A DNA stretch of 64,000 nt, from contig JAHHIA010000002.1 in assembly GCA_019359045.1 (NCBI GenBank), positions 242,401-306,400 of the forward strand. The letters run 5' to 3'. This stretch comes from Scytolyngbya sp. HA4215-MV1 (GTDB taxonomy: Bacteria; Cyanobacteriota; Cyanobacteriia; Leptolyngbyales; Leptolyngbyaceae). Under the pieces are notes generated by a model. It made no database searches, was not told the origin of the DNA, and saw only the letters and a list, made by a program, of their open reading frames with translations. Each line of letters begins with the position of its first letter. Position 1 is the first letter of the stretch. Below, piece after piece: positions 1 to 64,000 of this stretch. The position numbers were made by a program, and so were the translations under genes.

Positions 1-2
1 AA

Positions 3-965
3 GTGGGCGAACGCTTGATCCAGCAAGTGCACGACTACAACCCCAACATTTTGGTGGATGCCGGTTTTCATGTACGATCGGGGTCTGCCAGAATCGCGAC
101 CAGCAGCGGAGTATACGCCGAGCGTAGCAGTCAAACGCTCAGCGCCAGTCTATCGGGGAACTTAGTTCGGGGCGAAGACTTTTTGCAGGCATACAGCTAC
201 GATGTCACCCGCGATCGCACCCCAGACTACGACCTGATTCTCAAAGAGCTCCTGCAAAAATATCAATGGGCAGAGCAACCTGCCACCATTCACAGTGGCA
301 CTTTCCCCATACTCTTTACCCCGCGCGCGGCTGCTAGCACCCTGGGCAGATTGTTTGACACGATCTTGTCAGGGCAAGTGGTTGTCCAACGGGCATCTCC
401 CCTGGCGGATAAAGTCGGAGAAAAATTATTTGACGATCGCTTCACGTTGTTTGAAGATCCCACCCTCGGGCCTTCTGCTTGCACCTTCGACGACGAAGGC
501 ACACCCACCAGCCGCAAAGTCTTAATCGATCAAGGGACTGTAACGGGGTTTTATTGGGATCGCCGCTGGGCGGCGCGGGCAGGCTGTGAATCGACGGGCA
601 ATGGGTTCCGGGGAGGGCTGTCCCGTCCTGGCCCTGATCTGGTTAACCTCTGCATGGCTCCTGGCAAAACCGCTACGGCTGACCTAATTGCTGGCATCGA
701 AGAAGGGCTGATCGTGGATCAAGTCTTAGGTGCAGGGCAATCGAATCAATTGGCGGGGGAGTTTTCGGTCAACCTGGATCTGGGCTATAAAGTCGAGAAG
801 GGACAGATTGTAGGACGAGTCAAAAACACAATGGTGGCAGGCAGCATTTTTGAGGCGTTCCAGCAACTAGTTGACCTGGGCGATCGACCCGAATGGGTTG
901 GAGGAGGTGCTTATTTACCCAGTTTGTTGTTTGAGGCGTTAGGTGTTTCGGCACGGCAGGGCTAA
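3..965 (+). CDS. TldE/PmbA-like metalloprotease-family protein (5' end outside window)
   Basis: The reading frame runs in from the window edge, so the first visible GTG is not a reliable start; the family is usually about 430-450 residues and roughly 320 are seen. TldD and TldE (PmbA) form a heterodimeric protease that trims peptides in the cytoplasm. The visible part carries family hallmarks: a TPRAAASTLGRLFD-like helix, the GEKLFDDRFTLFEDP stretch, the FDDEGTPT segment and the TGNGFRGG glycine-rich segment. No HExxxH zinc motif is visible, which fits the non-catalytic TldE/PmbA partner, although the motif of TldD would lie in the missing N-terminal part. The gene ends about 80 bases before a DUF3153 gene on the same strand. 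Confidence 0.85.
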   Translation: MGERLIQQVHDYNPNILVDAGFHVRSGSARIATSSGVYAERSSQTLSASLSGNLVRGEDFLQAYSYDVTRDRTPDYDLILKELLQKYQWAEQPATIHSGTFPILFTPRAAASTLGRLFDTILSGQVVVQRASPLADKVGEKLFDDRFTLFEDPTLGPSACTFDDEGTPTSRKVLIDQGTVTGFYWDRRWAARAGCESTGNGFRGGLSRPGPDLVNLCMAPGKTATADLIAGIEEGLIVDQVLGAGQSNQLAGEFSVNLDLGYKVEKGQIVGRVKNTMVAGSIFEAFQQLVDLGDRPEWVGGGAYLPSLLFEALGVSARQG

Positions 966-1043
966 GCAAGAATCTGAAGAATTTGGTTTGGGAGCCGGAG
1001 ACAAGGGACTTCAGACTGTAGACTTTAGACAGCTTTCGGTCTG

Positions 1044-1910
1044 GTGTCTCTCGTCCTACTTTCTGATATGCCCTCTAGAAGTTTTGCCTCTCCCCATCGC
1101 ACGTTCCGGCGAGGATTGATTCGCCTCCTGGCGCGGTGGCGTGTGCTTTGGATTATCGTACTGGCAGCACTAATGCTGTCTGGCTGTGTGCATTATGACG
1201 TGGGGATCAATTTCGATAGCCCCAATCGGGGAGAAATTGTGCAACATATCCGCTGGCAAGACCAGTTGACAGCGTTTAGTAATCCTTCATTGCGCCAATG
1301 GGTGGATGATCTCGATCGCCGCGCCCATCAGCTCCAGGGCAGAACGAAACGCATTTCCGATCGCGAAATCAGCGTCATCATTCCCTTCAGCAGTGCCACC
1401 GATTTAGAAACCAAATTCAATGAATTTCTCAATCCCAGCGCTGAAAGCCGCCGTCCCCTTGCCAGTCAGAGTGGCGCCGAGCTACCCGACTTTACCTCTC
1501 AACTCAGTGTCTCTCAAAATAATTTCTTCTTTTTGCAGCGAATTCACTTGAGCTACGATCTGGATTTGCGATCGCTCGGTCTGCTAGCCAGTAATGGGAA
1601 TTTGCTATTTAGCCCAGATTCGTTACTAGAACTGGAATTTAATCTACATACTCCCTGGGGCGCACGCAACCTGGTTGCTGCCAGCTCCAAAGCACAGCGT
1701 TCGACGACTTCAAGCCAATCTTCCACTGCTGAGGTTCAACAACAAGGAAAAGATCTGAGCTGGAATTTGAAGCCAGGACAGATCAATCATTTAGAAACGA
1801 CATTTTGGCTACCCAATCCACTCGGCATTGGCACTGTAATGATTGTTTCGCTTGTGGTTTTAGGGACTTATCTCAAGACCCAATTTTTGCCCACCGCACC
1901 AACGCCTTAA
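1044..1910 (+). CDS. DUF3153 family membrane-anchored lipoprotein-like protein
   Basis: This resembles the cyanobacterial DUF3153 family, whose function is unknown. A hydrophobic stretch (about residues 33-47) ends in LSGC, which looks like a lipobox, so the protein is probably exported and lipidated. A second hydrophobic segment near the C-terminus (about 260-278) suggests a membrane anchor. The middle holds the conserved start of the mature domain (VHYDVGINFDSPNRGEIVQ) and a Ser/Thr/Gln-rich linker at about 215-235. The listed start is GTG; an ATG at 1068 is an alternative and leaves the signal region intact. A strong hairpin follows the stop. Confidence 0.75.
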   Translation: MSLVLLSDMPSRSFASPHRTFRRGLIRLLARWRVLWIIVLAALMLSGCVHYDVGINFDSPNRGEIVQHIRWQDQLTAFSNPSLRQWVDDLDRRAHQLQGRTKRISDREISVIIPFSSATDLETKFNEFLNPSAESRRPLASQSGAELPDFTSQLSVSQNNFFFLQRIHLSYDLDLRSLGLLASNGNLLFSPDSLLELEFNLHTPWGARNLVAASSKAQRSTTSSQSSTAEVQQQGKDLSWNLKPGQINHLETTFWLPNPLGIGTVMIVSLVVLGTYLKTQFLPTAPTP

Positions 1911-1923
1911 GGTTTTGAGTCAC

Positions 1924-1960
1924 TATTTGGGGTGAGTTGCATCGCAACTCACCCCAAATA
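1924..1960. terminator. Perfect 17-bp hairpin between convergent genes
   Basis: Bases 1924-1940 and 1944-1960 are exact inverted repeats separated by three bases. The hairpin lies between the DUF3153 stop (1910) and the stop of the leftward FHA gene (1995), so it can serve as a bidirectional terminator. There is no clear T-tract on either side. Confidence 0.6.
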
Positions 1961-1994
1961 TCGGGATACTTTCATGTTGAGCGAGAAGAATCCA

Positions 1995-2798
1995 TTAGCG
2001 ATGCAGGAAGCGATCGAGAATTTCCGCCTGCTGATCGTCACTCAGTACTTGCAAGCTCGTTAAAGATTCTTCTTGATAGGCAGTTCTGGGACGACGGAAT
2101 AACAGCGTATCTTTATCGCCGGACAGCCGACTGTCCCAATCGACCGAGATCTCTTCCGGTTCTAGCTCATCCTCATCTAGACCATCCTCCAATGCATCAA
2201 ATGCGCCCAACGAATTCAACTGAGCCAAAACTTCAGCCGGTGCGTCTTCGATAACTTGAGTTCCATGACAAATAAAAAAATTAAATGCCAGACTACCTAA
2301 ACGAATGCGATCTCCGTCTTTGAGCGGCATGGCATGGCGAATTGGCTCACTGTTGATGTAAGAACCATTCGTGCTGTTCAAATCGATGAGGTAAAAGCCT
2401 TTGCCTGGTTTGTACTGAATTGCCGCATGAAGGCGGGACATCCGCTTGTCCGAAACTTTGAGGGTAAGACGCCGATCTCGTCCAATTACCCAAAGCATTC
2501 GAGGCGTGTAAACTGCCTGCGTTTTGCCTTTGGGCAAATTGGTAATCAGGTACGCCCCTTCCCCTTGCACCACTGCCTGAACATATTGAGACGTTTCTTG
2601 TCTCCGGTAGTGATTGTTCCCGTCCTCTAAATCCAGGATTTCATCTAGCAGATTGCGATGCTGTTCATACAGTCTCAAAAACACACGGTATAGCCCCAAG
2701 CGTTCTTCCAACTCATCTGCACTGGTTGAGTCGATCGCTGGTAAGGATGAAGGGGGAGTTGGAGCGTGTGATTCTAACATAAGGTCCGAAAAGTGCAA
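1995..2798 (-). CDS. FHA domain-containing protein
   Basis: The forkhead-associated domain occupies about residues 100-175 and shows the signature residues: Gly106-Arg107 in the first strand, Ser121-Arg122-x-His124, and Asn141-Ser-Thr-Asn144-Gly145. FHA domains bind phosphothreonine peptides, so the protein probably acts as an adaptor in Ser/Thr kinase signalling; a large Ser/Thr kinase is encoded at 51.6-54 kb, but no direct link can be shown. The N-terminal 95 residues are helical and unassigned, and the C-terminal 90 residues are acidic (rich in Asp/Glu around 205-225). No transmembrane segment is seen, so it is likely cytoplasmic. Confidence 0.85.
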   Translation of the reverse strand: MHFSDLMLESHAPTPPSSLPAIDSTSADELEERLGLYRVFLRLYEQHRNLLDEILDLEDGNNHYRRQETSQYVQAVVQGEGAYLITNLPKGKTQAVYTPRMLWVIGRDRRLTLKVSDKRMSRLHAAIQYKPGKGFYLIDLNSTNGSYINSEPIRHAMPLKDGDRIRLGSLAFNFFICHGTQVIEDAPAEVLAQLNSLGAFDALEDGLDEDELEPEEISVDWDSRLSGDKDTLLFRRPRTAYQEESLTSLQVLSDDQQAEILDRFLHR

Positions 2799-2822
2799 AT
2801 CTGAGTTTGTAGGGGGGATGTG

Positions 2823-3095
2823 CTAGACATTCATGATTTTTAGAAAGCCTGATTGATCAACGCTTTCCAAAAAACGAAGATGCCTTTGCAAGGCGACTAT
2901 ATTCTCTAGTGTCAAAGCAAAATGCGGATGGCAGAATTGTGAGACAGACGCTCTGAACGACTCTTGCAACCCAAGTTGAAAAGTCAAAATGGCGATGGGA
3001 AGCAGTCTCAGAATCAATTCATGTGTTCTAAACAGGGAGATTTCCGTTATTTTCAGCTTAAAGTGCATTAGTACGGATCGTAACCGCACAATCAC
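2823..3095 (-). CDS. Unrecognised 90-aa open reading frame
   Basis: I do not recognise this protein. It lies 24 bases upstream of the FHA gene on the same strand and downstream of another unrecognised leftward frame, so the three could be co-transcribed. The sequence has a hydrophobic patch at about residues 30-42 and an amphipathic C-terminus. The local base composition is more AT-rich than in the flanking genes. It may be a spurious frame or a decayed 3' part of the gene at 3156-3470. Confidence 0.25.
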   Translation of the reverse strand: MIVRLRSVLMHFKLKITEISLFRTHELILRLLPIAILTFQLGLQESFRASVSQFCHPHFALTLENIVALQRHLRFLESVDQSGFLKIMNV

Positions 3096-3155
3096 TCAGG
3101 ATGATGACAGTTTCCAGCGCAGGTTATGCAAAAATTGATATTTTTACTGACAATT

Positions 3156-3470
3156 TTAATCTCCTCCTTGAAAGCACTGCGCTAATTCAGAGAAAGAGGA
3201 CTGAGGGATGCAGAAGTCAACTGGCTCTGTATCTAGGGCTTCCGCAAGGATTGGCAAAAGGTTCATCAATTGATTTGGGTGTTCAAAGATTAGGTGAATC
3301 AAAGCTGGAAAAACGCTCGTTGCGGTGGTATCTAATCCATGATCTTTGGTGGGTTCTGCCACGAGCGTTAAGATTTTTTTCACTCCCCTCTCATCTGGGT
3401 GCTGCAAGACACCAGATTTTGTCTTTGTTAGGATGTAAACGCGATCGCCTCTGGGCAGTCCACTCATTCG
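3156..3470 (-). CDS. Hypothetical protein, 104 aa
   Basis: I do not recognise the family. The composition looks coding: a basic N-terminus (SGLPRGDRVYILTKTKSG), then a stretch with regularly spaced hydrophobic residues (HLIFEHPNQLMNLLPILAEAL). I chose the ATG at 3470; an upstream ATG at 3539 would overlap the divergent gene that begins at 3496. With the shorter start the two genes diverge with a 25-base gap. A rightward frame of 131 codons covers the same bases but looks less protein-like. Confidence 0.45.
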   Translation of the reverse strand, partial: RMSGLPRGDRVYILTKTKSGVLQHPDERGVKKILTLVAEPTKDHGLDTTATSVFPALIHLIFEHPNQLMNLLPILAEALDTEPVDFCIPQSSFSELAQCFQGGD

Positions 3471-3495
3471 ACTTCTACCCTCTTGAGGAGCCTTA

Positions 3496-4437
3496 ATGTC
3501 AGTGCCGAGTTGTTCGCTTTCGCTTCTGGTTGCCCGCACCGATGTGCAATTTATGATGCAGACACTGCCTCATCTGGTGCGGATGTGTAATTATCCGTTT
3601 GTCGATCGCTTACTAGTACTCGATACCAGCGAACTGGCAGGAGATTATCTCAAGCGTCCAGGGATTGGAACGCTGGAGCAGTTGCGCGATTGTGCTCAGC
3701 AACTCCTCGATGCTGGAGTGGTGGATCGGGTGGTCGATTTGGATCGCTCGAAAGCCTACCGCGATCGTATCTATCCCAAGCACTTTGATGCTTATGTACA
3801 GGAAACCCACAACTACCGAGGTGCGCCGGTTCTGGGGTACATTTTTTGTATTGAAGAAGCCAAAGGCGATTACGTCCTGTTTTTTGACAGTGACATGCTG
3901 CTTTACCAGTCTCCTAACTACAACTGGATTGAAGCGGGCATTCAACTGATGCAGGTGCGTCCTGATATTGCCAATGTACTGCCACTGGCGGGACCTCCTA
4001 GCGATCAGGGTGGACTGGCATATCAAAAAGCTAAATGTGAGTATGACCCGGCAGGCTTTTATCGGTTTAAGCGATTTACCAGTCGGCGGTTCATGGTCGA
4101 TCGTCAACGCTTCAACGACCTACTGCCTCTCCATGTCTCTTGGCTCAACTCTCGCCGCAAACCGCGTTGGATGCCCAGTTGGTTTGAAATCTTCCAGGCT
4201 CGGTTTACGGGAAAGGGAGGGCTGGCGCGTTGGGAAGACTTGATGACTGAACGCTTTGAGGCAACCGCTTTCTTTCGAGCAGATTTGGATACTCCCAACG
4301 CCTGGACGATTCATCCCTGGGGCCATGGCGAAGAGTTTATTCAGGCGTTGCCCGACATCATTCAAAAAATTGAAGCAGGCTGGTATCCACCCGAACAGGC
4401 AGGACAGTACGATTTACAGTTGAAATATTGGTTGTAA
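3496..4437 (+). CDS. Glycosyltransferase-like (GT-A fold) protein
   Basis: This is a 313-residue cytoplasmic protein with a GT-A-like pattern. The N-terminal strand (CSLSLLVARTDVQF) is followed by a helix with LPHLVRMCNYPF and then a strand (VDRLLVLDTS). The metal-binding DxD-type motif is Asp131-Ser-Asp133 in the context YVLFFDSDMLLYQ. The C-terminal part is rich in Trp, Phe and Arg, and it contains an HPWGHGEEF segment. The donor and acceptor cannot be told from the sequence. It ends 10 bases from the convergent der gene. Confidence 0.65.
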   Translation: MSVPSCSLSLLVARTDVQFMMQTLPHLVRMCNYPFVDRLLVLDTSELAGDYLKRPGIGTLEQLRDCAQQLLDAGVVDRVVDLDRSKAYRDRIYPKHFDAYVQETHNYRGAPVLGYIFCIEEAKGDYVLFFDSDMLLYQSPNYNWIEAGIQLMQVRPDIANVLPLAGPPSDQGGLAYQKAKCEYDPAGFYRFKRFTSRRFMVDRQRFNDLLPLHVSWLNSRRKPRWMPSWFEIFQARFTGKGGLARWEDLMTERFEATAFFRADLDTPNAWTIHPWGHGEEFIQALPDIIQKIEAGWYPPEQAGQYDLQLKYWL

Positions 4438-4447
4438 TGCTTGCTCG

Positions 4448-5809
4448 TTAGACCTTGGTTGCCCGGTTCGCACTGCTTCGCTCCATATCACGAACTTTTT
4501 TGCCCCGCCAAAGCAACCGAATCGGGGTGCCAGTAAAGCCTAACGATTGACGGAACTGCCGCTCGATATACCGCCGATAATTGTCATTGATTAAGTTGGG
4601 ATCATTGACAAAGAGGGCGATCGTCGGAGGACGGCTACTGACCTGAGTGCCATAGTAAATCTTTCCTTGTCGTCCCTGGCGGGTCGTCGGGGGTGAATGC
4701 CAGCGCACACCATCTTCGATGACTTCATTAATGACTGAGGTGCTGACACGCCGCTTGTGTTGTTCGGCTGCGATCTTCACCATGTCGAGAATTTTCTCAA
4801 CTCGTTGCCCAGTTTTGGCACTGACAAAGATCATTTCTGCCCATTCAGTAAAGTGCAGCCGATCTTGCAACAGTTTCTCGTGGTCATAAATGGTGTAGCT
4901 ATCTTTTTCAATCGCGTCCCATTTATTTACCACAATGATACAGGCGCGTCCATCATCAGCGATGCGTCCTGCCAGTTTTTGATCTTGCTCAGTCACTCCG
5001 TCCAGAGCATCAATCACCAACAACACAACATCTGCCCGGCGGATGGCTTTGAAAGCGCGGTTAATTCCAAAGAATTCAGCACCGTACTCCACATTTTTCT
5101 TTTTACGAATTCCTGCGGTATCAATCAGTCGATAGGGTTGCCCGTTATGTTCGACCAACATGTCGATTGCGTCTCGTGTCGTACCCGAAATGGGACTCAC
5201 GATCGCACGATTTTCACCAACAAAAGCGTTGAGCAAACTAGATTTACCCACGTTGGGACGACCCACGATCGCCACGCTGATTGGCTCAACTTCGGGAGCA
5301 TCTGTAGTAAGTGGCAGATAGGTGATCAGTTGATCGAGCAACTCCCCGGTGCCATTGCCATGAATCCCAGAAACAGCATAGGGTTCGCCCAAACCTAACT
5401 CCCAAAATTCTGCAGCTTGCATCACTCCCTGTTCGATGGACTCGCACTTGTTGACTGCTAGCAAGACAGGTACAGATTGTTGCCGCAACCAAGTTGCGAT
5501 TTCTTCATCGGCAGGCAGGGGACCTATCTGCCCATCGACAACAAAGATAGCGGCGCTGGATTCAGCCAAGGCAGCCATGGCTTGTTCGCGAATCAGCGGT
5601 AAAAATTCAGTGTCGTCGTCGAATACTAAGCCGCCTGTATCCACCACTAGAAAATCGCGATCGTTCCAGAATGCGCGCTGATAGGTGCGATCGCGCGTGA
5701 TGCCTGGTTCGTCAAAGACGATCGCTTCTTGTACGCCCGCCAATCGATTGACGATCGTCGATTTGCCCACATTAGGGCGACCAATAATAGCAACGATAGG
5801 CAGAGACAT
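4448..5809 (-). CDS. der: Ribosome biogenesis GTPase Der (EngA)
   Basis: Der has two tandem GTPase domains and is needed for maturation of the 50S ribosomal subunit. Both P-loops are present as GRPNVGKS (about residues 10-17 and 183-190). The G3 motifs are DTGG and DTAG, and the G4 motifs are NKCE and NKWD. The C-terminal KH-like domain (about 350-440) contains the conserved [10 protein letters not shown] stretch. The length of 453 residues is normal for the family. The gene is convergent with the glycosyltransferase-like gene. Confidence 0.98.
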
Positions 5810-6032
5810 AAGTTCAAGGAGGAAGGATGGGAGAGAAAAATACAGAAGGTATCAATAAGCGTGTCGAAATATTTCTGATGAATTAGGAATTGCTAAATCT
5901 CAGTCCTTTATTGTAGCGAGATTTTTACTAGCCATGAACTTGCTCCACAAATCTCTCCCTACTTCAGAATGCTTGTGATCTTGAAACCAGACCGCATAAT
6001 GAGAATAAATCCCCTGTTTGGAGGTTGTGCAG

Positions 6033-6588
6033 ATGGTTTTAAGCGCTCAGCAATTGGAAGCTCTGATGCCCGATGCCAGATAGCTTTTGAGTAATGAGCC
6101 AGAGATGGAAAGTTCCTTGCATTACGCAGAACTGGCGTTACTGGTTGCTTGCTTAGAGTGGCTGTGGTGCGATCTCACTGACTTTATCGATTCCGGACAC
6201 CAGAATATTTCTGGTTTTCCCCCGAACACTTGGAATTTGAGGGATATTGCCTGATTGGGCACGAATATAACCAATTGTCCCCAATCACTAGGGCGGGTTC
6301 TGGAGTGAAGAACTGGGTTTATATCTGGGGGTAGAAGCCAACCAACTGCGCTATTTCAGTTTGGATGGCATCAAAGTGCCCACTCTAGAAGAATCGCTGC
6401 TTGCAGTTAAAGCTGAAGCGATCGCGGTGACCGAAATGGCTGCCGCTGCCGAAGCGAATGCTGCCGCGATCGAAAATAAACTGACACAGGAAAAGCAAGC
6501 CCGATAAACTGCACAACAGCGGACTGAGCAGTTAGCTGAACGCTTGCGATCGTTGGGAATTGATCCCGATACTGTGCCTAGGACTTAG
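6033..6588 (+). pseudogene. Decayed Uma2-family (DUF820) endonuclease gene, copy 1
   Basis: Pieces of a Uma2-type PD-(D/E)XK family protein can be read in changing frames. The start (VLSAQQLEALMPDA) is followed by an in-frame TAG. The next piece is MESSLHYAELALLVACLEWL. After an apparent internal deletion comes TPEYFWFSPEHLEFEGY, then a frame change to LGLYLGVEANQLRYFSLDG. An Ala/Glu-rich coil broken by a TGA follows, and the end is [15 protein letters not shown]. The deletion falls where the catalytic core would be. The remnant ends 11 bases inside the 3' end of the leftward fni gene. Confidence 0.85.
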
Positions 6589-7630
6589 GTTGTAGCGCTT
6601 GAGAGTGGCGCAAAGCTGCCAAGGTCTCATTGCCTGTACAAAACAACACAGTCGTGATTTCTGCAATTAATATTTGGGTCAGTAAGTGAAGTGCTTCTAC
6701 CGATTCATTGGCAGCCTGTAAAAAAGGAAACGCCAGTCCTGCCAAGTCCGCTCCCAGGGCGATCGCCTTTGCAACTTCCAATCCATTGCGTAAACCACCT
6801 GAAGCAATTAACGGAACCTGAGGGGCGATCTTGTGGATACTTGTAATACATTCAGCCGTCGGTAATCCCCAATCTGCAAACGTTTTGCCTAAGCGCCGCT
6901 GTTGAGCATCTTTGGCTCGTTCACTTTCCACCTTCGCCCAGGAGGTGCCGCCTGCCCCTGCTACGTCGATCGCACTGATCCCCACATCAATCAACCGTTG
7001 TGCCATTCTGGCTGAGATCCCATTGCCGACCTCTTTCGCAATGATGGGCACAGGCAATTTGTGACAGAGCATTTCAATTTTCTCTAGAAGCCCTCTGAAA
7101 TTGGTGTCACCATTGGTTTGGACACATTCCTGCAACGGATTGAGATGCAAGATCAAGGCATCCGCTTCTAGCAAATCCACCACTTTGAGGCACTCATCTA
7201 AGCCATAGCGGTAATTTAATTGCACTGCACCCAAATTGGCGAATAAAGGAATATTAGGGGCGATTGTCCGGACTGCAAATGTATCCGCCACTTCCGGCTG
7301 TTCCACAGCAACCCGCTGTGACCCTACTCCCATTGCCAATCCATAGCACTGAGCAACTTCAGCTAAGCGGAAATTAATCAGCCTTGCCTGCTCTGTTCCT
7401 CCGGTCATGGAAGAGATGAGTAAGGGTGCCCCTAGGGTTTTCCCTAAAAAGGAAGTTGTTAAATCGATATCTTGGCGATCGATTTCTGGCAAACAACAAT
7501 GGATAAATCGGTAGTGCTCAAAACCATTGGTCGTCTCATGACACTGCACATCCTCATCCAAACAAATCCGCAAATGGTCCGCTTTACGAGCCTGGGTTTC
7601 TAAAGCAGGATTTGACGAGACATTCATCAT
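6578..7630 (-). CDS. fni: Type 2 isopentenyl-diphosphate delta-isomerase
   Basis: This FMN- and NADPH-dependent enzyme interconverts isopentenyl and dimethylallyl diphosphate, supplying precursors for carotenoids, the phytyl chain and quinones. Cyanobacteria generally use this type. Visible family features are the N-terminal [19 protein letters not shown] near residue 75, the HLNPLQE segment (His-Leu-Asn with Gln), KEVGNGIS, the AGAGGTSW loop and the C-terminal FMN-phosphate site [20 protein letters not shown]. The 350-residue length is typical. A second ATG follows the first, so the start is uncertain by one codon. Confidence 0.97.
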
Positions 7631-7841
7631 AGAGAATTTTTAGCTTGAAGATTTTAGATTGAAAATTTTAGATGAATCGCAATTGGGAAGGAATTGGTGT
7701 CAGAGATCAAAAATCAAGTGTCAGAGATGAGATCGCAGAGATCAGGTTCCAAATTTTAGGTTTCAGAGCATCGGTCATCCGAATCAGAACTCAAAGCTTC
7801 CTTCTCTTTTCTCTCCCCTTACCCCTTGAGCCCTTCATCCC

Positions 7842-8417
7842 TCATGCCCGCCCACCTCGAATCAATTCCACCCCATCTCTGCCATCCAAATCTTGGACAT
7901 AAACTCTGACTTGTTCTTCCTGAGCGGTTGGCAATTTTTTACCCACAAAGTCTGGATGGATCGGAACTTCTCGGTGTCCGCGATCGACCATCACAATCAA
8001 GCGAATGATTTCGGGGCGTCCGTAATCGTTGACAGCATTGAGAGCAGCCCGAATCGTTCGCCCTTTGAAAATAACATCATCCACCAGAACGACGGTCTTC
8101 CCTGAGAGGTCAAAAGAAATATCATTTTTGGCAGGCGTACGGAGTCCAATTTGATCCAGATCATCTCGGTAAAAGGTGATATCTAAAGCCCCTACAGGAA
8201 CCTGGATTTGTTCGAGCAACTCTATCTGTCGGGCGATCGCTTGCGCGAGGGGCACTCCCCTGGTTTGAATGCCTAAAAGTACCAGCTTAGAAAGATCTCT
8301 CGATTTCTCAACCAACTGGGACGCCAGACGGTTGAGGGTACGACGAAGTTCTTCTGCTGAGAGTATTTCTACAACTTCAACGGGCATAGCGTTACAAATC
8401 TGAGGGGTCAATTCCAC
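7842..8417 (-). CDS. pyrR: PyrR: pyrimidine regulator / uracil phosphoribosyltransferase
   Basis: The family either attenuates pyr operons by binding mRNA or acts as a uracil phosphoribosyltransferase. The PRPP-binding loop is visible as [18 protein letters not shown] (about residues 108-125), with the family-typical DITFYRDDL segment upstream and [17 protein letters not shown] downstream. The length of 191 residues is slightly above the usual 180. No pyrimidine biosynthesis gene is adjacent, and no obvious PyrR-type leader is seen in the 160-base upstream gap it shares with the divergent gene at 8583. Confidence 0.95.
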
Positions 8418-8582
8418 TCTAAAGGGCGATCGGAGGAGTCACAATGCCCAATTCCACGATTTCACCGAAAAGAGTAATTTCAGAAAGTTAGGTAATCATG
8501 ACATTTGGTATCAACTTTAGCGAATAGGTGCGTAATTTTTTGTTGAAACCCAGATAGGTGGATATTGCATGGGTACTGAACG

Positions 8583-9020
8583 ATGTTTGAACAAAGGGTG
8601 TTTCACCAAATTTTGTCAGAGGTGCGTGAACTGACTCCCTATATTCAATTGAAATTGCCAGCCAGTCGTAGTTCGGTTCAACAACAGATGGGGTATCTTA
8701 TTACGGCACAGACCCGGCTTGAAGCGATGCAACAAAGGTTAATGGCTCTTCTTAAAAGGAGTGATAATCCTAAAATTCAAAGATTGGGACAGATGTTGTT
8801 GCGGATTGTGCAAGAACTTAGTCGCGATGCCAGAGAATTAAAACTCTTGGCAGAAGAATATCCGGTTGACCCAGAAGGCGCGGCTTCTTGTCTAGAAAGC
8901 CGCAAGAGCAAACAGCAAGATATCTTGCAATGGCTAGAATCAGCGGGAAAACCCCAAAAAGGTCATAATATCGCCGCAAAACAATTTGCATCTCAGTCCT
9001 TGCTGACCGCGAAATGTTAA
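8583..9020 (+). CDS. Hypothetical helical protein, 145 aa
   Basis: I do not recognise a family. The sequence is predicted to be almost wholly helical, with repeated Gln, Leu and Arg (QTRLEAMQQRLMALLKR; MLLRIVQELSRDARELK), which suggests a small coiled-coil or helical bundle. There is no signal peptide or membrane segment. It diverges from pyrR with a 165-base gap and converges on the cobD gene. The ATG at 8583 is the only sensible start. Confidence 0.55.
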   Translation: MFEQRVFHQILSEVRELTPYIQLKLPASRSSVQQQMGYLITAQTRLEAMQQRLMALLKRSDNPKIQRLGQMLLRIVQELSRDARELKLLAEEYPVDPEGAASCLESRKSKQQDILQWLESAGKPQKGHNIAAKQFASQSLLTAKC

Positions 9021-9053
9021 TGGTCTGTCGAGGAAAATTGATAGCTCACTTAC

Positions 9054-10043
9054 TTAAACCCCCAAGCCTGAAAAGGTGATGAGGACGATCGTTCCTCCAC
9101 CGAGCCAGAGTAAGAAGACCTGGCGAGTCAACTGCATCGCCTGCTGAATAGAGTGCACCGTGATCGGCTGCACAGGATCGCCGAGCAGAGGTTTCTGCTT
9201 GGCAACGCCTCGATACCAATTGGTGCCGCCAACTTGCACCCCCAAAGTGGCTGCATACGCACATTCGCTCCAGCCAGAATTTGGGCTGGGATCTTGGGGG
9301 GCATCTCGTTGACAGATGCGCCAGACATGGCGTGGTTTGCCAGAGAGAAGCGCTAACGTCAACACAGTCAGGCGACAGGGCACCCAGGTGAGGCAATCGT
9401 CCAGACGAGCACTAAACCAGCCCAAATGAGTATAGGGTGCTTCTCGATATCCGATCGTCGAGTCGAGGGTGCTGGCAGCTTTGTAAGCCAGGGCAAATGC
9501 AACACTGCCCATAGGCAATAGGGCAGTACCCAGTAATGCATAGAATAAAGGGGCTGTGACGCCATCCGTTGCATTCTCGGTCACGGTTTCAAATACTGCT
9601 CTGAGCACCTCTGCTTCTGTCAGGTTGGCAGTATCGCGCCCAACATAACCGCTGAGCCGAGTTTTCGCGGTTATCAGGTCTCCTGTTTGAAAGGGGTGCA
9701 GGACTTCTGCTGCGGCATGTCTCAAACTCCGACCCGCAAAACAACTTGCCAATAAAATGATCTCGATCGTCCAGCCCAAAACCGGGTGTAACTGCTGCGC
9801 CAACCTGACGATCTCCCAGCCTAAAACACCACTCCCGACCACCATGCCTGTGCCCAGCAATACGCCTGCTCCTCGTAGCGACCCTGAGGACTTGAGATGC
9901 TTGAGCACAAATTGGCAATAGTCCGCGATTATCCATCCCATCACTTGCACGGGATGCAACCAGGTTTTCGGATCGCCGATCCAAAAATCTAGCCCAGCAG
10001 CGAGCCACAGGACTGCGAACGACTCATACCTCTGCCCTGACAC
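9054..10043 (-). CDS. cobD: Adenosylcobinamide-phosphate synthase CobD/CbiB
   Basis: This integral membrane enzyme attaches the aminopropanol arm to adenosylcobyric acid late in cobalamin synthesis. Family motifs seen are the N-terminal LDFWIGDPKTWLHPVQVMG, the SGYVGRDTANL segment, ETVTENATDGVTAPLFY, and LAYKAASTLDSTIGYR. Several hydrophobic segments occur (around TMVVGSGVLGWEIV and WTIEIILLASCF). I place the start at the GTG at 10043 because a GGGGGAG ribosome site precedes it. A longer frame to 10184 would overlap the upstream Rrf2 gene by 120 bases and adds no family sequence. The Rrf2 gene ends 20 bases upstream, so the two are probably co-transcribed. Confidence 0.93.
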   Translation of the reverse strand: MSGQRYESFAVLWLAAGLDFWIGDPKTWLHPVQVMGWIIADYCQFVLKHLKSSGSLRGAGVLLGTGMVVGSGVLGWEIVRLAQQLHPVLGWTIEIILLASCFAGRSLRHAAAEVLHPFQTGDLITAKTRLSGYVGRDTANLTEAEVLRAVFETVTENATDGVTAPLFYALLGTALLPMGSVAFALAYKAASTLDSTIGYREAPYTHLGWFSARLDDCLTWVPCRLTVLTLALLSGKPRHVWRICQRDAPQDPSPNSGWSECAYAATLGVQVGGTNWYRGVAKQKPLLGDPVQPITVHSIQQAMQLTRQVFLLWLGGGTIVLITFSGLGV

Positions 10044-10063
10044 ATGCTCCCCCGCCCGATTTC

Positions 10064-10507
10064 TTACACTACAAAACTTGTCGTCTGCCCCTGCGCTGCC
10101 TGCCAACTGCGGGCATCGTAGTATAAATCTTCTAGGGAAATGCTGTATAGTGCTTCTTTCAACTTCTGGTGCAAGCGGTGCCACAGGCTAAAGGTGACCC
10201 AGTCTTCTGCTTGCTCGGCATCGGGGGCATGGCGTGCGAGTGGTTCTACACTTTCGCCTACCGCTTCCAAAATTTGTCCCAACGAGATCTGAGCGGGTGG
10301 ACGAGCCAATTGATATCCCCCCTGTGCACCCCGCACGGAAGAGACTAGACCCGCTCGGCGCATCTCGATCAGTAGTTTTTCCAGGTAGGGAGCAGGTAAG
10401 TCTTGCCGTTGGGCGATCGCTTTCACCGACGTCGGTTCATATCGGGGTTGCAAACTCAAATCCAATAAGGCTTTGACACTATAGTGACCGCGCGTTGTCA
10501 GCTTCAT
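10064..10507 (-). CDS. Rrf2-family transcriptional regulator lacking cysteine ligands
   Basis: This small winged-helix repressor family includes IscR and CymR. The start MKLTTRGHYSVKALLDL is a textbook Rrf2 N-terminus, so I begin at 10507 rather than at the in-frame ATG six codons upstream. The wing shows RGAQGGYQLARPP. IscR-type members bind an iron-sulfur cluster with three cysteines between about residues 92 and 104; this protein has no cysteine there or anywhere, so it cannot sense through that cluster. It stands 20 bases upstream of cobD. What it senses is unknown. Confidence 0.9.
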   Translation of the reverse strand: MKLTTRGHYSVKALLDLSLQPRYEPTSVKAIAQRQDLPAPYLEKLLIEMRRAGLVSSVRGAQGGYQLARPPAQISLGQILEAVGESVEPLARHAPDAEQAEDWVTFSLWHRLHQKLKEALYSISLEDLYYDARSWQAAQGQTTSFVV

Positions 10508-10613
10508 GGCCGCAAGAAATAACAATGGGATTTAACATCCAGGTTCTCATGTTAAATCCAGATTGCAACGTTCAGTGCAGTAGCTGGTGGGAGCAAAAAG
10601 TCCGACTGAGTAA

Positions 10614-11108
10614 CTATACACGTCGGAGGCGAAGCAATTCTTGGGGAGAGGCAATTAAGTTAATTTTCACCCAGTCGATTTCTTTCAGTGGATTCAAAAG
10701 AAATTTCCACGTGACGTTAACTTCAAAAAAAGCGGTTTGCACTTTGCCAATAACATTTACTTCTATACAACCGTTGTCTTGTAGCTGGCTAGTTCCCCGC
10801 TGCGGTTTCAGAGTCATTCCCGTTGCTTCAGCTTGTAGGTAGTGGACGATCGCTTCAGAACCGACAATCAATGCATCAAAAGGGGGCTTCATGCTGCCTG
10901 CGATCGCAAACAACTGGGCAGTTGCAGCAAAGTTGCCTGCATTCAAAGTCTCAAAGTACCGCAGAATAGTGGGTTCAATGATATCTTCAATCTCTAATTG
11001 AGTCCCTTCAGACTGGCTTGCGTTGGGCAAAGCAGGATTCTCTAAATTTTCAGAATCAATCGGTTGGGGCACCTGCCCTAAATTGTTTTGGGTAAAAAAG
11101 GGGTTCAT
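10614..11108 (-). CDS. CTDH: C-terminal domain homologue of the orange carotenoid protein
   Basis: Residues about 42-160 match the C-terminal NTF2-like domain of the orange carotenoid protein (OCP). The visible matches are ILRYFETLNAGNFAATAQLF, PPFDALIVGSEAIVHYLQ, GKVQTAFFEVNV and the end NLIASPQELLRLRR. A Trp in VTWKFLLNP sits where OCP has its carotenoid-contacting Trp. In the known systems, CTDHs bind keto-carotenoid as dimers and hand it to helical carotenoid proteins. The first 40 residues are a variable, Asn/Pro-rich extension. No OCP N-terminal domain is fused or adjacent; a helical carotenoid protein is encoded at 48.5 kb. Confidence 0.9.
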   Translation of the reverse strand: MNPFFTQNNLGQVPQPIDSENLENPALPNASQSEGTQLEIEDIIEPTILRYFETLNAGNFAATAQLFAIAGSMKPPFDALIVGSEAIVHYLQAEATGMTLKPQRGTSQLQDNGCIEVNVIGKVQTAFFEVNVTWKFLLNPLKEIDWVKINLIASPQELLRLRRV

Positions 11109-11593
11109 TACATCCTGATCCAGACATCGTTAAAATGTGATAGAAAGCTGAGAATCAGAGCGCATTGGCGTATCCAATTGTTCTCTCAGCGCTTTCAGCT
11201 TCAAGCGCTAGCTCTGACCGATTGCCAATAAAACTCGGTAACTGACCAACATTACAACCCCACCAGAAAAAACTCCAACTGCTAGATATGACGATCGTCG
11301 AATCCTCTCTTTCTTATAAAAAGCTGGAGCCTCCGCATACATCAGCTTTTGGAAGGAGATGTCATTTGAGTGAGAGATTCAGCTGCTGAAAGGGGTGAAC
11401 ATTTTCTAGCGCCAGAGTCCCTTCGAACATGCAATGTTTATTTAAATATTGCAAAGTAATTTTATATTGAAAAATGTTGTATCAATGATTTATTTGCTTC
11501 TATCGCAAAATCCAATTTGGCCTGAGCCAGAGTCAAAAGAGGTATTGCATTTAGAACCCTAATACTTACGTACCCCTGCGATTTGCAAATGAT
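11109..11593. other. 485-base intergenic region, no gene recognised
   Basis: This gap separates the divergent CTDH and queG genes. The segment at about 11425-11500 is notably AT-rich (runs such as TTTATTTAAATATTGC) and may hold promoters, but no operator, RNA or repeat could be identified. Confidence 0.5.
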
Positions 11594-11623
11594 TTGGAAC
11601 AACTTTATGAGCCAGTTAAGCGG

Positions 11624-12562
11624 ATGAGTCAATTAAGCGATCGCGTGAAGCAAAAAGCTTTAGCATTGGGATTTCATAAAGTAGGCATTGCGACGGTTTT
11701 GCCGATCGACCACTCCCCCACGGAAGCGCATCCCTTAGCCCAGTGGCTAGCAGCGGGTTACCAGGCGGACATGCAATGGATGAATAATCCTAAACGACAA
11801 GAGATTCGGCAAGTGATGCCCGAGGTGCAATCGGTCATTTGTGTGGCGCTGAACTACTACACCCCACAAGTTCGCATTGCGTTGCCCACCCATGCCAAAA
11901 TTTCTCGCTACGCTTGGGGGCGAGACTATCACAAAGTCCTCCACAAAAAGCTCAAGGCGTTGACCCAGTGGTTACAGGTGCAAGGAGAAGGGGTACAGGC
12001 GCGCTACTATGCCGATACGGGTCCCCTCCAAGACAAGGTATGGGCGCAACAAGCGGGAATTGGCTGGATTGCCAAAAATAGTAACCTGATCACCCGTGAG
12101 TATGGTTCCTGGGTATTTTTAGGGGAAGTCCTGACCACGCTGGTGCTTGAACCCGATCTCCCTCATGGTGAACATTGTGGTACTTGCACCCGATGTATGG
12201 ATGCCTGTCCCACTCAGGCGATCGTGCATCCTTTTGTTGTCGATGCCAATCGCTGCATTGCTTACCACACGATTGAGAACCGAGCTGAAACCTTACCTCC
12301 TCAAATTGCAACGCAGATGCAGGGGTGGGTAGCAGGCTGTGATATTTGCCAGGATGTCTGTCCCTGGAATCTTCGATTTGCCCAAGAGACCAATGTGGCA
12401 GAATTTCAGCCTTATCCCTGGAATATCAATCCCAGATTAGAGGATCTAGCAGAGATTAATCAGGCTGAATACGATCGTCGTTTTGTCGCTTCTGCATTGC
12501 GGCGCATTAAACCAGCGATGCTGCGCCGCAATGCCCGTGCCACCCTATCAAATGGCGATTGA
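11624..12562 (+). CDS. queG: Epoxyqueuosine reductase QueG
   Basis: QueG performs the last step of queuosine synthesis in tRNA, reducing epoxyqueuosine with cobalamin and two [4Fe-4S] clusters. Visible motifs are LALGFHKVGIA at the N-terminus, YADTGPLQDKVWAQQAGIGW in the middle, and two cysteine clusters: CGTCTRCMDACPTQAI followed by CDICQDVCPWN. The ATG at 11624 gives 312 residues, a normal length; a TTG at 11594 in the same frame would add ten residues without family support. It needs cobalamin, consistent with the cobD gene 2.5 kb away. Confidence 0.95.
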   Translation: MSQLSDRVKQKALALGFHKVGIATVLPIDHSPTEAHPLAQWLAAGYQADMQWMNNPKRQEIRQVMPEVQSVICVALNYYTPQVRIALPTHAKISRYAWGRDYHKVLHKKLKALTQWLQVQGEGVQARYYADTGPLQDKVWAQQAGIGWIAKNSNLITREYGSWVFLGEVLTTLVLEPDLPHGEHCGTCTRCMDACPTQAIVHPFVVDANRCIAYHTIENRAETLPPQIATQMQGWVAGCDICQDVCPWNLRFAQETNVAEFQPYPWNINPRLEDLAEINQAEYDRRFVASALRRIKPAMLRRNARATLSNGD

Positions 12563-12665
12563 AAGAATCTTAATTAAATATTAAATGCTTGAAGAAAGGC
12601 TAAATGTTTGTTACCTTTCTTAACAGGAGATCCTCATTTACTCCGATTTTTTATTAAAGGCTTTT

Positions 12666-13418
12666 ATGTCCCCATCTTGCGCCTCCTCTCGGACTCCTAC
12701 AGAACCGCTAAGCGCGTTCTATCAAGAGAATACGGACTTGAAACGGTACCTTACTGCTCAGCAGAAAGTGCTTTCTTCGTTGGAGTTACGGGTGGGACGA
12801 TCGTTAGAGGCGCTACAAGGACATCTGGATAGCCTGGGAGCCAATGGGGTACAAATCAGTCATTGCCACTCTCTGAGTTTGATGGAAGCAGAAGTGCACC
12901 AACTGTGTGATTTGCTCTCTGATGCCATGCTGCTGCAAAAATTAGAAGCAGGCAAAGTACAAGTCAACCGGGAAATGGTTGATCCGTATTCCTTGCTGAT
13001 CGCGGCAAGTCGTCATTTGCTAGAACCCAAAGATGGTAGTCGGAGTCGATTGATTTGTAAGTTTTCGCCCGATCTACCGCTGATTTATGCAGATCAGGAC
13101 TTAACAGAAGCCGTAATTTCTGATTTGCTGACTCGCGGCATGAAATATTCGGATGTGTCTGCGCCGGTTACTCTGAGTGTTCAAAGTGAGGTAGGGCGCT
13201 TGGCGATCCAGGTGTCGGCACAGCGATTTGCCCCGATCGGCAACCGAGAGTTTGCCACTGAAATCGCCCTCTGTTGTAAGCGAATTGAGGTACAGGACGG
13301 CGGAGTAACCTGTAAAGTGAACGCAGAAGGCTTCAGCGTGGTGACGGTGTCTTTGCCAGCTCTGGCTGAATGTGGTGACTCGGTGCCTACCCAACTGGTC
13401 GCTCCGTTGACTGCTTAA
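12666..13418 (+). CDS. Degenerate sensor histidine-kinase-like protein
   Basis: The 250-residue protein has a dimerisation-helix-like region followed by a region shaped like a histidine-kinase ATPase domain. The former is about residues 25-100 (Leu-rich, with HQLCDLLSDAMLLQKLEAGKV). The latter includes LIYADQDLTEAVISDLLTRGMKYS, where a kinase would have its N-box. The N-box Asn, the DxGxG box and the second glycine box are not recognisable, and no clear phospho-accepting His is present in an H-box context. It is best described as a pseudokinase-like protein, perhaps an adaptor. No membrane segment is seen. The assignment rests on the pattern, not on catalytic residues. Confidence 0.55.
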   Translation: MSPSCASSRTPTEPLSAFYQENTDLKRYLTAQQKVLSSLELRVGRSLEALQGHLDSLGANGVQISHCHSLSLMEAEVHQLCDLLSDAMLLQKLEAGKVQVNREMVDPYSLLIAASRHLLEPKDGSRSRLICKFSPDLPLIYADQDLTEAVISDLLTRGMKYSDVSAPVTLSVQSEVGRLAIQVSAQRFAPIGNREFATEIALCCKRIEVQDGGVTCKVNAEGFSVVTVSLPALAECGDSVPTQLVAPLTA

Positions 13419-13489
13419 TTGGACTTTGCACTTGAGACTTTAAGTGAGGGCAACTTCCAATCAATCAGCTTGAGCAGCCGAAAGTCTTG

Positions 13490-13532
13490 ATGAAGAATGC
13501 GTCTAGTCAGGTTCGCTGGACGCATTCTTCAT
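13490..13532. terminator. 14-bp perfect hairpin between convergent genes
   Basis: Bases 13490-13503 pair exactly with 13519-13532 around a 15-base loop. It lies between the stop of the histidine-kinase-like gene (13418) and the stop of purF (13548), so it probably ends transcription from both sides. Confidence 0.65.
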
Positions 13533-13547
13533 TAACTGTCTATTTCT

Positions 13548-15104
13548 CTAGCTAAACGCGATCGCTTTTTTGACTTCAACCGCCTTTTCCAGAGGGGCAG
13601 CTTTTTCTAGCATGAGCTTAGAGCGCTTCAGCATTTCCGGTACTGGCAAAGGATATTTTCCTGTAAAGCAAGCTGAGCAGAAGCTGTCTGGATTTTCTTG
13701 CGTTGCCGCCAGCATCCCCTCCCAACTCAAGTACGCCAGAGAATCGACCCCAATTTGTTCGGCAATTTCTGCAACTGATTTGGTGGCGGCAATTAATTGA
13801 TCTTGACTGTCAGTGTCGATGCCATAGAAGCAAGGATGAGTGACAGGGGGCGAGGAAATCCGCATGTGCACCTCGATCGCGCCTGCATCTCGCAAAGCTT
13901 TAACAATTTTGCGACTGGTGGTTCCTCGGACGATCGAATCATCGACAATGACAATGCGTTTGCCCGCTAAGACATCTTTGAGCGGATTGAGTTTCATGCG
14001 AATGCCAGACTCACGCATAGTTTGGGTGGGTTGAATAAAGGTACGACCCACATAGCGATTTTTGATGAGTCCTTCGGCATAGGGAATGCCGGAAGCTTGC
14101 GAATAGCCGATCGCAGCAGGTACCCCGGAATCGGGCACAGCAATGACAATATCTGCTTGGGCAGGCGATTCGATCGCTAGTTGCCGCCCAATATCCATTC
14201 GATAGCTATAAAGGCTCTCATTGCCCATCACACTATCAGGACGGGCAAAGTAAATCATCTCAAAAATGCAGAGCTTACGTTGAGGATGTTCTGCCCAATG
14301 GAATGATGCCAACCCTTTCTCTGTAATCCAAACCAATTCACCGGGTTCTACATCTCGCAAGTATTCAGCACCGATGATATCGAGCGCACAAGTCTCTGAT
14401 GCTAGGACATAACGCGGCTCAGTCACCGATTCGCTCTCCGAAAGCATGCCAATCACCAAGGGACGAATCCCATTAGGATCGCGAGTTCCCATCATGCCGA
14501 TCGGAGTGCCCACGATCAAGCTAAATGCTCCCTGACACCGAGGGAAAGCTGCGACAGCTGCATCAAGCCATTCTTTTCCAGCATTGACTTGCTCTGCAAT
14601 TAACAGGGCAATCAGTTCTGAGTCAGTTGTGGTGATGATGCTGTGATTGCGCTGGAGTAATTCCTCGCGTAGGTTGGCAGTGTTGACCAGATTGCCATTG
14701 TGGGCGAGTGCCAGCGATCCCAAACAAGTGGGCACAACAGCGGGCTGGGCATTGACAACACGGCTAGAGCCTGTGGTGGAGTAACGATTGTGTCCAATCG
14801 CCAGGTCACCTGGTAACTGATTTAGCTTGGCTTCATTAAAAACCTGAGAAACCAACCCCATATCCTTGTGCAAATGCACTTGGTCACCTTCAAATGTCGC
14901 GATCCCAGCGGATTCTTGCCCTCGATGTTGCAATGCATACAAACCAAAGTAAGTAAATTTGGCAACATCTTCTCCAGGGGCATAGACCCCAAATACGCCG
15001 CAAGCTTCCTCTGGCTTGTCGGGGCGTGCTTCAAGAGATTCGATTTCAATCTGACTAGACGATTGAGCAGTCGGCTGGGCAGAAGCGAAAGATTCAGGGT
15101 TCAT
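13548..15104 (-). CDS. purF: Amidophosphoribosyltransferase PurF
   Basis: PurF makes 5-phosphoribosylamine from PRPP and glutamine, the first committed step of purine synthesis. A 34-residue leader precedes Cys35 (EEACGVFGVY), which becomes the N-terminal nucleophile after leader removal. The glutaminase part shows GHNRYSTTG and LAHNGNLVN. The PRPP loop is VIVDDSIVRGTTSR. Cysteines in CSACFTGKYP near the C-terminus are of the kind that ligate the [4Fe-4S] cluster in Bacillus-type enzymes. The 518-residue length is slightly long because of the leader. purL lies about 200 bases upstream on the same strand. Confidence 0.98.
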   Translation of the reverse strand: MNPESFASAQPTAQSSSQIEIESLEARPDKPEEACGVFGVYAPGEDVAKFTYFGLYALQHRGQESAGIATFEGDQVHLHKDMGLVSQVFNEAKLNQLPGDLAIGHNRYSTTGSSRVVNAQPAVVPTCLGSLALAHNGNLVNTANLREELLQRNHSIITTTDSELIALLIAEQVNAGKEWLDAAVAAFPRCQGAFSLIVGTPIGMMGTRDPNGIRPLVIGMLSESESVTEPRYVLASETCALDIIGAEYLRDVEPGELVWITEKGLASFHWAEHPQRKLCIFEMIYFARPDSVMGNESLYSYRMDIGRQLAIESPAQADIVIAVPDSGVPAAIGYSQASGIPYAEGLIKNRYVGRTFIQPTQTMRESGIRMKLNPLKDVLAGKRIVIVDDSIVRGTTSRKIVKALRDAGAIEVHMRISSPPVTHPCFYGIDTDSQDQLIAATKSVAEIAEQIGVDSLAYLSWEGMLAATQENPDSFCSACFTGKYPLPVPEMLKRSKLMLEKAAPLEKAVEVKKAIAFS

Positions 15105-15302
15105 GGTGCAGTTTGGCTAGAGGTAGAGGTGAAACTCAACAAACACTGAGGAAAAGTTAAGAAATCCTAAAGATGGATTTTTCTTAATAATTTAAGACTA
15201 ATCGTTACATAGTATCAGTCACAAAGCAAAAATACCTGAGGTGTCGAATTCAACATCTCTAGGTAAATTGGGGATCTGAAAGGGTTACCGCCAAATGATC
15301 GA

Positions 15303-17777
15303 CTAGCTTTCCAGCAGAATGCTTTTGGATAATTGATGTTCGATCGCGTTGTACCAACGATCGCTGATATCTGACATCCTAACGTTGATTAAGGACTGGT
15401 TATCAGCAGTTACTATTCGCAAGGATGAGTTTATCTCTTCCACTTGACCAATTTTTTGCCAATGACCTGCCAAATGATCCCGCAGATAGGATTCCCAAAC
15501 TGCGGCTTGACTTGGCGATACCGAAACTAAAATACGAGCGCCGCCCTCGGCAAATAGCAGGTGATCCCAGCGGGGGTAGGAGTTTGAATTGTTGTTTGTC
15601 TGACCGATCTCTGGGTGCTGGCTGACAGTCAGGTGTACTGTTGCGCCTCGTTGACCGCTGATGCAGGATTCTGCCAAAGCAACTGCGACTCCCCCTTCAG
15701 CACAGTCATGTGCCGATCGTACCCATGCTTGTCGGATGCCGAATCGACAGGCTGCCTGCACCCGTCGTTCTAGATCAAGGTCAACTAGCGGGGGAATGCC
15801 TGCGATCGTCTGATGAATTGCCGCTAGATATTCCGATGCTCCTAACGTGAGTGCTGAAGGTGGACTAGCGGCTTCGGTCGCTGCACTCACTACTGCGCCC
15901 TCCGCATCGTTGGGTTGCATCCCTAAGAGATAAATAAAATCGCCCGTTTCTTGCCAATCCTGACCACAAATCTGCTGGAGATTGGGGATCAGCCCCACCA
16001 TGCCCACCACAGGCGTAGGGTAAATGGGTTGAGAATTGCCCTCTGAGTCGAGGGTTTCGTTGTAGAGCGAAACATTGCCCCCGGTCACAGGCGTAGACAA
16101 TTCTCGGCAGGCTTCTGCAAGTCCCCGACAGGCTTCTGCCAGTTGCCAGTAGCCAATTGGGTTTTCAGGACTGCCAAAATTCAGGTTATCGGTCACGGCC
16201 AGCGGGTCTGCACCCACACAACTCAAATTCCGGGCGGCTTCTGCCACAGCAGCCTTTGCTCCCTCATAGGGATGTAAATAAACATAGCGTGGGTTGCAGT
16301 CAACCGTTGCTGCCACACCTGAAGAGAATACAGGTGGCTGAGCTGGAGCTGGGGTTTTAGTTATAGACTGAGCGATCGACTGAACCGGACGAATTCTGAC
16401 GACAGCAGCATCGGCTCCTCCGGGCAGAATCACGGTATTGTTCTGAACCTGATGGTCATATTGACGATAGACCCAACGTTTGGAGGCGATCGTGGGAGTT
16501 GCCAGCAGAGTCAAGAGCACGTCATCCCAGCGCCAGCGGTTGCCCTCGATTTCGATGCCCTCCAGGGTGCAGGGGGGGAGTTGGTCGATCGTCCATGTCC
16601 AGGCTTGGCGGGCATAGGCGGGCGGTTCTGCCAACAAGGCACGATGGTAAATGGGGGTATTGTCTGAGAGCGCAGTGGCAGGTACTTCGGCGGCAACTCC
16701 CCCCTGAAACAGGATACGGACGATCGGCTCAGCAATCACCGTGCCTGCGACGACTGCCTGTAGCCCCCAACGGTGAAAGATTTCAATCAGTTCTGGTTCG
16801 CGTCCTGTTTCGGCAACGAACAACATGCGCTCTTGTGACTCAGAGAGCAAATATTCATAAGGCACCATGCCACTTTCGCGCACGGGAATCAAATCTAAAT
16901 CCAGTTCAATCCCTACCCCACCTTTGGCTGCCATTTCTGCTGTGGAGCAAGTCAGTCCGGCGGCTCCCATATCCTGGGCTGCGACCACTGCCCCAGTTTT
17001 AAAGGCTTCCAGACAGGCTTCGATCAAAGACTTTTCGAGAAAGGGATCGCCCACCTGCACCGCTGGACGATCGGCTTCCGACTCGTCGCTCAGTTCGGCA
17101 CTGGCAAAACTGGCTCCTCCCATCCCATCTCGCCCTGTGGTTGATCCGACGTACAGCACGGGATTGCCAATCCCTTTGGCTCCTGATACCACAATCTCTG
17201 GTGTTTCCATCAACCCCAGCGCCATCACATTCACCAGAGGATTCCCTGTATAAGCCGGGTCAAAATAGATCTCGCCGCCCACAGTGGGCACACCGACGCA
17301 GTTGCCGTAGTGGGCAATTCCAGCAACTACCCCATTCACTAATCGACGGGTTCGAGCATCCTCTAAGGTGCCAAAGCGTAAGGAGTTCAGGAGGGCGATC
17401 GGGCGCGCGCCCATGGTAAAAATGTCGCGTAAAATTCCTCCGACCCCCGTTGCAGCGCCTTGAAACGGTTCCACTGCGGACGGATGATTGTGTGACTCGA
17501 TCTTGAATGCCAAGCGCAGCCCATCGCCGAGATCAACCACCCCTGCATTCTCACCAGGACCGACCAGAATTCTTTCGCCCTCGGTGGGAAATTGCTTTAG
17601 CAAAGGGCGGGAGTTTTTGTAGCAACAATGCTCTGACCACATCACTCCAAACATCCCCAGTTCGGCTTTATTGGGATGTCGCCCTAACCGATGGACGATT
17701 TCCGCATATTCTTCGGGCTTCAATCCTTCAGCCGCAATTTCTTCAGCCGAAAAGGGAGCAGGTGACACGGCAGACAT
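15303..17777 (-). CDS. purL: Phosphoribosylformylglycinamidine synthase subunit PurL
   Basis: PurL converts FGAR to FGAM with ATP and ammonia supplied by PurQ. Visible family features are the N-terminal [57 protein letters not shown], and [17 protein letters not shown] start at the ATG at 17777; another ATG four codons upstream is possible. At about 824 residues it is longer than the usual 740-780. Extra Pro/Ala-rich linker sequence near residue 480 ([15 protein letters not shown]) accounts for part of this. It is upstream of purF with a 198-base gap, so they may form one unit. Confidence 0.97.
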
Positions 17778-17806
17778 AGAAACCCTCACTTGACACAGGC
17801 TTCATT

Positions 17807-18498
17807 CTACCGAAACTCGACATTTTCCTGAATCCATTGCCGCAGAACCAGTAATGATTTTGCTAGCCCGATCGAGTCACTTTGCTCCAGGAACTGTACG
17901 GCACGATCGCCCGTAAAAAGGGGAAATTGAGGCTGCGGGAACGCTCGACATAATGATCTGCTTGCAGGTGATACATCACCAGCTTGCCTTGCAAGAGGTG
18001 CTTCCCAATTTCGCCCACATAGCACCATACTTCAGGAATTCCCAGCGCTGCGTAAACTGAGAAAATACTTGGAACTTCGGATGCGGATAATTTTTTGAAC
18101 GAGGTGTTAAGCAGGGTGAGTTCGATCGCCAAACCGGGCGGTGCAAAAACAGTGAGATCAATTTCTGTTTGATTTTGTACGGATACCTGATCTTCAAAGT
18201 AGTAACAACCATTGGATTCGGCAGCGCACTGCAAGGATTGATGAATCAGCAGTGCAGGCACGATCTACTGGGCGCTCAGCGATCGCTCGTCTGCCAAAAC
18301 CAAAACCAGTGACTCAATGAGATGAGCCAACCGATGGTGTTCTGGTTTCAGGGTGGTAAGTTCCAGCCGCTTGCGATAGTAAGTCAATCGGGTTGTTCGT
18401 TCCAGCCTCAATTCCACAAGTAATTGTTGAAATTGTTGCCAACTGACTTCTTTTAACCGAATCTTCTGCTCTCCCAGTTTTGCATCCCAAAACATCAA
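17807..18498 (-). pseudogene. Decayed Uma2-family endonuclease gene, copy 2
   Basis: Reading leftward from 18498 gives a Uma2 N-terminal part (MMFWDAKLGEQKIRLKEVSW, then LKPEHHRLAHLIESLV). An in-frame TAG at 18265-18267 interrupts it. The same frame continues with CYYFEDQVSVQNQTEIDLTV, PGLAIEL and YAALGIPEVWCY, which are typical of the family's catalytic half. Near 17910 the frame shifts to give VQFLEQSDSIGLAKSLLVL and RQWIQENVEF. One stop and one frameshift mean the gene is dead unless these are sequencing errors. It sits just upstream of purL. Confidence 0.85.
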
Positions 18499-18684
18499 TG
18501 ATCCTTGAGGGGAAATTTAATTTTGTAACACACCTGACCGATTCCGCTCCAAACACTATATATAGTTAGTAAGTTTCTAGCTGAACGCTATTGGTGGTGG
18601 TTGGTTCGTCTGAAATAGGTTCGTCTGTGCATCCCTGTCAGCAGCACGAAGGCTAATTATCTAAGGAGTAAAGCGGAGTTCACC

Positions 18685-18864
18685 ATGAAATATCAAGATC
18701 AACTCAGTCCATGGGTTATTCATCAGCTTTTGCCTAATTTGCAAAACTTGCCGGTCGTTGCTCGGTTCCGTCGCCGTAACGATGCCGAAGCCTATCTCAG
18801 ACTCATCAAACAAATGAAGCCGAATACTCAATATGCAATTAGCTTTGATGCTTTGAAAAATTAA
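18685..18864 (+). CDS. Conserved small cyanobacterial protein, 59 aa
   Basis: A short frame begins at ATG 18685 after an AAGGAG-containing leader (18663-18668) and an AGCGGAG stretch. It encodes a 59-residue protein that begins MKYQDQLSPWVIHQLLPNLQ and continues VVARFRRRNDAEAYLRLIKQM. As far as I recall, near-identical short proteins occur widely in cyanobacteria with no known function. It is soluble, basic in the middle, and ends FDALKN. A 131-codon frame on the other strand over the same bases is judged spurious. Confidence 0.8.
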   Translation: MKYQDQLSPWVIHQLLPNLQNLPVVARFRRRNDAEAYLRLIKQMKPNTQYAISFDALKN

Positions 18865-19092
18865 TTCAGCAAGAAATGATTCTTGCAGATTGGGTCTTGA
18901 TCCGCCAGATCTTGTTGCGGAACTTATGCAAACTATCGACTGTGAGTGTGGTGTGAGTTGAATTGGCTGTACAAACGAATAGGAGCCAAAAATCAGGCAA
19001 ATTTTAAGTCCGATGCTGATTTTTGGCTCTTTTGATTGTGGGCAGTGCGATCGCATCCTCGCTCTCAGCCATGCACTGAAAGCCTCCGCAAC

Positions 19093-20655
19093 CTAACTTT
19101 TCGTGGAATCGGCGATCGCCGGTGGTGGCTCTAGGGTTTGAATTGTGATCACCTGAGGGGGAGTCGAATCAGGAGGGTAGATGAAATCTAACTCGACCAG
19201 ACGACGATCGCCAGGGGGGAGATTCAACCGAATCAAAGGTTCGCCCATTTGCCCCCGTCGCTGTACGACATGAAAGTAGCGCGTCTGGGGCAAACCAAAG
19301 TCATCTTTATAGCGAAGTCGAATCGTCCCTCGAAAAAAGATCGGGCGATCAGGCGGAATCAAAAAGGCGAGTGCTCCATTGAGATCCTCATCCTTCAACG
19401 GAGTTTGCAGAGAAATAGCAACCGTACGAGGTTCTTTAGCAGCGTTGTAGAGTGGAATCGATAAATCGTAATGCACGCCATAGTTCCCATGCGCCAGGTA
19501 GGCAGTATCGGGGTAGCGTGCCAGCATGGGCGCACTTTGCACCTGTCCCGTGCCCAATGTGCCGTAGGTGACAGTGCTAATGCCGTAGGAAATGGACTGT
19601 CCAGGCTGAGGAATTTTTAGTTGCTTGGCTTTGGGATTATCTGCGATTCGTCCTTGCCAGAGGGTTCCTTGAGAAATCCCTGCAACTCTGCCATAGATGA
19701 TCGAACCTACACTTTTTTCTAAAGAAGTAGGGGCAAGATCGCGAGGTCCAGCCAAGCCTCCATTAACCAGCAAATCTTGCCATTCTTGCAAGGTGGGTAT
19801 GCGATCTGTGCCGCTGGGGGTTTGGCGGGCAAACATTGCCAAACTGGCAAGGTAGACCGGGCCACTACTGTTCAGATGCATCAAGGTGGTTCGCCCGTTG
19901 GATGATGGGGGTAACGGGCGCTGAGGCACCACCTCTGGCATCTCTCGGTTGCCATTCCTCGCAGGTTTGATCCGCCGAGCCAACAAACCATTCTCCGATT
20001 TGCGCTGAGATTGTTCTCCCGATAAACGGTGCGATCGCATTGCCGGATCACGCGCTGGAATCGGCAAGCTCATCAGCATCCGGCTTTCGCCCGGTGGAAT
20101 CAGTAGGCGATCGAGCCAACCGTCCTGCCGTTGTCCCCGCAAAATGTCACCTACCACCCGGCTGCCAGGACCCGAAAAAACTGTGCCCAGAGGATTGGCG
20201 ACATAAGACGGCAAGTCGATAAATGGGGCATCAGGGCGGCTCAGGTAGCTGGCTGCCTGCAAAACATCCAGCGTTACCAGTTCTGTACCTGGATTGTATA
20301 CAATCACTCCAATGTACAGTGGGTGAAAATCATTAGATTGGCGGGTTCTAGAAATGTGATGAGAAAACAGATCAAACCGATGTTGCAGCGGAAAATCCAA
20401 ATGGGCTTCTGGCACTCGCTTACCTGCGGGAGGAAAGGTTGATAGCAAAATCCCCTCAGTCTCAACGACTTCTGGGCTATTACTATTGAAAACCGGAGTT
20501 TTGTCGAGTTGACCAGGCAAAGCACGAATTTCATGCGATTGAATGATCTGTTGAGCAACTGTTGCGTGCTGAGCTGTGAGCTGAGCAGGCAAGAGCGGAG
20601 TCTGAACAAAGGGGAACAAGGGCAACAACGAGAGCATCGGCAGGATTAGCAGCAA
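19093..20655 (-). CDS. DUF3370 family exported protein
   Basis: This 520-residue protein matches the cyanobacterial DUF3370 family of unknown function. The N-terminus is hydrophobic (LPMLSLLPLFPFVQTPLLPAQL) and likely a signal sequence. The body shows the family blocks EIRALPGQLDKTPVFNSN, GVIVYNPGTELVTLDVLQAA, GSRVVGDILRGQR, and near the C-terminus GTIRLRYKDDFGLPQTRY. A Gly/Arg-rich region at about 210-245 is variable. It is probably located in the periplasm or at the outer membrane. It diverges from the MidA-type methyltransferase gene with a 120-base gap. Confidence 0.8.
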   Translation of the reverse strand: MLLILPMLSLLPLFPFVQTPLLPAQLTAQHATVAQQIIQSHEIRALPGQLDKTPVFNSNSPEVVETEGILLSTFPPAGKRVPEAHLDFPLQHRFDLFSHHISRTRQSNDFHPLYIGVIVYNPGTELVTLDVLQAASYLSRPDAPFIDLPSYVANPLGTVFSGPGSRVVGDILRGQRQDGWLDRLLIPPGESRMLMSLPIPARDPAMRSHRLSGEQSQRKSENGLLARRIKPARNGNREMPEVVPQRPLPPSSNGRTTLMHLNSSGPVYLASLAMFARQTPSGTDRIPTLQEWQDLLVNGGLAGPRDLAPTSLEKSVGSIIYGRVAGISQGTLWQGRIADNPKAKQLKIPQPGQSISYGISTVTYGTLGTGQVQSAPMLARYPDTAYLAHGNYGVHYDLSIPLYNAAKEPRTVAISLQTPLKDEDLNGALAFLIPPDRPIFFRGTIRLRYKDDFGLPQTRYFHVVQRRGQMGEPLIRLNLPPGDRRLVELDFIYPPDSTPPQVITIQTLEPPPAIADSTKS

Positions 20656-20776
20656 CAGAGAGCAACAAATCGGTGAAATAATGACGGCTGAAGCATTCCC
20701 CCAGCGATCAGGAAGGAAGAACCTCGAACCAAGCTGGAGGATATACCCACCAGCTAAATTTCAAACTTAGCCTTAT

Positions 20777-22021
20777 ATGACAAATCACCTTGCACAGAAC
20801 GGCAACCGGACGCTACGTGAATTTATTGCTCATCAGATTACGAAAAGTCTGGATCAAAGGATTACTTTTGCAGACTATATGAATCTTGCTCTGTATCAGG
20901 CACAACATGGTTACTATGCCATGAATGGGCGCACGATCGGATCTCAAGGTGACTTTTTCACAGCGCCTCACCTAGGTGCTGACTTTGGTGAGCTTCTTGC
21001 CGAACAATTCGTGGAAATGTGGCAAGTCTTGGGTCACCCCGTACCTTTCACCCTAGTAGAAATGGGGGCGGGACAGGGATTGTTGGCTTCTGACGTGTTG
21101 ACGCATTTACGGCGTACGCATCCAAACTGTTTCGCAGCCCTGAAGTATACCATTGTTGAGAAAGTACCGAGTTTAATTGCTGCCCAGCAACATCAACTCC
21201 AACCCCTGATGCAGAATTGGGACGGGCTGAGCTGGCGCAGTTTTGAGCAAATTCCATCCCACTCGATCGTTGGTTGCTGTTTCTCGAATGAGTTAGTCGA
21301 TGCGCTGCCTGTGCACCTAATCACGATAGAAAATAGCCAGCTTCGAGAAATCTACGTGACAATCCAACCCAACTCTGTTCAACAAAGCTCTGAAGTTGAG
21401 GCAGAAACTGTATTCGCAGAGGTTACAGGACCCCTGTCAACCCCGCGCCTGCGCAAATACTTTCATCTTGTTGAGATAGACTTGCCCTCCGATCGCTATC
21501 CCCAAGGCTACCGGAGTGAAGTGAATCTAGCTGCCCTCGATTGGCTCCAGACCGTAAGCGATCGCCTGCAACGGGGATATCTCCTGACGATCGATTATGG
21601 CTATCCAGCCAGCCGATATTACAACCCTGCCCGTTCACAAGGCACTCTCCAGTGCTACCACCGCCATGCTCATCATTCCGATCCCTACCAATACATCGGT
21701 GAGCAGGATATTACCGCTCATGTCGATTTCACTGCGCTAGAACAATATGGGCAATCGTTAGGACTCGAAAAAATTGGATTTCTCCCACAGGGACTCTTTC
21801 TCATGGCGCTAGGGTTGGGAGACCGAATTGCAGCTCTGAGCCAGCCTGACCGCAATCCAGAACCGCAAGCCATCCAAACGATTCTTCAACGACGAGAAGC
21901 ACTGCACCTACTTGTGAACCCCATGGGGATGGGCAATTTTGGTGTCCTGCTTCAGGGCAAGGGGCTATCCGCAACCGAACAGGCAACCGTGCTCAAAGGC
22001 TTGAAAATACCGTACGCGTGA
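20777..22021 (+). CDS. MidA/NDUFAF7-type class I SAM-dependent methyltransferase
   Basis: The family (formerly DUF185) includes mitochondrial NDUFAF7, which methylates an arginine of a complex I subunit. Visible features are ITFADYMNLALYQAQHGYY at the N-terminus, the GSQGDFFTAPHLGADFGELL segment, the SAM-binding LVEMGAGQGLLASDVL (about residues 94-109), FSNELVDALPVHL, and YLLTIDYGYPASRYY. The 414-residue length is typical. By analogy it could act on the cyanobacterial NDH-1 complex, but no evidence for that is present here. It is convergent with rlpA. Confidence 0.9.
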   Translation: MTNHLAQNGNRTLREFIAHQITKSLDQRITFADYMNLALYQAQHGYYAMNGRTIGSQGDFFTAPHLGADFGELLAEQFVEMWQVLGHPVPFTLVEMGAGQGLLASDVLTHLRRTHPNCFAALKYTIVEKVPSLIAAQQHQLQPLMQNWDGLSWRSFEQIPSHSIVGCCFSNELVDALPVHLITIENSQLREIYVTIQPNSVQQSSEVEAETVFAEVTGPLSTPRLRKYFHLVEIDLPSDRYPQGYRSEVNLAALDWLQTVSDRLQRGYLLTIDYGYPASRYYNPARSQGTLQCYHRHAHHSDPYQYIGEQDITAHVDFTALEQYGQSLGLEKIGFLPQGLFLMALGLGDRIAALSQPDRNPEPQAIQTILQRREALHLLVNPMGMGNFGVLLQGKGLSATEQATVLKGLKIPYA

Positions 22022-22157
22022 AAATTTGACTGAATCAATTTGACTGAATCAAGGATTTGGACTTTCACGCAAGGAGAGCGACTGTAAAAGAACCCATTGC
22101 GCTTCAGCCCCCACATTGAGCGAATTTTTCCACCGGCGCTAATATTCAGAAATGAAG

Positions 22158-22207
22158 AGAATCAAGAACCTGGGTAGCCAAACACTGACCATCGGTTCTT
22201 GATTCTT
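22158..22207. terminator. 13-bp hairpin between convergent genes
   Basis: Bases 22158-22170 pair with 22194-22206 around a 23-base loop. It lies between the methyltransferase stop and the rlpA stop and probably terminates both transcripts. It is followed on the rightward strand by TTTC only. Confidence 0.65.
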
Positions 22208-22226
22208 TCATAGCAGACTCGATGGG

Positions 22227-23480
22227 CTATCTCTCGCCCAACACTTCCAATCGAACGGGTGCGACCCCTGAGCTGATCAGACCCAAGAGGTTGGCGGCAC
22301 CCGCCGAGAGGTCAATCACGCGACCGTGACTGTAAGGACCCCGATCGTTAATTCGAACCACAACCGATTTGCCATTATCCAGATTCGTCACTCGGACACG
22401 AGTGCCAAACGGTAATGTGCGGTGAGCCGCCGTTAAGGCGTACTGGTTGAACATCTCACCGCTAGCGCTTTGAGCACCATGAAACCCTGGACCATACCAG
22501 GATGCCATGCCACTAAACCTCATCTGCATACCGGGGGCAAAAGAAATGCGGATCACTTTGGGGCGGGCAGGCTTACCCGGAACCTCTTGTAAAGGTGCTG
22601 CATTTGCAAGCAGTCTGCGGAGACGATTCGTCACTTGCAAAGCATCTTGCTCAACATCGCGAGTCGTATCTGGCAGGATGGCTTCCCCGCTGACTTCGAC
22701 CAGATCTTTGCCATTCACTTTGATGGTGTAGCGATCGCTCATTCCACCTTTGGCATCTCGCTCAGTCCGCCAGCTTACCGTAATCGTGCTGGCATCGACT
22801 GTTTTTAGGTTCAATTGATTGAGAATCGAAGCAATCTCAGAGGCTCGCCAGACGGGATCATTCTCGTGTTTGGGGGCAAGCTCGGACTCACTGGCTTCCG
22901 AGTTAGAAACAGCCTCGGCAGGCTGGCGATTGAGGGCTTTGACTTGAGCGCTTGACTCATTCGACTCTGGCTGACTGGCTGGATCGATCGTTGGATCTGC
23001 GGCCTCAGATAGGCGATCTCCCAGAAACGTCAACACTGGAATATTGCGGACATACAGCGTCGCAGCCTTACGGCCTGCTTGCTGGTGGGGATAGATCTTG
23101 GCAATGACCTCTACATTGGCTTCCGAGCCACCTGTCGGTTGTTGCTCCCCAACTTTAACAACTTCCTCAACAGAGGGGGGTTCTGAGTTTTTTGCAGTGA
23201 GCGTGGCTGGCTGAGCCTGGGGCTGGGTCGATTGCTCGCCCATCTTCACTGCATCTTCTGACGGAGGCTGGGCTGCTGCTGGAACAGAAGCCGTTAAATC
23301 TGACGTTGTATCGGAAGGAACTGTTTGAGAGTTGCGCTCCTGTTTTTGAATAGAGTTTGCATCGGGAACGGAATCAGTGGTTTGAACTTGACCAGCGTAA
23401 CTGCTAGGAGCAACACCCAAGGTTGTAATCAATAGGGCTGCGGTTAGACCACCGTAAAGTTTTTGATTCATACTATCCAT
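22227..23480 (-). CDS. rlpA: RlpA-family septal ring lytic transglycosylase-like protein
   Basis: The C-terminal double-psi beta-barrel is clear (about the last 100 residues): [46 protein letters not shown] and RVIDLS. RlpA proteins cleave peptidoglycan strands at septa or act in the periplasm. A signal peptide is present ([19 protein letters not shown] ending near SYAG). I begin at the ATG at 23480; the one at 23471 would also do. The long middle region (about residues 30-300) is Ser/Gln/Glu-rich and unassigned, making this member longer than many at 417 residues. Confidence 0.92.
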
Positions 23481-24022
23481 GTTGAAGAGCACTTGAGATT
23501 GAGTCTGAACCCATCCAAATAGATGAATTTGGGAAGCAGATCCCAATTTGGAAGTCGTACTCGTTCTGTGTACACCTTATAGTTTTTTGAACTGCAACAG
23601 ACTAGCACGAAGTTTTCACCTTGGGGATCAGGGATCTACCGGGGTGCATCACAACTTCATCGCTTTTTTTAAATGTAAAGAAGAGTAAATCGCTTGCAAG
23701 ACAAGGGATTTAGGCAATTCGGATTAGAAGCCACTTTATCAAAACTTTACACAAACTTCATGTTTTTTGTGCGTATTCCTTTATCCAGAGAATCAAAAAT
23801 GTCTTGAAAGCATAACATTTGTGATCCCAGCTCAGGAGTCGGAAGCGGCTGAAGATGTCTGAAGGAATACCTAGCTGGGGATCGATTTTGTGAAATCCAA
23901 TGCATTGGTCAAAATGACGAGTGTTGGCTCAGCTGGCAGGCGTAATATAGTTCTGTCTGAAGGGGGTGGTATCGTCCTTGGACTTGATTGAGACAACTCT
24001 TTAAAACACGATCGGGTAGCGC
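23481..24022. other. 542-base divergent intergenic region
   Basis: This gap lies between rlpA and purM, which diverge. No frame, hairpin or repeat of note was recognised. It presumably holds both promoters. An ORF extension of rlpA to 23546 is possible but lacks signal-peptide logic. Confidence 0.4.
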
Positions 24023-25096
24023 ATGGATTATCGAGAAGCAGGCGTAGATATTGAGGCGGGGCGAACGTTTGTTGAGCAGATTCGCAGTCTAGTGACCAAA
24101 ACCTATCGTCCTGAAGTGCTGGGAGGGTTTGGTGGCTTTAGTGGGATGTTTCAACTCCCTGCTGGCTATCATGAACCGATTTTGGTTTCTGGAACAGATG
24201 GGGTTGGGACAAAACTTAAATTGGCACATGCGCTTAATCGCCATGACACCGTGGGAATTGACCTGGTGGCGATGTGTGTGAACGATGTGCTGACCTCTGG
24301 GGCAGAGCCGCTCTTTTTTCTCGATTATTTGGCAACGGGGCACCTGGAGCCAGACCAACTGACTCAAGTGGTGGCAGGTATCGCTCAGGGGTGTGAGATG
24401 GCGGGGTGTAGCTTGCTGGGGGGAGAAACAGCGGAAATGCCGGGATTCTATCAAGTGGGAGAGTATGACCTGGCAGGGTTCAGTGTGGGAATTGTGGAAA
24501 AGAGCCAGTTGCTAGATGGTTCCCAGGTGCAGATTGGTGATGTGGTGGTAGGGCTGGCAAGCCAGGGGGTCCACAGTAATGGTTTTAGCCTGGTCAGAAA
24601 AATTGTCAGCGATCGTCAGTTCGACTGGGGCGATCGTCCCTGGCAGGCAATCCCTGTGCCCGATTGTCTGGGCGAATATCATCCGGAATGGCTGGCAGAA
24701 CAAACGCTGGGAGAGGTGCTGCTGACCCCCACACAAATTTACGTCAAACCCATTCTGGCGGCTCGTAAGGCAGGGCTTGCCATTCATGGCATGGCACATA
24801 TCACGGGCGGGGGGCTGCCCGAAAATACGCCCCGGTGTCTAGCAGCAGGGCAATCGATTCAGCTTGATCCTGCTCATTGGCAGGTGCCGCCGATCTTTCA
24901 GTGGTTGGCAGCAGCGGGAGAAGTGAGTCCAGCGGCGATGTTTGACACATTCAATATGGGCATTGGCTTTGTGGTGATTGTGCCGACTGAGCAGGTGGAA
25001 GCGGTGATTCGCGGGTTTGGGACGGCAGGGCTGGCAGCAACCGCGATCGGGGAAGTCATCGCAGGGTCGGGAGAAGTTTTAGGGTTGCCCCAGTGA
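24023..25096 (+). CDS. purM: Phosphoribosylformylglycinamidine cyclo-ligase PurM
   Basis: PurM closes the imidazole ring to make aminoimidazole ribonucleotide, directly after the PurL step. Family motifs are [20 protein letters not shown] at the start, [63 protein letters not shown] and [10 protein letters not shown]. The 357-residue length is usual. The aminotransferase gene begins inside its stop codon region (GTGA overlap), so the two are translationally coupled. Confidence 0.98.
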
Positions 25097-26286
25097 ATCT
25101 CATTCATCGTTTCGATCTCCCTTTGCCTGCTCGAATGCAGGCAGTCCAGTCACCCATTATTCCGGTGATTGGCGAATTGATTCGTTGCAATCCGGGCACG
25201 ATTTCTTTGGGACAGGGGATTGTTTACTACAGTCCCCCGCCTGAAGCGATCGCCCAACTCTCGGAATTTCTAGCAAACCCTGTGAACCACCAATATCAGT
25301 CGGTGCAGGGGATTCCGGCGTTGCAAGCAGCGATCGCGACTAAATTGCGTGACTTCAATCAGATTGAAATGAACTCGCAAAACTGTGTCGTGGTGACGGC
25401 AGGCAGCAATATGGCGTTTATAAATGCCATTCTCGCCATCACGAATCTAGGCGATGAAATCATTTTGCAAACGCCGTACTATTTCAATCACGAAATGGCG
25501 ATCAGGATGGCGGGATGTTGTCCGGTGTTGGTGCCGACGGATGAGCATTATCAAGTGCAGGTGGAAGCGATCGCGCAGGCAATTACGCAAAAGACACGGG
25601 CGATCGTCACGATTTCGCCTAACAACCCAACAGGTGCGGTTTACCCAGAGGCGGCGTTACGGGCAGTGAATGGGTTATGTCGCGATCGGGGGATTTACCA
25701 TATCAGTGATGAAGCGTATGAATACTTCACCTATGATGGGGCGAATCATGTGTCTCCTGCATCCTTTGCATTGAGTCAAGATCATACGATTTCGTTGTAT
25801 AGTCTGTCGAAAGCGTATGGATTTGCTAGTTGGCGCATTGGGTATATGGTGATGCCTGTTCATTTGCTAGAGGCAGTGAAAAAGATACAGGATACAATTT
25901 TGATTTGTCCGCCAGTGGTTTCCCAATATGTAGCAGCGGGGGCATTGCAGGTGGGGCAAGCCTATTGCCAAGAGCATCTCTCCGAAATTGAGGCAGTGCG
26001 ACAGGTGATGTTGCGATCGCTGGAGCCGTTGCAAGGAATCGGCACGATCGCCCCTGCCCAGGGAGCGTTCTATTTTTTCCTCAAGGTACAGACGGATTTG
26101 GCAGCGTTGGAGTTAGCCAGACGGTTGATCCAGGAATATCGGGTAGCGGTGATTCCGGGGACGACGTTTGGCATGGAGGAAGGGTGTTACCTGCGGGTGG
26201 CGTACGGTGCTTTGCAGCAAGCGACAGCGGCTGAAGGGATTGAACGGTTGGTGAGGGGGCTAAGGGCGATCGTGGGTACAGTTTAG
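25093..26286 (+). CDS. Class I/II pyridoxal-phosphate aminotransferase
   Basis: The enzyme transfers amino groups with PLP; its substrate cannot be read from sequence, although aspartate/aromatic-type members look like this. Key features are the start region [17 protein letters not shown], the [11 protein letters not shown] segment, [11 protein letters not shown], the SDEAYEYF stretch, and the PLP-binding Lys in [17 protein letters not shown]. The length of 397 residues is normal. The GTG start overlaps the purM stop by four bases, which strongly supports it and indicates one operon. A link with purine synthesis is not known to me. Confidence 0.92.
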
Positions 26287-26451
26287 CGGGGGCGTAGAGA
26301 CGTAGAGCAGAGTAAATGAATTCACTGTGAATTTATGACTACATTTTTGATTGTGCCCCCGAGGGGCCAACTGGACAGTATCAGTAGCTTATGCGCTAAT
26401 GTCAGATTGTTTGTGGTCAGACTAACCTTATCCAGATGCGAACGATCGTAG

Positions 26452-26877
26452 ATGCCCATGAACCTGATCCGGTACCCAATTCTCTCTGTCACCCTCGCTT
26501 TTACGGGTGTAATGGCTGTTTTGGCACAATCTCCTTCCTTACCTCAGCCAGATCGCAATGGTAATTACTTTCGCAATGAAGCACCCCTTAAAGGCACAGC
26601 ACCCGAACTTTTAATGCAGGGTTCATTATGGCAAGTGGTGACATCGCGGTTGAATTGCCGAAGTGATTTTGAAATGAACTCTGCGGTCGTTCGACAATTT
26701 AATCACGGTGAGTTGCTACAAGCAGATGTTGGTCGTGGCGGTTCGGATGAGGTTTTGTTAAACCCAAAAGATAAAAACGGTCATCCCTGGATGCGGGTGA
26801 GAAGTGCACGCGGTAGAGACTATCAATGCTATGTTAGAGCGAACCGCCTCTATATTCAGCCGTATCGGGGAAAGTAA
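26452..26877 (+). CDS. Small secreted protein, possibly SH3-like
   Basis: This is a 141-residue protein with a clear signal peptide (LIRYPILSVTLAFTGVMAVLAQ). The mature part contains LWQVVTSRLNCRSDFEMNS, a pattern like bacterial SH3 domains (…VTSR.LNCRSG…), and two Cys that could form a disulfide. The function is unknown. The downstream methyltransferase begins just 25 bases after its stop. Confidence 0.65.
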   Translation: MPMNLIRYPILSVTLAFTGVMAVLAQSPSLPQPDRNGNYFRNEAPLKGTAPELLMQGSLWQVVTSRLNCRSDFEMNSAVVRQFNHGELLQADVGRGGSDEVLLNPKDKNGHPWMRVRSARGRDYQCYVRANRLYIQPYRGK

Positions 26878-26902
26878 GTCCAAGTCTACGCCACTCGGAA
26901 TC

Positions 26903-27550
26903 ATGATTTTGCGTCCAGACCAACGAGAGAAAATAGACAATACCGACGATACGCTATTCTACAGCTTTCCGCGCTTCGTTACTCATGTCGACGAGGGGTT
27001 CATTCAGCAATTGACCGATCTCTATCGGGAGCGACTGCGTGCGAATACTCGCGTTCTAGACTTGATGAGCAGTTGGGTGTCACATTTGCCCGAAGCGTTG
27101 ACGTTCGCTCATGTGGAAGGGCATGGCATGAATGCAGATGAATTGGCACGGAACTCTCAGTTGAATCATTATTTTGTGCAAGATCTCAACCAAAATCCTA
27201 AATTACCTTTGGACGATCGTACGTTTGATGTCGTCCTCAATACAGTTTCTGTACAATATTTGCAGTATCCCGAAGCTATCTTTACGGAAATCCACCGCAT
27301 TCTCAAGCCGGGTGGCATTGCAATTATCAGTTTCTCTAACCGTATGTTTTTTCAAAAAGCGATCCAGGCTTGGCGCGAAGGGAGCGAAGCCGATCGCGTG
27401 GAATTGGTGAAGGGTTATTTTCGCATGGTGCCGGGATTTGGTGAACCCGAAGTGATTGCTCGCCAGACACAGGTTCCCACCTTTCTACAAATGCTAGGCA
27501 TGGGCGGCGGCGATCCGTTTTATGCAGTGATTGCCGATCGCGTCACCTAA
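26903..27550 (+). CDS. Class I SAM-dependent methyltransferase
   Basis: The 215-residue protein has a methyltransferase fold pattern: VLDLMSSWVSHLPEAL (motif I, lacking the usual GxGxG), PLDDRTFDVVLNTVSVQYL (motif post-II), and EIHRILKPGGIAIISFSNRMF (motif III). I start at ATG 26903 because the longer frame would overlap the secreted-protein gene by 74 bases and its first residues look unlike a protein start. The substrate is unknown. It converges on the desaturase gene with a 31-base gap. Confidence 0.8.
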   Translation: MILRPDQREKIDNTDDTLFYSFPRFVTHVDEGFIQQLTDLYRERLRANTRVLDLMSSWVSHLPEALTFAHVEGHGMNADELARNSQLNHYFVQDLNQNPKLPLDDRTFDVVLNTVSVQYLQYPEAIFTEIHRILKPGGIAIISFSNRMFFQKAIQAWREGSEADRVELVKGYFRMVPGFGEPEVIARQTQVPTFLQMLGMGGGDPFYAVIADRVT

Positions 27551-27581
27551 TGGCGACGCGATGTTTTATCCAGATGAATTT

Positions 27582-28433
27582 CTAAAGATGGATTGTGACT
27601 ATTGGGGGCATCACCACTTTACGGGCTAAACCAACCCGTTTGAGTAACCAGATCACCCACCAGGTGACATCCAGTTCCCACCAACGCCAACCCGCCTTTG
27701 CCACATTGGGATAAGCATGGTGATTATTGTGCCAACCTTCGCCATAGGTGAAAATTGCTGCCCACCAAAGATTGCGCGAATTATCGTCGACTCGAAAAGT
27801 CCGATATCCCCACAGATGAGTAACAGAGTTAATCATCCAGGTAGTATGCCAGAGCAACACGGCTCGGAGAAACACGCCATAGATGACAAACGACCATCCC
27901 CCCAAGGCATAGAGCAATAGTCCTAAAGGAAGTTGCAGCAGCAAAAAGTAGCGGTTGAGCCAGCGGTAGAATGGATCGCGCACGAGATCAGGTGCAAAAC
28001 GCTTGTATTGCTCATAGTCGAAGAATTCCGATCGAGGATAGAAAATCCACAGCATGTGGCTCCACCAGAAGCCTTTGCGAGCAGAGTAGGGATCTTTCTC
28101 TTCGTCTTCCGTAAACGCATGGTGCAGACGATGTCCAGCGATCCAAAAAATAGGTCCCCCTTGTAGGGCGAGAGCACCAATGAAGGCGATCGTATATTCC
28201 AACCACTGCGGTACTTGGAAACTACGATGGCTCAAGAGACGGTGATAGCCCAAACAAATACCAATACTGCCAAACAACCAGTGTAGAAATAGAGTCAGCC
28301 CTAGCGCAGACCAGGAAAAAAGCCAGGGTGCCAACAGTGCTAGCAAGTGCACACTACTAAAAAAAATAACAGCCACCCAATCCAGAGAGAGTTTGCGGTT
28401 GGGTTCTGTGAGTAAGTTATTTGCAGTCATCAA
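27582..28433 (-). CDS. Acyl-lipid fatty acid desaturase (DesC-like)
   Basis: This membrane di-iron desaturase introduces a double bond into acyl chains, probably at the delta-9 position. The three histidine boxes are visible: HRLLSH (64-69), HRLHH (101-105) and HNNHH in the context GEGWHNNHHAYP. The rest matches stearoyl-type desaturases, with four hydrophobic segments. It is 142 bases downstream of the BchE-like gene on the same strand. Because the upstream genes are low-oxygen enzymes, this may be a desaturase adapted to low oxygen; a desaturase gene is known to sit in some ChlR-controlled clusters. The exact regiospecificity is an inference. Confidence 0.93.
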   Translation of the reverse strand: MMTANNLLTEPNRKLSLDWVAVIFFSSVHLLALLAPWLFSWSALGLTLFLHWLFGSIGICLGYHRLLSHRSFQVPQWLEYTIAFIGALALQGGPIFWIAGHRLHHAFTEDEEKDPYSARKGFWWSHMLWIFYPRSEFFDYEQYKRFAPDLVRDPFYRWLNRYFLLLQLPLGLLLYALGGWSFVIYGVFLRAVLLWHTTWMINSVTHLWGYRTFRVDDNSRNLWWAAIFTYGEGWHNNHHAYPNVAKAGWRWWELDVTWWVIWLLKRVGLARKVVMPPIVTIHL

Positions 28434-28575
28434 AAATCCTCAGCCACACAAGAAAAAAAGGAAGGAAGGGGAACGGGAAATCGGCAGACAAAAGGGTTAA
28501 CGGGGAAGGAATCAAGCGTGAAAGTGGAGGGTGGGGAGGACTATCCCAACCACCCTGTCTACCCATGTCTCCATC
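28434..28575. repeat. Purine-rich low-complexity spacer
   Basis: The gap between the radical SAM gene and the desaturase gene is largely G/A-rich on the plus strand (for example GGAAGGAAGGGGAACGGG), with a CCC/TCT-rich right end. Similar low-complexity tracts occur at 7660-7850, 32110-32240, 40222-40261 and 40340-40385. No gene or operator was seen. Confidence 0.5.
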
Positions 28576-30621
28576 TCACGACCAAGCGGTGACGACAACT
28601 GGCTCTAGCAGATTTGAGATCGCAGGATCTTGATAACCACCTTGACGATCGGTGATTCGTACAGCTTCTGTCAGTTGATCAATTGGGGCATCTTTCAGGC
28701 AGAAGGCATCGGCTCCAGCAGCAACCACATCTGGGAGGAGCGATCGTTGTTCAGGCGTAACTAGTACCAAAATTTTGGAGGAGGTGACATAGGAATTTGC
28801 CTGGACTTTGCGTGCCATGCGAATGAACTTGATCAGATCCATGTCGGGCAGGTTGCCATCGACTACAGCAACATCGACATCGATCGATTCCAGTAATACT
28901 AAACCCGTTTCGGCATTGGTGGCTTCACTGGCAACTTCAATGCCGTCTTGCGATCGTAGACTTACCCGGAGGTTAATACGAGTTTGTTCGTCTGCCTCAA
29001 TCACCGCTACCTGGATCACATCATGAGAATGTTGCTGAACAGGAGGCTGGCTAACCATTTCAGGCAAGTCATTGGGGGCACCACAGGCTGAAATTGTGCC
29101 AACAAAGTCAATATCTGCCGGACGGTCTCGTCTGAGTTGTGCCATTTGTTCAGAAGTGAGAATTTTAGATTCATCAAAGCCAAACTCAATCTCGGTATGA
29201 AGTCCTTTCTGCTTCACCCGACTCAGATTATAAAAACGTTTGTTGAGAGTCGTTTTGACAAATGCCCAGAGACAGCCTAGAAGATAGCGCCGCTTGAAAG
29301 GATCGGACTCAAACCAATATTCTAGAAACTTCCAGGCATAGAAGCGGGCATAATTTCGCAGTACGCCTTTGAGCACTTCTTCCCGCGTCATGTGGTCGGG
29401 CTTGATGATAGGCGTGACAAAGTTGTAATGGGAATAATCGCGAATTTCAACTTTGTCCTGTAAGTCCTGAAATAGCTCTGAAAAGGGCCAAGGCGTGTAC
29501 ATGTTCCAGTTGGTCATGTCTGCCTTCCAGTCTCGCGCCATCCGATAGGTTTCTTCGATCGTTTCAGGAGTTTCGCTGGGCAACCCCATAATGAATTGCA
29601 CCTCTGCCAGGATGTCGTTGTCGCGCAGGAGTTGCACCGCTCGTTTGTTATCGGCGATCGTCGTTTCTTTGCGAAACAGGTTAAGGTTCAATTGTGCTGC
29701 TGCTTCTGTGCCTAGAGAAACATGCACCAGCCCTGCTTTACGATACAGAGGCAGTTCTTTTTCGTCGCGCAGAATATCGGTCACGCGAGTGTTAATCCCC
29801 CAATGGACACCTAGGTTCCGATCGACCAACTCGTTGCACAATGCAACGAATCGCGATTTGTTAATTGTGGGTTCCTCATCTGCCAGGATGAAGAAGCCCA
29901 CCTGATGCTCCTTCACTAACCGCTCAATTTCATCCACAAAGTTTTTGGGCGATCGAGATCGATACTTGCGCCAGAATTTCCATTGCGAACAAAAGCGACA
30001 GCGAAAGGGGCACCCGCGTGAATAGTTAGGGACTGCAACTCGCGTATTCAAGGGCGTATACATATAGGTGCCCCAATCGAGCAGTGTCCAATCAGGAGTG
30101 AGTGTATTTAGGTCTTTGATCGGTGGGTGAGCAGGGGTCGCGACAATTTTGCCGTTTTCAAGGAAGGCAAGTCCCAAGATTTCGCGACGATCTCGTTCAA
30201 CTGTGCCATGGGAGATCGCCCGCAACAAATTGACCGTAATCTCCTCTCCCTCACCCCGAATGATGTAATCGATCCAGGGTGCTTCACTCAACACCTCCCG
30301 ATACATATAGGTGGGATGCACTCCCCCCATTACAGTGATTGCATTTGCACAAATGTCTTTCACCAGTTTCAAGGTGCGTTGAGACTGGTAAATCATGGGT
30401 GTAATTGCTGTCGCCAACACCGCATCGGGTTGGTATTCGTGAATGATTTTCGCTAGCTCCGCATCGGCAATGTAGTGAGTCATTGCATCCACAAAGCGAA
30501 TGTCGGTGAAACCTGCGGTCTTCAGAGCACCCCCCACATAGGGAACCCAACTGGGGGGCCAGTTTCCCGCAATCTCTGCTCCCCCAGAGTGATAATTGGG
30601 TTGAATCATCAAGATACGCAT
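28576..30621 (-). CDS. bchE: BchE/ChlE-like radical SAM cyclase fused to a receiver domain
   Basis: The first 480 or so residues match the oxygen-independent Mg-protoporphyrin IX monomethyl ester cyclase, which builds the fifth ring of chlorophyll without O2 using cobalamin and an iron-sulfur cluster. The [4Fe-4S]-SAM cysteines are Cys204, Cys208 and Cys211 (RGCPFRCRFC). An N-terminal B12-binding-type domain precedes them. From about residue 535 a response-regulator receiver domain follows, with acidic pair Asp544/Glu545, phospho-acceptor Asp588 (VVDGNLPD), Thr622 and Lys643, all as in active receivers. No sensor kinase is adjacent. Context supports a chlorophyll role, yet some cyanobacterial BchE-like proteins have unknown function. 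Confidence 0.85.
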   Translation of the reverse strand: MRILMIQPNYHSGGAEIAGNWPPSWVPYVGGALKTAGFTDIRFVDAMTHYIADAELAKIIHEYQPDAVLATAITPMIYQSQRTLKLVKDICANAITVMGGVHPTYMYREVLSEAPWIDYIIRGEGEEITVNLLRAISHGTVERDRREILGLAFLENGKIVATPAHPPIKDLNTLTPDWTLLDWGTYMYTPLNTRVAVPNYSRGCPFRCRFCSQWKFWRKYRSRSPKNFVDEIERLVKEHQVGFFILADEEPTINKSRFVALCNELVDRNLGVHWGINTRVTDILRDEKELPLYRKAGLVHVSLGTEAAAQLNLNLFRKETTIADNKRAVQLLRDNDILAEVQFIMGLPSETPETIEETYRMARDWKADMTNWNMYTPWPFSELFQDLQDKVEIRDYSHYNFVTPIIKPDHMTREEVLKGVLRNYARFYAWKFLEYWFESDPFKRRYLLGCLWAFVKTTLNKRFYNLSRVKQKGLHTEIEFGFDESKILTSEQMAQLRRDRPADIDFVGTISACGAPNDLPEMVSQPPVQQHSHDVIQVAVIEADEQTRINLRVSLRSQDGIEVASEATNAETGLVLLESIDVDVAVVDGNLPDMDLIKFIRMARKVQANSYVTSSKILVLVTPEQRSLLPDVVAAGADAFCLKDAPIDQLTEAVRITDRQGGYQDPAISNLLEPVVVTAWS

Positions 30622-30670
30622 TGCTTACCTTCTTTCTGACGTTGCATAGTCCTTTTCCGCCACTCGCTTC

Positions 30671-32074
30671 TCAAACGGCTCTGGAAAAACTCTGGGTTGT
30701 ATTCTGCTTGAGATAAGTATCGAAGGTTGAGGCAATATTGCGAATCAGCAAACGTCCTGCTGGCGTCACTTCAATGTGATTCGGAAAAAGTCGGATCAAG
30801 CCGTCTGCTTCCAATCGGCGCAATTGAAATTTTTCCTGAGCAAAATACGTTTCGAAATCCAGATCGAAGCCAAGATGGTATTTTTCTTCAATGTCTTCAG
30901 GTGTGAGTTGAAACTGACACATCAATTCCATAATCACAGTGCGACGAATCACATCATCGCGATCTAACGTGACTCCTTTTTCAATGGGTAATTCGTTGGC
31001 ATCGATCGATCGATAGAAATCTTTTAGGCGTTTGTGATTCTGCACATACACATCGTTCAACATGCTAATTGAAGTGACTCCAAAGCCGATCAGATCGGAT
31101 TCTGGCTTGGTGGTGTAGCCCTGAAAGTTACGATGGAGCTGTCCTTCTCGTTGCGCGATCGAGAGTTCATCGTTGGGTTTGGCAAAGTGATCCATGCCAA
31201 TGTACTGATACCCATTTTGGGTCAACACTTCGATCGCCATTTGCAAAATGCTGAGCTTTTCTGCCGCCGCAGGCAGCGCATCCTGAGGAATGCGGCGCTG
31301 CACCGGTTTGAGCCATGGCACATAGGCAAAGTTGAACATCGCAATGCGATCGGGATTGAGTTGCAGCGTTTTGTGAATGGTATTGCGGAACGTTTCCAGA
31401 GTTTGGAAGGGGAGTCCGTAAATTAGATCGACGTTCACGCTCTCAAACCCAGCATCTCGACTCCATTGCATGACATCAAACAGCATGGATTCCGGTTGCA
31501 CCCGATTCACCGCTTCCTGCACTTTCAAATTAAAGTCTTGAATCCCAAAACTGATCCGGTTGAAGCCCAAATTCTTTAATGAGGAAAGATAGTTTTGATC
31601 CAACGATTTGGGATTCACTTCAATCGAAATTTCAGCCTTGTCATCAAACTGAAAATGTTGATGAATGGCTGTCCACAGCGTTTCAATCTGGCTTAGAGAA
31701 AGATAATTGGGTGTGCCTCCGCCCCAATGCATTTGATGCACCAGGCGTTGCCGATCGATGAATTGAGCTGTCTGTTGAATATGTCGAATCAAATAATCGA
31801 GATAGGGTTCAGCCACTTCTTTGCGCTGTGTAATTACCGTATTGCAACCGCAGAAGTAACAAGGGCTGTCACAAAACGGAATATGGCAGTAGAGTGATAG
31901 GGGTGTTTTTTTGTAATTACTGACTGCGATCGCGGCTCTAAAATCAACGGCTTCAAACTCTGCTCTTAACTCTGTTGCTGGGGGATAACTGGTATAGCGT
32001 GGTACAGGCTGGTCATACTTCTGGAGGAGTTGAGAGTCAAATTGAACTGTAGGCAGCAGTGATTGCATAGACAA
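30671..32074 (-). CDS. hemN: Oxygen-independent coproporphyrinogen III oxidase HemN
   Basis: HemN decarboxylates coproporphyrinogen III to protoporphyrinogen IX by radical SAM chemistry without O2. The cluster cysteines are Cys68, Cys72, Cys75 and Cys77 in FCDSPCYFCGC, the CxxxCxxCxC form of true HemN, not the HemW form. MHWGGGTPNYLSLSQI and EISIEVNPKSLDQ follow, as does FGIQDFNLKVQEAVNRVQP. The 467-residue length is usual. It ends 49 bases before the BchE-like gene and follows the heme oxygenase gene on the same strand, as in the known ho2-hemN low-oxygen operons. Confidence 0.96.
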   Translation of the reverse strand: MSMQSLLPTVQFDSQLLQKYDQPVPRYTSYPPATELRAEFEAVDFRAAIAVSNYKKTPLSLYCHIPFCDSPCYFCGCNTVITQRKEVAEPYLDYLIRHIQQTAQFIDRQRLVHQMHWGGGTPNYLSLSQIETLWTAIHQHFQFDDKAEISIEVNPKSLDQNYLSSLKNLGFNRISFGIQDFNLKVQEAVNRVQPESMLFDVMQWSRDAGFESVNVDLIYGLPFQTLETFRNTIHKTLQLNPDRIAMFNFAYVPWLKPVQRRIPQDALPAAAEKLSILQMAIEVLTQNGYQYIGMDHFAKPNDELSIAQREGQLHRNFQGYTTKPESDLIGFGVTSISMLNDVYVQNHKRLKDFYRSIDANELPIEKGVTLDRDDVIRRTVIMELMCQFQLTPEDIEEKYHLGFDLDFETYFAQEKFQLRRLEADGLIRLFPNHIEVTPAGRLLIRNIASTFDTYLKQNTTQSFSRAV

Positions 32075-32109
32075 GTGTTCTCCTGATGATTAAGCGGCAA
32101 TGCAGCAAT

Positions 32110-32240
32110 TAAAAGGTGAGGATGATGAGTGGTTCGATGGTGAGTAGGTAGATGGTAGATGGTAGATGGGTGGACGAGAGGATGAGTGGGTAGAGGAATG
32201 AGTTATCCGCTTCCACGCTCCTACTTCCTCTCTCCTCTCA
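32110..32240. repeat. Tandem GGTAGAT-type low-complexity spacer
   Basis: The gap between hemN and the heme oxygenase gene holds direct repeats of GGTAGAT (32146-32168), then GGATGAGTGGG-type repeats and a pyrimidine-rich stretch. It contains no frame and lies inside the presumed operon. Confidence 0.55.
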
Positions 32241-32245
32241 TCTCA

Positions 32246-33004
32246 CTAAATGCTGTACTCCAGCGTGGGGGATTTTGCCGAGCCATGCAGCGGTCGCTCG
32301 GTTGCACCAGGAATATCTTGACGGGTGAGCAGATCAAACACATGCTCTCCAATCGCAGCTTTAACCTCATCTTCTAAAGCATGGACGACATCCCGATTGA
32401 GCGTAAATGCATAGTTTGCTTCGTCTACAATCCGCTGAATCGTGACCTTATCGATTGGCAAAGCATTGAGCGTATCTCGATATTTCTCCTTAAAGGCTCG
32501 CTTTGCTTCTACTGTAGGTAATTGCTCAAATTCATGCAGTGCTGTTCCCTGATCAGGAGGCAAGTTCATCGCAGAACGGATGATGTTTTTCAATGCCTGA
32601 CCACCCGAAAGGTCACCCATATAACGCGTATAGGCATGGGCAATTAGTAGGACAGGATCGGTGTTGGCAATTTCGTGGATGCGATCGACATAAATCTGCC
32701 CCGTAGGCAAAGGGGTGATTTGTTCACGCCAGTTTTCGCCGTAGTAAAAGCACAGATCTCGCTCTAGATTGGCAGTGCGGTCTAATTCGGGAAAAACTAT
32801 CAAGCCAACAACAGGATGATTGCGATGTCGTTGCAGTGCGGATTCTAAAGTACTGTAGACGAAATACAAATTTGCCAATAGCTTGCGGAAGGGTTCCCGT
32901 TCCACAATTCCTTTGAGAAAACACTTCATAAACGCGGTATTTTCAGCGGCAGTATGGGAGTGCCGGGTCCCTTCTCGCAGTTGCAGAGCTAAATCCTGGA
33001 TCAT
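32246..33004 (-). CDS. ho2: Heme oxygenase (HO2 type)
   Basis: Heme oxygenase opens heme to biliverdin, giving bilins for phycobiliproteins and phytochromes. The start of the fold is visible as LALQLREGTRHSHTAAENT with the proximal heme His at about residue 17, and MGDLSGGQALKNI gives the distal-helix glycines. I begin at ATG 33004 because GAGGTAA stands eight bases upstream; an ATG at 33034 is also in frame. The gene is probably the second, low-oxygen-induced isoform because it is read with hemN and divergent from the second aerobic cyclase. A palindromic box lies about 115 bases upstream. Confidence 0.94.
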   Translation of the reverse strand: MIQDLALQLREGTRHSHTAAENTAFMKCFLKGIVEREPFRKLLANLYFVYSTLESALQRHRNHPVVGLIVFPELDRTANLERDLCFYYGENWREQITPLPTGQIYVDRIHEIANTDPVLLIAHAYTRYMGDLSGGQALKNIIRSAMNLPPDQGTALHEFEQLPTVEAKRAFKEKYRDTLNALPIDKVTIQRIVDEANYAFTLNRDVVHALEDEVKAAIGEHVFDLLTRQDIPGATERPLHGSAKSPTLEYSI

Positions 33005-33118
33005 CGCAATTACCTCATTTCTCAAAATAGGCATAAGAAAATGCCTGTCATGCCGACGTGCGGTGAAGCAGTACGACAGGCATTGGGGAAGTCAAACTCA
33101 CTCGTCTAGCATTTGAAT

Positions 33119-33136
33119 ACTCTATAACTATAGAGT
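33119..33136. promoter_or_regulatory. 18-bp perfect palindrome, candidate MarR-type (ChlR-like) operator
   Basis: The sequence ACTCTATAACTATAGAGT is an exact 8-2-8 palindrome in the region between ho2 and the divergent acsF gene. Its right half and downstream bases (ATAACTATAGAGTGAT) are nearly repeated at 36508-36523. A MarR-family iron-sulfur activator called ChlR is known to control chlA-II, ho2 and hemN in some cyanobacteria, and a palindrome of this size would suit it. That this is its site is an inference. Confidence 0.5.
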
Positions 33137-33241
33137 GATTAATGACGGATTGTTTTAAAAACTTAACAAATTGCTTCTGGAGAATGTCGTTTTCTGTCTT
33201 GTTGGCAAAAGGTCTAGTCAAAAAATCCCAAGTATTATAAC

Positions 33242-33255
33242 TTGATAGTTATCAA
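33242..33255. promoter_or_regulatory. 14-bp palindrome upstream of acsF
   Basis: TTGATAGTTATCAA is an exact 6-2-6 palindrome, centred about 31 bases upstream of the acsF start codon. Read on the other strand it becomes GATAACTATCAA, sharing the ATAACTAT core with the boxes at 33119 and 36503. Its closeness to the start codon suggests it overlaps the leader or the -10 region. Confidence 0.45.
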
Positions 33256-33279
33256 AGATATAAGTGATGGTCAAGCATT

Positions 33280-34350
33280 ATGGTGACTTCTCCGCCAAAG
33301 CCCACTGTAGGGACCTCAGCCTCTAAGAAAATGCTGAAGGAAACAATCCTTACGCCTCGGTTTTACACAACAGATTTTGAAACCGCAGCAAACCTGGATT
33401 TGTCTAGACAGGACACTGAGTTGCAAGCAATGTTGGCAGAAATGCGGGCAGACTATAACCGCCATCACTTTGTGCGCAATGAGTCCTTCAACCAAACGTG
33501 GGACCACATTACGGGTGAAGCTCGACAGGCATTTATTGATTACCTGGAGCGATCGTGTGTTTCTGAATTCTCCGGTTTTCTTCTCTTTAAGGAACTCTCA
33601 CGCAAATTGAAGGCGCGCAGTCCGCTTTTGTCTGAGATGTTTAGCCTGATGGCACGCGATGAAGCCCGCCATGCTGGATTTCTCAACAAATCGATGGGCG
33701 ATTTTGGCTGCACAATGGATTTGGGGCATTTGACCAAAAACCGCACCTATACGTTCTTCCCGATCGAATGGGTGATCTACACCGTCTATTTATCGGAAAA
33801 GATTGGCTACTGGCGCTACATCATCATTTATCGCCATCTTGAAAAGCATCCTGAAAATCAGTTCTATCCGCTCTTCCATTTCTTTGAAAGCTGGTGTCAG
33901 GATGAAAACCGTCACGGTGATATTTTTAAGGCATTGTTGCGATCGCAGCCTAAACTCTGGAAAACCTGGCAATCTCGCTTATGGAGCCGATTTTTTCTGT
34001 TGTCGGTCTTTGTCACTCATACGCTAACGGTTCATGAGCGTACCAACTTCTATGACTTTCTGGGACTGGACGCAACCGAGTTTGATGCGGAAGTGATTCG
34101 CAAAACCAATGAAACCGCAGCTCGGGCTTTTCCCTCGGTTCTCAATACCGAACATCCAGAATTTTTCCATCGATTACATCTCTGTTCTGATCTCAATTTG
34201 CAGATGTCGGAAATCGATCGCAGCACTCAACCGAAATGGCTGAAAGCACTCCGCAAACTTCCACTTCAAATGGCGATCGTTGGTCATTTTCTGCAGCTGT
34301 ATTTAATTAAGCCGATCGATGCTGAGGCATTGCGAGAAACCGTTCGATAA
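33280..34350 (+). CDS. acsF: Mg-protoporphyrin IX monomethyl ester aerobic cyclase (AcsF/ChlA, second isoform)
   Basis: AcsF is the O2-dependent di-iron enzyme that forms the isocyclic ring of chlorophyll. The start KETILTPRFYTTDFETAANLD is typical. Di-iron ligands are visible in ARDEARHAGF and QDENRHGDIF, and in the ECVSEFSGFLLFKEL-type helix (here RSCVSEFSGFLLFKEL). The 356-residue length is normal. Because it diverges from ho2-hemN it resembles the low-oxygen isoform ChlA-II rather than the main aerobic ChlA-I, which is not in this window. A strong terminator follows. Confidence 0.95.
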   Translation: MVTSPPKPTVGTSASKKMLKETILTPRFYTTDFETAANLDLSRQDTELQAMLAEMRADYNRHHFVRNESFNQTWDHITGEARQAFIDYLERSCVSEFSGFLLFKELSRKLKARSPLLSEMFSLMARDEARHAGFLNKSMGDFGCTMDLGHLTKNRTYTFFPIEWVIYTVYLSEKIGYWRYIIIYRHLEKHPENQFYPLFHFFESWCQDENRHGDIFKALLRSQPKLWKTWQSRLWSRFFLLSVFVTHTLTVHERTNFYDFLGLDATEFDAEVIRKTNETAARAFPSVLNTEHPEFFHRLHLCSDLNLQMSEIDRSTQPKWLKALRKLPLQMAIVGHFLQLYLIKPIDAEALRETVR

Positions 34351-34407
34351 TGAATCGAGATTAGGATTGATAGAGTAATCGTATTGAGATTGATGTAGCC
34401 ATCTTGC

Positions 34408-34444
34408 TCCTTGCTGTCATCTTGAATGCAGCAAGGAGTTTTTA
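34408..34444 (+). terminator. Intrinsic terminator of acsF
   Basis: A 10-bp GC-rich stem (34408-34417 with 34430-34439) is followed directly by five T. It lies 57 bases after the acsF stop, so acsF is transcribed alone. Confidence 0.85.
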
Positions 34445-34470
34445 TAGGAAGAGACAGAATGTAGAAAATA

Positions 34471-34498
34471 GGAGCCAGAATCAAACTTCTGGCTCCTA
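34471..34498. repeat. 11-bp inverted repeat
   Basis: AGGAGCCAGAA (34471-34481) pairs with its exact complement at 34488-34498 around a six-base loop. It may be a further bidirectional terminator between acsF and the leftward gene that ends at 34673. Confidence 0.5.
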
Positions 34499-34520
34499 GC
34501 TCCTCCAATCACTTCATGAA

Positions 34521-34550
34521 TTGAAACTTCGTTCCAAGGCGTTGCTGAAC
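34521..34550. repeat. Partial copy of an 80-bp dispersed repeat
   Basis: Bases 34521-34537 (TTGAAACTTCGTTCCAA) match the right half of the repeat at 49387-49466. Bases 34538-34550 (GGCGTTGCTGAAC) match its left end, so the two parts stand in reversed order. It is probably a rearranged or solo fragment. Confidence 0.6.
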
Positions 34551-34672
34551 CTGGCTATGAAACGATTTCTTAAAGCCTTGAGGCTCTGTCAAAAATTCGG
34601 CAAAATCATAGTGCCATTCAGCAATGCCTATTCCAGTTCATCTTGCTATTCAGCCATACCTACTTTGGGTAT

Positions 34673-36334
34673 TTAGCGAGCAGGCATCGATACTTTTACC
34701 ATGGGTTGACCTTGCATCTGTTTGGGAATGGGGGCATTCATCAAACTCAGAATCGTGGGTGCTAAATTGATTGATTGCCCGGTGGGCAAAGTAGTTCCCG
34801 CATCAATCCCTCCTCCTTTGACCATCAAAAATCCATCGGAACGATGGCTTCCAGTCCGATGATGGGGAACAGGACCAATTCGCCCAACCTCTGGGCTTTC
34901 CACTGCATCGGTCGCGATTTCTTCTTGCCAAATCACTACAATGTCAGCATCCGGGAGTTTGCTCGATGGACAGTCTTGCCAGTCTCGTCGAGGACGAATG
35001 ATCTGCTTGACCATGGGAATGCCTTTACGAGCATCTTTTAGCCGATAAAGCTTTTGGCAAATTTCATCACATACCGCGTCATACTCTGAGGGATCTACGA
35101 TTCCTTGGGGTTCTCGTCCTCTTAAATTGATGCGGATATATCCCTCTGAATAACTGGGTAAGGCAAACGCCTTCATCTTTGACCAGAAAGGTTGATACCA
35201 AACAGGAGGTTGGAAGAAAAACGATCGAGCCGTTTTAAGCAAATCAAAAGGAGCGATTAAATCCGGTTGGGGACGAGCACTCAACAGTGGGGCAATTAGA
35301 TTAAACAGCTTCAGCTTCAGCTTACGTCTTAAAAAGGCAACGATCGGATTTGGCTCATATTTCAAACTCCAGAGGGCACCTAACCAACACCGTTTTACCC
35401 GTCCCCGGGTAATGGGTTCGCCCAACGGTTCGCCTGGCTTGCCCCGTGCTATCCCATATTTACCCGGAAAATTATCGCGATAGAGGAACTCTGGCAAGAA
35501 AAACATGCTGGGGAGATCCATCGTATTGGAACCCATTCCATGTGCTGCAAAAACGACAATATAAGCATCCTCTGGTGCGTTTTCAAGGATTTCACCGATC
35601 GCCCGATCCGTCGCTTCAAAGACCGATCGCAACATATCCTTTGCCTTCGTCCCAATGACGTTATAGAGGGGATGATCAGGCTGGCTCAAGTGCCACAGGT
35701 AATGCCCTGCGGCGTGGACTTCGCCGAACACCGTCAGGAATAAATCCCAGGGTTCTTGTGCCAGTAAATCCCGACAGATGGCAGCACGGCGTGCAATTCC
35801 TGTTTCCAGATCGTTTTGCAATCGCGTTAATGCGGGAATATCCAGAACATTGGCGTGGTCGTATCTTAAGGCGGGATGTTTTCCGTACTGATGGTTAATT
35901 TCTTCCAGTAATCCGATCGGTTGAGACTGACTCGATAGTTGGGGAGAATGAGCACCCCAAGCCAGAACCTGAATGCCATTTACGCGATCGGAGACTCGTG
36001 CTTGAGGCATATCAAACACAGCAACCCGATAGTCTTTTCCTAAGGCGTAGAAAGGGGAGAATTCTTCAAAGGGGTATGCCTGGATATCTTCTACATGATA
36101 CCCATCTGGTCGAAATTTAAGCGGAGTCCAATATCCCGTTTGTTGCGGGGAGCATCCGGTCAAAAACGTTGTCCAAGGAGTTTCTGCTCGGTAATAATCA
36201 AAGTTTTTTAAGCGAGCATAAGCGCCTTGCTCCCGAAGACGACGCAGGTTCTTCAAGTAACCTTGCGCCATCCAAGTTTCTATCAAATGAGGATCAGCAG
36301 CGTCTAGCCCGATGGCAACAACGGATTTCTTCAT
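34673..36334 (-). CDS. Alkaline phosphatase superfamily / type I phosphodiesterase
   Basis: The 553-residue protein belongs to the phosphodiesterase/nucleotide-pyrophosphatase/sulfatase superfamily with two-metal chemistry. The start VVAIGLDAADPHLIETW carries a metal-binding Asp, and the nucleophile is probably the Thr in AETPWTTFLTG. FLTVFGEVHAAGHYLWHL and VVFAAHGMG provide further metal ligands (Glu/His and His). No signal peptide is seen, so it appears cytoplasmic. The substrate is unknown. A palindrome-like box shared with the ho2/acsF intergenic region lies 170 bases upstream, hinting at joint control with the low-oxygen cluster. Confidence 0.85.
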   Translation of the reverse strand: MKKSVVAIGLDAADPHLIETWMAQGYLKNLRRLREQGAYARLKNFDYYRAETPWTTFLTGCSPQQTGYWTPLKFRPDGYHVEDIQAYPFEEFSPFYALGKDYRVAVFDMPQARVSDRVNGIQVLAWGAHSPQLSSQSQPIGLLEEINHQYGKHPALRYDHANVLDIPALTRLQNDLETGIARRAAICRDLLAQEPWDLFLTVFGEVHAAGHYLWHLSQPDHPLYNVIGTKAKDMLRSVFEATDRAIGEILENAPEDAYIVVFAAHGMGSNTMDLPSMFFLPEFLYRDNFPGKYGIARGKPGEPLGEPITRGRVKRCWLGALWSLKYEPNPIVAFLRRKLKLKLFNLIAPLLSARPQPDLIAPFDLLKTARSFFFQPPVWYQPFWSKMKAFALPSYSEGYIRINLRGREPQGIVDPSEYDAVCDEICQKLYRLKDARKGIPMVKQIIRPRRDWQDCPSSKLPDADIVVIWQEEIATDAVESPEVGRIGPVPHHRTGSHRSDGFLMVKGGGIDAGTTLPTGQSINLAPTILSLMNAPIPKQMQGQPMVKVSMPAR

Positions 36335-36502
36335 ACTTCTCCTTGAGATATTTGGGGAATTATTTACAATGGACGGTCAACACCAGAACCGCTGAATAGG
36401 GGCATTGCGTAGTTTTGGGAAGCGGTAAAGTCTTACGTTCTGGCGATCGCAGTCACTCGTTCACAGAAAACCACTTCAAGGCAGCAATTTTCGTTATCTT
36501 GA

Positions 36503-36518
36503 TTTAATAACTATAAAG
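36503..36518. promoter_or_regulatory. Imperfect palindromic box resembling the ho2/acsF operator
   Basis: TTTAATAACTATAAAG is an imperfect palindrome about the central AC. Together with its flank it repeats 15 of 16 bases of the box at 33124-33139 (ATAACTATARAGTGAT). It stands about 170 bases upstream of the leftward phosphodiesterase start. Confidence 0.4.
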
Positions 36519-36634
36519 TGATGTACTGTTGTAATGTCAAGTCTTTTATGAATTCCTCATCGATCAGATATGAAGAAGATCTGTTGAATGATGTTTTAGG
36601 CAGTGGAAAAAGTCTATTTTTGGCTAAAATCCTA

Positions 36635-36799
36635 TTAGGTCTGGTGTGGTAATTCCTGAGTATATTCAGCCGGAAACTTCACCCCTAAATCGGTCTGCGG
36701 TTGCATCTGTTGTTTGGCTGCTGGATGATGGACCAGGTAATACAGCGGATAAGACCAATTCTTAAACAGTAAAGGTATATTGCAGGAAATGGTCAACAA
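36635..36799 (-). CDS. Short unrecognised frame or 3' gene remnant (54 codons)
   Basis: Reading leftward from a TTG codon near 36799 gives a frame ending at TAA 36635-36637 with the protein-like stretch PLLFKNWSYPLYYLVHHPAA and FPAEYTQELPHQT. No ATG or convincing ribosome site is seen, so it may be the 3' end of a lost gene. I do not recognise the family. It lies upstream of the phosphodiesterase gene on the same strand. Confidence 0.25.
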   Translation of the reverse strand: MLTISCNIPLLFKNWSYPLYYLVHHPAAKQQMQPQTDLGVKFPAEYTQELPHQT

Positions 36800-36983
36800 T
36801 AGCTTGTGTAAAGGAAATCATAATTGGCGACGTGACAGTTGGAAGATTGACCTACCTAAACAGATGCTAAGTATTACGCTAGCTATGTTGGAGTTATCAT
36901 CATTGCATGAGTGATCGAGTTGACAATGGTTTAAATGTGCTGATGATATCTTTCGCGATGCTATTTGGTTGAGAACCTGCGAC

Positions 36984-37550
36984 ATGAATCCGCCTCTCGA
37001 TCCAGAAAATTGCCGACGGGGAATGTGGTGCCATTTATTGGGGCTGAGCAGTACGGCGTGGATACCGATTTGGATACTTGCGGTGAAATGGGATGCCAGT
37101 TGTGCCATCTCCCCCTTATCAATTTTGCTGAATCTGCAAACAGAGTCAGACTCTCCGACCTGGACTCTCCCCTTCAATTCCTGCACCTGGGTCATTCCTC
37201 TCTTGATGCTTCTGCTGGCACCCTGCATTACGCTGGCAAATTGGTTGCATCAGCGCACGTTGCATCCTTTTATAGATGCCCAAGGGAAAGAAAGCGTCAA
37301 CTTTCAATTTTCGATTGCCATCGTGATTGGCTTCATGTTGGTTTTTTTCAACCTCTATCTCTTTCAAACCAGTCAAGCTAAAGCCAGTCCGGGCATTCCT
37401 GCACTCCCCTTTTGGTTGGGGTTACTGGCAGCATTTGCCTTTTTTCCTTTGATCAATATCTTTCAAGTCATGGTGACGCTGTTCGCTGCAGCCAAAGCCG
37501 TTCAAGGAGAGACCTACCGTTACCCTGGCACCTGGCGGTGGCTGAAGTAG
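36984..37550 (+). CDS. DUF4870-like small membrane protein
   Basis: The 188-residue protein has the DUF4870 pattern: an N-terminal RRGMWCHLLGLSST, a loop with FIDAQGKESVNFQFSIAIV, several hydrophobic segments, and the end GETYRYPGTWRWL. The function of the family is unknown. Compared with the usual 110-130 residues it is longer in its first membrane region (a 30-residue polar insert, about 45-65). I start at ATG 36984; an upstream frame start at 36969 adds five residues. The decayed Uma2 gene follows directly. Confidence 0.8.
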   Translation: MNPPLDPENCRRGMWCHLLGLSSTAWIPIWILAVKWDASCAISPLSILLNLQTESDSPTWTLPFNSCTWVIPLLMLLLAPCITLANWLHQRTLHPFIDAQGKESVNFQFSIAIVIGFMLVFFNLYLFQTSQAKASPGIPALPFWLGLLAAFAFFPLINIFQVMVTLFAAAKAVQGETYRYPGTWRWLK

Positions 37551-37556
37551 GGACGA

Positions 37557-38098
37557 TGGCACCGATAACCGCTACGAATTGGTAGATGAAGAATTAGTCG
37601 AGATGCTGCCAGAAAGCCAGGAAGACAACAACATCGCCCGATTTCTCTTGGCTGAATTGCTTTAGATCTTTCCTTTGTATCGAGTTGCATACAAAGATAC
37701 CGAAGTGGAAGTGAGCGGACGACGTGTTCGGTGTCGCATCCCTGATCTGCTAGTTCACATTGAGGAGTCTCAAGCTGCCTTGATTGGAGCCAGTCGCGCG
37801 ACCATTACTCGTGACATGTCCCCACCTGCGTTGACGATCGAAATCGTTAGTCCTGGTACAGACAATCGAAATCGTGATTACCGCTATAAACACACTGAAT
37901 ACGCTGCTAGAGGCATTGCTGAATACTGGATCGTTGACCCAGAAATGCAGCAAATCACCGTTTGCCAGGGGGGCGAGGGACAGTATGAGGCACAGTATTG
38001 ACTGGCGCCGCATCGATCGCGTCACAAATCATGCCCAACTGACAACTCACCGTCGAGCAAGTCTTTGCTGCTGCCCGCTAAATTGCGCGAAATTGCTA
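37557..38098 (+). pseudogene. Decayed Uma2-family endonuclease gene, copy 3
   Basis: The frame reads RYELVDEELVEMLPESQ, then IARFLLAELL, and hits an in-frame TAG at 37663-37665. It continues in the same frame with VEVSGRRVRCRIPDLLV, RATITRDMSPPALTIEIVSPG, YKHTEYAARGIAEYW, which are the catalytic-domain hallmarks (PD, E-x-V). It ends in a TGA near 38001, and a frameshifted C-terminus (TVEQVFAAAR) follows. The first 15-20 codons with a start are missing. It directly follows the DUF4870 gene. Confidence 0.88.
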
Positions 38099-38128
38099 GG
38101 ATGAAACCCGTTGGCTGGAGCGAAGGCA

Positions 38129-40222
38129 ATGGTTGGGTATCCTCGATTTCACAGGTCGGATTGGGTGAGCTTTCTACTATTGGGCATCTGGATGGGGGGT
38201 AATTTGGGGACGATCGCTCCAATCTATGCAGTCCCCTCTACCAGGGCATTAGCCCGATCGTTTGACCAGACCGTTGAGTGCGAGATTTTAGTCGTCGGGG
38301 GGGGATTGGCAGGCGTCGCAACCAGCTACGAAGCCTTGCTGGCAGGGCGCACCGTTTGCATGACCGACATCACCGACTGGATGGGGGGCCAAATCACCGC
38401 TCAGGGCACCTCGGCATTGGATGAAGTCAAAAAGCAACGCGCGTTGCTCTTCTATGCCCATGGCTATAACGAACTGCGACAGCGGATCAAACATAGGTAT
38501 GGTGAACTCAACCCTGGTGATTGTTGGGTAAGCTACGCCTGTTTCATTCCTCGTGATGCCCAGACCCTGTTGGTGGAAGAATTGCGCGATGCGGCTAAAA
38601 AAGGCAAAGGCAAGTTGAAGTGGTTTCCCAACACTGTGATCAAAGACTTGGAGCGTAGTGCCGATGGTCGATTGATTCAAGCGGCAATCGCCATTCAACA
38701 CCACGCTGCCCCTGGTGCCTCACCCCTTAATACGGCTTCCCTCTCCCAAACGATCGAGGATGCCTATCAATACGCAGATTCCGATCGCTTCACCAAAAAA
38801 ATTCTGCGCTTCATTCCACTCGATCAACCTCAAGACAAACAGCGCAGAGCAAATTTAGCGACTGCCAACGCACCTGACTGGATTGTCGTCGATGCCACCG
38901 AAACGGGCGAATTGATTGCCCTTGCCGATGTGCCCTATCGTCTGGGACTCGATCCGCGATCGTACCTCAACCCGTCTTCTCCCACCGTGACGGGCGATCC
39001 CTATTGCACCCAGGGATTTACCTATCCCTTCGCCATGGAGCGGACCGCCACTCCCCAACCGCAAACGCCACCGCCCTTCTACGCCGAGTATGAACCCTAC
39101 TATGGCTACGACCCCAACCCTAACCTTGCCAACATTGATGTGGTGTTTTCCTATCGCCGCATCTGGAGTCCAAAACCGCGATCGACAGCGCAAGTACCTA
39201 TTTTTGGGCGATCGTTACCCAAACCGGGTGATATCTCGATGCAGAACTGGGTCTGGGGCAATGACTATCGTCCGGGCACTGCTCAAGACAACCTGATCTT
39301 GACACGGGAACAACTTCAGCAAGCTGGACAACTGGCTTCTGGCGGTTGGATGGGTGGTTTACGCACCGACACCCTCCGCAAGGGTGAAGAAAATGCCCTG
39401 GGTTACTACTACTGGTTTGTTGCTGGCACCACCGACTCTCAACTGGGTTCAGGCATTAAACAGCCTGCCCCTAACCATCGCTTGCTGCGAGGTCTCGATT
39501 CACCCATGGGCACCATGCATGGCTTATCCAAATATCCTTACATTCGCGAAAGCCGACGCATCATGGGTCGTCCTACCTACAGCGCCCCACAAGGGTTTAG
39601 CTTGTCCGAAATTGACATTTCCTGGACAGACTACCGGAGCGCCTATTACCAGAATCTACCCCCCAAACTCTATCAAGATCTCTGGTTTGCCCTGGCAGGG
39701 CTAGAAGCCACGAGCGCCATTCGCCAAAACCAGCGCCCTGAGCAAATTACCCGTCGCACCCGATCGACGATTTATCCTGACTCGGTCGGCATCGCCCAGT
39801 ATGCGATCGACTTTCATCCCTGCATGGCACAGTCGCCTCCCGAACGCCCCGGTAATCAAGAATATCCCGGTGTGCGACAAGCCCATGGGCAAGCCTTTCC
39901 CGGTCAAATTCCCCTGCGCGCCATGATTCCCCAGACGATCGACAACCTCCTGATTGCCAGCAAAGGGGTTGCTGCCAGCTATAGTGTTACCGCCGCCTAT
40001 CGCGTGCATTCTTTTGAGTGGTCAGTCGGTGCTGCCGCCGGAACAACCGCTTCTTTTGTTCTATCTGAAGGGATTTTGCCCTACCAACTGGTGGATAACC
40101 TGCCCCAGCCCGAACCGCAATTGCAAGCCTTGCAACAACGATTAGTCAACAATGGCAATCCGATCGCATTCCCCGATACGTCAATCTTTAATTTGGATTG
40201 GAATGCCTGGCGACCCTGGTAG
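38129..40222 (+). CDS. Exported FAD-dependent oxidoreductase
   Basis: The 697-residue protein starts with a hydrophobic export segment (WVSFLLLGIWMGGNLGTIAP), followed by the FAD-binding Rossmann motif ILVVGGGLAGVATSYEAL and a large catalytic part. It belongs to the pfam12831-type FAD-dependent oxidoreductases. RAMIPQTIDNLLIASKGVAAS near the C-terminus is typical. The ATG at 38129 is preferred over TTG at 38111. Location is likely the periplasm or thylakoid lumen. The substrate is unknown. Gene context gives no hint. Confidence 0.88.
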   Translation: MVGYPRFHRSDWVSFLLLGIWMGGNLGTIAPIYAVPSTRALARSFDQTVECEILVVGGGLAGVATSYEALLAGRTVCMTDITDWMGGQITAQGTSALDEVKKQRALLFYAHGYNELRQRIKHRYGELNPGDCWVSYACFIPRDAQTLLVEELRDAAKKGKGKLKWFPNTVIKDLERSADGRLIQAAIAIQHHAAPGASPLNTASLSQTIEDAYQYADSDRFTKKILRFIPLDQPQDKQRRANLATANAPDWIVVDATETGELIALADVPYRLGLDPRSYLNPSSPTVTGDPYCTQGFTYPFAMERTATPQPQTPPPFYAEYEPYYGYDPNPNLANIDVVFSYRRIWSPKPRSTAQVPIFGRSLPKPGDISMQNWVWGNDYRPGTAQDNLILTREQLQQAGQLASGGWMGGLRTDTLRKGEENALGYYYWFVAGTTDSQLGSGIKQPAPNHRLLRGLDSPMGTMHGLSKYPYIRESRRIMGRPTYSAPQGFSLSEIDISWTDYRSAYYQNLPPKLYQDLWFALAGLEATSAIRQNQRPEQITRRTRSTIYPDSVGIAQYAIDFHPCMAQSPPERPGNQEYPGVRQAHGQAFPGQIPLRAMIPQTIDNLLIASKGVAASYSVTAAYRVHSFEWSVGAAAGTTASFVLSEGILPYQLVDNLPQPEPQLQALQQRLVNNGNPIAFPDTSIFNLDWNAWRPW

Positions 40223-40385
40223 AGGGGTTGAGGGGTGAAGGTGGAGAGGGGTGAAGGGGGTGGATTCTAATGCTCTGCTTGGGAACGCCTTTCAGAGGCT
40301 CTGCTTCCAGGCGATGATTCCGTTAAAACCTCGTAACCAGACTCCTAGCTCCTGACTCCTGACTCCTCTAACTCCTATTCCTCCA
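40222..40385. repeat. Low-complexity GGGGTGAAGG and CTCCTGACTCCT tracts
   Basis: Bases 40222-40261 repeat units like GAGGGGTGAAGGTGG, and 40345-40385 repeat ACTCCTGACTCCT. The first kind also appears inside the dynamin-like gene at about 40605-40655, where it encodes a Ser/Thr/Pro-rich run. Confidence 0.55.
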
Positions 40386-42060
40386 ACGCTTGCCCCAACC
40401 CTTGCTCCAGATTCTCCAATGTTGTCTGAAATAGCCTCAGTTGGTGGTGCTGAGGAGTGGGTTCTATCGCTTCGGGCTGAAATTGCATGACTGGTGCTGC
40501 GGTGGTTTCGTAGCGTTGCAGGGTGGCGAGGTTCAGGGCGCTGAAGTGGCTCAGGTAATGTTGGGCGATGTCTAGATGGGTTTGGAAAGACGGTGCGGAA
40601 GGGGCGGTAGAGGGGTGGAGGGGTGAAGAGGTGGAGGGGGAGGTGCGGTTGAGTAGGTAGGAGGCTCCGCCTAAGACGGCAGCACCGATCGGTCCGCCCA
40701 GTGCCCAACCGAGTCCAGTCGCGATCGCGGTGGGAGCAACGGAATCAGGGGTTGAGGCAGCGCGCTCTGGTGTTGCGGAGGGGGATGACGCGTTTGGGGT
40801 GGAGGGGCTGTCTGAGATTGAAGGGAAGCCAATTAACAGTTGAGCGGGGCGAGGATGATCGAAAAACTCACAGGCTTGATGTACCCACTTGATCACCGTC
40901 TGCTGATGGTCGATCGCGGTGGCTTTGAAAGCTCCGGTTTCCCAGGTGCGGAAGGTGCCTTGTTGCAGTGCCAGTGCTGCTTCCATCTGGTAGGTTTCCA
41001 GGAGGTGGGTACGATCGAGCCACAAACGAAACTCGGTCAAGCAGGCAGCAAAGCCTTGAGTAATTAACCGATGGGCTTTTTGCCGAATTTCCGCTTTCTT
41101 CTGCTGTTTTTCGGCAACGGTGGCAAGCTCTGTGGAGATCGTGGTGGTGCGGTCTTGCAGCAGGGTTTTGACTTGTTGGGCGATCGTGATGACTTTCCTC
41201 AGACGGGCAACTTGCTGGGTTTGCTGATTCTGGACAATGCTCTGCAAAGCCGACTCAAACAGGGGTAACCCAGCCATTTGGGCGGCTGCCATGTCGCCTT
41301 TTAGCCGCGCCCGCAGAGCTGGTAAGGCATCGACCCGATACAGGTTACTGATACCCATCGGCAATTTGGCACGAAAGCTTTCTGCCACAAACCGCAATCG
41401 GTTTGCTACCTGCTTTTGCTCGTCTAGTTCCAGCAGATTGAGAAAATTGACCACAAAGACGACGGTTTCGATGCCACGATCGAGCAACCAATCGCGCAAA
41501 TGTTCGCGTTCCCCCAGTGTCATCAACTTACGCCCATCCAATACTTGCACAATCAAATCAGCCGTCAGCAGTTGGTCTTTTACCAATGCATCCTGTGCTT
41601 CCTGATCATCAGTGCCAGGCAGATCGAGTAGCTCGACTCCGGTTTGTAAAAATGGATGGGGACAAAAGACTTCAACCGATGCCACATCCTCACGCATTCG
41701 TCGCCGATCGTCCAAAATGGCAAATTGCTTCAAAATTTCGGTGCCTGCGTCCTCAATTTCAGTGCCATTGTGTAGGCGAATGCGTGTTGAGAGGGTGACT
41801 CCGTAACGCACCAAAATGGCGGCTCCCGTGGTGGGAATCAGGTCGATCGGTAATGCCCGTTCTCCCAACAGGGCATTCAACAATGTGGACTTCCCATAAT
41901 TAAATGGACCAAAGACCGCAATCCGAAAGACGGGATGCATCAACTGTTGACAGACGATCTCGACATCCCGCCGCAAAGGAGCCTCTGCCTCCAACTCCAG
42001 GAGACCGATCGCTGCATTTAAAGGAGTGACTAAATTTTGCCAGCGTTCTTGTGCTTCCAT
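40375..42060 (-). CDS. Dynamin-like GTPase family protein
   Basis: The 561-residue protein has a dynamin-type GTPase domain: G1 is GPFNYGKST (about residues 51-59), a Thr in IPTTGA serves as G2, and G3 is DLPGTDD. A helical middle follows, then a glycine-zipper hydrophobic stretch (GLGWALGGPIGAAVLGG, about 445-462), which suggests membrane insertion. Between it and the C-terminus is a Ser/Thr/Pro-rich low-complexity run (SPSTSSPLHPSTAPSAPS). Bacterial dynamin-like proteins act in membrane remodelling and stress tolerance. The exact role here is not known. Confidence 0.9.
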   Translation of the reverse strand: MEAQERWQNLVTPLNAAIGLLELEAEAPLRRDVEIVCQQLMHPVFRIAVFGPFNYGKSTLLNALLGERALPIDLIPTTGAAILVRYGVTLSTRIRLHNGTEIEDAGTEILKQFAILDDRRRMREDVASVEVFCPHPFLQTGVELLDLPGTDDQEAQDALVKDQLLTADLIVQVLDGRKLMTLGEREHLRDWLLDRGIETVVFVVNFLNLLELDEQKQVANRLRFVAESFRAKLPMGISNLYRVDALPALRARLKGDMAAAQMAGLPLFESALQSIVQNQQTQQVARLRKVITIAQQVKTLLQDRTTTISTELATVAEKQQKKAEIRQKAHRLITQGFAACLTEFRLWLDRTHLLETYQMEAALALQQGTFRTWETGAFKATAIDHQQTVIKWVHQACEFFDHPRPAQLLIGFPSISDSPSTPNASSPSATPERAASTPDSVAPTAIATGLGWALGGPIGAAVLGGASYLLNRTSPSTSSPLHPSTAPSAPSFQTHLDIAQHYLSHFSALNLATLQRYETTAAPVMQFQPEAIEPTPQHHQLRLFQTTLENLEQGLGQALEE

Positions 42061-42325
42061 GGCAGCCCTTCAGACACATCGCCATTCTGACACTTGTCAT
42101 TTGTCCCTGTCACCTACTTGCCTGGTCATGATGCGAGATGGATTGCCTGTATGAAGAAGGGATCAATGTCGGGCGCCTCAATGGTGTGATCGAATTTTAG
42201 GATTGCGGTGGTTTGTCCCCAATTGTTCCCAATTGTTTCCTTTCCGCAGATTTCCAATTTTCTTTGTCATCGTCTCTGTTTTGGCGCATAGAATAGAGTC
42301 GAGCGTCGAAAGAGGGGTAATTCAG

Positions 42326-42589
42326 TTGGTATACGTTTCACAACAACGGATGGATGAACGGGTGGACAGTGCCGATTTTCCAGTGCTGATAGACCCCACC
42401 GTGATCCGGGCTGCCCGTCAGATCTATCGTACTTATTACGAAGTACATCCTGAACTGATTCAGCGTCCGCTCGGTGTGGCAATCAATCGCTTCACGTTGC
42501 GGGGAAAATTGATTTTCTCAGGCAAGCCAATTTTGCTCCCGCAAGAATGCTTTGTTCCCTTTAGCCAGATTGAATCTGATTTGCATTAA
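42326..42589 (+). CDS. Hypothetical protein, 87 aa
   Basis: I do not recognise a named family. The core reads FPVLIDPTVIRAARQIYRTY, then RPLGVAINRFTLRGK, and looks like a compact alpha-beta protein. The TTG at 42326 is preferred because AGAGGGG stands eight bases before it. The first ATG in frame is at 42350, and a much longer frame opens at 42203 with an implausible N-terminus. It precedes pilD on the same strand. Confidence 0.6.
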   Translation: MVYVSQQRMDERVDSADFPVLIDPTVIRAARQIYRTYYEVHPELIQRPLGVAINRFTLRGKLIFSGKPILLPQECFVPFSQIESDLH

Positions 42590-42644
42590 GCTGCTGATGG
42601 GGTGGGCTACCGATAATTGATGTGTTCACCCGCGATCGGGGCAA

Positions 42645-43466
42645 ATGGAAACTTTGGATTTTTGGGTAGTTTCGCTGCTGGTCTTTGCGTTTGGCGCTTC
42701 AGTTGGCAGCTTTCTGAACGTTGTGGTCTATCGGTTGCCTGCGGGGTTATCGCTCCTGAACCCGCCTTCGCGTTGTCCTCAGTGTCTCCATCGACTTCGG
42801 GTCAGCGAAAATGTCCCCATTTTTGGCTGGCTTCGATTGCAAGGGCGCTGTGCCCATTGCCGTAGCCCCATTTCAGTTCGCTATCCCCTCGTAGAAGCGG
42901 CGACGGGCTGGATTTTTTTGTCCACTTTCTGGGCATTTGGTTTGTCGCTCCAAACGCCAGGCTACTGGTTATTTTTTAGCTGTCTGCTTGCCCTTTCTTT
43001 GATTGACCTGGATACGATGACGCTGCCTAATCCATTGACGCAGTTTGGCGTGGTGACGGGCTTGCTGTTTCAGGCATGGGTAGGCTTGACCCACGACTTC
43101 AGCGTTTCCGGCTTACTGACTCAATTGATGACCGGAATCGTCGGTGCTGTGTTGGGCATCTGGTTGCTGGATCTTGTCCGCATCGTCGGCACGATCGCCT
43201 TTGGGCAAGAAGCGATGGGCGGTGGTGATTCCAAGTTAGCGGCAATGATGGGTGCCTGGTTGGGTTGGAAGTTGCTGCTGTTGTCGGGGTTTCTGGCTTG
43301 TCTGGTGGGTTCAGTGATTGGCGGTGGCGCGATCGCGCTGAAACTCATGAATCGCCGTCAACCTATGCCTTTTGGACCCTTTTTGGCATTGGGAGCAGTG
43401 CTGGCCGCTTTCTGGGGCGAAACCCTGATTGCTACCTATCTTCAGGTATTCTTCCCTTTGCGGTAA
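42645..43466 (+). CDS. pilD: Prepilin peptidase PilD (A24 family)
   Basis: PilD cleaves the leader of type IV pilins and related proteins and methylates the new N-terminus. The zinc-binding cysteine pairs are RCPQC and RCAHC, the FGASVGSFLNVVVYRLP start is typical, and the two catalytic aspartates lie in SLIDLDTMTLP and GGGDSKLAAMMGAW. About seven hydrophobic segments follow. The 273-residue length is normal. It implies type IV pili and motility or natural competence elsewhere in the genome. Confidence 0.96.
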   Translation: METLDFWVVSLLVFAFGASVGSFLNVVVYRLPAGLSLLNPPSRCPQCLHRLRVSENVPIFGWLRLQGRCAHCRSPISVRYPLVEAATGWIFLSTFWAFGLSLQTPGYWLFFSCLLALSLIDLDTMTLPNPLTQFGVVTGLLFQAWVGLTHDFSVSGLLTQLMTGIVGAVLGIWLLDLVRIVGTIAFGQEAMGGGDSKLAAMMGAWLGWKLLLLSGFLACLVGSVIGGGAIALKLMNRRQPMPFGPFLALGAVLAAFWGETLIATYLQVFFPLR

Positions 43467-43521
43467 AAGTTGATCCCTCTTGTATCCAATACAATGGCAA
43501 CCTTTTTACTCCCCATCCACC

Positions 43522-45042
43522 ATGAGTCAGCTTAAGAGACAGTTAAATGAAGTAATCACCAATCTCCTCACCATCGCAAAACAAAAGATACGGTTCAGCG
43601 AGGAAGCGCTCACGCTAATCAGAGCATTGACGGTTGGTGGAGCGATCGCTCTGGTAGGAGTATTTGGACTAAAAGTTCTTCAGGATTGGCAAACTCTCCA
43701 ACAATCCCCTAGCGAGATCAACCAACGCAGTTTCAATGCTTCCTTGGAAATCGGGAAATTGGTTGCAACCATTGCTGGTGGCATTGTCCTCTATCTCAAC
43801 TTCAGGGTTGCGACTCGCAATGCGGAGATCGCTAACCGTAACGCTGAAATTTCTGCCAACAACCTCAAACTGGCAGAAACTAGATTGGAACAAGATACCG
43901 AGAAAGCTCGCAAAGATGCAGAAATTGCAGAGTCGCGCTTAATTACTGATCGCTTCAGCAAAGCCGTAGAACAACTGGGCAACGATAAAACCGAAGTGCG
44001 TTTAGGTGGCATTTATGCCCTCGAACGTATCGCCAAAGACTCCGAAAAAGACCATTGGATAATCATGGAAGTCCTCAGCGCTTATGTCAGAGAGAAAAGC
44101 CCAGTAAACATACAGGTGGACAAATTGCCAGTTGATATTCAGGCAGTTCTAACTGTAATTGCCAGACGCACGGTTGAACAAGATCCCCTAGGTGAAAAGT
44201 TTGATCTCAATCACACTAATCTAATCGAAGCTGATCTGAAAGCAGCCAAATTGCAAGGGGTAGCCCTCAAGGGCACTAATCTACAGAAGGCAGATTTTAG
44301 TGGAACCAAACTGCAAGGGGCAGACCTTACGAACGCTAATTTACAAGAAGCGCAGTTTAGGGGAACCCAACTGCAAAAGGCATGGATGAATGGAGCTAGT
44401 CTGAAAAAGGCAGTCCTTGTTGGAGTGAAGCTACAGGATGCAAACCTCATAGGAGCTAATCTTCAAGAGGCATATCTTTCTGATACTGACCTGCAAAACG
44501 CAAAGCTGATAGAAGCTGACCTGCAAAACGCAAAGCTTATGGGAGTCAAACTGCAAGGAAGCGACCTTTCTGATGCTAAATTGCAAGAGGCAAACCTGAT
44601 GGGATCTGAGCTTTGTGAAGTAAATTTTGCTGATGCCAATCTAAAACAAGCAATCCTTGGTGAAGCTAATCTTCAAAGGGCAACGCTTTATGGAGCTAAT
44701 TTACAGGAGGCACGCCTTAGTGATGCCAAGCTTCAAGGTGCAGACCTTTATGACGCTGATCTCCAGAAGACGCGCCTTGATGATGCAAATCTCCAAAAGG
44801 CAAACCTTGAGAGAGCCAATTTGCAAGGGGCAAACCTTTTGAGAGCTGACCTTAGCACATCTACAGGCTGGACGGACGAGCAACTGAGTCAAGCCCTACT
44901 CTGCAACACCCAACTCCCTCAAGGCTCCAAACTCGATCCCAATCGAGACTGTGCAGCAATGGGACACACCCACCTCATCTCACCCAATCCCCCTTCCCCC
45001 CAAAAAAATACCGATCCAGACCCGAACAACTCCAACTCATAA
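43522..45042 (+). CDS. Membrane-anchored pentapeptide-repeat protein
   Basis: The 506-residue protein has two hydrophobic segments (about residues 38-58 and 80-98), then an Ala/Glu/Arg-rich coiled coil (RNAEIANRNAEISANNLKLA), and a helical domain ending RLGGIYALERIAKDS. Some 30-40 pentapeptide repeats of the form A(N/D)LQx follow, from about residue 230 to 465. Pentapeptide repeats fold into a right-handed beta-helix; the function of such membrane-bound members is unknown. The start ATG 43522 is preferred over TTG 43480. Confidence 0.9.
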   Translation: MSQLKRQLNEVITNLLTIAKQKIRFSEEALTLIRALTVGGAIALVGVFGLKVLQDWQTLQQSPSEINQRSFNASLEIGKLVATIAGGIVLYLNFRVATRNAEIANRNAEISANNLKLAETRLEQDTEKARKDAEIAESRLITDRFSKAVEQLGNDKTEVRLGGIYALERIAKDSEKDHWIIMEVLSAYVREKSPVNIQVDKLPVDIQAVLTVIARRTVEQDPLGEKFDLNHTNLIEADLKAAKLQGVALKGTNLQKADFSGTKLQGADLTNANLQEAQFRGTQLQKAWMNGASLKKAVLVGVKLQDANLIGANLQEAYLSDTDLQNAKLIEADLQNAKLMGVKLQGSDLSDAKLQEANLMGSELCEVNFADANLKQAILGEANLQRATLYGANLQEARLSDAKLQGADLYDADLQKTRLDDANLQKANLERANLQGANLLRADLSTSTGWTDEQLSQALLCNTQLPQGSKLDPNRDCAAMGHTHLISPNPPSPQKNTDPDPNNSNS

Positions 45043-45205
45043 ATTACCCATCCAGATATTCCCTGCCTGCAACCTACGGTAAACACACCAATTTAGACTT
45101 GCAGCTAATTTTCATTGAGATTCCTGTACCCTCCCGAATGAAGAAGCTTTAGGCCTCAAAATCCCCATTCCCCTACGAATTAGAATGAACTCGGTAGAAT
45201 AGGCT

Positions 45206-48151
45206 ATGTCCTCTACTCCGGCTAACTTGTTGACTCCTGAATCTGCCGCCCCAACCCGCCCCTTGCTCCTCCTGGTGGATGGTCACTCCCTTGCCTTCCG
45301 TTCCTACTTCGCTTTCTCCAAAGGGCGAGATGGCGGCTTGCGAACTTCCACAGGCATTCCCACCAGCGTTTCTTTTGGTTTCCTCAAGTCCTTATTGGAT
45401 GTGATTGAGTTGGAGAAGCCAGAATATTTGGCGGTGGCATTTGACTTGGGTGAGAAAACTTTCCGTCACGAAGCTGATCAAACCTATAAAGAAGGCAGAC
45501 CAGAAGCGCCGGAAGACTTTTTGCCCGATGTGCTGAATCTTCAGGAAGTTTTGACAGCGCTACGCTTGCCTGTGCTGACGGCTCCTGGTTACGAAGCCGA
45601 CGACATCATCGGCACGCTGGCACGCCGCGCCAGTGCCGAGGGCTATCGGGTCAAGATCTTGTCGGGCGATCGTGATTTGTTTCAACTGATTGATCCCGAA
45701 CAAACCGTTACCGTGCTCTACCTCAGCACCACCTTTGGGCAACGCGCCACACCGCCACCGAGAGAATTTGGTGTGGAGCAAGTGAAAGACAAAATGGGCA
45801 TTTTGCCCTCTCAGGTGGTGGACTTCAAGGCGCTGTGTGGAGATGCGTCGGACAACATTCCCGGCGTTAAAGGCATTGGCGAAAAAACGGCGGTGCAACT
45901 GCTGACCGCCTACGGTTCTCTGGATCAGGTGTATGCCCATCTCGATCAAGTCAAAGGAGCCGTCAAGAAAAAGCTGGAAGAGGGCAAAGATGCGGCGCTA
46001 CATTCGCAATACATGGCACAGATTCACCTGGATGTGCCGATCGAGATTCGCCCCGCAGATTGCCAGCTCAAAGGCATCGATGACACCCTGGTAGTGCCAT
46101 TGATGGAAAAACTGGAACTGCGGACGTTGCTTAATAAAGTGCAGCAACTCCGTCCCTACTTTGATGGCACGCTGGCAGCGGGTGCGGCAACCGAAAGCCA
46201 TCCTGCTAAACCGGTTCCCTCTTCCGCCGAGGAGGGGGGAGATCTGTGGTTCTTTAGTGCCGAAGATACGGCTGCTGCCACGCCGACCGCATCGATCGAA
46301 ATCCACCCTCAGATCATTGATACTCCTGCCAAACTAGCCGAACTGGTGCAGCAGTTGCAAACCTACACCGATCCGGCTCATCCCATTGCCTGGGATACGG
46401 AAACCACTGCCCTGGAACCCCGCGATGCTGACCTGGTGGGGATTGGCTGTTGCTGGGGGGCTGAGGTAGGGGAGATGGCATATATTCCGATCGGGCATAC
46501 TTTGGGCACCAATCTGGACAAAACCCTGGTGCTAGATGCCCTGCGCCCGATTTTAGAAAGCGCTACCTATCCCAAGGTGTTGCAAAACGCCAAGTTCGAT
46601 CGATTGGTCTTGCGCTTTCAAGGGATTCAGCTGACAGGCGTGGTGTTCGACACAATGCTGGCAAGCTATGTGCTGAATCCAGAAAGCAGCCATAACCTGA
46701 CAGATCTTAGCTTCCGGTATTTGGGTATTAGCGTGGTCAGTTACGAAGACCTGGTGCCCAAAGGCAAGACGATCGCTGATGTGGCGATCGCATCGGTGGC
46801 GAGTTATTGCGGCATGGATGTCTACACCACCTTTTGCCTGCGTCCCAAATTGCAGGCTGAACTCTCTGCCATCCCTGCCTTAGAAGCCTTGCTGAAACAG
46901 GTGGAGCAACCCCTGGAACCTGTGCTGGCAGAGATGGAATGTAATGGGGTGAGTATCGATCGCGCCTATTTGCATGAGTTTTCCCAAATGTTGGAAAAAG
47001 ACCTGGCCGCGATCGAGCTCAAAGCCTACGCCGATGCTGGACAAACCTTCAGCCTGGGGTCACCCAAGCAGCTGAGTGAATTGCTATTTGAAACCCTGGG
47101 ACTCGATCTCAAAAAATCGCGCAAAATCAAAACGGGGTATTCCACCGATGCTGCGACTCTGGAGAAACTGCAAGGTGACCATCCCGTCGTCGATGCCATT
47201 CTGGAACATCGTATCCTCAGCAAACTGAAATCAACCTACGTCGATGCGCTACCTCTGCTGATTCGTCCCGACACTCACCGCGTCCACACCAGCTATAACC
47301 AGGCTGGCACTTCCACCGGACGGTTGTCTTCCTCCAACCCTAATCTGCAAAACATCCCGATTCGTACTGCCTTTAGCCGCCAGATCCGCAAAGCCTTTAT
47401 TCCTCAAGAAGGCTGGGTGCTGGTGGGAGCCGACTATTCCCAAATCGAACTTCGGATTTTGGCACACCTGAGCCAGGAACCTGTGCTGATTGAAACTTAC
47501 CAAAAGAACGAAGATGTCCACAAATTAACTGCCAAACTGTTGCTGGAAAAAGAAGACATTAGTTCTGAAGAACGCCGATTGGCAAAAATCATCAACTTTG
47601 GCGTAATCTATGGCATGGGTTCGCAACGGTTTGCCCGCGAAGCAGGAGTCAAACCCACCGAAGCAAAGGAGTTTATCGAGAAGTTCAATACTCGCTACAG
47701 CAAAGTCTTTGAGTATTTGCAACAAATGCAACGGGCGGCGATCGCCCAGGGTTATGTCGAAACCATTCTCGGTCGGCGACGTTACTTCAACTTCGCCAGT
47801 GAATCACTGCGGCAACTGCGCGGCAAAAATCCCCATGAAATCGACCTGAGCCAGATCAAATTGCGCGATCAGTACGATGCTGGATTGCTCCGAGCGGCTG
47901 CCAATGCTCCGATTCAGGGTTCCAGCGCTGACATCATTAAACTGGCAATGGCAAAGTTACACGATCGTCTGCAAAACTATCACGCCAGAATGCTACTCCA
48001 AGTGCATGATGAATTGGTTTTGGAAATGCCTCCCGAAGAATGGCAAGACCTGAAGACTCAAATCAAATCCACAATGGAGTCGGCTTTGATATTGAGTGTG
48101 CCCTTGGTGGTGGAAATTCATTCTGGCAACAATTGGATGGATGCAAAATAA
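45206..48151 (+). CDS. polA: DNA polymerase I
   Basis: PolA fills gaps and removes RNA primers. All three domains are present. The N-terminal 5' nuclease begins LLLVDGHSLAFRSYFAF. The 3'-5' exonuclease has WDTETTALEP with the metal-binding Asp and Glu intact, so proofreading is plausible. The polymerase part has motif A DYSQIELRILAHLS, motif B RRLAKIINFGVIYGMG and motif C LQVHDELVLEMP. The length of 981 residues is typical for cyanobacteria. It follows the pentapeptide gene after 163 bases. Confidence 0.98.
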   Translation: MSSTPANLLTPESAAPTRPLLLLVDGHSLAFRSYFAFSKGRDGGLRTSTGIPTSVSFGFLKSLLDVIELEKPEYLAVAFDLGEKTFRHEADQTYKEGRPEAPEDFLPDVLNLQEVLTALRLPVLTAPGYEADDIIGTLARRASAEGYRVKILSGDRDLFQLIDPEQTVTVLYLSTTFGQRATPPPREFGVEQVKDKMGILPSQVVDFKALCGDASDNIPGVKGIGEKTAVQLLTAYGSLDQVYAHLDQVKGAVKKKLEEGKDAALHSQYMAQIHLDVPIEIRPADCQLKGIDDTLVVPLMEKLELRTLLNKVQQLRPYFDGTLAAGAATESHPAKPVPSSAEEGGDLWFFSAEDTAAATPTASIEIHPQIIDTPAKLAELVQQLQTYTDPAHPIAWDTETTALEPRDADLVGIGCCWGAEVGEMAYIPIGHTLGTNLDKTLVLDALRPILESATYPKVLQNAKFDRLVLRFQGIQLTGVVFDTMLASYVLNPESSHNLTDLSFRYLGISVVSYEDLVPKGKTIADVAIASVASYCGMDVYTTFCLRPKLQAELSAIPALEALLKQVEQPLEPVLAEMECNGVSIDRAYLHEFSQMLEKDLAAIELKAYADAGQTFSLGSPKQLSELLFETLGLDLKKSRKIKTGYSTDAATLEKLQGDHPVVDAILEHRILSKLKSTYVDALPLLIRPDTHRVHTSYNQAGTSTGRLSSSNPNLQNIPIRTAFSRQIRKAFIPQEGWVLVGADYSQIELRILAHLSQEPVLIETYQKNEDVHKLTAKLLLEKEDISSEERRLAKIINFGVIYGMGSQRFAREAGVKPTEAKEFIEKFNTRYSKVFEYLQQMQRAAIAQGYVETILGRRRYFNFASESLRQLRGKNPHEIDLSQIKLRDQYDAGLLRAAANAPIQGSSADIIKLAMAKLHDRLQNYHARMLLQVHDELVLEMPPEEWQDLKTQIKSTMESALILSVPLVVEIHSGNNWMDAK

Positions 48152-48483
48152 GGTTGCTGGCAAAGCCGTCCTTGCTTGCCAAAAATTGGATGCGTAGTCA
48201 AGTCAATGCACTGGCAACGTTGACCCGCGATCGCCCATTTAACGGGTTCACTCGACCCCAAACTGCAACAAGGACGCTTTCAATCAGAATTGAAAAAATG
48301 AGTGCGATAAATGAGTGGATATGGAGTAACACAGGCTAACCATCGGTCAAGCTATTTTGTGTCTCTATGTCTGTTGCAAGGCTCTATGCCTTGATTTTAT
48401 CGGACGCTCCCTAACAAAAAAGCGATCGCGAGCAAATTAGACTCGCGATCGCGATAACCGTAGTACAACTGAAAAGCAAACCA
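48152..48483. other. 332-base gap between polA and the HCP gene
   Basis: Apart from the HIP1-bearing hairpin at 48422-48452, no gene or repeat was recognised here. Confidence 0.4.
48422..48452 (-). terminator. HIP1-containing intrinsic terminator of the HCP gene
   Basis: GCGATCGCGAG at 48422-48432 pairs exactly with 48442-48452 around a nine-base loop. Each arm contains the HIP1 octamer GCGATCGC. On the minus strand the stem is followed by TTTTTTGTT, which makes a good Rho-independent terminator for the leftward HCP gene. Confidence 0.75.
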
Positions 48484-48975
48484 CTAGTCTTCTGTGGAGC
48501 TGCTACCCATGGGTGCGACAAAGTCACGGAAGAAAGTGATTTGCTGTTGGAATTCTAACGCGCAAATCTGACTTAGCAACTGTTGTGCTTCTCCGGAAAG
48601 CTTGTAGTTGTCTGGCATAGGGATAATTTCGCCACTATCCATACCCTGTGCTAATCGATACCACAGCAATAGTTTTGTCGTGTTACTGAGAGAGCCATAT
48701 TCACGGGTGATAGGTGTGTTTTTTTGCAAAATTAAGTCCCGCTGAAGTTGTAACTGCTCTTCCTGCGACAGATCTTTAATCTGATTAAAAATTCCTTCTG
48801 CAATTTCTGGCGAGGCAGCGCTCGCACCCGGAGCCGCAGGTGTGACCGATCGACCAATCTCTTTGTAGATGAAGTAAAACAACGCCAATTGCTGGTCAAC
48901 ATCTAAATTTTGCCAGGATTGTAGTAACGCAGGCGCAACATTGGATGTCGCTTCGTTGGATGTTGTATAAGTCAT
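48484..48975 (-). CDS. Helical carotenoid protein (OCP N-terminal domain homologue)
   Basis: The 163-residue protein aligns by eye with the all-helical N-terminal domain of the orange carotenoid protein: LALFYFIYKEIGRSVTPAAPG, EGIFNQIKDLSQEEQLQ, TPITREYGSLSNTTKLLLWYR and FQQQITFFRDFVAPMG. The WY pair and the Arg of the last segment, which in OCP contact the carotenoid and bridge to the C-terminal domain, are present; one ring-stacking Trp of OCP appears as Tyr. HCPs bind keto-carotenoid and act as quenchers or singlet-oxygen scavengers. ATG 48975 follows a GAGG site; the upstream ATG at 49002 is less likely. Confidence 0.92.
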   Translation of the reverse strand: MTYTTSNEATSNVAPALLQSWQNLDVDQQLALFYFIYKEIGRSVTPAAPGASAASPEIAEGIFNQIKDLSQEEQLQLQRDLILQKNTPITREYGSLSNTTKLLLWYRLAQGMDSGEIIPMPDNYKLSGEAQQLLSQICALEFQQQITFFRDFVAPMGSSSTED

Positions 48976-49053
48976 AAAAACCTCGTGTGTCCTGACAGTC
49001 AAGGTAACGAAAGCCCAGCAGTCATTAACCCCACGCAGGACAGAGATCGAAGT

Positions 49054-49065
49054 TCTCTCGAGAGA
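49054..49065. promoter_or_regulatory. 12-bp palindrome upstream of the HCP gene
   Basis: TCTCTCGAGAGA is an exact palindrome about 80 bases upstream of the HCP start codon. It could be an operator or the edge of a leader hairpin; no family-specific match is known to me. Confidence 0.3.
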
Positions 49066-49190
49066 CAGAACTCAATCGACGACCTCTCGATAAACAGGGC
49101 GTGAATCCAGGTGGCGAACCAGACTCCTCTGGTGCCTGGCTCACCCAGTCACTCCAGTTCCAACAGGATAAATATCACTGCATCCATTTC

Positions 49191-49361
49191 ATACCAATTT
49201 GATTTGTGTTTGCGACAGATCCAGATCCGCCCTAGCCCCCGCGCTAATGCGCCGCTGCGCTAGAAAAAAGGGGGGAAACCCAAGCCAGTCTTGAAGTCCC
49301 CCTTTTTAAGGGGGACTTAGGGGGATCTCCTAAGTGTCATATTCTCAATTTAAATTGGTAT
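49191..49361. mobile_element. MITE-like element with 10-bp terminal inverted repeats
   Basis: ATACCAATTT at 49191-49200 is the exact inverse of AAATTGGTAT at 49352-49361. Between them is an internal hairpin (49294-49318: 11-bp stem, loop TTT) of the type AAGTCCCCCTT, found widely in cyanobacterial intergenic regions. No transposase is encoded. A related end sequence (ATACCGATTTAAATTGA) occurs alone near 60852. Direct target repeats could not be assigned. Confidence 0.65.
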
Positions 49362-49386
49362 CAGATTGTCGGGAGTGCCAATGTCC

Positions 49387-49466
49387 GGCGTTGCTCAACA
49401 ACGGGATGAAAATGATGCTGAATGATTTGAAACTTCGTTCCAAATCATCCTGCTTTTCAGCAACGC
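49387..49466. repeat. 80-bp dispersed repeat, copy A
   Basis: The element starts GGCGTTGCTCAACAACGGG and ends TTCAGCAACGC, so its ends are complementary and it can fold into a hairpin. It shares about 90% identity by eye with copy B at 54795-54875. Confidence 0.8.
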
Positions 49467-49547
49467 TATGCCAATGTCCTGTCTTCCGATGACAAAGCTG
49501 TCAATAAAGAATTGATGAGCACCCTAACGATTCTTCTCCCCGTGGAC

Positions 49548-50870
49548 TTAAAACTTCCAGTTCACCTGCACCCCGATCACATCCACATTGTTGTTATAAG
49601 TACCCTTCAGTGTTCCTTCGATGAGGCTGGATTGGTTAATCGGTGCTTTATCCACAAATAAATGGGCATAACCGATATCGATACTCAGGGACGGAGATGC
49701 CTGGTAGCTTGCCCCCACAGCTAACCAAACCCGATCGTTATCGGGGACACGGGCAGTACGAAATTCATCCTTCACCGGACTGGGGTCATATGCAATCCCG
49801 GTTCGCAGAGTTAATTGATCGTTCATGGCATAGTTCACACCTACGCCCAGACGCACGGTATCTTTCCAGTTTTCGGGTTGAACACGATCGAGCTGAGCCG
49901 GATTCTCAAAGTCAATCCGCAACTCTTTAAAACGACTCCAGTTCGTCCAGGTGATATCACCCATAACTCCCCACTGACGATTGATTTGGTGATAAGCACT
50001 GAGGGACAGGGTATCAGGCAGTTTCAAAGGCGCTGAGGCTCCTGTGTCGGTAAACTGCCCAGTCCGGGTCAGGGCTGCTGCCGCTGCGGGCACATTAAAA
50101 TCGGCTTCGCCTTCAATCTTATGGGTAATAGCAGAACGATATGCTAGACCAATTCGCGTTGTTTTGCTGGGTTCGTAGAGCACCCCCAAGTTATAGCCCC
50201 AGCTCCAATCGTCGCCCTGAATTTCAACCGTCCCATCAGCAGATTGAGGGCGTAGGGGCAATCCCACACTGCGCCCAATTAAGCCAAAGTCGATCGCATT
50301 ACTCAGTAATACATCGGCATATTGCAAATTGATGCCCGCCCCCACTGAGAGCGTTTTGCTCAACCGGGCTGCGATCGTCGGATTGATATTAATCGTGGTC
50401 AGCCGCGATTCGATCGCCTGGTAGCGCCCAACCCAACCGTTGTCATAATGCGTTGCCAGCCCAAACGGCACCCCAATGCCTAAACCAATCTTGACATCAT
50501 CCGACAGACTCCAGGCAGCATAATAGTTGCCCATTAAAATATTCACTCCCCCATCGCCACCTTCCCCACCTAGTAGGGGTGCCCCCGTGAATGTGGCAGA
50601 TCCTTGATTGTCAAAATTGGCGGTGGGAGCGATCACATAAACCGCGTTTTGAAAAGACTTTCCCGACAAACGGGTCAGTCCAGCGGGGTTAAAGAAAATG
50701 GTGCTGGCATCTTCAGCGGATGCGGCTCCACCAGAGAAAGCATTTCCTAAACCCCGGACACTTTGCTCAGAGAGTCCAATTCCAGACGCAAAAGCAGTAG
50801 AGCTGAGACCGATCGTACCGGAGCTTACCAGGAGTATTGCAAGGCAGAAACTTTTAAAAGGTTGCTTCAT
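49548..50870 (-). CDS. FadL/OmpP1-type outer-membrane transport protein
   Basis: The 440-residue protein has a signal peptide (FCLAILLVSSGTIGLSSTAFA) and the FadL start, SGIGLSEQSVRGLGNAFSGGAASAEDASTIFFNPAGLT, with the NPA motif of the family. The rest is composed of alternating hydrophobic strands, fitting a 14-stranded barrel, and ends in an aromatic residue (VNWKF). FadL proteins carry fatty acids or other hydrophobic compounds over the outer membrane. They are common in proteobacteria and sparse in cyanobacteria, so horizontal gain is possible. Confidence 0.93.
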   Translation of the reverse strand: MKQPFKSFCLAILLVSSGTIGLSSTAFASGIGLSEQSVRGLGNAFSGGAASAEDASTIFFNPAGLTRLSGKSFQNAVYVIAPTANFDNQGSATFTGAPLLGGEGGDGGVNILMGNYYAAWSLSDDVKIGLGIGVPFGLATHYDNGWVGRYQAIESRLTTININPTIAARLSKTLSVGAGINLQYADVLLSNAIDFGLIGRSVGLPLRPQSADGTVEIQGDDWSWGYNLGVLYEPSKTTRIGLAYRSAITHKIEGEADFNVPAAAAALTRTGQFTDTGASAPLKLPDTLSLSAYHQINRQWGVMGDITWTNWSRFKELRIDFENPAQLDRVQPENWKDTVRLGVGVNYAMNDQLTLRTGIAYDPSPVKDEFRTARVPDNDRVWLAVGASYQASPSLSIDIGYAHLFVDKAPINQSSLIEGTLKGTYNNNVDVIGVQVNWKF

Positions 50871-51198
50871 TGAATGTTACAGACTGGATGAAAAGCACAG
50901 AAAAAATTTAGTGACATCCTACCATCGGAGGAATTAGGATGACTCGTTGCTTTGCGATTTATTGCGCGATTTTAACGATGTAGGGGGTTGTCTGAGAACC
51001 AGTCATACACCTGATTAAGAATCGTTGTACTTGACTGAGAGAGGAAGACTCATGCAGTAGGACGTCAGATAGACCATCCGTCAGAATCAGAGAGGTTTGG
51101 GCTAAAATGGAGAAACTCGAACTGCTCTGATTGCGTCTCTGGTTGCAGTAGCGAAAGTGCGATCGTTCTCGAAGGTTCTCTCTAGCAATTTCTTAAAG
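50871..51198. other. 328-base gap between the fadL-like gene and the next gene
   Basis: The genes on either side diverge. No hairpin, repeat or additional frame of interest was recognised; promoters presumably lie here. Confidence 0.4.
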
Positions 51199-51600
51199 AT
51201 GAACACCCAAGCTTTTTTTGTTTCTGTCAAATCTTTCGCCTGGATCGTTGTAGCAACAGTTGCAGGTGTCGGAATGGTGGTATTGCTGCCAACTCGATCT
51301 TTGGCGCAAGCGCAGAATGATGCTGCCCCAACTGTCGTCGATCCGCTGAAAGATTTCCAATCCCCTGATGCCAGTTCCGATCCGTTTTCCAGCCGGGGTG
51401 ATAATTCTAGTGGCGTCTTTGACCTGATTCACCGCGCGATGCAAAGTAGTGGAAAGAGTTTTGAAGATTTCTCTGCTGAACAAGAAGATAATTTAGATAG
51501 TGAAGCGGCTCAGTTTCGGAAGCAGCAGCTTGAACTGTTACGGCAACGCCAACAAGCTGAGCAGACAACACCGGCCAGCAGTTCGAGTAGCGGTAATTAA
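51199..51600 (+). CDS. Small membrane-anchored or secreted hypothetical protein, 133 aa
   Basis: I do not recognise a named family. The N-terminus has a hydrophobic stretch (SFAWIVVATVAGVGMVVLLP) ending near SLAQAQ, which suits a signal peptide. The mature part is Asp/Ser-rich and ends with a Gln/Arg-rich coiled-coil-like region (RKQQLELLRQRQQAEQ) and a Ser-rich tail. ATG 51199 is preferred over GTG 51157. It converges on the Ser/Thr kinase-receptor gene with a 49-base gap. Confidence 0.65.
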   Translation: MNTQAFFVSVKSFAWIVVATVAGVGMVVLLPTRSLAQAQNDAAPTVVDPLKDFQSPDASSDPFSSRGDNSSGVFDLIHRAMQSSGKSFEDFSAEQEDNLDSEAAQFRKQQLELLRQRQQAEQTTPASSSSSGN

Positions 51601-51649
51601 ATTCGGTTTGACCAATAGAATCTCATCTTTGTTTAGCGAACAGGTTTCT

Positions 51650-53995
51650 TCAGGGGACAGGCTTGAACTCAAAATTGCCTGACTGAGCGCTTTTTCCTTT
51701 GGGGGTAACCTTAACCAGTTGGATCGCGATTTCACGATCGCCTGTGGCTCGGAAACTAACTCGCCCAGTTGCCCCCAAGGCAAAAAAGTCTGGCGCGGAG
51801 AGCGCTCTTTGAATGTTCTGGCGTGAATTACCTTGCTGTAAAGCCGTAATCAGTGCCTGGGTAGCATCATAGGCAAGTGCTGTCCGCCAATTGACAGGTT
51901 GCTGCCAAAGCTGAATTGCCTGTTGCCGAAAGATGGGTTGAATATCGCCTCCAGCACCCGTCGGCACTGCCAATACCATCCCGGTTGCAGCATCTCCCCA
52001 AACCTGCAACAACCGACGGGTGTAGAGGCTATCTCCTGCCAGCACTTGCAAACGTCGATGATTCACTAAAACGACTTGCATCGCCTTATCGGACACAGTG
52101 CTGTCTGGAGCCAGCATCAGCACTTCTGCTCCGTACCGGCTCGCTTTTTCGAGACTTTCGTAAGCATTAAAGGTGGGATCGGAGAGATCGAACTCGGCGA
52201 TCGGCTTCTCAGCTTGGCTGGAAAATAAGGCTCGCTTAAACTCTCCAGACAAAGATTGACTGTAGGCATTGCTGGCATTGGAAAAAATCGCCACCTTTTT
52301 CATGCGGAGAGTTTTATGCAGATAGTCGGCAAGCTTTTGAGCAGAGTAGCTATCACTGGGCACTGTACGAAAAATATAATCGCCCAATTCCGAAAGGGAC
52401 TCGGCCGAACTGAGGGGAGAGATCATTACGAGGTGCCCCCTTTCGTAAACCTTGCCAGCAGCAAGGCTGACATCACTGTCAGCGTGCCCCACGACCCCCA
52501 GAATTTCGGGACGTTTGACCAGGGCTTGAGCAATCTGTTGGGCGATTGCAGGTTGGTTATTATCACTAGCGATCGCCACTTTCAACCCTACCCCGTTGAT
52601 CCCCCCCGCCCGATTGATGACCTCTTGCGCCTGTGCCACTCCCCGCAAAATTTCCTTGGCGGATTCTGGAGCTTTATCCAGGGGAACAGCGACCGCGATT
52701 GTCATAGAGGGACGATTCCGCACTTGAGCGTTATTGAGGTAAATCAGGGTTTCTGGATCGGCAGGATCGATTGTACGGGCACGTGTCAAGGCTGCGATCG
52801 CCCGCTCATTGTCTTGGGCCGCCAGAGACTTGACTCCTGATTGTTTGGCAGGGATTGCGATGCCTGGCGTAAGAATTGTGCCTCCCTGACTGATGCGGCG
52901 ATCTATCTCTCCCTGGCTGCGTTCAATCTTGGGCAGCCACATGGGTGGCCATAGAAACCGCGCCGCAGCCATTGCCAACAGACTGGTTAACAGTGCGATC
53001 GTGCCCAGTCCAACCCACCAGTGCCATCGTCGGTTCCCTGGCGAAAGGACAGCGGGTGAAAGCAGAGGACGCTGAGCTTCTGTCCGACTTTGGGAATTGG
53101 GTTGAGTCGGTTGTGCAGCATCGATCTGCCTGAGCGAGTCCATTACTGAAGGGGCGGCTGTCAGCGCACTGGCACGCTGGCTAAACTGCCCCAACGCTTG
53201 CAATACCTCGGCCGCAGACTGATATCGTTGTTTGAAGTGATACCGCACCATGCGATCGAGCACATCGCCCAACTCTTCACTCACGGTGATCAAATCTCGC
53301 CAAACGGCTTCTAAACTGTCGGGGTCTTGGGGCAGTTGTGTGGGGCGCAATGCCGTCAACGCTTGAATCCCAATCATCCCCAGCGCATAAATATCGCTAT
53401 TAAATTGGGGCTTTCCCATGCACTGCTCACTGGCACCATACCCGGAGGTATAGATGGGGATACTCACCGTTGAGTTAGCAGAATTTTCCACCGCAGCACT
53501 AATTGTCTTCACAGCACCAAAATCGATTAGCACCAACCGATTATCTCGATACCGACGAATTAAGTTATCCGGCTTCACATCTCGATGAATCACTTGCTGC
53601 CCGTGCACATATCGCAAAATTCCCAGTACATCCTGAAGCAACTCCACAACCTGAGCTTCGGAAAATCGAATTCCTCGTCCCAATTCATCACTCAGGGGAT
53701 GCCCTTCAATAAATTCTTGGACCAGATAGAACTCCTGGTTTTCCTCAAAATACGCAAGTAACTGGGGAATTTGAGGATGTTGTCCCAGCCGCTCCAGGGT
53801 TTCGGCTTCCGCTAGAAATAGGCGCCTGACCTGCGCCAAAATCACAGAATCACTACTGGCAAAACTGAGATGTTTGAGCACACACCAGGGATTGCCAGGA
53901 CGCTGAGTATCTTCTGCGATGTAGGTATTGCCAAAACCGCCAGAACCCAGCACTCTAATCACTTTATAGCGTGCACCCAGCAGTTTTCCTAACAT
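51650..53995 (-). CDS. Ser/Thr kinase fused via a membrane segment to a periplasmic amino-acid-binding-type domain
   Basis: The 781-residue protein (ATG 53995) is a receptor-like kinase. Residues 1-270 form a Hanks-type kinase: the glycine loop GSGGFGNTY, the ATP-anchoring Lys in CVLKHLSF, the catalytic HRDVKPDN and DFGAVK. After a Ser/Thr/Gln-rich linker, one hydrophobic segment (HWWVGLGTIALLTSLLAMA, about 322-340) crosses the membrane. The remainder, from about 435, is a branched-chain amino-acid-binding (Peripla_BP_6-like) domain (MTIAVAVPLDKAPESAKEIL, GVVGHADSDVSLAAGKVYE). The architecture implies direct ligand sensing. The ligand and targets are unknown. Confidence 0.9.
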   Translation of the reverse strand: MLGKLLGARYKVIRVLGSGGFGNTYIAEDTQRPGNPWCVLKHLSFASSDSVILAQVRRLFLAEAETLERLGQHPQIPQLLAYFEENQEFYLVQEFIEGHPLSDELGRGIRFSEAQVVELLQDVLGILRYVHGQQVIHRDVKPDNLIRRYRDNRLVLIDFGAVKTISAAVENSANSTVSIPIYTSGYGASEQCMGKPQFNSDIYALGMIGIQALTALRPTQLPQDPDSLEAVWRDLITVSEELGDVLDRMVRYHFKQRYQSAAEVLQALGQFSQRASALTAAPSVMDSLRQIDAAQPTQPNSQSRTEAQRPLLSPAVLSPGNRRWHWWVGLGTIALLTSLLAMAAARFLWPPMWLPKIERSQGEIDRRISQGGTILTPGIAIPAKQSGVKSLAAQDNERAIAALTRARTIDPADPETLIYLNNAQVRNRPSMTIAVAVPLDKAPESAKEILRGVAQAQEVINRAGGINGVGLKVAIASDNNQPAIAQQIAQALVKRPEILGVVGHADSDVSLAAGKVYERGHLVMISPLSSAESLSELGDYIFRTVPSDSYSAQKLADYLHKTLRMKKVAIFSNASNAYSQSLSGEFKRALFSSQAEKPIAEFDLSDPTFNAYESLEKASRYGAEVLMLAPDSTVSDKAMQVVLVNHRRLQVLAGDSLYTRRLLQVWGDAATGMVLAVPTGAGGDIQPIFRQQAIQLWQQPVNWRTALAYDATQALITALQQGNSRQNIQRALSAPDFFALGATGRVSFRATGDREIAIQLVKVTPKGKSAQSGNFEFKPVP

Positions 53996-54095
53996 TGCAA
54001 AATTTCCGGGCAGACACAAGGGGAGAAATTAACTCCAGTGTATTGTATGGCTGTAAGTCTGAGTACTTGTTCCTGACACGTGGTATTTCGCCGCC

Positions 54096-54791
54096 ATGAA
54101 CATCAAACAGCGCCATCCTTGGGTTTTGACTGCTGAGGAAGCAACTGCAATTCAACAAGAATTGCGACAAGAAGTCGTGACTGAAGATCAGTTGGGAGCC
54201 GTGCAATTTGTGGCAGGGATGGATGTGGGCTTTGAGGCAGAGGGAAGCATTACTCGTGCTGCGATCGCGGTACTGCGGTTTCCCGATTTGCAATTCCATG
54301 AGCAAGCGATCGCGCGGCGTCCCACCACATTCCCGTATATTCCCGGCTATCTTTCGTTTCGCGAAGTGCCCACCGTGTTAGATGCGTTGGAGCAATTACA
54401 GACGATTCCAGATTTGCTGTTGTGCGATGGTCAGGGGATCGCTCATCCACGTCGGTTGGGGATTGCCTGCCATCTCGGCTTGTTGACCGATTTACCTGCG
54501 ATCGGCGTGGGAAAGTCGCGCTTGGTCGGTCGGCATGAGGATGTACCGGAGCAACGGGGTAGCTGGGTACCATTGATTCATCAAAAAGAAACGATTGGGG
54601 CAGTGTTGCGAACGCGCCCCGGTACCAAGCCGCTGTATATTTCCCCCGGTCATAAAATCAGCCTACTGACGGCGATCGAATATGTAATGAGTTGTACGAC
54701 TAAATATCGCCTACCCGAAACCACACGCTTTGCTCATAAATTGGCATCTGCCAAACCCGCTCAAAGCAACGGGCAACTGTCTATCTCATAA
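54096..54791 (+). CDS. nfi: Endonuclease V
   Basis: Endonuclease V cuts DNA next to deaminated adenine (inosine) and starts its repair. Motifs are AGMDVGF (metal-binding Asp), the PYIPGYLSFREVP wedge region, LLCDGQGIAHPRRLGIACHLG and VGVGKSRL-like (here IGVGKSRLVG). The 231-residue length is usual. It diverges from the kinase-receptor gene with a 100-base gap. Confidence 0.96.
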   Translation: MNIKQRHPWVLTAEEATAIQQELRQEVVTEDQLGAVQFVAGMDVGFEAEGSITRAAIAVLRFPDLQFHEQAIARRPTTFPYIPGYLSFREVPTVLDALEQLQTIPDLLLCDGQGIAHPRRLGIACHLGLLTDLPAIGVGKSRLVGRHEDVPEQRGSWVPLIHQKETIGAVLRTRPGTKPLYISPGHKISLLTAIEYVMSCTTKYRLPETTRFAHKLASAKPAQSNGQLSIS

Positions 54792-54794
54792 AAA

Positions 54795-54875
54795 GGCGTT
54801 GCTCAACAACGGGATGAAAATGATGCTGAATGCTTTGAAACCTCGTTCCAAATCACCCTGCTTTTTAGCAACGCC
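54795..54875. repeat. 80-bp dispersed repeat, copy B
   Basis: This copy starts GGCGTTGCTCAACAACGGG and ends TTTAGCAACGCC, matching copy A at 49387-49466 almost base for base. It lies directly after the nfi stop codon. Confidence 0.8.
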
Positions 54876-54884
54876 CATAAAAAA

Positions 54885-54908
54885 CCTCTCCCAATCATTG
54901 AGGAGAGG
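54885..54908 (-). terminator. Intrinsic terminator, leftward
   Basis: CCTCTCC (54885-54891) pairs with GGAGAGG (54902-54908). On the minus strand the stem is followed by TTTTTTAT. It would end transcription of the small leftward gene at 55013-55225 and possibly of nfi from the other side. Confidence 0.6.
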
Positions 54909-55012
54909 CTATTGTTCTGATCGAGACTGTCTCAAAAGACATGAAGATTTTGTCTATCCAGTAGCGACTTAACCTCGTCATCCTGCCTTAACAGCAACCA
55001 GCCTGACGATTT

Positions 55013-55225
55013 TTAATAACTATCGTCCCGTGTCACGGTAAGCCTGGCGAGGAGGCGATTGGCATCGTTGAGCCGATCGGCGATCGCCTGTCGCCAGCTT
55101 AAGCTCACTTCAGGATTGGCCAAAATTTCTTGAGCGAGTTCTCGATAAGATGCGTTTTTTACAGCATCTTCTTGATCCAGGAACTGGAGATTGGCATAGA
55201 CAGCTTGAGGAGAAATGACCGTCAT
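55013..55225 (-). CDS. Hypothetical protein, 70 aa
   Basis: I do not recognise a named family. ATG 55225 has an AAGGAAAG ribosome site upstream and gives a small, mostly helical protein (VISPQAVYANLQFLDQEDAV, then NPEVSLSWRQAIADRLNDAN). There is no membrane segment or signal. A longer frame up to 55288 lacks support. Confidence 0.6.
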   Translation of the reverse strand: MTVISPQAVYANLQFLDQEDAVKNASYRELAQEILANPEVSLSWRQAIADRLNDANRLLARLTVTRDDSY

Positions 55226-56069
55226 ATTTCTTTCCTTGTAAAGTGCTGGAATTGTAGCGCTGGCAGCATCAAGTGCTCGAATTGCCAAGCGATTGATTCC
55301 GTACAGGACTCAAATGGTAAAAACTCAGACAACACACCACGGGAGCGATATGAAACCATGATCGTCAATAAATCGGGAAATTGCTTGTCTTCCGTCACAG
55401 TTTTTGTGAGTTCTTTACAGTAATTGAAAATTCAGTCAATTTTCTATTTACAAATCTAGGCTCTATTTGATTTACAATGGGTGCTCTGATTTTTTCGTCT
55501 TTGCGCTCCACCCACGTTCTGGAGAAGATTGCCTATCCCGGATTGCCTGCCACCTTAGAAAAAAGACTTGCGTCTTGACGATCGGTCTCTATTCTGAGGA
55601 GATGTATTGCTGGAAATCGCCTCAAATGCGGTATTGAAGTAAATTTCCAGGGATCTCTCTCAAATTGGACACAAATCCCTCACAAACCACAAACCAATCG
55701 AAACATTTCAGGCATAGAAAAACTTCTTTTTTCTGGTCGAAGCAGAATCTCAAACCCATCAAATAAGAATTCATCAAAAACAAAAAGTAATGAAAGATAC
55801 GCTTGCCAAATTGACTTATATAAATTCTTGTAAAGATCTGACAAATAGTCTCTCCTCCTAGATTGTGAGTCACACACATTGCAAAATTGGGCACTAGAAA
55901 GTGCTGATTTTTTGAGATAATGTCAGGACTTTCAGGCTGAGATCTGAGAATTTCCTTAAGACCTGAGACCTGACGGATTCTTTATTAGAGAATCCACTTT
56001 AGCTAGAGTGAAACATCAGTTTCCTAGGCTCTAGATGACCCTTTTTTCTGGTACTGTCGGGGCATCAAA
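55226..56069. other. Long (about 840-base) region upstream of gltB without recognised genes
   Basis: The bases between the small protein and gltB are AT-rich and hold only weak frames, the longest being a leftward one at 55622-55894 with unlikely composition. No clear NtcA site of the GTA-N8-TAC form was found when scanning by eye. Whether the region hides an RNA is undecided. Confidence 0.4.
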
Positions 56070-59000
56070 ATGAACAGCAACGGACTGCCATCCCAACAAG
56101 GTCTTTACGATCCACAATTTGAGCACGATGCCTGTGGTGTCGGTTTTATCGTGCATATGAAGGGCGAAAAATCCCACGGTATTGTGGAGCAAGCGCTGAC
56201 CATTCTGGTGAATCTCGATCATCGGGGTGCGTGTGGCTGCGAAACGAATACGGGGGATGGCGCAGGCATTTTGATGCAGGTGCCCCATCAGTTTTTTCAA
56301 AAAGTCACGGCAACCCTTGGCTTTGTGCTACCAGAGGCGGGACAGTATGGCGTCGGCATGATTTATTCTGCGCCAGATGAGTCAATTCGGGAAAAGAGTC
56401 GCCACATTTTTGAGCAAGTGGTGATAGAGGAAGGGTTACAGGTTCTGGGCTGGCGCGATGTACCCAAAGATAATTCCATGATCGGCGATACTGCTAAAGC
56501 CAGTGAGCCATTTATGGAGCAAGTGTTCATTCAACGTACGGCAGGGCTGGACGATTTGGCATTTGAACGCAAGCTCTATATCATTCGCAAACGGGCACAT
56601 ACGGCAATTCGAGCTTCCCAAATTAATCCTTATTGGTATCCTTCTAGTTTGTCGGGGCGGACGATCGTCTACAAAGGCATGTTAATGCCTGTGCAGGTGG
56701 GGCAATACTATCCCGATCTCCAAGATCCCGATATGCAGAGTGCGCTGGCGTTGGTGCATTCCCGCTTTAGTACCAATACCTTCCCTAGTTGGGAGCGATC
56801 GCACCCCTACCGCTACATTGCTCATAATGGCGAGATCAACACCTTGCGCGGCAACATCAACTGGATGCACGCTCGCCAGTCGCTGTTTGAGTCGGACTTG
56901 TTTGGCGAGGACATGAAAAAGGCGCAGCCTGTGATCAATGTAGATGGCAGCGACTCGCTGATCTTCGACAATGCTCTAGAGTTGCTGACCCTGGCAGGAC
57001 GATCGTTGCCCCACGCGATGATGATGATGATCCCAGAACCCTGGACGGCGCATGAGTCCATGAGTGAGGAGAAAAAAGCATTCTATGAGTATCATGCTTG
57101 CTTAATGGAACCCTGGGATGGTCCTGCGTCGATCGCCTTTACGGATGGCACAGTCATGGGGGCGGTGCTCGATCGCAACGGTTTACGTCCCTCCCGCTAC
57201 TACGTTACCAAAGATGACCTGGTGATCATGGCATCGGAGGCAGGAGTACTCCCGATTGAGCCAGAACGAGTAGCGTTCAAGGGTCGCCTGCAACCGGGCA
57301 GAATGTTCCTGGTCAATATGGCTGAAGGGCGTATTATTGCCGATGAAGAAATCAAGCACACCATTGCCTCTGCCCATCCCTACCGCGAGTGGCTCGATCA
57401 ACATTTGGTCGATTTAGCCAATTTGAAAGACGTTCCTGTTCACTCCGAATCAGGCAATGGCTCGACCCCGACAACGGTCGAACCCCTTCCCCTGATCCAG
57501 CGACAGATGGCGTTTGGCTATACCTTTGAGGAAGTGCGCCTCTTGTTGACTCCCATGGCACGCGATGGGGTAGAGGCGGTTGGCGCGATGGGTTCAGATA
57601 CCCCCTTGTCGGTGCTGTCCGATCGTCCCAAACTCCTTTACGAATATTTCCAACAACTCTTTGCTCAGGTCACAAATCCCCCGATCGACTCGATCCGCGA
57701 AGAAATCATCACCTCTGCGCTGACCACGATCGGTGCTGAGCGCAATCTGCTTAAACCTGAACCCGAAAGCTGCCACCTGATCAAGCTAGCAACCCCAATT
57801 CTCAGCAATGCCGAACTAGCAAAACTGAAACATGTTTCGGAAGAGGGATTCAAGGCATTAACGCTGCCAATCGTGTTTGATCCCCAGTGGGGGGCTCAGG
57901 GTCTGGAGACAGCCATGCAGGAGATTTTTCCCAGGGCTGATCAGGCGATCGAGGCAGGCGTGAGTCTGTTGGTATTGAGCGATCGAGGTATTGATCGCAA
58001 CCATGCGCCGATTCCAGCGCTGCTGGCCGTGTCGGGGCTGCATCATCACCTCATTCGGGCAGGTACCCGTACTCGTGTGGGCATTGTACTGGAGTCGGGC
58101 GAACCCCGCGAAGTCCACCACTATGCGTTGTTGATTGGTTACGGTTGCGGAGCCATCAATCCCTACCTCGCCTTCGAGACACTGGGTGACATGATCCACG
58201 AAGGCTTATTGCTGAATGTGGATTTCAAAACGGCTTGCAAGAATTACATCAAAGCTGCCACCAAAGGGGTGATTAAAGTTGCCTCCAAAATTGGTATCTC
58301 GACCCTACAAAGCTATCGAGGCGCGCAGATTTTTGAAGCCGTGGGCTTAAATCGATCGGTGATTGACCAATACTTTAGCTGGACTGCCTCTCGGATTGAA
58401 GGGGTTGGGCTGGAGGTGATCGCTCAGGAAGCAATTTTGCGCCATCGTCATGCCTTCCCCGATCGTCCCAGCAATGGACACACGCTGGATGTGGGCGGTG
58501 AGTATCAATGGCGCAAAGAAGGGGAAGCCCACCTGTTTAGTCCCCAAACGATTCACACGTTACAACGGGCAGTGCGGGAAGGCAGCTACGATCTTTACAA
58601 ACAATATGCTGCCCTGGTGAATGAGCAGAACCAGAAGTACTTTACCCTGCGAGGATTACTAGAATTCAAGCCACGTCCCCCTGTCCCGATTGAGGAAGTG
58701 GAGTCAATCGAGTCGATCATGAAGCGCTTTAAGACGGGCGCGATGAGCTATGGCTCCATTTCGAAAGAAGCGCATGAGTCCCTTGCGATCGCCATGAACC
58801 GGATTGGGGGCAAATCCAATACGGGTGAAGGGGGCGAAGATCCCGATCGCTACACTTGGACAAATGACCAGGGCGACTCCAAAAACAGCGCCATCAAACA
58901 AGTCGCGTCGGGTCGCTTTGGTGTCACCAGTCTCTATCTCTCTCAGGCAAAAGAGATCCAGATCAAAATGGCGCAAGGTGCCAAGCCCGGTGAAGGTGGA

Positions 59001-60683
59001 CAACTCCCCGGTAAAAAGGTCTATCCCTGGATTGCCAAAGTGCGCCATTCTACGCCCGGTGTGGGCTTGATCTCACCGCCGCCCCACCACGATATTTACT
59101 CGATCGAAGATCTGGCAGAACTCATCCATGACTTAAAGAATGCCAACCGCAAAGCGCGGATTAGCGTCAAGCTGGTGTCTGAGGTGGGTGTGGGAACGAT
59201 CGCCGCTGGCGTTTCCAAAGCTCATGCTGATGTCGTGCTGATCTCTGGCTACGACGGTGGAACAGGCGCGTCTCCCCAAACTTCCATTAAACACGCAGGC
59301 TTGCCCTGGGAGTTGGGCGTTGCCGAAACCCACCAAACTCTGGTACTCAACAATCTGCGCAGCCGCATTGTGGTTGAGACCGATGGGCAAATGAAAACGG
59401 GTCGAGATGTCGTAGTCGCAGCCCTGCTAGGAGCAGAAGAATTTGGCTTTGCGACTGCCCCATTAGTGACGCTGGGCTGTATTATGATGCGCGTTTGCCA
59501 TCTGAACACCTGCCCCGTCGGCGTTGCCACTCAAGATCCCCAACTGCGGGCAAAATTTACTGGCGATCCCGCCCACACGGTCAACTTTATGACCTTTATC
59601 GCACAGGAAGTGCGTGAGTTAATGGCACAACTCGGTTTCCGCACCCTGAATGAAATGGTGGGTCGTACCGATGTCCTGGAACCGAAACAGGCGATCGACC
59701 ATTGGAAAGCCAAAGGTCTCGATTTCTCTAAAATCCTCTACCAGCCTGAAGTGGGCGATAAGGTTGGACGCTATTGCCAGATTCCCCAAGACCACGGTTT
59801 AGAAAAATCTCTTGACGTGACGGTGTTGCTCGATCTGTGCCAACCTGCGATCGAGCGTGGCGAAAAAGTCAAAGCAACTCTCCCCATTAAAAACGTCAAC
59901 CGTGTAGTTGGCACCATTCTCGGCAACGAAATCACCCAACGTCATTGGGAAGGGTTACCAGAAGATACCGTGCAGCTTCACTTCCAGGGCAGTGCTGGAC
60001 AAAGCTTTGGCGCATTTGTTCCCAAAGGCGTCACGCTGGAATTGGAAGGTGATGCCAACGACTACTTGGGCAAAGGTCTCAGTGGTGGCAAACTGATCCT
60101 CTATCCTCCACACAATTCTACTTTTGTCGCCGAAGAAAACATCATCGCAGGCAACGTAGCGTTCTATGGTGCTACCAGTGGTGAAGCTTACATTCGAGGC
60201 ATGGCAGGTGAACGCTTCTGTGTCCGCAACTCCGGAGTGAATGCGGTGGTGGAAGGACTGGGCGATCACGGCTGTGAATACATGACCGGAGGCAAAGTTG
60301 TGGTCTTAGGCGTTGCCGGACGCAACTTTGCTGCAGGGATGAGTGGTGGTATTGCCTACATTTTGGATGAGGCTGGTGATTTTGCGACCCGATGCAATAT
60401 GCAGATGGTGGCGCTAGAAAAACTGGAAGATGCTGAAGAAATCAATGATCTTTACCAGATGATCCAGCGGCATGTGGACTATACGGGTAGCCAGAAAGGC
60501 AGGACTGTCCTGGCTCAATGGCAAGACAAAGTAACCCAGTTTGTCAAAGTCATGCCGAAGGATTACAAACGGGTGCTTCAAGCGATTGCGGCGGCGATCG
60601 CCTCCGGTCTCAGTGGCGACGATGCCCTCAGCGCTGCCTTTGAAGAGAACGCTCGCGACGTTGCCCGCATTGGCGGTAGTTAA
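56070..60683 (+). CDS. gltB: Glutamate synthase large subunit GltB
   Basis: GltB transfers the amide of glutamine to 2-oxoglutarate, giving two glutamates, in the main nitrogen-assimilation route. The leader ends before Cys22 (HDACGVGF), the N-terminal nucleophile. FMN-binding and synthase parts follow ([64 protein letters not shown]). The [3Fe-4S] cysteines are in [17 protein letters not shown]. The C-terminal beta-helix is seen as GDYLGKG-like and GGKVVVLG repeats. The 1537-residue length is standard. gltD, 1.8 kb downstream, suggests the NADPH-type enzyme. Confidence 0.98.
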
Positions 60684-60727
60684 TGTCCCCCGACGGGTGG
60701 GCACTACCCACCTGACTACTTCTGGGG

Positions 60728-60793
60728 GATGGCTATGCGATCGAGTGGGCTGATTTAGATGAGCATATTGGCGTTGAAGGTGCTAGCAGGTAG
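60728..60793 (+). pseudogene. C-terminal remnant of a DUF2442-like protein
   Basis: The short frame DGYAIEWADLDEHIGVEG ends in TAG at 60791. It matches the C-terminal end of DUF2442 proteins (…DGYgIhWPdLDEdisVegLL…), small proteins often seen with toxin-antitoxin-like partners. The N-terminal part is missing, so it is a remnant. Confidence 0.6.
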
Positions 60794-60914
60794 GCGCAGT
60801 GGCGAAAGCCAACAGTCGTTTTCACAGTGTTTAGAAACGCGAAATACTTATACCGATTTAAATTGAGGTTACGGCAGATGAATTGCTGGAATGCTCGGTC
60901 AGCAGCACTTCTAC

Positions 60915-60945
60915 AATCCAAAATCGCAAATCCAAAATCCAAAAT
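60915..60945. repeat. ATCCAAA direct repeats
   Basis: Three imperfect copies of ATCCAAAA occur in a row within the gltB downstream region, next to a solo ATACCGATTTAAATTGA sequence related to the MITE-like ends at 49191. Confidence 0.55.
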
Positions 60946-61082
60946 GGTATTAAATCCACCAGACTGTAGGTTAGGTTGAGGCACGAAACCCAACGCCTTA
61001 TTCCATTTATGAAATTGTTATGGTGCTTAGTCATCGATGGGGACGGTATTTCAAAATACACTGCTAGTTTCTACGGTTCTTC

Positions 61083-61865
61083 ATGATGCGAGAGTTTCTT
61101 GAAATGTACAATCAAGCCATCAACTTAGATGACAAGTCTTACAACAAATATTTTCCTCAAGGAAGAGGACGCTCTGATTTCTTGTTGTTCGATGATCAAG
61201 TTGTCTGCGAGTTTAAAGAGGTTCAAAATATCCAGATTCCAAATAAGGTGGAGAAAATATCTAAAAAAGAAAAACTTTCGGAGCAAAACTTGAAGCGAGA
61301 TCTATATAACTCAATTGAGAATGCTCTGAGCAAAGCCAACAAGCAAATACAGGATACTAAAATAGCTCTAAGTCTTCCAGATGCTCTAGGTCTAATTATT
61401 CTAGAAAATCAGATAGCTAGTGATCTTTCTGTACTATCTCTCATAGATGCAGCAAATAGAAAAATGATGATTCCTGAAGGTTTAATACATACCGATTGTG
61501 TTTTATGCCTAGATTTTGTCAATACGTTTTCTGGGGCAGACAGCGAGCCTGTTAGACCTGCACAAGCGGTTTCACGAAATACTGTGTCAGCAGCAAAACT
61601 AAGCAATCTTTTGAGTCAGTTAATGAAAGATTTTTTTGAGTACTCAGAAACCCCACTTTTTGAAGATTGGGTCATCGAGAAAGGCGATCAAGATTGGTTT
61701 ACTGATGTAAGTGGTAAGTACAAATCCTATGCTGCAAAAGTGGATTATAAATCATCTGGCGTGAAGGATGAAGACAGTTGGATACAGCGAGTAACCCAAT
61801 TCTTAAATCAATGGTGGTGGGTTATTCCTTTACCGTTTATTTGTTACGACTGGTTTATACGCTAG
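61083..61865 (+). CDS. Hypothetical protein with a PD-(D/E)XK-like N-terminal motif
   Basis: I do not recognise the family. The 260-residue protein has an early stretch SDFLLFDDQVVCEFKEVQ, in which the spacing of an Asp and a Glu-x-Lys recalls PD-(D/E)XK nucleases. A helical middle (AKLSNLLSQLMKDFFEYS) follows, and a C-terminal hydrophobic segment (WWWVIPLPFICYDWFI) may be a membrane anchor. The gene is AT-richer than gltB and gltD on either side, which suggests recent arrival. ATG ATG at 61083/61086 are both possible starts. Confidence 0.55.
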   Translation: MMREFLEMYNQAINLDDKSYNKYFPQGRGRSDFLLFDDQVVCEFKEVQNIQIPNKVEKISKKEKLSEQNLKRDLYNSIENALSKANKQIQDTKIALSLPDALGLIILENQIASDLSVLSLIDAANRKMMIPEGLIHTDCVLCLDFVNTFSGADSEPVRPAQAVSRNTVSAAKLSNLLSQLMKDFFEYSETPLFEDWVIEKGDQDWFTDVSGKYKSYAAKVDYKSSGVKDEDSWIQRVTQFLNQWWWVIPLPFICYDWFIR

Positions 61866-61953
61866 CAAGCGATCTTGCCATAACAATTCAAATGCAGCGG
61901 ACGGTTGAGAGGCATTGGTGCTGGGTTTCAAGCTTTTTCACCGCTGCTGATTT

Positions 61954-62158
61954 GAGCCGATAAAGCTCAATGAATTAACTGAGGCTATAGAAGATAGAAA
62001 AAACGAGTATGGCACTTTTTATCGAATTGAAGGGGAACTTGTGGGAAGCAATGAGATCAGTTTGTCAGTCACGTTGATTTGGCTACAGCGCCAGAAAGAT
62101 AGCAAATTTCAGCTTGTGACGCCCAAACCTCTTAAGGAGTCTCGCCATGACACCTGAG
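61954..62158 (+). pseudogene. Remnant of a DUF6883-like small protein
   Basis: Between two stop codons a frame reads LNELTEAIEDRKNEYGTFYR, then ISLSVTLIWLQRQKDSKFQL, with no ATG. It resembles DUF6883 proteins, which occur next to DUF4926 proteins, and a DUF4926 gene follows with a 4-base-scale overlap. The 5' part is missing. The match is from memory and should be treated as tentative. Confidence 0.5.
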
Positions 62159-62395
62159 TTATATCAAGAAGTTGCACTGACTCGTGACTTACCAGAAGAA
62201 CAACTCAAGGCAGGCGACATCGCAGTGTTAATTGATTTTATTCCCCGTCCTTCTGGCGGTGAGTTGGGGTGTGTGCTAGAGGTCTTTAACGCGGTAGGCA
62301 AAACCATCGCCGTTGTGACTGTCCCCATTTCTGCGATTTCAGTCTTACGATCTGACGAAATTTTGACTGTGCGATCGTTAACACCCACCAATTAA
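62147..62395 (+). CDS. DUF4926 family small protein
   Basis: The 82-residue protein fits DUF4926: ELYQEVALTRDLPEEQLKAG, GDIAVLIDFI, GCVLEVFNA and VTVPISAISVLRSDE. Members look like small beta-rich SH3-type proteins and are often the partners of DUF6883 proteins, perhaps as antitoxins. An AAGGAG site precedes the ATG. It overlaps the end of the DUF6883-like remnant and lies 50 bases before gltD. Confidence 0.75.
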   Translation: MTPELYQEVALTRDLPEEQLKAGDIAVLIDFIPRPSGGELGCVLEVFNAVGKTIAVVTVPISAISVLRSDEILTVRSLTPTN

Positions 62396-62445
62396 CACAG
62401 CGTCATTCCACCCATCAAAGCACTTTTTATTTCTGAGACAGAACT

Positions 62446-63933
62446 ATGGGAAAACCAACTGGCTTTATTGAATTCCTCCGCGAAGCCCCCTCCGAACTGG
62501 AACCGATCGATCGCATCCGCAACTGGGACGAATTCCATCTACCCATGCCGGAAGCCAAACTTCGCAACCAGGGCGCGCGATGCATGGACTGCGGCACTCC
62601 GTTTTGCCACACTGGCACGCTCATCAGCGGTATGGCAAGTGGTTGTCCCATCAACAACTTGATCCCCGAATGGAATGACCTGGTCTATCGCGGACTGTGG
62701 AAAGAAGCCCTCGATCGTCTGCACAAAACCAACAACTTCCCTGAATTTACGGGACGGGTTTGCCCCGCTCCCTGCGAAGGCTCCTGTGTTCTAGGCATTA
62801 CCAACCCGCCAGTCACTATCAAAAATCTGGAATACTCCATCATCGAAAAAGGCTGGGAAGAAGGCTGGATTACGCCCCATCCCCCCACCCAACGCACGGG
62901 CAAAAAAATTGCCATCGTGGGTTCTGGCCCTGCCGGCATCTCGGCGGCGGCACAGTTAAACACGGTTGGGCACTCGGTCACCGTGTTTGAACGCGCCGAT
63001 CGTCCCGGTGGTCTGCTGATGTACGGTATCCCCAACATGAAGCTCGACAAAGAAGCCGTCGTCTTGCGTCGCCTCAATATTCTGGAAGCAGAAGGGGTCA
63101 AATTCATTTGCAATACTGAAGTAGGCAAGGATCTTCCTGCCGAAAATTTGCTTAAAGAGTTTGATGCGGTGCTGCTCTGCACCGGAGCGACTCGCCCACG
63201 CGACTTACCGATCGCCGGACGCGAACTCAAAGGCATCCACTTTGCTATGGACTTTCTCACTGCCAACACCCAGGCAATTTTGGATAAACAACCGAATGGC
63301 AACTTCATCAATGCGGCAGGCAAAGATGTCGTCATCATCGGTGGTGGCGATACCGGAACGGACTGTGTCGGCACGTCCATTCGCCACGGTTGCAAGAGCC
63401 TGGTGCAACTAGAAATCATGCCCAAACCGCCACTCGAACGTGCTACCAACAACCCCTGGCCCGAATGGCCCAAGGTCTACAAGATGGACTACGGGCAAGA
63501 AGAAGCTGCTGCTAAGTTTGGCGGCGATCCCCGGGTTTACCTCACCACTGCTACCCAGTTTGAGTCCGACGAACTGGGGCAGGTCAAAGCCGTTCATACC
63601 GTGGAAGTAGAGTGGCAGAAAAACGAGAAAGGTCAATTTATTCCTCAACCGATTCCAGGCACAGAGAAAGTGCTTCCAGCTCAGTTGGTTCTACTGGCAA
63701 TGGGCTTTTTGGGACCCGAACAACCTTTACTGGATGCCCTCGGCATTGAGCGCGATCCCCGCAGCAACGTCAAAGCTGACTACGGCAAATATTCCACCAG
63801 CATCTCCGGTGTGTTTGCTGCTGGAGACTGCCGTCGGGGGCAAAGCCTGGTGGTGTGGGCATTCAATGAGGGACGAGGTGCAGCCCGTGAATGCGATCGC
63901 TACTTGATGGGTAGCACAGATTTACCGGGTTAA
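62446..63933 (+). CDS. gltD: Glutamate synthase small subunit GltD
   Basis: GltD passes electrons from NAD(P)H via FAD and two [4Fe-4S] clusters to GltB. The N-terminal cysteines are in CMDCGTPFC and [10 protein letters not shown]. The FAD site is [17 protein letters not shown] and the NAD(P) site is [37 protein letters not shown] closes the protein. The 495-residue length is normal. Its separation from gltB by accessory genes suggests a promoter of its own. Confidence 0.97.
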
Positions 63934-64000
63934 ATTTTGACATTCTCTCGATAGAAAAATTTGGCTTGCCAATTGTACAGTTCAACCACTTTGCCTGCCT

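Follow-up and report, generated by a model that had tools for sequence, protein, structure and literature searches.

A gene of Scytolyngbya sp. HA4215-MV1, lying in a stretch of 64,000 nucleotides (hereafter the window), on balance probably encodes a ligand-gated receptor kinase with a periplasmic amino-acid sensor. In this scheme a single membrane helix and a short helical neck would hold the binding domain of the protein in the periplasm, and a flexible linker would carry the kinase in the cytoplasm. The two lobes of the binding domain would close on an amino acid, probably one whose side chain is acidic, and this closure, most likely via a change between two receptor molecules, would alter the activity of the kinase. 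Ligand binding itself, the identity of the ligand, signalling by a dimer and the direction of control are the steps of this scheme that we infer.

The gene (Table 1) is one intact open reading frame with an ATG at 53995 and zero internal stops. Since the consensus of the family opens with MLGxLLGxRY, this ATG is preferred as the start over a TTG situated 24 bp upstream, which is a possible alternative. An earlier note, made from the letters of the window, had seen in this frame a Hanks-type kinase and a binding domain in one protein, and the Pfam searches bear this out, with both matches above the cut-off of 31.7 bits: Pkinase (PF00069) with E 1.3e-30 and 107.1 bits, and Peripla_BP_6 (PF13458, residues 444-760) with E 2.2e-23 and 83.9 bits. 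The order on the chain is Pkinase followed by Peripla_BP_6/ANF_receptor, and the hydrophobicity analysis places a single hydrophobic segment between the two, in agreement with the one membrane segment described in that note. A comparison with the specific NCBIfam equivalogs gave matches to 19 families with E values of up to 1, none of them reaching its cut-off. The gene adjoins that of endonuclease V, in a chromosomal neighbourhood whose synteny is conserved. An operon for the kinase gene was considered and rejected, the endonuclease V gene being divergent and the small ORF on the other side convergent; no Pfam match was obtained for the latter. An FHA-domain gene of the window (1995-2798, minus strand, 267 aa; PF00498, E 5e-20) had been named earlier as a possible reader of the kinase. 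The two genes are 49 kb apart and do not share an operon, no link between them was seen, and this candidate was dropped as unsupported.

Table 1. Predicted features of the putative receptor kinase gene and its neighbours, in positions of the window
Feature	Position	Strand	Basis
Putative receptor kinase gene, 781 aa	51650..53995	-	ORF list, Pfam, full-length relatives
Ser/Thr kinase domain, residues 10-266	53198..53968	-	Pfam, catalytic-residue alignment
Single membrane segment, about residues 327-345	52961..53017	-	Hydrophobicity; low-confidence model helix 333-346
Extracytoplasmic neck (predicted), residues 359-425	52721..52921	-	TPR-like helical hairpin and capping helix (alignment, model)
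LIV-type (PBP type I) binding domain, residues 429-781	51653..52711	-	Pfam, structure comparison
Stretch with head-group Ser507, Ser530, Asp548, Tyr578, Asp655	52025..52477	-	Alignment to LivJ
Arg704 codon, matching LivJ Phe276 / LivK Tyr276	51884..51886	-	Alignment
Endonuclease V gene, divergent neighbour	54096..54791	+	Also adjoins the gene in many same-family relatives
Small ORF with secretion-type N-terminus, convergent neighbour	51157..51600	+	Conserved synteny

The kinase domain was examined for the key catalytic residues in an alignment (A2) of 40 of the 51 fused relatives. Lys41, Glu63, His137 and Asp139 of the HRD motif, Asp158-Phe159-Gly160 of the DFG motif, Glu190 of the activation segment, Asp201 of the F helix and Arg257 of subdomain XI are identical in all 40 rows and, as the catalytic residues never vary among these relatives, the window kinase should be active. 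Across all 51 fused rows the mean number of Lys and Arg residues beside the membrane segment is 3.98 before it against 1.14 after it; the number before is the larger in 47 rows, equal in three and smaller in one, while the flanks of the window protein itself tie with two such residues on each side. Under the positive-inside rule, the bias in these 51 rows supports for the family a predicted topology with a cytoplasmic kinase and an extracytoplasmic binding domain, which upholds the receptor-kinase layout proposed in the earlier note.

Structure prediction, which had been suggested as a check on that layout, gave for the full-length protein a mean pLDDT of 85.3, with most of residues 278-359 (linker and membrane segment) below 50. 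The linker and membrane segment were modelled at pLDDT 31-45 and the neck and binding domain mostly above 90; owing to the low values in the former, the signal path is not readable from the model. The anchor helix, the neck (..RxSxGexxL..KQxG..AxAxGxY..A...LE.A....DPExLIYLNNA..) and the binding domain together form what is hereafter referred to as the module, and the C-terminal motif of the neck, DPExLIYLNNA, is common to the fused and the stand-alone relatives. Modelled alone (mean pLDDT 95.6, pTM 0.94), the module shows three helices ahead of the first strand, and its binding domain is confidently predicted to adopt a two-lobed LIV-type fold. The top solved matches are Atu2422 with alanine (3ip5; Z 39.3, rmsd 2.6 over 341 residues) and, equally, the leucine-bound 4n0q (Z 39.3), and the best Foldseek matches are 4q6b and 4mlc. 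The outer domain of the metabotropic glutamate receptors is of the same fold class and likewise stands on a membrane receptor (mGlu8 with glutamate, Z 33.7); the resemblance is remote (17% identity), and the output in the window protein is a kinase, not the seven-helix G-protein-coupled part.

The ligand pocket was analysed in an alignment of E. coli LivJ and LivK with 102 modules, a sequence-only comparison, on which the placing of Arg704 rests. Two further alignments, A1 and A3, comprise 74 and 69 of the 102 modules, respectively. The LivJ residues Ser79, Thr102, Asp121, Tyr150 and Glu226, with which LivJ holds the head group of its amino-acid ligand, correspond to Ser507, Ser530, Asp548, Tyr578 and Asp655 of the window protein; mGluR1 presumably uses an equivalent set with similar spacing. 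In the fused and the stand-alone rows, respectively, Ser is present at the first position in 51/51 and 47/48, Ser or Thr at the second in 50/51 and 47/48, Asp at the third in 48/51 and 44/48, Tyr at the fourth in 50/51 and 46/48, and Asp or Glu at the fifth in 49/51 and 43/48. The position of LivJ Phe276 and LivK Tyr276 is Arg704 in the window protein and Arg in 49/51 fused and 47/48 stand-alone rows. As judged by eye from the alignments, four solved LIV-type structures also carry a hydrophobic or aromatic residue there, namely Tyr (4mlc, 3ip5), Leu (3td9) and Phe (3hut); two LIV-type proteins of the window's own genome (L010 and L011) have Tyr and Phe. Identity averages only 42% over the columns of the module, and the head-group residues and the Arg stand far above the average column. 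Several head-group residues are lost in the module of one caspase-fused protein (L135), with Arg, Ala and Ser at LivJ positions 79, 102 and 150, and in that of the CHAT-fused protein (L137), with Val and His at positions 150 and 226, the equivalent of Arg704 being kept in both; the module of a further caspase/nSTAND1 protein (L138) keeps the head-group residues.

A near-invariant Arg at the aromatic side-chain position makes a branched-chain amino acid unlikely as the ligand, and this candidate was set aside; the ligand is probably another one. As far as the alignment goes, the conserved positive charge hints that the side chain of the ligand is acidic; the losses in L135 and L137 speak against this. 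Thus, of the 'branched-chain-amino-acid-like' domain of the earlier note, the fold stands and the ligand probably does not, and the pocket check against Leu/Ile/Val-binding proteins that it had proposed shows the head-group residues kept and Arg704 at the aromatic side-chain position. The window protein shares with LivJ/LivK and Atu2422 the fold and the amino-acid head-group positions, and differs from them in its membrane-tethered neck, its fusion to a kinase, and the Arg at LivJ 276, and in that no LivH/LivM-like gene was seen nearby.

The distribution of the protein was surveyed in 388 genomes of the class, 42 of them belonging to the window's own family. With the binding part as query, 292 of the 388 genomes match at E <=1e-10, ordinary LIV proteins included; with the whole protein, 101 match at E <=1e-100, some of them through one half only. 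The kinase and the binding domain are present in a single open frame in at least 49 of the 388 genomes and in at least 35 of the 42 of the own family. Such single-frame relatives align over nearly the full length at 49-56% identity in many genomes, which argues that the fusion is not a product of chance. Within the own family, split or broken versions of the fused gene occur in G237, G299 and G313, and among the matches listed no fused gene was seen in G048, G149, G170 and G326. In G313 (L187:4900-7204, minus strand), the kinase and the binding domain are encoded by two ORFs in different frames that overlap by about 31 bp, which may represent either a natural fission or a sequencing error. The fused modules of Tildeniella nuda (L025) and Stenomitos frigidus (L026) are identical to those of the same-family L167/G251 and L164/G270, respectively. 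Sixty plasmid records with a match were also considered and discarded, being mostly ordinary transport proteins of rhizobia and the Burkholderia group.

The module occurs in several settings: it follows a kinase or a CHAT domain, forms part of caspase/nSTAND1 proteins, or stands alone, in which case it begins with a membrane helix. A tree was calculated for 102 modules, comprising 51 kinase-fused, 48 stand-alone (including L187 of G313, the split version of the fused gene), two caspase-fused and one CHAT-fused; L195, L229, two of L231, L235 and L256, in which the anchor motif is absent or which are too short, and duplicates were left out. The window's module falls in a group of 41 rows (support 100) made up of 40 fused rows and the split gene of G313. 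The kinase-fused rows require at least seven changes in this tree, five of them forced by well-supported branches, and the AU test rejects all the kinase fusions as one clade (p 3.9e-6), so that a single origin of these fusions was abandoned. The tree of the kinases, calculated under a simpler model and carrying a warning of joined long branches, requires 10 changes, of which seven are forced; owing to the long branches of L226, L228 and L230, some tree placements are unsure.

The CHAT-fused module lies on plasmid p1 of Planktothrix pseudagardhii (L137:1062-7098), beside a sigma factor and DUF1822, in a row consisting of a PspA-like gene, a stand-alone module, a sigma-70 factor, DUF1822 and the CHAT-fused module. 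The caspase/nSTAND1 fusions are represented by L198/L135 on a Nostoc plasmid and by L138, which carries WD40 repeats and in which no membrane helix was detected directly ahead of the module. On the conjugative Nostoc plasmid pNLP1, one gene of 3057 aa (L198:108-9281, minus strand) combines caspase, DUF7379, nSTAND1 and the binding domain. On a plasmid of Gloeothece verrucosa (L136:2553-6142), a caspase gene overlaps a binding-protein gene beside a CU044_2847-family gene, as though the caspase fusion had here been split in two.

The stand-alone modules are frequently paired with a kinase gene. A kinase gene of one clade lies upstream on the same strand in 29 of the 48 stand-alone rows, at 27 loci with 10 family codes; the spacing is at most 60 bp in 15 pairs and up to 2.6 kb in the others, often with one gene in between. 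The partner kinase is absent from the flanking DNA examined in 18 of the 48 rows, two of which lie near a contig end with about 0.5 kb or less upstream; the remaining row is the split gene of G313. The window's own genome has a large kinase set, with 36 Pkinase matches in 6.6 Mb; at this density a kinase neighbour would be expected by chance at about 1% of the loci, a figure that serves as a guide only, the loci being related. The 27 paired kinases, five fused kinases of family f26 (L146-L149 and L230) and one kinase of the own genome form one clade (SH-aLRT 100), and hence one kinase lineage occurs both beside the module and fused to it. Kinases of this clade were apparently joined to the module by two fusions, with L230 placed on a long branch. 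All the 27 paired kinases carry an N-terminal 4-Cys motif, the prefix being named by NCBIfam in one paired kinase tested, and the hydrophobicity scan found two to five hydrophobic segments after residue 300, four of them in 17 of the 27. Many pairs are preceded by a gene for a LysR-type regulator and accompanied by one for a PstS-like protein, the latter with the MxQKN[ED]T anchor of the module. The pairing and the repeated fusion are independent signs of a joint function of the outer module and the kinase.

The own genome contains a related cluster (L267:3770-7569, plus strand; G000:C5:234000-247000) in which a LysR gene, a 504-aa 4-Cys kinase with several C-terminal hydrophobic segments and a PstS-like gene with the anchor MAQKNDT follow one another and the LIV-type gene of the related clusters is missing; the PstS-like gene is the only site of the anchor codons in this genome. 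A second receptor-like gene (L276:2080-4233, minus strand; G000:C15:99500-105500) encodes a protein of 717 aa with one hydrophobic segment and a PstS-like domain above cut-off; its kinase-like part is weak and below cut-off, shows HGN for HRD and CDL for DFG by eye, and is perhaps a pseudokinase. Another ORF, of 1062 aa (L277:1408-4596; G000:C5:248500-257500), begins with a PstS-like domain and also has a hydrophobic segment and a long repeat-bearing C-terminal part.

Other explanations of the window protein were weighed against that of a ligand-gated receptor kinase. That the domain serves an ABC permease, encoded at another place, by handing it an amino acid, with the kinase regulating the transporter, would suit a fold that is that of transporter-type LIV proteins and a genome with 12 BPD_transp_2 permease matches above cut-off. 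It is nevertheless improbable, as no LivH/LivM-like ORF was found at E 1e-5 near the module in 98 sequences (97 loci and the window, with flanks of about 1.5 to 6 kb per side), whereas the LIV-type gene L009 of the own genome adjoins a LivH-like ORF, and as a membrane helix anchors the module in the fused and most of the stand-alone forms. The PstS-like genes that neighbour many of the paired loci and share the anchor, together with the modest column identity of the module, raise the question of whether the domain recognises a periplasmic protein, such as this neighbour of the paired kinases, rather than a small molecule; against this unlikely reading stands the conservation of the head-group residues and the Arg far above the average column.

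The module could also be read in terms of conflict or cell death, in which the module reports an outside threat and the kinase is one output beside caspase and CHAT effectors. Its fusion to caspase and nSTAND1 (L198, L138) and to CHAT (L137), and the split module next to a caspase gene and a CU044_2847-family gene in Gloeothece, agree with such a role. The window gene, however, lies in its conserved synteny with no defence gene seen, is kept by most of the same-family genomes, unlike a patchy defence gene, and the caspase and CHAT forms account for three of the 102 modules in the tree, which renders this reading very unlikely for the window protein. Finally, the window gene has no known target or operon partner, as would be expected of a kinase that is constitutive or targets only itself, with the outer domain a passive remnant; yet in many genomes the kinase and the outer domain alike are conserved along their full length, and independent fusions unite the same two parts, and this explanation is considered highly improbable. 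A receptor kinase gated by a periplasmic amino acid thus remains the preferred reading.

The layout of a kinase with such a binding domain is already in print since 2005, and that of the window protein is not new. A kinase with an ANF receptor was described in Nostoc PCC 7120 in that year, with binding of branched-chain amino acids suggested (PMC1262709), and was listed again in 2007 as alr0344 together with Crocosphaera CwatDRAFT_0902 (PMC2176072); the Nostoc/Anabaena protein appears in these sources as gi 17227840 or 17129689 and as alr0344. By its described architecture, the window protein resembles this type in uniting a Ser/Thr kinase and an ANF/LIV-type domain in one cyanobacterial chain. 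In the passages concerned, the alr0344-type entries are domain architectures given without experiment, pocket analysis or gene-pair context. Cyanobacterial proteins with a metacaspase and an ANF receptor were listed in 2010 and 2012 (PMC2853523, PMC3501461). As listed there, they similarly join an ANF/LIV-type domain to a signalling or effector domain, and differ in that the output is a caspase; the present module, too, was seen in two proteins with caspase/nSTAND1. Searches of the open-licence PMC literature found neither the pairs of stand-alone module and 4-Cys kinase nor the repeated fusions, the joining of this module to caspase/nSTAND and CHAT domains or the conserved Arg.

A functional parallel is offered by the GlnH-GlnX-PknG system of the Actinobacteria, in which, according to the parts of the sources dealing with it, the periplasmic Asp/Glu-binding lipoprotein GlnH controls a Ser/Thr kinase across the membrane and PknG acts on the FHA proteins OdhI/GarA (PMC6069109, PMC9769921, PMC8546545). 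As the system is described there, an outside amino-acid-type binding domain is coupled to an inside Ser/Thr kinase, as predicted for the window protein, and the closer parallel is found in the pairs in which the gene of a 4-Cys multi-TM kinase adjoins that of a stand-alone binding protein. The actinobacterial system consists of three proteins, with separate genes for the binding protein, the coupler and the kinase in one operon, whereas the window has one fused gene encoding one chain, with no separate coupler and no FHA link seen. GlnH belongs to another class of binding proteins than the LIV type. On the best reading, by analogy, the window protein would work like GlnH-GlnX-PknG, yet not be a member of that system.

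Taken together, these observations allow a wider reading, held here only tentatively and graded as a whole, of a widespread cyanobacterial outside-in module that may act as an acidic-amino-acid sensor with a paired kinase and has had its outputs swapped. The module would follow a GlnH-like logic, while being unlike GlnH in sequence, and would pair with a 4-Cys multi-TM kinase, often with a PstS-like second sensor bearing the same anchor. The window protein would be its single-chain version, a separate fusion with another kinase lineage, and the module a plug-in sensor that repeatedly exchanged its output among kinases, caspase/nSTAND and CHAT effectors.

The signals that activate bacterial Ser/Thr kinases are named as an outstanding question in the relevant part of a published account (PMC6069109). 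In the window protein, the sensor shares a chain with the kinase and has a confidently predicted fold, and its pocket signature names a testable class of ligand. From the gene pairs and the fusions, more such pairs of sensor and kinase are to be expected across many families of cyanobacteria, and the 4-Cys kinase with its PstS-like neighbour is a further candidate pair in the own genome. A comparison of such relatives suggests the kind of signal that switches on these kinases.
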